Virus record (IMG/VR): IMGVR_UViG_3300046000_000535
Span: 1-20,422 of that record
Strand: one strand, 5' to 3'
From: a virus
DNA length: 20,422 nucleotides
The notes beneath the pieces are model-generated. The model was given only the letters and a program-made list of their open reading frames with translations. It was not told the origin of the DNA and searched no databases. Below are positions 1 to 20,422 of the stretch, piece by piece (the first letter of the stretch is position 1; each line of letters opens with the position of its first letter). The position numbers and the translations under genes were made by a program.

Positions 1-38
1 CCAAAACAATCGCAAAGAAAACCGCAGGGTATAGATAA
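1..38 (+). CDS. C-terminal end of an upstream gene (partial)
   Basis: Only the tail of this gene is in the window. Reading from base 3 gives a basic peptide, KTIAKKTAGYR, ending at a TAA (36-38) whose last base is the A of the next gene's ATG. This TAATG junction is the same kind seen at 8973-8977 and 10206-10210, which is why this frame is preferred. The other two frames stop at 32-34 and 43-45 and would fit the packing less well. In phages of this type a portal or coat gene often lies here, but eleven residues cannot identify it. Confidence 0.45.
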   Translation, partial: KTIAKKTAGYR

Positions 39-970
39 TGGCTAAGACCACCGGAACCACAGCCTTTGACCTCGACATGAACGACCTCATTGAGGAGGCG
101 TTTGAGCGTTGCGGCCAAGAACTTCGCACGGGTTACAACTTCCGCACTGCACGTCGGTCGTTGAACCTGCTGACGATTGAGTGGGCAAACCGTGGTCTGA
201 ACTTTTGGACTGTAGAACAGGGCCAGATTCCAATGGTGACGGGTCAGGCTATCTACCCCATGCCTACGGACACAATCAATCTCCTAGACATGGTTATACG
301 TCAAAGCAACGCCACGTCTAACCAGATCGACATCAACATCAGCGGTATTTCAGAATCGACCTACATGAGTCTGCCAAACAAGTTGGCACAAGGTCGCCCA
401 ATTCAGGTCTGGTACAACCGCCAGTCTGGTCAAGAGAACAGCACTACGGTTACCCTTAACGGAACCATTTCATCTACAGCCACCACAATTACGTTGTCTA
501 ATGTGGATAGTCTGACCACTGCTGGGTTTATCAAGATTGATAATGAGACTATCAGTTACCCCAACGTAGACCCCGTAAACAACCAGTTGCTCAACTGTGC
601 CCGTGGACAGAACGGCACAACTGCTGCGGCGCATACTACCGGCGCGGCTATCACTGTGCAAAACTTGCCTGCTATCAATGTGTGGCCTACACCTAACGCC
701 CCCGGTGACCAGTACATGTTTGTGTACTACCGCATGCGCCGTATTCAGGATGCTGGTACAGGTGTAACTGTCCAAGACATTCCGTTCCGTTTTATTCCCT
801 GCATGGTGGCAGGATTGGCCTATCTGTTGAGCATGAAGTTACCAGACGTTGATCCAAACCGTGTGATGGGTTTGAAGGCTGAATATGAACAACAGTGGGA
901 ATTGGCCCAGTCAGAAGACCGCGATACCTCTCCATTGAGGTTTGTGCCAAGGAACTTGTTCTATGCCTAA
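38..970 (+). CDS. P22 gp4-like neck / tail accessory protein with inserted beta module
   Basis: 310 residues. Residues 12-100 have the look of P22 gp4-type tail accessory factors: a helical start, then a block with ARRSLNLLTIEWANRG (38-53) and a beta stretch (QGQIPMVTGQAIYPMP). That family binds below the portal and helps keep packaged DNA in the head. The C-terminal part (208-310) resumes the same kind of fold with WPTPNAPGDQYMFVYYRMRR and a helix with FRFIPCMVAGLAYLLSMK. Between them, residues about 136-207 form a separate beta-rich module with GFIKIDNETISY and LLNCARGQNGTTAAAH, a unit I know as a recurring insert in phage virion proteins. The start overlaps the previous stop by one base. 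It begins a run of neck genes. It could instead be another connector protein; family assignment is from pattern memory, not a search. Confidence 0.6.
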   Translation: MAKTTGTTAFDLDMNDLIEEAFERCGQELRTGYNFRTARRSLNLLTIEWANRGLNFWTVEQGQIPMVTGQAIYPMPTDTINLLDMVIRQSNATSNQIDINISGISESTYMSLPNKLAQGRPIQVWYNRQSGQENSTTVTLNGTISSTATTITLSNVDSLTTAGFIKIDNETISYPNVDPVNNQLLNCARGQNGTTAAAHTTGAAITVQNLPAINVWPTPNAPGDQYMFVYYRMRRIQDAGTGVTVQDIPFRFIPCMVAGLAYLLSMKLPDVDPNRVMGLKAEYEQQWELAQSEDRDTSPLRFVPRNLFYA

Positions 971-1394
971 TCGGTTTGCCTCTGGTAAGCATGCAATTGC
1001 TGAATGCGACCGTTGTGCGCAGAGGTACATGCTCAAGGAATTAAAGACACAGACGGTCAAGACTAAACCATTTAAGGTCAAAGTTTGCCCGGCATGTTGG
1101 GATCCCGATCAGCCGCAGTTGCAACTGGGTATGTATCCAGTTAATGACCCGCAAGCTGTGCGTGAGCCGCGTCCTGACGTGAGTTATTTGCAGTCTGGCC
1201 AAACTGGTCTGCAAATTTTGTTGACCGATAGCACAACTGAAGATGGGTTTGGATACCCAAGTCAGGGTAGCAGAGATATTCAGTGGGGTTGGAACCCCGT
1301 TGGTGGGGCACGAGGTTTTGATACAGCTTTAACACCAAACTACTTGTTGTTGGGCGTACAAATTGGTACAGTAACGATACAGATAGGAGCTTGA
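963..1394 (+). CDS. Small zinc-ribbon protein in the virion operon, function unknown
   Basis: 143 residues from the ATG at 963, which overlaps the upstream stop by eight bases and has AAGGA nine bases before it. A TTG at 942 would extend the frame but lacks a comparable site. The N-terminal part holds two cysteine pairs, C15-x-x-C18 (ECDRC) and C42-x-x-C45 (VCPACW), separated by 23 mostly basic residues, a typical zinc-ribbon knuckle arrangement that should bind one zinc ion. The rest is polar, with proline and glycine and no recognisable domain; the last third looks beta-rich. Its position between neck genes suggests a role in particle assembly or a minor virion part, perhaps contacting DNA. 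I do not recognise a named family. Confidence 0.75.
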   Translation: MPNRFASGKHAIAECDRCAQRYMLKELKTQTVKTKPFKVKVCPACWDPDQPQLQLGMYPVNDPQAVREPRPDVSYLQSGQTGLQILLTDSTTEDGFGYPSQGSRDIQWGWNPVGGARGFDTALTPNYLLLGVQIGTVTIQIGA

Positions 1395-1395
1395 T

Positions 1396-1599
1396 ATGGA
1401 CAAGAAAGATTTAGCACAGGACAAGAAGATGGTAGCTGGTGCCGTGCATAAGCACGAGAAGAAGCTGCACCCCGGTAAACCCATGACCAAATTGGCCAAG
1501 GGCGGTAAGACAAATGCTCAGATGAAAGCTCTGGGTCGTGGTTTGGCCAAAGTGGCTAACCAGAAGAAGTCTTCCTTCACATACAAAAAAGGAGCTTGA
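1396..1599 (+). CDS. Small lysine-rich basic protein, function unknown
   Basis: 67 residues, strongly basic: about a quarter lysine or arginine, with a few histidines (HKHEKKLHPGKPMTKL near residues 18-33) and almost no acidic residues after residue 22. The start has a strong site, AGGAG, located inside the last codons of the upstream gene. No hydrophobic segment or fold signature is seen. The composition would suit binding to DNA or to an acidic surface inside the particle, but that is inference. Short proteins with an H-P-G-K-P-M-T-K-L core are familiar to me from environmental phage genomes without a known role. The next gene starts two bases after its stop. Confidence 0.7.
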   Translation: MDKKDLAQDKKMVAGAVHKHEKKLHPGKPMTKLAKGGKTNAQMKALGRGLAKVANQKKSSFTYKKGA

Positions 1600-1600
1600 T

Positions 1601-1867
1601 ATGGCAACTTTTAGCAAAAAGATGATGGGTAAAGAAGTTGGCGACGCCAGCGTCTATGCTCCGCCCCACAATATGAATGGTGAAGCCGGTGTAGACATCA
1701 AGAACAGTGGCTATAACGGTGGTAACCGTTTGACCGCTAATGATGTAAACATGTCTGTTGGTAACATCAGTCGTGACCCATACAAAGCGCCAAAAACTTC
1801 TGGTATTAAAATGCGTGGCACCGGATGCGCTACCAAAGGCGTAATGTCACGAGGCCCAATGGCATGA
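1601..1867 (+). CDS. Small protein ending in RGTGCATKG motif, function unknown
   Basis: 88 residues from the ATG at 1601, preceded by AAAAAAGGAG within the previous gene's end. The frame could open earlier, at 1538, but that would overlap a well-supported gene by 60 bases with no binding site. The protein is glycine-, asparagine- and methionine-rich. Its last 22 residues, around TSGIKMRGTGCATKGVMSRG, match a short basic tail (R-G-x-G-x-A-T-K-G) that I recall at the ends of many small phage proteins, role unknown. No cysteine pair or membrane segment is present. It overlaps the following adaptor gene by four bases (ATGA), so the two are probably translationally coupled. Confidence 0.7.
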   Translation: MATFSKKMMGKEVGDASVYAPPHNMNGEAGVDIKNSGYNGGNRLTANDVNMSVGNISRDPYKAPKTSGIKMRGTGCATKGVMSRGPMA

Positions 1868-2520
1868 ATTACACGCAACTCAGCGACGCTATTCAAGCGT
1901 ATACGGAGAATACCGAAGCAAATTTTGTTGCTGAGATACCCGTGTTTGTGCAGCAAGCTGAACAGCGTATTTACAATTCGGTACAGTTCCCGTCTATTCG
2001 CAAGAACGTGACTGGTTCTACATCAGCAAATAATAAATATCTTGGATGCCCCAGTGACTTTTTGGCGGTGTATTCAATGGCTGTTATTGATGCTACGGGC
2101 GTGTATGAGTATTTACTCAACAAAGACGTGAACTACATTCGTCAGGCGTACCCACAGCCAACCGATACGGCCATTCCAAAATATTATGCGTTGTTTGGTT
2201 CTCAAACAAATGATGTCAATGAGTTGACGTTCATTCTTGGGCCTACTCCAGATACTACGTATAGCGTTGAGTTGCATTACTATTACTATCCACCATCTAT
2301 TGTGACTGCGGGTACGTCTTGGCTAGGTGATAATTTTGACTCTGTGCTGTTGTATGGTTCATTAGTTGAAGCCTACACCTACATGAAAGGTGAACAAGAC
2401 ATAATGGCGCTGTACAATCAAAAGTATAAAGAAGCTCTTGCGTTGGCTAAACGTCTGGGTGATGGTATGGAACGTCAGGACGCATATCGTTCTGGTCAAT
2501 ACAGGCAGGCGGTAACTTGA
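1864..2520 (+). CDS. SU10-type head-tail adaptor protein
   Basis: 218 residues from the ATG at 1864, chosen over an upstream ATG at 1825 because it gives an ATGA overlap and has ACGAGG in front. The pattern fits the SU10-like adaptor family, which forms a ring under the portal in short-tailed phages. It has an N-terminal helical part with VQQAEQRIYNSVQFPSIR (about 28-45), LGCPSDFLAVYSMAV, YLLNKDVNYIRQAYP, PKYYALFG, then a beta stretch with LTFILGPTPDTTYSVELHYY. A final helix follows, with LLYGSLVEAYTYMKGEQDIMALYNQKYKEAL. Length is normal for the family. Together with the gp4-like protein upstream it gives two candidate connector rings. The C terminus is polar and basic. Family assignment is by recognised motifs only. 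Confidence 0.7.
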   Translation: MNYTQLSDAIQAYTENTEANFVAEIPVFVQQAEQRIYNSVQFPSIRKNVTGSTSANNKYLGCPSDFLAVYSMAVIDATGVYEYLLNKDVNYIRQAYPQPTDTAIPKYYALFGSQTNDVNELTFILGPTPDTTYSVELHYYYYPPSIVTAGTSWLGDNFDSVLLYGSLVEAYTYMKGEQDIMALYNQKYKEALALAKRLGDGMERQDAYRSGQYRQAVT

Positions 2521-2521
2521 T

Positions 2522-2971
2522 ATGTCATTACAACAAACAGCAACCACAAGTTTTAAAGTTGAATTGCTTCAAGCGGTTCATAACTTTGGCCCAACGTCGC
2601 CTAATACATTTAAAGTAGCGTTGTACACAGCAGCGGCAAACATTGGCGCAACTACTACTATTTATAGCAGCGTTAATGAAGTACCAAACGGTAATGGATA
2701 TACGACTGGTGGTAACACGCTGGTGATATCAACGTCACCAACTTCTGGAAATAATACAAGCGGTATTCCAACAGCATTTGTGTCGTTTAATAATTCAACT
2801 TGGACAAACGCGTCATTTACATGCCGTGGCGCTTTAATCTATAACTCTACACAAGGCAACAAGTCAGTAGCGGTTTTAGATTTTGGTTCTGATAAAACCG
2901 TAACCAACGATACCTTCCAAATCATCTTCCCAACACCCGATGCTAACAGCGCCATCGTACGCATATCTTAA
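2522..2971 (+). CDS. Small beta-rich virion protein, function unknown
   Basis: 149 residues, starting two bases after the previous stop at a CTTGATATG junction. It has a recognisable layout shared by many phage proteins of unknown role: FKVELLQAVHNF (11-22), NTFKVALYTAAA, NGYTTGGNTLVI, a serine/threonine-rich loop, then FTCRGALIYNST and VAVLDFGSDKTVTNDTFQIIF before the end. The alternation of short hydrophobic strands and polar loops predicts an all-beta fold. No signal peptide or membrane segment is seen. Being next to adaptor genes and ahead of fibres, it is probably a structural part of the tail hub or a capsid decoration. The ending is similar to that of the next protein, suggesting related folds. 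Confidence 0.7.
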   Translation: MSLQQTATTSFKVELLQAVHNFGPTSPNTFKVALYTAAANIGATTTIYSSVNEVPNGNGYTTGGNTLVISTSPTSGNNTSGIPTAFVSFNNSTWTNASFTCRGALIYNSTQGNKSVAVLDFGSDKTVTNDTFQIIFPTPDANSAIVRIS

Positions 2972-2980
2972 GGACTCATC

Positions 2981-3559
2981 ATGGAATTCAGTTCAGCTAA
3001 AGACGAAGTAACCGCAAATTTGGTTGCAAACAAAGGAGCCACTGAGCGCATTGGTGCTGGTGGTATTTTTACCGTTACTTGTGTAGGCGCTGACGGTGTT
3101 GAAAAGTGGTCTGATACCTTTCATAACTTGGTTGTGAATGAAGGTTTGCAAAACATGAACCAAACCTATTTCAAAGGTTCTGGTTATACGGGTGCCTTTT
3201 TCTTAGGTTTGGTTGAAGGCCCCGGTTCTGGCACAACATACGCTGCTGGTGATACTTTGGCTTCCCACGCAGGTTGGACAGAATTGGCTCCTACCACCGA
3301 TTACACAGGTAATCGCCCTGCGGTTACTTTTGGTACAGCCACTACCGCTGACCCCTCAGTAATTACCAATTCTGCTTCACCCTCTTCATTTGCTATGTTG
3401 GTTAATAGCACTGTAGTTGCTGGCGCTTTATTGTGTACAGTGGCTTCCGGTACTTCTGGTGTGTTGTTTTCCGCTGGTGATTTTAGCGGCGGCGATAAAA
3501 CCGTTGATAACGGTGATACATTAAATGTGACATACACATTCTCTCTTGACGCAGCTTAA
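2981..3559 (+). CDS. Beta-rich virion protein related to its upstream neighbour
   Basis: 192 residues, start preceded by AAGGA. The N-terminal 50 residues include a beta hairpin (GGIFTVTCVGADGVEKWSDT) followed by FHNLVVNEGLQNMNQTYFKG (48-66), a block I recall from phage structural proteins of unknown role. The middle contains GAFFLGLVEGPGSGTTYAAG and a tryptophan loop. The end, DFSGGDKTVDNGDTLNVTYTF (167-187), matches the pattern of the previous protein's DFGSDKTVTNDTFQIIF. The layout of both (a strand describing size or value, a glycine-threonine loop, then the DKTV-N-D-T strand pair) suggests duplication and divergence or a shared fold. Function is not known; a virion role is inferred from position. 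Confidence 0.7.
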   Translation: MEFSSAKDEVTANLVANKGATERIGAGGIFTVTCVGADGVEKWSDTFHNLVVNEGLQNMNQTYFKGSGYTGAFFLGLVEGPGSGTTYAAGDTLASHAGWTELAPTTDYTGNRPAVTFGTATTADPSVITNSASPSSFAMLVNSTVVAGALLCTVASGTSGVLFSAGDFSGGDKTVDNGDTLNVTYTFSLDAA

Positions 3560-3570
3560 TAGGTAATGCG

Positions 3571-4356
3571 GTGTTTGGAGATGTTACATTTGCCCAGACA
3601 CCTTTCGCCGCTTTAGGCGGGACGGCGTTTGCCTCATCGTTAAGCGAGTCTGCTGTAGCATCTGATTCTGTTTCTGCGCCTTCGGTTGTGCGTGGTGGGT
3701 TACAAACAGAAACAGCTACGGGTACTGATTTGGTTGTTAGTCTGAATAACACATTGACTGCGACTTCTTCTGAAACAGCGGCGGCAACGGCGACCCAAAC
3801 TGTTATTGCAAATATGCTTGCCGCGCAAGCAGAAATAGCTACAGCAACGGATACGCAGACTGCTATTGCAACAATGGTAGCGGCTCAATCAGAATCAGCT
3901 ACGGCTACAGATACCGTTACGGCTGTTGCTACTTTAATAGCAACTATTGCAGAGTCCGTAACAGGGTCAGATTCTTATATTGGCAGTCGCCTTTATACAG
4001 TTACAATTTCAGAGTCAGCGGTTGGCGCGGACGCTCAAACAGCTTCTATTTCTGTTAACGCTTCTGTGGCAGAATTAGCCACCGCATTAGCTACATCTAC
4101 GGCAATTAAAACATTAAATGTGTATCCTACGGGGATACAGCTTTTAGTATCCGTCGGCAACGTACTTGTTTGGGCGCAAATTAATGACAGCCAGAACGTA
4201 AACTGGCAAAATATCAGTAATACGCAGTCAGGTGGCTGGACACAAATTAATGACAGCCAGAGCGCGAATTGGCAAGACATTAGCAATGCGCAAAGCGTAG
4301 GTTGGGTTGATATTGATGATACACAAACCCCCGGTTGGAACAGCCTACCGTCGTAA
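3571..4356 (+). CDS. Repeat protein with 20-residue then 11-residue repeats, likely virion fibre/stalk
   Basis: 261 residues. GTG at 3571 is the only usual start codon near the gene's beginning; the frame is closed by a TGA at 3547-3549, and AGGT (3561-3564) may serve as a weak binding site. Residues 2-25 contain FGDVTFAQTPFAALGGTAF. From residue 26 there are eight degenerate repeats of the type E-S-A-x-A-x-D, the glutamates at 26, 47, 68, 88, 108, 128, 148 and 168. The last third has tryptophans at 201, 212, 223, 234, 245 and 256, each starting an 11-residue unit like WTQINDSQSAN. Composition is alanine, threonine and serine with very few charged residues. Such regular repeats fit an elongated beta structure. 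Position just before the fibres supports a tail-associated role. No catalytic domain seen. Confidence 0.7.
   Translation: MFGDVTFAQTPFAALGGTAFASSLSESAVASDSVSAPSVVRGGLQTETATGTDLVVSLNNTLTATSSETAAATATQTVIANMLAAQAEIATATDTQTAIATMVAAQSESATATDTVTAVATLIATIAESVTGSDSYIGSRLYTVTISESAVGADAQTASISVNASVAELATALATSTAIKTLNVYPTGIQLLVSVGNVLVWAQINDSQNVNWQNISNTQSGGWTQINDSQSANWQDISNAQSVGWVDIDDTQTPGWNSLPS
3646..4131 (+). repeat. Eight degenerate 60-63-base tandem repeats (20-21 residues)
   Basis: Within the gene at 3571-4356, the motif E-(S/T/I)-A-x-A-x-D recurs with glutamates spaced 21, 21, 20, 20, 20, 20 and 20 residues apart. Copies three to five (for example ATATDTQTAIATMVAAQSES) are the most alike; the first two and the last are worn. 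The DNA copies differ at many silent sites, so the array is old or held by selection on the protein. Confidence 0.75.
4171..4353 (+). repeat. Five and a half 33-base tandem repeats (11 residues)
   Basis: Five full copies of W-x-x-I-(N/S/D)-(D/N)-(S/T/A)-Q-x-x-x followed by a partial copy (WNSLPS) ending at the stop codon. The tryptophans are exactly 11 residues apart. Two types alternate (W-x-Q-I-N-D-S-Q and W-Q-(N/D)-I-S-N-x-Q), giving a higher-order 66-base unit, with DNA around 4177-4240 closely resembled by 4243-4306. Confidence 0.85.
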
Positions 4357-4364
4357 GGATTAAA

Positions 4365-6614
4365 ATGGCTTTAGTACTCAAAGATCGGGTCAAACAAACC
4401 GCGTCAAATCCCGGTACAGGCACAATCACGCTGTTAACTACAACCGCAGGCTTCCAATCATTTTCCGCAGTGGGTGATGGAAATACAACGTATTTCGCTA
4501 TTGTGGATGCGGCTTCAGGCGCGTGGGAAGTTAACTATGGTACGTACACAGCTTCAGGTACAACACTAACCCGTAACGCCACACCGTTGTCTTCTTCTGC
4601 GGGTGGGGCTTTAGTTAACTTTACAGGTAGTGTTGATGTATTTGTTACCTACCCATCCTCACGATCAGCGTATCAAAACGAAGCAGGGACGCAAGTAGTT
4701 CAAACCGCATTTGGCGCAATAACCGCAACATCTGCGGCGTTGACTACTGGCACAATTTCTACCCTTCCAACTAGCAATACAGACATTGTTAACAAACAAT
4801 ACGCTGACGCTATTGCATCTGGCATTCATTTCCATGAAGCAGTGGAGTTAGCTACTACCGCAGCATTGCCAGCTAACACGTACAACAACGGAACCTCTGG
4901 GGTAGGCGCAACGCTTACAGCAAACGCCAACGGCGCTCTGTCTGTGGACTCAACGCTCACCGTTGTTAACTACCGCGTTCTTGTTAAGAACGAAGTCACG
5001 CAAGCAAATAACGGTGTTTACACGGTTACGCAAGTTGGCTCTGCTGGAACACCATACATTCTGACTCGCGCTACTGACTTTGACACAGTAGGTTCTGGAG
5101 TTGACCAAATTGACGAAGGTGACTTTTTCTTAGTGACTAGCGGCACTGTTAATGCCAATACAGCTTGGGTTCAGCAGACTCCTCCTCCTATTGTGATTGG
5201 TACAACAGCAATTGTTTTCCAGCAGTTTGCCGCGCCGATTACCTACACGGCTGGTACAGGACTAAACGAATCCCCCGCCTACACATTTAATATTGCCAAC
5301 ACTACGGTAACAGCCGCCACATACGGTTCGGCTTCTGCGGTTCCTGTGTTTGCGGTTAATGCCCAAGGCCAATTAACTTCTGTAACCAACACAAGTATTG
5401 CAATCAACGGCTCTGCTGTAACAGGCAACATCTCTGGTCAAGCCGGTTCAGTAGCTAACGCTTTGACCTTGGGTACATATCTGACAGGCACAAGCTACAA
5501 CGGCGGAACAGCGGTCACCGCCACAGTAGATGCCACGTCAGCTAATACAGCCTCTAAGGTTGTAGCGCGGGATGCTTCTGGTGACTTCTCCGCAGGCACA
5601 ATCACAGCGACTCTAAGCGGAGCAGCTACAAGCGCAACCACGGCTACTAATTTGGCTGGCGGTGCGGCTAATCAGATTCCCTACCAAACTGCGGCGGCGA
5701 CAACCGCATTTATTGCTGCTCCAACAGTAACAGGCAGTGTTCTATCTTGGAATGGTGCTGCGTTTGCGTATGCAACTAACATTGCTACAGCTACTAGTGC
5801 AACCACAGCTACAAATTTGGCTGGTGGTGGTGCGGGCCAAGTACCATACAACACAGGTTCTGGTGCAACATCTTTCTTGGCGGCTGGTACGTCCACGTAT
5901 TTGCTTCAATCTAATGGCACATCAGCTCCGTCTTGGGTGGCTCCTCCCGCAGCGGCAAACAACGGCACTCTTACAATGGCTGTGTCTGGTACGGGTTTGT
6001 CCGGTTCCGCCACGTTTACAGCTAATCAAGCGGGCAGCTCAACATTTACTGTTACCTCAAACGCAACAAACGCAAATACTGCCTCGACCATTGTTGCTCG
6101 TGACGGCTCTGGCAACTTCTCTGCGGGTACGATTACAGCGTCATTGACAGGTAACGCATCGGGATCAGCAGCCACTTTTACAAGCACTTCTCAAAACTCT
6201 CAGTTCAATTCAATTGGCGTGGGTACAGCTGGTTCTGGTACGGCAGGTGAGATTCGCGCAACCGCCAGCGTAGTGGCTTACTATTCTTCTGACATAAAAT
6301 TTAAAGAAAACGTACGTAACATCCCCAATGCAGCGGCCACTGTCAAAGCCATTGGTGGTAAGTTATTTGATTGGAAAGACGACTACATTAGAGATCATGG
6401 CGGTGAAGACGGTTACTTTGTTCAGAAAGCTGACTTCGGGGTTATTGCCCAAGACGTATTAGCTAAATTCCCTGTCGCAGTTCGCACTCGACTAGACGGT
6501 TCATTGGCGGTAGACTATGAGAAACTTAGCGCACTAGCCATGGCTGCAATTGCAGAGCAAGAAGACCGCATTGCTAAACTTGAGGTGCTGGTCGCCTCAT
6601 TGATTAAAGGATAA
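4365..6614 (+). CDS. Tail fibre with C-terminal S74 self-cleaving chaperone domain
   Basis: 749 residues from the ATG at 4365 (AAGGAT in front; an earlier frame opening at 4335 would overlap the previous gene). Residues 1-103 resemble a common fibre N-terminal domain (MALVLKDRVKQTA, FVTYPSSRSAY), likely the attachment to the tail. Residues about 137-288 form a beta domain with VLVKNEVTQANNGVYTVTQ and YILTRATDFDT. Residues 290-640 are threonine-, alanine- and serine-rich shaft repeats: VARDxSGxFSAGTIT occurs twice, 177 residues apart, and ATNLAGG twice, 55 apart. Residues 642-749 are a Peptidase S74 (endosialidase-type intramolecular chaperone) domain: the SD cleavage site (S642-D643) and KFKEN, GVIAQDV, VDYEKLSALA, then a C-terminal coiled coil. 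In this family the domain aids trimer folding and then cuts itself off before its serine. Receptor binding is the expected role. Confidence 0.9.
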   Translation: MALVLKDRVKQTASNPGTGTITLLTTTAGFQSFSAVGDGNTTYFAIVDAASGAWEVNYGTYTASGTTLTRNATPLSSSAGGALVNFTGSVDVFVTYPSSRSAYQNEAGTQVVQTAFGAITATSAALTTGTISTLPTSNTDIVNKQYADAIASGIHFHEAVELATTAALPANTYNNGTSGVGATLTANANGALSVDSTLTVVNYRVLVKNEVTQANNGVYTVTQVGSAGTPYILTRATDFDTVGSGVDQIDEGDFFLVTSGTVNANTAWVQQTPPPIVIGTTAIVFQQFAAPITYTAGTGLNESPAYTFNIANTTVTAATYGSASAVPVFAVNAQGQLTSVTNTSIAINGSAVTGNISGQAGSVANALTLGTYLTGTSYNGGTAVTATVDATSANTASKVVARDASGDFSAGTITATLSGAATSATTATNLAGGAANQIPYQTAAATTAFIAAPTVTGSVLSWNGAAFAYATNIATATSATTATNLAGGGAGQVPYNTGSGATSFLAAGTSTYLLQSNGTSAPSWVAPPAAANNGTLTMAVSGTGLSGSATFTANQAGSSTFTVTSNATNANTASTIVARDGSGNFSAGTITASLTGNASGSAATFTSTSQNSQFNSIGVGTAGSGTAGEIRATASVVAYYSSDIKFKENVRNIPNAAATVKAIGGKLFDWKDDYIRDHGGEDGYFVQKADFGVIAQDVLAKFPVAVRTRLDGSLAVDYEKLSALAMAAIAEQEDRIAKLEVLVASLIKG

Positions 6615-6616
6615 TT

Positions 6617-7426
6617 ATGTCAAGCACGTATTCCGATCTTAAATTTGAGATCATTGAGGTTGGTGGCTCTAGTGGTCAGTGGGGCGGTATTACCAACACA
6701 AATATTGGCACTGCAATTGAACAGGCAATTGCAGGTATGGCGACTCTTGAGTCAGGCGATTTTATAGCTAATTCAGCCACGTTGGCTGCTTCTAATACGC
6801 CAAACGCTCAAGACTTTCGTGCGTTCTGTCTAAACATCACGGCCACATTGACTGGGGCGGGTACAGTCAACGTTCCAGCGATTGAGAAGCCTTATTTGGT
6901 TTTAAATAATTCTGCTGGAGGCTTTGCCGTAACGGTTAAGGTTAGCGGTTTGACGGGGATATCAATACCTAATGGTAAGGGTTGCTTTGTCTATAACGAT
7001 GGAACAGATGTTGGCGCGGCAATCACTCATCTAACTTCTTTGACTTTGGCAACAGCACTGCCCGTTGCTTCTGGTGGTACAGGCATTACAAGTTTTGGTT
7101 CTGGCGTAGCAACATGGCTAGGTACGCCCTCAAGCGCAAACCTTGCCGCAGCGGTTACAGATGAAACGGGTTCTGGCGCTTTGGTGTTTGCCACTAGCCC
7201 AACGTTAGTAACGCCAGCACTTGGCACTCCTACTGCATTGGTTGGAACAAATATTAGCGGCACCGCAGCCAATCTTGGGGTTGGTAAACTTCAAACAACT
7301 AATTTCACCATTGAAGAATCAGGCGGTAAATTGGTTTTTAAATATGGCGCAACTACAATTGCAAGTATGACAAGTGCTGGTGTATTCACTACATTGAGCG
7401 ATGTAACTGGCAATGGCACACCTTAA
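6617..7426 (+). CDS. Second tail fibre protein
   Basis: 269 residues, starting two bases after the first fibre's stop. The N-terminal part (STYSDLKFEIIEVGGSSGQWGG, then TNTNIGTAIEQAIAG, residues 3-40) is a familiar fibre opening. Residues 60-140 look like a compact beta domain with FRAFCLNITATLTGAGTVNVP. Residues 149-216 carry the well-known phage fibre motif LPVASGGTGITSFGSG followed by SPTLVTPALGTPTALVGTNI. The last 45 residues end in short strands without a chaperone domain, so this protein must fold alone or with the dedicated chaperone encoded downstream. It could be a side or accessory fibre; the receptor cannot be told from sequence. Confidence 0.85.
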   Translation: MSSTYSDLKFEIIEVGGSSGQWGGITNTNIGTAIEQAIAGMATLESGDFIANSATLAASNTPNAQDFRAFCLNITATLTGAGTVNVPAIEKPYLVLNNSAGGFAVTVKVSGLTGISIPNGKGCFVYNDGTDVGAAITHLTSLTLATALPVASGGTGITSFGSGVATWLGTPSSANLAAAVTDETGSGALVFATSPTLVTPALGTPTALVGTNISGTAANLGVGKLQTTNFTIEESGGKLVFKYGATTIASMTSAGVFTTLSDVTGNGTP

Positions 7427-7439
7427 AGGAGTAATTTAA

Positions 7440-8393
7440 ATGGCAACATCTTTAGTAGCAACTGGCGTTCAATTTCCTGACGCAACAATTCAGACGACAA
7501 AAGCTGGAAACGCACCAACAATAACTACTTTTACATCATCTGGAAGTTATACAGTAGCCTCTGGCATTAACTTTATCATGGTTGAGTGTTGGGGCGCTGG
7601 TGGCGGTGGCGCTAGTGGCGGTGGCGGAAATCGGTCTGGTGGAAGTGGCGGTGGCGGTGGTTCATACACAACTCGACTATTTAAAGCCTCAGACCTTTCA
7701 TCTCCTGTAACTGTAACAATTGGCGCTGCTGGTACTGGAGGCGCAGCAAATTCTATTACTTCAACAAATGGTAATGGAAATCCTGGAACTGCTGGTGGAA
7801 ATACTACATTTGGATCATATTTAAGTGCTTATGGTGGATATTTTGGAACATCCGCTCAAAGTACACCTAAAGGTGGTAGTGGAGGTGGTGTTTTAAGTGC
7901 GCCTACAAGCGAAACAGCAGCGGGTGAGCCTTTACAAGCTTCTGCTGCTGGTTCTGCTAATCAATTTGGTGGTACTCCATATTTAAGTGCTGGTTCTAGT
8001 ACTGGAGGCCCGTCTGGTTGGGGTGGCGCAGCTGGTGGGGGTGGAGGTCTTACAAATACTGTTGGTAATGCGGGAGGCTCATCTTTCCAAGGTGGCGCTG
8101 GTGGCGGTGGCGGAGGACACTCCACCACTAGAGTAGGTGGCGCTGGTGGCTCTAACGCTGGCGCAACTGGTGGTGGTGGTGCTGGTGGTACTGCTGCTGG
8201 CGGTGCTGGTGGTGCTGGAACATCATTTAATGGCGGTGGCGGTGGCGGTGGTGCAAATAGTACTGGCGGTGCTGGTGGTTCTGCCACTTATGCTGGCGGT
8301 GGCGGTGGCGGTGGTGGAACTAGCGCTGCAACTGCCACAACAGGTGCTGGTGGTAATGGTGGTACTGGACTCTGCCGTGTTTATGCTTGGTAA
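7440..8393 (+). CDS. Glycine-rich fibre tip / adhesin-like protein
   Basis: 317 residues with AAAGGAG before the start. Residues 1-30 (MATSLVATGVQFPDATIQTT) resemble a short fibre-linking motif. From residue 31 it has the typical opening of glycine-rich phage fibre proteins, FTSSGSYTVASGINFIMVECWGAGGGG-type, then long tracts of glycine broken by alanine, serine and asparagine, with small strands between (for example SSPVTVTIGAAGTGG). It closes with GTGLCRVYAW, the usual terminal strand. Glycine-rich proteins of this kind can fold as sandwiches of polyglycine helices, as known for some T4-like adhesins; that comparison is an inference. Sitting last in the fibre group, it is a good candidate for the receptor-contacting tip. 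The reverse strand shows a proline-rich open frame here only because of the glycine codons. Confidence 0.8.
   Translation: MATSLVATGVQFPDATIQTTKAGNAPTITTFTSSGSYTVASGINFIMVECWGAGGGGASGGGGNRSGGSGGGGGSYTTRLFKASDLSSPVTVTIGAAGTGGAANSITSTNGNGNPGTAGGNTTFGSYLSAYGGYFGTSAQSTPKGGSGGGVLSAPTSETAAGEPLQASAAGSANQFGGTPYLSAGSSTGGPSGWGGAAGGGGGLTNTVGNAGGSSFQGGAGGGGGGHSTTRVGGAGGSNAGATGGGGAGGTAAGGAGGAGTSFNGGGGGGGANSTGGAGGSATYAGGGGGGGGTSAATATTGAGGNGGTGLCRVYAW
8094..8330 (+). repeat. GGT/GGC simple-sequence tracts in the adhesin gene
   Basis: Several runs of alternating GGT and GGC codons. One identical 23-base stretch occurs at 8231-8253 and 8294-8316. Shorter runs lie earlier, at about 7588-7660. Units are multiples of three bases, so slippage would change glycine tract length without breaking the frame. 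Confidence 0.8.
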
Positions 8394-8401
8394 GGAATAA
8401 T

Positions 8402-8731
8402 ATGAAATACGCAATCATTCAAGATAACAAAGTTGTAAACGTCGCAATTTCTGATTCTCCTTTAGAAAGCAATTGGATTGAATCTGATACTGCTGCAATT
8501 GGCGACACTTATGAAAATGGTCAATTTATTAAACCGCCAGTAGATGTTGAGGGTCAAAAAGCATACGTTCGTGCATTAAGAAATGCTCGTTTGCTAGAGA
8601 CAGACTGGACTCAACTTGCAGACTCACAAGTTGACAAAGCAGTTTGGGCAACATACCGACAAGCATTGCGAGACATGACAACTCAGGATGGCTTTCCACT
8701 TGAAGTTGAATTTCCAACTTTACCAACATAA
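8402..8731 (+). CDS. Phage tail fibre assembly chaperone
   Basis: 109 residues from the ATG at 8402 (AAGGAA just before it). The N-terminal half is a small beta-rich part (MKYAIIQDNKVVNVAI). The C-terminal half fits the phage tail assembly chaperone family: RALRNARLLETDWTQLADSQ (58-77), then VWATYRQALRDMTTQDGFP and a proline-rich end. Proteins of this family follow fibre genes and help fold or assemble fibre tips; they are usually not kept in the particle. Here it lies directly after three fibre-type genes, as expected. The next gene, a tiny membrane protein, starts two bases after its stop. Confidence 0.85.
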   Translation: MKYAIIQDNKVVNVAISDSPLESNWIESDTAAIGDTYENGQFIKPPVDVEGQKAYVRALRNARLLETDWTQLADSQVDKAVWATYRQALRDMTTQDGFPLEVEFPTLPT

Positions 8732-8733
8732 CC

Positions 8734-8826
8734 ATGCAAGACTGGGCTGAAGCATTCATTGTTGCGGCCTTTATCACCATCTTAATTGTGTGGGGGACGT
8801 TCACCCTTGTTTGGATTTGGGGATGA
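8734..8826 (+). CDS. 30-residue single-span membrane protein
   Basis: A complete small frame from ATG 8734 to TGA 8824-8826. It starts two bases after the chaperone gene's stop and ends in a four-base ATGA overlap with the next gene. No clear ribosome site is seen, so translation by re-initiation is likely. The product is almost entirely hydrophobic: after MQDWAEA, residues 8-29 form one membrane span rich in isoleucine, valine, threonine and tryptophan. There are two acidic residues before the span and no basic residue anywhere. It could be a small holin-like or holin-modulating protein given the lysis neighbours, but size and hydrophobicity alone do not show that. The overlaps on both sides argue that it is a real gene. 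Confidence 0.6.
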   Translation: MQDWAEAFIVAAFITILIVWGTFTLVWIWG

Positions 8827-8975
8827 AATGGGTACTGGTAATTTTTATGCTAATGCCGGGATCATCCAGTCAAAAGAAAAAAGATGAATATCGCTGTGTG
8901 CGTTGGGCGTGGACGGGGGATGTCTACAACCGTAAAGTAGTATGCCTTGAGTGGCAAAAGGTTGAGAGAAAATAA
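8823..8975 (+). CDS. 50-residue protein with N-terminal signal/anchor and two cysteines
   Basis: 50 residues from the ATG at 8823 (ATGA overlap upstream; GGGG just before), ending in a TAATG junction with the next gene. A frame opening at 8790 would run deep into the previous gene. Residues 1-12 (MKWVLVIFMLMP) form a short hydrophobic core that could be a signal peptide or anchor, followed by a polar GSSSQKKK stretch. The rest contains two cysteines (RCVRWAWTGDVYNRKVVCLEW), likely to pair if the protein reaches the periplasm. There is no lipobox cysteine after the hydrophobic part, so it is not an ordinary outer-membrane spanin. Function unknown; a role in the envelope during lysis or superinfection is inference. 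Confidence 0.6.
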   Translation: MKWVLVIFMLMPGSSSQKKKDEYRCVRWAWTGDVYNRKVVCLEWQKVERK

Positions 8976-9466
8976 TGGATCCTGTTACCGCACTAGCGGG
9001 TCTTCAAAGTGCCATAGGGCTTGTCCGTAAGGCGGCGCAGGTGGCAAATGACCTAGGTGGCCTAGGCGTGATGGTTGGTCGTATGTTTGACGCTAAGAGT
9101 CAGGCGACCAAGGCGATGGTTGAAGCCAAGCGGTCAGGCAATAAGTCTAACTTTGCATTGGCGATGCAGATAGAAAACACGCTGATGCAGACAGCCAAGC
9201 TGGAGGCGGAGTTGCAGATGCTCTATATGCAGACGGGCAATATAGATGTGTGGAACAAAATCAAGGCCAGAGCCGCTGAGATGGACAGGGATGATGCCAT
9301 AGCCGCAAGGCAAGCTAAAGCAGAAGAGAAGAAGCGCAAAGAAAAAGCACAAGAAGAACTAGAACTAGCGGCGGGTCTTACAGCAGGTGCTTTTGTTTTA
9401 ATGATGTTTGTGTTTGGTTTGTACGAGTTGTTTGAGTTTTGTGTTGTTAACAGGTGTGGGCGGTGA
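8975..9466 (+). CDS. Coiled-coil protein with C-terminal membrane anchor
   Basis: 163 residues, start overlapping the previous stop by one base. Residues 1-40 are helical and glycine-containing (MDPVTALAGLQSAIGLVRKA). Residues 55-95 are a second helical part. Residues 97-131 are a highly charged helix (KAEEKKRKEKAQEELE) likely to form a coiled coil. Residues 132-153 form a single hydrophobic span (AGLTAGAFVLMMFVFGLYEL), leaving a short tail with two cysteines. The basic stretch before the span suggests the long N-terminal part stays in the cytoplasm. I recall similar MDPVTAL proteins from marine and freshwater phages, but know no function. It does not match the layout of a usual inner-membrane spanin, where the span is at the N terminus. 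Confidence 0.7.
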   Translation: MDPVTALAGLQSAIGLVRKAAQVANDLGGLGVMVGRMFDAKSQATKAMVEAKRSGNKSNFALAMQIENTLMQTAKLEAELQMLYMQTGNIDVWNKIKARAAEMDRDDAIAARQAKAEEKKRKEKAQEELELAAGLTAGAFVLMMFVFGLYELFEFCVVNRCGR

Positions 9467-9600
9467 ATGAATACCAAAAACAGTTTGACCTTTTCCTTAA
9501 AGTTTTTGTCAGGCTATGCATTGCGTGGTGGGTGCTTGGATTGCTCCGCTTCCTGCCAGACGATGTTGCTAAAAAAGTATTGGGGATGTTTGGACTATGA
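9463..9600 (+). CDS. 45-residue membrane-associated protein, GTG start
   Basis: A short frame from GTG 9463 to TGA 9598-9600. It overlaps the previous gene by four bases (GTGA) and the next by four (ATGA), the same coupling seen along the cassette. The product starts NEYQKQFDLFLKVFVRLCIA and continues with a tryptophan- and leucine-rich segment (WWVLGLLRFLP), then a short amphipathic end with DDVAKKVLGMFGL. Residues about 11-32 could be one membrane span or a surface-lying helix. GGGCG (9458-9462) lies immediately before the start. It is not in any family I recognise. The tight overlaps at both ends are the main support for its being real. Confidence 0.55.
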   Translation: MNEYQKQFDLFLKVFVRLCIAWWVLGLLRFLPDDVAKKVLGMFGL

Positions 9601-10208
9601 GTGACGAAAAGCCAGTAGACATATTGAGCAAGGTGCTGTCCTATGTGGATAGCCCGTTTAAACTGTTTGCGCTGATACTGATGGCGGTGTTTGCGTTCTC
9701 TGGTTACTTTGTCTGGCAGAATCAAGAACTGCTAATGGGCGCATACAAAGAGTCTAAGAAGATGCCAAGCATTGTCGAGGACAGGGTGGAAGACGCTGCC
9801 GCCCACTTGTTCAAAACCACCAACGCCACCATTGTTGCCGTGTTCAAAGTAAACCCCATGTTTGGAACCCGAGTGCTGTACCGTGCTTACACCAAAGAAG
9901 GTCGAGACAAAACCAACGATGGGCTTGACGTTGGCCTGTTTACACAGAACGCATCTAACAACGCAGATGTGGTTAAGCTGATGGCCAGCGAGATACCTTG
10001 CGGAGAATACCGTTCAGCGCAGTCTGAGATAGGTTTGTGGTACATCGCCAAGGGGGTTGCTTACACTTGCCGCATCAGCATTCCACCTGACCCAAACAGA
10101 TTTATAGGCCAGATTACTGTGGGGTGGGATAGTGAGCCTGCCGACATTCAGGTAACAAGAACCATGATGGAAATTGCAGCCACCATGCTTTCAAGGAGTA
10201 AACAGTAA
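9597..10208 (+). CDS. Membrane-anchored protein with GAF-like soluble domain
   Basis: 203 residues. Residues 20-40 (PFKLFALILMAVFAFSGYFV) form one membrane span after a short charged start. Residues 41-70 are a linker helix (LMGAYKESKKMPSIVEDRVE). Residues 72-203 form a soluble alpha/beta domain: strand NATIVAVFKVNP, strand RVLYRAYTKEGR, and a closing WYIAKGVAYTCRISIPPDPN plus FIGQITVGWD, an order that resembles GAF-type sensory domains. The final helix carries TRTMMEIAATML. Cysteines at 135 and 158 may pair. It lies directly before the muramidase with a one-base TAATG overlap. A role in sensing conditions for lysis or in placing the lysis proteins is possible but unproven; the GAF resemblance is by eye. 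Confidence 0.65.
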   Translation: MSDEKPVDILSKVLSYVDSPFKLFALILMAVFAFSGYFVWQNQELLMGAYKESKKMPSIVEDRVEDAAAHLFKTTNATIVAVFKVNPMFGTRVLYRAYTKEGRDKTNDGLDVGLFTQNASNNADVVKLMASEIPCGEYRSAQSEIGLWYIAKGVAYTCRISIPPDPNRFIGQITVGWDSEPADIQVTRTMMEIAATMLSRSKQ

Positions 10209-10723
10209 TGGCTCAGTTTGAACCAGCTTTTGAGCAAATGATTAGAGATGAGGGCGGCTACGTCCTTCACGAAGTACCCGGCGACACGGGCGGCATGACC
10301 TATGCAGGTATTGCCCGTAACAAGAATCCTCAGTGGCCCGGTTGGGCGTTGGTGGACAAAAAAGAAATGGGTGGCTCTTTGACTCCCATGGTGCGTGAGT
10401 TCTACCGTACAGAGTTTTGGGACAAGATGCGCGGTAACGAGATTTCAAACCAAGATGTGGCTAACACCATCTTTAACTTTGGTGTAAACGCTGGTATGGG
10501 CATGGCTGTGAAGCTGGCGCAACTCGTGGTAGGCGCTACCCCTGACGGTGGCATTGGCGCAAAGACTATTGAGCGACTCAACCAGATTCCTGACGGCCAG
10601 CGGTTTAAGGAGCAGTATGCTTTGGCAAAGATTGCCCGCTACGTTGAGATATGCAACAAGAACCCCGTGCAGGTTAAGTTCCTCAAAGGCTGGCTAAACC
10701 GCACATTGAAAGGTTTGAAATGA
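10208..10723 (+). CDS. Endolysin, GH108-type muramidase with peptidoglycan-binding domain
   Basis: 171 residues, the usual length. The N-terminal part fits the glycosyl hydrolase 108 family (N-acetylmuramidase): FEQMIRDEGGYVLHEVPGDT with the expected catalytic glutamate at E15 and the D-T-G-G-M-T block (26-31) followed by YAGIARNKNPQWPGW. The C-terminal part fits the family's peptidoglycan-binding region: QDVANTIFNFGVNAGMGMAV (82-101), then LVVGATPDGGIGAKTIERLNQ. It would cut the sugar backbone of the cell wall between N-acetylmuramic acid and N-acetylglucosamine. No signal peptide is visible, so it needs a holin to reach the wall, and the holin gene overlaps its end by four bases. This pairing confirms a lysis cassette. 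Confidence 0.92.
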   Translation: MAQFEPAFEQMIRDEGGYVLHEVPGDTGGMTYAGIARNKNPQWPGWALVDKKEMGGSLTPMVREFYRTEFWDKMRGNEISNQDVANTIFNFGVNAGMGMAVKLAQLVVGATPDGGIGAKTIERLNQIPDGQRFKEQYALAKIARYVEICNKNPVQVKFLKGWLNRTLKGLK

Positions 10724-11157
10724 GCTTACTAGCCGTTGGATCAATTATTGAAGCCGTGGGTAAGGTTGCGGGCGACCTGATTACCACTGACAAAGAAAAA
10801 ATGGAAATGGAGATTGAGCAGCGTAAACTCGATCTTGAAGAAAAGCGCATTGACCAAGCCACAGACCTAGCACAAATTGAGGTTAATAAAATCGAAGCCG
10901 CGTCCTCTAGCGTGTTTGTTTCAGGCTGGAGGCCAGCTATTGGATGGATTGGCGTAGCGGCTATGGGGTATCAGTTCCTGCTTTACCCGCTGTTTCAGTG
11001 GGCATGGAAATACTTGCAGGCTATGGGCTGGGTTCCTATTGGCATGGATCCCCCGCCAGTACTAGACGCAGACCAACTTTGGGTGATATTATCAGGCATC
11101 TTGGGCATTGCCGGTATGCGTTCTTTTGAGAAGACCAAAGGCGTTGCCAGTAAATAA
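10720..11157 (+). CDS. Holin of the three-TM (GTA-type) family
   Basis: 145 residues, ATGA overlap with the endolysin. Residues 1-22 form an amphipathic to hydrophobic helix. Residues 24-60 are a charged helix (KEKMEMEIEQRKLDLEEKRI) likely to form a coiled coil. Next come the SGWRPAIGWIGVAAMG block (68-83) running into a first clear span, then FLLYPLFQWAW. The last span is LWVILSGILGIAGMRSFEK (120-138). The S-G-W-R-P motif and the G-x-x-G-M-R-x-x-E-K ending are characteristic of the phage holin 3TM family. The protein would form membrane holes that release the endolysin at a set time. Gene order (endolysin before holin) is reversed from lambda but not rare. It ends the coupled cassette; the next gene begins after ten bases. 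Confidence 0.85.
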   Translation: MSLLAVGSIIEAVGKVAGDLITTDKEKMEMEIEQRKLDLEEKRIDQATDLAQIEVNKIEAASSSVFVSGWRPAIGWIGVAAMGYQFLLYPLFQWAWKYLQAMGWVPIGMDPPPVLDADQLWVILSGILGIAGMRSFEKTKGVASK

Positions 11158-11167
11158 AAGGTAGCCC

Positions 11168-13267
11168 ATGCCATTACAAAAAATACTGTTCAAACCCGGC
11201 GTGAATAAAGAAAACACGCGGTACACAACCGAGGGCGGTTGGTATGAGTGCGACAAGGTACGTTTTCGTCAAGGCAATCCAGAAGCTATTGGTGGATGGA
11301 CTCGAATCTCTTCTAATTTTTTCCTTGGTGTATGTAGGTCTCTATGGAATTGGATTACGCTTGGCGGCTCTAATTTAATGGGCGTAGGCACAAACGTTAA
11401 GTTTTATATTGAGAATGGCGGTGGATATAACGACATCACGCCTATCCGTACAACAGTTACGATTAACAACAACCCATTTACTTTAACTGCCTCACCTACA
11501 GTTACTGTTACTGATACTGCGCATGGTTGTACAACAGGTTCTTTTGTTACTTTTAGTGGCGCAGTAGATATTGGCGGTGGTGGAACAAACGTAACCGCCG
11601 CAGTGCTTAATCAAGAATTTCAACTTACAGTTATTGACGCAAATACATACACAATTGTTATCTCTGTAACACCAAATGCTACAGCTATTTCCGGTTCCCC
11701 CGGTGGCGGATCTTCGGTAGTTGCGGCTTATCAACTTAATGCTGGCCCAGAATTTCAAATACCTTTAGTAGGTTGGGGCGCGGGTGCTTGGGGTGCGGGG
11801 CCTTGGGGTATAGGTTCACCCGATTCTTTGTCTCTTCAAATATGGAATCAGATCAACTACGGGCAAGATTTATTGTTTGGGCCTCGTGGGGGTGGACTTT
11901 ATTACTGGGATGCAAATACTACGCTAACTACACGTGGCGTATTGCTAAGCTCTCTTGGTGGGGATGTTACGTTTACTAATGCGTCCCCAACGGTTGTAAC
12001 AGCTACTACTGTGTTTACTGAAGGCGCGGCACTACAATTTGACGCTACTGCTATGCCAACAGGCGTGTCCGTTGCAACTACGTACTACGTAACTAACGTA
12101 AATGGGTTAACTTTTAACATTGCAGATTCAGCAGGGACTTTGATTAACGCGAGTAGTACGGGTACCGATGTTTATATCTCTCTTATTGTTGATATACCAA
12201 CAATTGTCAACACTTTTACTGTGTCTGATACATCGCGGTTTATTCTTGCGTTTGGCTGTAACGACTACGGCAGCGCGACTCTTAACCCAATGTTGATTCG
12301 TTGGTCTAATCAAGATGATCCATACAACTGGACGCCTAGCATTACAAATCAAGCGGGTAGTCTTACGGTATCTCACGGCTCTGAGATTATTACAACCATA
12401 CAGACTCGCCAAGAGATTGTGGTGTTTACTGATTCTGCGGTCTATTCATTGCAATATCTTGGCCCTCCCTTTGTATGGGCTACACAGATCTTAGGCGATA
12501 ACGTTTCTATTATAGGATCTAATGCCGCTACGATTGCGTCAGGCATCATCTATTGGATGGGTGTTGATAAGTTCTATGTATATGATGGTCGTGTACAGAC
12601 ACTTAACTGCGACCTTCGCCGCTACATTTTTAATGACTTTAACCAGCTACAAAATGAACAAGTATTCTGTGGTACTAACGAAGGCTTTAACGAAATTTGG
12701 TGGTTCTACTGTTCTGCAAATAGCACTCAAATAGACAAGTATGTTATCTATAACTACGTAGAGCATGCTTGGTCTTACGGCACGATGGCTCGTACAGCTT
12801 GGATTGATTCGGGTTTGCGTCCGTACCCTGTAGCTGCAACGTTAGTTAACAATCTTGTAAACCATGAAGATGGTATTGACGACAACATAACAGCTACAAC
12901 AGCGCCCATTAATGCCTACATCTCTTCGTCTGAATTTGACATTGGTGATGGGCACAACTTTGGTTTTGTGTGGCGTGTCCTGCCTGACCTGACGTTCTCT
13001 AATTCTGTTAACTCGTCCACTAATGCAAATCCTCAAGTGACGATGACTCTGTACGGCTTGACTAACTCTGGTTCAGGTTCTACAAGCAATGCTGGCGCTC
13101 CGGTAGCAAGTAGTTCTACGTATGTGATTACTGAAGAATTTACAGGGCAAATCTATACCCGCATGCGTGGTCGCCAGATGATCTTCAAGATTGATTCTAA
13201 TCAGATTGGCACAACGTGGCAGTTAGGTGCGCCGCGTATTGACATTCGTCAAGACGGTAGGAGATAA
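11168..13267 (+). CDS. P22 gp10-like packaged-DNA stabilisation protein with two inserted beta modules
   Basis: 699 residues. It opens with MPLQKILFKPGVNKENTRYT, GGWYECDKVRFRQGNPEAIG and GGWTRISSNFFLGVCRSLWN, a pattern I know from gp10-like neck proteins, which close the DNA channel below the portal. Later blocks, LNPMLIRWSNQDDPYNWTPS, LTVSHGSEIITTIQTRQEIV, FTDSAVYSLQYLGPPFVW, IIYWMGVDKFYVYDGRVQ and VIYNYVEHAWSYGTMART, are typical propeller-like strands. P22 gp10 is about 470 residues; the extra length comes mainly from two beta-rich insertions, about 99-190 (VTDTAHGCTTGSFVTFSG) and about 264-338 (MPTGVSVATTYYVTNVNG). A tryptophan-glycine run (WGAGAWGAGPWGIG, 203-216) follows the first. It lies about 10 kb from the gp4-like gene, unlike in P22. 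Confidence 0.75.
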   Translation: MPLQKILFKPGVNKENTRYTTEGGWYECDKVRFRQGNPEAIGGWTRISSNFFLGVCRSLWNWITLGGSNLMGVGTNVKFYIENGGGYNDITPIRTTVTINNNPFTLTASPTVTVTDTAHGCTTGSFVTFSGAVDIGGGGTNVTAAVLNQEFQLTVIDANTYTIVISVTPNATAISGSPGGGSSVVAAYQLNAGPEFQIPLVGWGAGAWGAGPWGIGSPDSLSLQIWNQINYGQDLLFGPRGGGLYYWDANTTLTTRGVLLSSLGGDVTFTNASPTVVTATTVFTEGAALQFDATAMPTGVSVATTYYVTNVNGLTFNIADSAGTLINASSTGTDVYISLIVDIPTIVNTFTVSDTSRFILAFGCNDYGSATLNPMLIRWSNQDDPYNWTPSITNQAGSLTVSHGSEIITTIQTRQEIVVFTDSAVYSLQYLGPPFVWATQILGDNVSIIGSNAATIASGIIYWMGVDKFYVYDGRVQTLNCDLRRYIFNDFNQLQNEQVFCGTNEGFNEIWWFYCSANSTQIDKYVIYNYVEHAWSYGTMARTAWIDSGLRPYPVAATLVNNLVNHEDGIDDNITATTAPINAYISSSEFDIGDGHNFGFVWRVLPDLTFSNSVNSSTNANPQVTMTLYGLTNSGSGSTSNAGAPVASSSTYVITEEFTGQIYTRMRGRQMIFKIDSNQIGTTWQLGAPRIDIRQDGRR

Positions 13268-13268
13268 C

Positions 13269-13541
13269 ATGTCCCAGACCAATGTAACCCCACCTAGCCT
13301 ACCCCTTGCTCCAGAACAGTACGATAGGCAGTACATGGACAAGCTAAACAATGCGCTGCGTCTATTCTTTAATCAGACTAGTACACCGGGGCCTTTGGCT
13401 GCGGCAAGCATGAACTTCAACATAAACACACTACCCACTGAAGCAGACTTGCCAAATCTAAGGATTGGTGATGTGTACCGAGACACACAAGATGGTGTAC
13501 AAGTAAATAGTCAGATGCTTCGCATCAAGACTTCACTATGA
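13269..13541 (+). CDS. Small virion-operon protein, function unknown
   Basis: 90 residues from the ATG at 13269, one base after the previous stop; an in-frame ATG at 13227 would overlap the upstream gene without a binding site. It has a layout I recall from many phage genomes: a proline-rich start with LPLAPEQYDRQYMDKLNNAL (14-33), LRLFFNQTSTPGPLAAAS, then LPTEADLPNLRIGDVYRDT and a short basic end with MLRIKTSL. No cysteine, signal or membrane part. It always seems to travel with gp10-like genes, so a minor tail or neck role is likely, but the function is unknown. It is the last gene before the window's one larger gap. Confidence 0.75.
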   Translation: MSQTNVTPPSLPLAPEQYDRQYMDKLNNALRLFFNQTSTPGPLAAASMNFNINTLPTEADLPNLRIGDVYRDTQDGVQVNSQMLRIKTSL

Positions 13542-13543
13542 TG

Positions 13544-13572
13544 TTGTTTAGATTGGTTTAATGCAATAAAAT
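13544..13572 (+). promoter_or_regulatory. Possible sigma-70-type promoter in the only long gap
   Basis: The 60-base gap at 13542-13601 holds TTGTTT (13544-13549) and TAAAAT (13567-13572) separated by 17 bases, matching the usual spacing; the -35 fits three of six consensus positions and the -10 five of six. It would serve the block of ejection-protein genes. AT-rich DNA often gives such matches by chance, so this rests mainly on its being the only sizeable gap. A strong ribosome site, AAAGGAG, follows at 13588-13594. No hairpin terminator is seen in the gap. Confidence 0.3.
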
Positions 13573-13601
13573 GGCAAAAATTCTCTATAAAGGAGCCTAC
13601 C

Positions 13602-14642
13602 ATGGCAATGGGCGGAGTTGGTGAAGCGATGCTGCTTGGCGCGGCAATGGGTGGTGGCTCTGCCGCTTTGACCGGTGGCGATCCACTTAAAGGTGCTCTC
13701 CTTGGAGGCTTGACCGGCGGTGCCGGTGCGGGTATTGGTGGTGCTTTAGGTGGAGCGGCTGGTGGCGCGGAAGCCGCCGCTTTAGGTTCTGCGGGTACTG
13801 AAATGGCTACAAATGCGGCAATGGCACAGGCTTTGCCCGCATCAAACATGATAGCTAACCCAATAACTACTTCGGGGCTTCCAGCGGGTCAAAGTTTTGC
13901 ACAAGCAAGCCAGTTGGCAAACACTACTTCTGGCGTTAATGCGGCAATGAATCAGGCGCTTCCGCTTACAGGGAACTTGGGTATTTCTGGTTTAGAAGCC
14001 GCATCTACCTCTCCGTTTTTACCTACTGCACCTCCAGTAGCCCCCCCTGTAGCCCCCCCAACTTTTGGCGAAGGTATGGCTAAGTTTGCCAGTGACCCAA
14101 TGGCGTCTTTAAAAGCTAACAAGTTTACTGCCGCCGCCGCTGGCCTAGCAGGTGCTGTTGGCGCACGAGAAGATCCTTATTCCCCCGAAGAATATAACGG
14201 CCCCCTCAAGCGTTTCCGTCTTAGCTCAGACTATCGTGGCGTTACCCCCTACGCAGAGGGTGGCATTACTGATTTAACCGCAGGTGGTTATGACCGTATG
14301 GTTGGCGAAGAGCCTATGTACCCACAGGCTATGGCTCGTGGTGGCATCTCTGATCTGGGTAGCTACTCTGATTACGCACGTGGTGGCCGTATGCTCAAAG
14401 GCCCGGGTGATGGTATGTCTGACAGCATCCCTGCAAGCATTGGAGGTAAGCGCCCCGCTCGTTTAGCCACTGAAGAATTTGTAGTCCCCGCTGATGTGGT
14501 CTCTCACCTTGGTAACGGCTCCTCTGATGCAGGTGCTAAACAACTCTACGCCATGATGGACAAAGTGCGTAAAGCCCGCACGGGGCGTAAGTCTCAGGGT
14601 AAAGAGATTGATCCACGCAAATACATGCCTACATACGCATAA
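13602..14642 (+). CDS. Probable ejection/internal virion protein with glycine-zipper start
   Basis: 346 residues. Residues 5-60 are a glycine- and alanine-rich glycine-zipper stretch (LTGGAGAGIGGALGGAAGGA) able to insert into membranes, a property seen in phage proteins that enter the host envelope. Residues 141-155 are proline-rich (PTAPPVAPPVAPP). The second half has AEGGI (218-222), ARGGI (245-249) and ARGGR (259-263). A conserved-looking C-terminal block begins GPGDGMSDSIPASIGGKRPA (267-286), continues EEFVVPADVVSHLGNGSSDA, and ends in a helix AKQLYAMMDKVRKARTG. The SDSIPA-x-EFVV pattern is familiar from phage virion proteins. Order after gp10 matches the place of ejection proteins in P22-like phages. 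Exact function unknown. Confidence 0.65.
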   Translation: MAMGGVGEAMLLGAAMGGGSAALTGGDPLKGALLGGLTGGAGAGIGGALGGAAGGAEAAALGSAGTEMATNAAMAQALPASNMIANPITTSGLPAGQSFAQASQLANTTSGVNAAMNQALPLTGNLGISGLEAASTSPFLPTAPPVAPPVAPPTFGEGMAKFASDPMASLKANKFTAAAAGLAGAVGAREDPYSPEEYNGPLKRFRLSSDYRGVTPYAEGGITDLTAGGYDRMVGEEPMYPQAMARGGISDLGSYSDYARGGRMLKGPGDGMSDSIPASIGGKRPARLATEEFVVPADVVSHLGNGSSDAGAKQLYAMMDKVRKARTGRKSQGKEIDPRKYMPTYA

Positions 14643-14651
14643 GGAACAGCC

Positions 14652-16025
14652 ATGATCATTCCAAGTAAATTTAATGGCTTTCATGATGGCGTTCGCCGTT
14701 GCTTTGCTGGCGGCGGTGGGGGTGGGGGTGGGGGTGATGGCGCTGGTGATGGTGGAGGTGGCCCCGGCCCCGGTGGCGATGCTGGTGGCCCTAATGATGT
14801 CTATACCCCAAGATATACCTCTAACACCGGAAACACAACATTTAATCCTAACCGTGGTTCTATCACTGGCATGAACTTCACTGGAAGTAATACTGCCGGT
14901 ACTTCCACCATACCCCGTGACAACCTCAATCTTCGCAATATGTCTGGCATGCGGTATGACCAAGCAGGGCCACAGTACAACTCGTTGCTACAACAAGGCT
15001 ACGCGGGCAACGACATCCGTAATGCTTTGACAACTCAGGGTAGGCCCGTATCAGATTCTGACTATGGGTTCTTAGTCCAGAATGCGGCTATGACTTCTCC
15101 TACTGGCAGACCTATGGCAGGTTCCGACCAGTTCTTTCAGCCCGTCTACAACTCGCAGTATCAAAATTACAACATGGGCAACCCCATGAGTATTAGCCAA
15201 TATGGCCAACAACCTTCCTATGGTGGGGGTTACGGTGGTGGTTTCATGCCCCAAATGCAGTCCCCATTTAACCCGTACGGCAATAGCTCTGGTTATGGCA
15301 ACACTAACTCCTATGGTGGCTTTGGTGGCCCCGCAGTAAGCCAACAAATTCCACAATATATGATAGACGCAAATAAAAAGGCGTCTGCTTTAACTGCTCT
15401 TCAAGCACCAACAAATTATGGTGGTGCTGAAAACATGATAGAGATGATGAAATCACAGCAAGGCGGTATGCGTGGTGGCCCTCAAGTCCGACAACCTCCT
15501 ATGGGTGCTGGCCCCAGTGTTATGCCACAGCTGTTTAACTCAAGCCCAAGAACAGAAGATGATTGGAAGAAATTTAGTGCTCAGGCTCGTTTTGCTTCCG
15601 GCACAGATATGGCCGCAGAAAAAGCTAAGTTCTTGGCTGGGGGTCAAGGTGGCGGCCCAGTTTCTGCTGGCCTGCAAGTCCAACAACCCCCCATGGGTGG
15701 TCAAGGTGGCGGCCCAGTTTCTGCTGGCCTGCAAGTCCAACAACCCCCCATGGGTGGTTTTATGCCCCAAATGCAATCCCCATTTAGCTATCAACAGCCT
15801 AGCTTTCAGCCAAGCTATCAACAGCCTAGCTACCAACAGCAAAGTTATCAACCACAAATGCAGTCGCCATTTAGCTTTCAACACCCCCAACTTGGTAACG
15901 GCCAACCACCTGTATCACAATCTATATCTCAACCTGAAGCACGTCTTGCAGGCTCTGGTATTGGTAGCAGACCGGTTCGCCGTGCCGAAGGTGGTATTGC
16001 ATCTTTAATGGGCGATGTTGCATGA
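14652..16025 (+). CDS. Glycine/glutamine/proline-rich virion protein, probably internal
   Basis: 457 residues. It begins MIIPSKFNGFHDGVRRCFAG, then a run of nine glycines (20-28) and further glycine-rich sequence to about residue 46. The middle and end are low in complexity: tyrosine, glutamine, proline and methionine repeats such as FMPQMQSPFNPYG and FMPQMQSPFSYQQPSFQ, and an exact tandem duplication at residues 331-368. A more ordered helix lies around residues 297-330 (EDDWKKFSAQARFASGTDMA). It closes with RRAEGGIASLMGDVA, sharing the A-x-G-G-I motif with neighbours. Much of the chain is probably disordered. It overlaps the next gene by four bases. I do not recognise a defined family; a particle component passed through the tail channel is the inference from context. 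Confidence 0.65.
   Translation: MIIPSKFNGFHDGVRRCFAGGGGGGGGGDGAGDGGGGPGPGGDAGGPNDVYTPRYTSNTGNTTFNPNRGSITGMNFTGSNTAGTSTIPRDNLNLRNMSGMRYDQAGPQYNSLLQQGYAGNDIRNALTTQGRPVSDSDYGFLVQNAAMTSPTGRPMAGSDQFFQPVYNSQYQNYNMGNPMSISQYGQQPSYGGGYGGGFMPQMQSPFNPYGNSSGYGNTNSYGGFGGPAVSQQIPQYMIDANKKASALTALQAPTNYGGAENMIEMMKSQQGGMRGGPQVRQPPMGAGPSVMPQLFNSSPRTEDDWKKFSAQARFASGTDMAAEKAKFLAGGQGGGPVSAGLQVQQPPMGGQGGGPVSAGLQVQQPPMGGFMPQMQSPFSYQQPSFQPSYQQPSYQQQSYQPQMQSPFSFQHPQLGNGQPPVSQSISQPEARLAGSGIGSRPVRRAEGGIASLMGDVA
14709..14735 (+). repeat. GGT/GGG run coding for nine glycines
   Basis: Nine consecutive glycine codons, the last seven alternating GGT and GGG. The tract is prone to slippage in six-base steps, which would vary glycine number without frameshift. 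Confidence 0.8.
15642..15755 (+). repeat. Exact 57-base tandem duplication
   Basis: Two adjacent 57-base copies (15642-15698 and 15699-15755) appear identical base for base and encode G-Q-G-G-G-P-V-S-A-G-L-Q-V-Q-Q-P-P-M-G twice. A worn relative, GGPQVRQPPMGAGPSV, lies upstream (about 15475-15522). Identity at silent sites means the duplication is recent or kept alike by recombination. Confidence 0.9.
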
Positions 16026-16453
16026 GCTTAACCGTTCGCCCTGTTGATGTAAGCCATATCCAGCAAGTCTGGCCTATGGTGCAGGGCTACGTGCAAGAGG
16101 CTCTTGATAAGGGTGGAGATTTCCCCGAGTATGCGGCTTCCTACAACGCGCACCATGTACAAAGTTTTGTCACAAGTGGGCAATGGCTTCTTCTGGTTGC
16201 GGTGGATGAAGAAAAAGCAATTCACGGGGCTATGACGGTTTCGTTTATTAACTACCCCTTACATAGGGTAGCGTTTGTAACCACCACGGGTGGTAAATTT
16301 ATTGCAAATCCTGAGCTTTTAGAGCAGTTAAAAGTCTTGGTAAAACTTCATGGTGCGACTAAGATACAGGCATTCTGCCGGGAATCTATGGTACGTCTTT
16401 TGTCACGGGCCGGTTTTGAACCGCGCAATACGCTAGTGGAAACACTGGTCTAA
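16022..16453 (+). CDS. GNAT-like acetyltransferase
   Basis: 143 residues, ATGA overlap with the previous gene. The pattern is that of a small GNAT-fold protein common in phages: VRPVDVSHIQQVWPMVQGYV at the start, SFVTSGQWLLLVAVDEEKAI with a strand pair, HGAMTVSFINYPLHRVAFVT (68-87), a glycine loop (TTTGGKF) in the place where acetyl-CoA would be gripped, then helix LLEQLKVLVKLHGATKIQAF and ESMVRLLSRAGFEPRN, the typical GNAT ending. The normal R/Q-x-x-G-x-G/A loop is not clear, so activity is uncertain. Its position among ejection proteins suggests it acts on a virion protein or is carried into the host; that is inference. Confidence 0.7.
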   Translation: MSLTVRPVDVSHIQQVWPMVQGYVQEALDKGGDFPEYAASYNAHHVQSFVTSGQWLLLVAVDEEKAIHGAMTVSFINYPLHRVAFVTTTGGKFIANPELLEQLKVLVKLHGATKIQAFCRESMVRLLSRAGFEPRNTLVETLV

Positions 16454-16463
16454 GGAGAATATT

Positions 16464-18458
16464 ATGGGTGGTGGCGGCGGGCCTACAAATTCAACAGTTA
16501 CGCAATCTAATGTGCCTGACTGGTTACGTCCTCAAGTTGAAAACGTGCTCATGGGCGCGGGCAAAAACTTGTTCCAAACTAAAAAAGTTGACAGCGGTGA
16601 AAAAGATGAAGCTGGCAACATCATCTATAACGAAGAGATCACGGGTACTAAACCGTTTACTCCTTACAGCAGTGACCCCTCTAAATACGTAGCGGGCTTT
16701 AGCCCCCTGCAACAACAAGTTCAATACAATGCGGCCAACTTACAAATGCCCGGCCAGTTCAATCAGGCTACGGGTTACGCTAATGCCGCCGCTCAAGGTG
16801 GTTTAGGCACTGCCGCCCAAGCCGCAGGTTATGGCAATGCTGGATTTCAGTCTGGTCAACAAGGTCAACAGCTTGGTATTCAAGGTGGCCAGTATTATGG
16901 AAATATGGGTGCCCAATCTGGTCAAATGGGCCAACAACTTGGTACCAAAGGCGGAGCTAAATACGGCGCAATGGGTGCCGCTTTTGGTCAACAAGCTGCT
17001 AATTTAGCTCCTCAAGCTCAAGGTTATGGCGGTATGGGTGCGGGCTATGGCGCTCAAGCCGCTCAGTTAGCTGATACCGCTTTAGGGTATGGACAACGTG
17101 CTTCTACTATTGGGGACATGGCGCTTCAAGCCCAACAAACCGGCCAAGGCATTACTGCGCAATCACAAGATTTAGCACGTCAGCAAGCCGCCGCAGGGCA
17201 GAATTACGCTCGTCAAATGACTGACCCGTCTGCAATTCAGCAGTACATGAACCCATATACTGCCGCAGTTATTGACCCACAGATACAAGCGGCTCAACGT
17301 CAAGCTGATATTGCCAGTACTGTACGCGGTGCACAGGCCGCTCGGTCAGGTGCGTTTGGTGGTTCACGTCAGGCTATTGAGAATGCCGAAGCTAACCGTG
17401 CACTGGCCGGACAAATGGGTTCAATCCGTGCCCAAGGCCAACAAGCCGCTTATGACAAAGCCGTTCAGAACATGCAGTATGGCTCTAACCTTGGCCTTAC
17501 TGGTTTGAGCGGTGCGCAATCTGGTCTGGGTACTGCCTTGCAGGGCGGTCAGTTAGGTCTTTCAGGTATTGGCCAAGCATTGGCGGGTCAACAAGGTGCT
17601 TTGTCTGGTGTTGGCCAAGCAGGTTCTATGTACGGTCTGGGTATGCAAGGTGCGGGTATGGGCTTGCAAGGTATTAACGCTGCTAACCAAGCGTACCAGA
17701 CTGGCATTCAAGGTGCGGGTATGGGCTTGCAAGGTGTTAATACACAACTTGCCGGTACGGCCCAAGGTATGCAGGGTGCTCAAGTTGGTTTGCAAGGTGT
17801 GGATCGTCAACTGGCTGGTACTGCTCAAGGTATGCAAGGCGCTCAAGTCGGTCTTCAAGGTGTCACAGGACAACAAGCTGGCTACGGGTTAGCTAATCAG
17901 GCTGCTGGCACACTTGGTTCACTTGGCACACAGCAACTTAATGCACAGCAGGGTATTCTTGGTTTGCAGAATCAGATCGGTGGACAGCAACAAGGTCAGC
18001 AACAGCAGATCATCAACCAAGCGATCCAGAACTTTGCCAACGCACAGAATGCGCCAATGGATGCGTTCAATCAGTACAACGCTCTGTTGCGTGGTTATGC
18101 CGTTCCCGGAACTACTACAACTCAGTATCAAGCACAGCCTACACTTGGTAATCAATTAGCGGGTTATGGTACAGCCGGTGTTAGTGCTTTGGCATTGAAC
18201 AACGCTTTGAACCCAGCTTCTGGTTCTGATATTCGCGTTAAAGAAAATATTGAGCGTATTGGCACACTTGCTAACGGTCTGGGTCTGTATGAGTTTGAGT
18301 ACAAGCCTGAGTTTAAAGATCACCCACAGTGTGGTCATGGTCGCTTCCGTGGCGTCATGGCACAAGAAGTTGAGAAGCTCATTCCTGAAGCTGTTGTTAC
18401 GATGGACAACGGATACAAAGCTGTTAAATACAATCTGGTGGAAATGGAATTGTCATGA
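16464..18458 (+). CDS. Repeat-rich internal virion protein with shortened C-terminal S74 domain
   Basis: 664 residues with AAGGAG before the start. Residues 1-95 include PDWLRPQVENVLMGAGKNLF and GFSPLQQQVQYNAANLQMP. Residues 122-228 hold five 21-22-residue repeats marked by YG. Residues 258-345 are a block I recall from many phage proteins: QQYMNPYTAAVIDPQI, RGAQAARSGAFGGSRQAIEN and RAQGQQAAYDKAVQNMQYGS. Residues 394-477 hold four 21-residue repeats (G-x-G-L-Q-G). Residues 588-664 match the S74 chaperone domain: S588-D589, RVKENIERI, FRGVMAQEVEKLIPEAVV, YKAVKYNLV. It stops without the C-terminal coiled coil present in the fibre at 4365-6614. The gene overlaps the next by four bases. Probable ejection or tail component; function not established. 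Confidence 0.75.
   Translation: MGGGGGPTNSTVTQSNVPDWLRPQVENVLMGAGKNLFQTKKVDSGEKDEAGNIIYNEEITGTKPFTPYSSDPSKYVAGFSPLQQQVQYNAANLQMPGQFNQATGYANAAAQGGLGTAAQAAGYGNAGFQSGQQGQQLGIQGGQYYGNMGAQSGQMGQQLGTKGGAKYGAMGAAFGQQAANLAPQAQGYGGMGAGYGAQAAQLADTALGYGQRASTIGDMALQAQQTGQGITAQSQDLARQQAAAGQNYARQMTDPSAIQQYMNPYTAAVIDPQIQAAQRQADIASTVRGAQAARSGAFGGSRQAIENAEANRALAGQMGSIRAQGQQAAYDKAVQNMQYGSNLGLTGLSGAQSGLGTALQGGQLGLSGIGQALAGQQGALSGVGQAGSMYGLGMQGAGMGLQGINAANQAYQTGIQGAGMGLQGVNTQLAGTAQGMQGAQVGLQGVDRQLAGTAQGMQGAQVGLQGVTGQQAGYGLANQAAGTLGSLGTQQLNAQQGILGLQNQIGGQQQGQQQQIINQAIQNFANAQNAPMDAFNQYNALLRGYAVPGTTTTQYQAQPTLGNQLAGYGTAGVSALALNNALNPASGSDIRVKENIERIGTLANGLGLYEFEYKPEFKDHPQCGHGRFRGVMAQEVEKLIPEAVVTMDNGYKAVKYNLVEMELS
16827..17147 (+). 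repeat. Five 63-66-base repeats, first block
   Basis: Protein residues 122-228 of the gene at 16464-18458: the Y-G pairs at 123, 145, 167, 188 and 209 are 22, 22, 21 and 21 residues apart, each unit of the type YGxMGAxxGQxxxQL. The DNA is diverged at silent sites. Confidence 0.7.
17643..17894 (+). repeat. Four 63-base repeats, second block
   Basis: Residues 394-477: G-L-Q-G motifs exactly 21 residues apart (glycines at 400, 421, 442, 463). The two middle copies share QLAGTAQGMQGAQVGLQGV at the protein level but differ at several silent bases, pointing to selection on the protein. Confidence 0.85.
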
Positions 18459-20227
18459 GCCTCAATAGTCTACAAGATGATATGTCACGCCGCGCCTCTT
18501 CCATGGCGGCAATGGCCAAACGCGCAACTCGCCCAGACGAAATTCAAGCCATACAGAGAAGTCTTATCACGGGTGTTCAAAGTGGTGCAATTAAATCGTA
18601 TGTGGGAATCCCCCTTATTCAAGAACTCACCAAAAAGTTGTCAGAAGTTAAAGCCAAGATGGCGCAAAACATTGCCGGTGCTGGCATGCAACAGCCCCCA
18701 CAAGGCCAACAGGCTCCGCAACAACCCATTGCCCAACAAGTTATGGCGCAAGCCGCTCAAGCAGATCAGTCTCAGGGTGTTGAAGCTCTGCAATCTAATT
18801 TGCCCGAGTCCTATGCCGGTGGTGGCATTATTGCGTTTGAAGATGGTGGCCAAGTTGAGCGTTATCAAAGCGCAGGGTATACAGGTACAACTCCAGCGGG
18901 TCGTTACTTTAGTGGTCTAGGACAAAATTTTACTGAGGCTAATGAAATGGCCAAACTGCGTAATAAATTGCAGTTGCAGTATGGCCCTGCGTCCGCTGTG
19001 CCCGGTTTGTTTATGCGACAAACTGATGAAGAACGCCTAGCCGCTAAAGCTGTTGCGGCGGCACTACCAAACTTATCTTTTCCGCAGTTACAACAACTTG
19101 CGGCAGAAGGGCCATCTGCGCTTGCTAGTTTTGCCGCGCCTACTCAAGCTGTAGCCCCAACCCCTACCCCTGCGGCTCAAACTCAAACTCAACCTCCAGC
19201 TCCCCCAGCCCCTCCCGCTCCCCCTGCGGCTTCCGCTGATATTGGTTTTAAGATGCCTGCTATGCAGACATACAAGCCAACCCCTGCGGTTTTGCCAGAA
19301 CGCAAAATGGGTAACTTAACCGATCTTGATGCAATTACCAAGGACATGGATAAAAAAACAAAAGCAGCGTTTGGGGACGCTGTTAAAGCCTCTCAAGCAG
19401 AGTTAGAAAGTTTTGATAAACCCGGTTTTGAATCCCGTGAAGGTCGACTTGGCGAACGTGAAGCTGGCATTGAAAAAGAAAACGCAATTAGTCGCGCCTT
19501 GACCGGTATCAAAACAGGTTTGCGTATTGCCGGTAGTAAAGAGCGTACTCTTGCAGGTGCTTTGGCTAACGAAGGCAGTCAAGGTATTGAAGACCTCATT
19601 CGTGGTGAAGCCGCAAAACGCGCCGCCAAGGACAGACTGGAAGATATGCGAGACAACCTTGAGCAACAGAAAGTTGCCGCTAAGAAAGGTAACTACCAAG
19701 CCGCACAAACAGCGGGTAGGGAAGCAAGTAGAGACCTGCAAGCTGCTACTCAACTTTCGTTGACTGGTGCTCAAGCAGGTAACGCTCAATCTATTAACAT
19801 GTATAACGCCCTTTCGCAAAGTGACATTGGTAAAGCCAATGTACTTAATCAGGGGCAGCAGTTACAACTGTCCGCAGTTGATCAACAGAACCGTAACGCA
19901 CTGGGTATTGCACAACTTGCACAACAAGGGTCAATTGCTAAAGCACAACTTGCCGCACAAGAAAAACGTTATGCCGGATTGGATGAGGCAAATAAAGCAC
20001 GTATCATGCAAGCAACTGCAAAAGGTCTTAATGACTTTATGATGAATGAAGGTGCTCAACTTAGAGCGCAACTTGCCAAAGACTATGGCCCTAATTTCCT
20101 GACTGCTAAAGACTTACGTAGCCAACAAGCCGCAGATATATTTAATAAACGTAAACAAGCCTATCTAGCAGATATCAGAGGCCAAGCAATAGATGCTTTA
20201 AGCGCACGTCCATCCGGCGAATTTTAA
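18455..20227 (+). CDS. Probable ejection/internal virion protein, helical, Ala/Gln-rich
   Basis: 590 residues, ATGA overlap with the previous gene. Residues 1-75 are helical (MSRRASSMAAMAKRATRPDE, then IPLIQELTKKLSEVKAKMAQ). Residues 78-105 are glutamine- and proline-rich. SYAGGGIIAFEDGGQVERYQ (119-138) carries the A-x-G-G-I motif found in neighbouring virion proteins. Residues 231-259 are a proline-rich linker. From about 283 to the end the chain is predicted helical and rich in alanine, glutamine and lysine: a charged helix at 310-345, a basic helix with EAAKRAAKDRLEDMRDNLEQ (385-404), and further long helices to the end. No enzyme domain, signal or clear membrane span. Size, composition and position after the S74 protein fit the set of proteins injected with the DNA; exact role unknown. 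Confidence 0.65.
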   Translation: MSLNSLQDDMSRRASSMAAMAKRATRPDEIQAIQRSLITGVQSGAIKSYVGIPLIQELTKKLSEVKAKMAQNIAGAGMQQPPQGQQAPQQPIAQQVMAQAAQADQSQGVEALQSNLPESYAGGGIIAFEDGGQVERYQSAGYTGTTPAGRYFSGLGQNFTEANEMAKLRNKLQLQYGPASAVPGLFMRQTDEERLAAKAVAAALPNLSFPQLQQLAAEGPSALASFAAPTQAVAPTPTPAAQTQTQPPAPPAPPAPPAASADIGFKMPAMQTYKPTPAVLPERKMGNLTDLDAITKDMDKKTKAAFGDAVKASQAELESFDKPGFESREGRLGEREAGIEKENAISRALTGIKTGLRIAGSKERTLAGALANEGSQGIEDLIRGEAAKRAAKDRLEDMRDNLEQQKVAAKKGNYQAAQTAGREASRDLQAATQLSLTGAQAGNAQSINMYNALSQSDIGKANVLNQGQQLQLSAVDQQNRNALGIAQLAQQGSIAKAQLAAQEKRYAGLDEANKARIMQATAKGLNDFMMNEGAQLRAQLAKDYGPNFLTAKDLRSQQAADIFNKRKQAYLADIRGQAIDALSARPSGEF

Positions 20228-20242
20228 AATAGGTAAGTAAGT

Positions 20243-20422
20243 ATGATTATCGACCTGCCTAAACTTGGCCCTGTTAAATTTAGTGATGACTTAACACCCG
20301 AACAGTTACAGGCTGAGTTGGGTAGGCTTGAAAAGAAGTACGATTTTAGAATGCCAAAACCCGAAGTAGGGATTGGCACCCTCCTCAAGCGCGGCTTCAT
20401 GCGTGGCTTGGGGGAAACATTC
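20243..20422 (+). CDS. N-terminal part of a likely large internal virion protein (partial)
   Basis: Sixty codons from ATG 20243 (AGGTAAG in front) open to the window's end. The start, MIIDLPKLGPVKFSDDLTPE, has the pattern I-x-x-P-x-(L/V)-G-x-V-x-F followed by a helix (QLQAELGRLEKKYDF), which I know as the opening of very large phage proteins, often several hundred to thousands of residues, some with lysozyme-like or other enzyme domains further along. The end of the window reads TLLKRGFMRGLGETF, likely the beginning of a helical part. It follows the ejection-protein genes directly, in the place where P22-like phages carry gp16. The domain content beyond the window is unknown. Confidence 0.6.
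   Translation, partial: MIIDLPKLGPVKFSDDLTPEQLQAELGRLEKKYDFRMPKPEVGIGTLLKRGFMRGLGETF

Follow-up and report, generated by a model that had tools for sequence, protein, structure and literature searches.

The holin T of phage T4 has been described as having a domain structure that sets it apart from all other holins, in which a cytoplasmic amphipathic helix is followed by one transmembrane segment, a bridge helix and a globular domain (PMC12162936). Superinfection-triggered lysis inhibition in T4 acts on holins of the T type, and the T4 antiholin RI carries a cleavable signal peptide and conserved cysteines (PMC8385771, PMC11413866). At the outer membrane, a published survey of phage genomes showed no recognisable spanin in about 13% of them (PMC6139136).

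The window analysed here, the whole stretch of 20,422 bases, is a viral fragment from a freshwater phage that contains a cassette of seven genes (g1 to g7, 8734-11157). The fifth of these, g5, is very probably related, if distantly, to the hole-forming protein that times lysis in T4. The cassette is a modular lysis unit that also encodes a GH108 endolysin and a second holin of the GTA type; it is ordinary in kind, with a so far unrecognised T-type holin candidate and a conserved accessory set. As a whole, the locus is best explained as a modular lysis cassette in which g5 acts as a T-type holin and g1-g4 are accessory, and we consider this explanation reasonably likely.

Layout and gene content of the cassette

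All seven genes lay on the + strand, and their reading frames (30, 50, 163, 45, 203, 171 and 145 aa) and six overlapping junctions were as described in the earlier note. The ORF check gave overlaps of 1 or 4 bases with the junction letters ATGA (g1/g2), TAATG (g2/g3), GTGA (g3/g4), ATGA (g4/g5), TAATG (g5/g6) and ATGA (g6/g7), while elsewhere in the window 4-base overlaps occurred at two junctions only (16022 and 18455). The upstream boundary was a gene for a tail-fibre assembly chaperone (Phage_tail_APC, 8402..8731, + strand; Pfam PF16778, E 1.8e-18; PHROG tail fibre assembly), which ended 2 bases before g1. The cassette was flanked by tail-fibre and tail chaperone genes upstream and by a virion structural protein gene downstream. 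A close relative, IMGVR_UViG_3300046002_000303 (24,775 bases), had g2 and g5 identical to those of the window.

Start, stop and frame of the seven genes were maintained over dozens of distinct homologues, and the seven ORFs are therefore real beyond chance. The pooled dN/dS values were 0.28 for g1, 0.12 for g2, 0.19 for g3, 0.075 for g4, 0.044 for g5, 0.035 for g6 and 0.024 for g7. All seven genes are thus under purifying selection, and the small genes, which had been proposed from the window alone, proved to be real and conserved. Gene g1 (8734..8826; 54 distinct homologues) encodes a peptide of 30 aa with the N-terminus 'DWAEAF', no basic residues and, by hydropathy, a single transmembrane segment. 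Gene g4 (9463..9600, GTG start; 60 distinct homologues) encodes a membrane peptide of 45 aa, for which hydropathy indicated one transmembrane-like stretch and an amphipathic C-terminal part. An alternative g4 frame starting at ATG 9467 was rejected, since a stop interrupted it within 40 codons in 67 of the 109 distinct homologues compared.

The overlapping junctions are conserved among many IMG/VR relatives. An offset of -4 was found in 95 of 96 adjacent pairs for g3/g4, in 69 of 70 for g4/g5, in 15 of 15 for g6/g7 and in 64 of 77 for g2/g3, and the g5/g6 offset was -1 in 11 of 12 adjacent pairs. The last two genes could be assigned directly. The GH108 muramidase endolysin encoded by g6 (10208..10723, 171 aa) matched Pfam PF05838 (E 2e-16, 60.7 bits) and, with its PG_binding_3 domain, PF09374 (E 3e-10, 40.5 bits), both above the gathering score. 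The product of g7 (10720..11157, 145 aa) matched PF11351, GTA_holin_3TM, with 82.1 bits (E 6e-23) against a cut-off of 24.8, and the holin family phrog_3427. Both are clear members of these families, with no notable difference.

Gene content was compared by computation in 116 distinct loci with enough flanking sequence, which had been gathered by similarity to g2, g3 and g5, so that the counts are not population frequencies. The earlier note had deduced an obligatory seven-gene unit from the overlaps and had made this dependent on related phages keeping the small genes. However, g2 did not adjoin g3 in about 40 of the 116 loci, most of which retained g3, g5, endolysin and holin; g5 was missing in 24, and g4 in several. 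In four of the 24 loci without g5, a 102-aa transmembrane/coiled-coil gene occupied the g5 slot, and some relatives kept g2-g4 without g5. The type of endolysin varied as well (GH108, M15, GH24 or GH19), and g5, where present (92/116), opened the holin/endolysin block whatever endolysin followed. With gene content this variable, the short overlaps are to be seen as joints between exchangeable genes and not as the mark of an obligatory seven-part machine.

In the loci examined, g1-g4 were always found in a holin/endolysin neighbourhood. They may nevertheless have no part in lysis and be merely co-transcribed late genes, with a role such as host takeover or the exclusion of superinfecting phages. 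Their presence varied independently of the endolysin and holin type, and g3 had no functional match, as would be expected of such passengers; against this, they adjoined lysis genes in nearly every context, unrelated holins and endolysins included, and their 4-base overlaps were conserved. A role outside lysis was therefore considered unlikely, and the view of the locus as a lysis-linked membrane cassette was supported. The position of g1-g4 suggests an action on holins, and the four genes are probably a conserved accessory set that acts on holin timing.

Gene g5 and the T4 holin T

The earlier note had credited only g6 and g7 with a known role, which no longer holds for g5 (9597..10208, 203 aa) on the grounds of predicted structure, the ranking of structural matches and gene position. 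Sequence searches were of little help: g5 fell into phrog_31287, a family of 'unknown function', the Pfam search of the g5 family returned nothing relevant, and PDB sequence searches with g2 and g5 gave nothing meaningful. Phage_holin_T (PF11031) in particular had no match in 13 g5-family members, while T and a T5-like homologue scored more than 375 bits. The holin family phrog_860 matched 9 of the 13 members weakly. Alignment with hhalign to a profile of eight T-family holins covered the N-terminal 82 residues of g5 with a probability of 55% and an E value of 1.2e-4.

An AlphaFold2 model of g5 built from 15 sequences (pLDDT 72) showed helices at residues 9-15, 20-41 (transmembrane) and 43-55 and, after these, an alpha/beta domain of GAF-like fold, as the earlier note had suspected. 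The only hydrophobic segment was 13-41, and the helical moment of residues 7-17 was 0.56, compared with 0.47 for the T4 equivalent. The predicted layout, with an amphipathic N-terminal helix, one transmembrane segment, a bridge helix and a large C-terminal domain, was that of a T-type holin. When the model was compared with 350,542 PDB chains using Foldseek, the top four matches were all T4 holin T (6pxe, 6px4, 6psk), with E values of 2.7e-5 to 8.5e-5 and target TM scores of 0.61-0.67. The next matches were phytochrome GAF domains from E 1.2e-4, a small margin from the best T4 holin T value, and because they follow so closely the fold can be called GAF-like, while the assignment to T comes from ranking and layout. 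The BFVD matches of g5 included proteins named holin, class III holin and T holin.

The likeness to T4 holin T (class III, PF11031) thus extends over the amphipathic N-terminal helix, the single transmembrane segment, the bridge helix and the GAF-like periplasmic domain, and the lengths are similar (218 and 203 aa); isolated relatives of g5 also share the lysis-gene context of T. The cysteines are placed differently, at 175 and 207 in T and at 135 and 158 in g5, where both are invariant and lie in the periplasmic domain. Unlike T, g5 overlaps the endolysin gene and is accompanied by a second holin. No homologue of the antiholin RI was found in the window, in S13, Ci1 and GF-2 (see below) or in three large relatives, although an unrelated antiholin is possible.

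Gene position in isolated phages was informative. In the Edwardsiella phages GF-2 and Edno5 the gene order was Q - g5 homologue - endolysin - Rz, and Q and the endolysin enclosed no other holin candidate; the position of the g5 homologue is the holin slot. The T4-like phages Cronobacter S13 and Citrobacter Ci1 also carried a g5 homologue, and neither contained a match to the T profile, with which T4 itself scored as a control. The gene position in GF-2 and Edno5 and the absence of T from S13 and Ci1 give independent support to the holin reading. They also argue against the alternative that g5 is not itself a hole-former and, as a GAF-fold protein bound to the membrane, acts as regulator or antiholin on the 2-3-transmembrane holin that comes after it. 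That alternative would agree with the finding that about 90 of the 92 loci with g5 also had a 2-3-transmembrane holin-like gene, whereas the loci without g5 had such a holin alone, but in view of the isolated phages it appears rather unlikely.

We infer that g5 makes holes, and it is likely a T-type holin in its mode of action without being a formal member of PF11031. It would probably accumulate in the inner membrane with its transmembrane helix in the N-in/C-out orientation and the large GAF-like domain in the periplasm. Triggering at a set time would then let the GH108 muramidase g6 reach the cell wall, with the GTA-type holin g7 as a possible second holin or partner. In one IMG/VR scan, 444 stretches encoding g5 were found. 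If g5 is T-type, holins of this kind would be widespread in uncultured phages, and phrog_31287 would become testable as a holin able to support lysis inhibition outside the T-even phages.

Genes g2 and g3

The microprotein encoded by g2 (8823..8975, 50 aa) has a short, hydrophobic N-terminus with Ala/Ser sites on inspection, predicted to be a signal peptide and apparently cleavable. It is followed by a module of about 30 aa, EYRCVRWAWTGDVYNRKVVCLEWQK, with two invariant cysteines (alignment A3). Among the relatives g2 occurred in two forms. The first began with a sequence resembling a signal peptide and had the module EYRCVRWAWTGDVYNRKVVCLEW, while the second had a proline-rich start without export signal and the module xECVRWSWSSDRxxVWCLxW. 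Many g2 proteins of other phages were of the signal-less kind and nearly neutral in charge, whereas the exported g2 of the window has a net positive charge.

The neighbouring g3 (8975..9466, 163 aa; alignments A2 and A8) encodes an all-helical, C-terminally anchored protein assigned to phrog_32327, 'unknown function'. The AlphaFold2 model (pLDDT 78) contained four helices, of which the long C-terminal one is predicted to pass through the membrane; the orientation is probably N-in, and the short tail beyond the transmembrane segment holds two cysteines. In a fold search, every match with a significant E value was an uncharacterised phage protein. Scans of bacterial and archaeal genomes for g3 and g5 found none, and so offered no clue to the host.

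Given the apparent signal peptide and the cysteine pair of g2, which recall RI, and the T-like domain predicted for g5 in the periplasm, g2 could be a functional analogue of this antiholin, which would be exported by Sec, bind the periplasmic domain of g5 and impose lysis inhibition. The two proteins differ in length (97 aa for RI), their similarity of 22% over 37 residues is not convincing, and g2 is not tied to g5: exported g2 occurred without g5 in 29 distinct loci and g5 without g2 in 47, and the signal-less g2 form was found beside g5. A strict RI-like partnership of g2 with g5 was not supported, on the grounds of this independent occurrence and the lack of convincing similarity, and the analogy in general is improbable.

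A link between g2 and g3 was seen in the cysteines. Of 78 distinct pairs with the exported form of g2, 77 had a g3 tail with two cysteines, compared with 16 of 64 for the non-exported form, the g2 of locus L338 being counted as proline-rich. Since these loci are related to one another, the Fisher value for this association cannot be taken as a true probability. A periplasmic complex shared by g2 and g3 is possible. A disulfide link between the two was rejected, as the association was only partial; two-Cys g3 occurred in 40 cases without g2. More speculatively, and with little probability, g2 and g3 could be a two-part lysis regulator, in which an exported Cys microprotein pairs with the Cys-bearing tail of g3 in the periplasm, perhaps through a disulfide, and gates whichever holin has been acquired, T-type g5 included; it might serve freshwater phages as a timer that senses superinfection. 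Within the favoured reading, with g5 as the T-type holin, the small transmembrane peptides g1 and g4, the tail-anchored helical g3 and the exported two-Cys g2 would most likely tune the assembly or timing of the holin rather than disrupt the outer membrane. The g2-g4 set is in any case a common, unnamed part of these lysis regions.

Spanins in related loci

The earlier note had seen no lipobox spanin, and indeed the search of the window's lysis region yielded no ORF with a lipobox, nor did any of the g2 and g3 homologues seen have one. As the window is a fragment, the absence of a spanin from it proves little. A complete-looking relative of 56,616 bases with end repeats (the L020 contig) contained g1 and g3-g7, but neither g2 nor Rz was found in it, nor an ORF with a credible lipobox, although the same type of scan recovered Rz1 and the u-spanin of phage CRP-171 (see below) as controls. 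Some of these phages show no recognisable spanin, and the breach of the outer membrane in them is a testable question.

Disruptin, a secreted peptide that breaks the outer membrane, offers a further comparison. Small membrane proteins with cysteines encoded in overlapping lysis genes are a feature that g2 and g3 share with Rz/Rz1 and u-spanins, but g2 and g3 have no lipobox, and the transmembrane segment of g3 is C-terminal. The idea that they are a non-canonical spanin or a disruptin-like secreted peptide pair, which would break the outer membrane instead of Rz/Rz1, agrees with the small, exported and net positive g2, its pairing with the two-Cys g3 tail and the lack of a visible spanin in the window's lysis region and the 56.6-kb relative. 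It is, however, very doubtful, since that relative also lacks g2, many g2 proteins have no signal peptide, and true spanins occur beside these genes, which rejects it as the main reading. Because relatives carry g2-g4 together with Rz/Rz1, these genes are not obligate spanin replacements, and the substitution suggested earlier is contradicted. Loci L146, L155 and L141 combined g2-g4 with an Rz-type spanin and an Rz1-type lipoprotein, both of recognised spanin families, and Rz lay beside g2-g4 in G015-G017. Roseobacter phage CRP-171 encoded a g3 relative together with a u-spanin, recognisable by its lipobox and transmembrane segment, which had been masked by a late annotated start.

Spanin candidate and lipoprotein

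The annotated start of gp44 of Roseobacter phage CRP-171 (OR420737.1; L321:3989-5029) is internal. When translated from the upstream start, the protein reads MKLRLLVSLSLFLVMAGC... and has a TM segment at its C-terminal end, and this form is likely a unimolecular spanin. The lysis region of relatives carrying Rz contained a Cys-rich lipobox lipoprotein (LLAGCKDVYRYPCQNP...; L146:6355-6585, also in L155).

Small proteins accompanying the cassette

In loci lacking the holin candidate g5 (L130:6793-7101, L105, L103, L142), the g5 slot was filled by a 102-aa protein that has a TM segment at its N-terminal end and likely contains a coiled coil. Its layout is similar to that of an i-spanin; no family was matched. 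Between the helical protein g3 and the holin, L085 encodes a 151-aa protein (1965-2420) whose N-terminus is TM-like and which likewise matched no family. TM/coiled-coil proteins of 64-76 aa (L146:5114-5329, L083:5715-5909, L026:5000-5230) were often present immediately 5' of the small genes g1/g2 in relatives. They resemble XhlA in layout and matched no family.

Additional and overlooked reading frames

A 45-aa ATG open frame overlaps the small TM peptide gene g4 in a different frame (window 9467-9604); it is interrupted by stops in most relatives and is therefore probably not a gene. The two-Cys microprotein g2 has a homologue in MW202879.1 (L320:2990-3605); the choice of a GTG further upstream as the start of g3 left this homologue out of the annotation. 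In L024 the endolysin and the GTA-type holin are separated by a 165-aa ORF (1862-2359) resembling an HNH homing endonuclease, and L029 has a gap of similar size in the same place.
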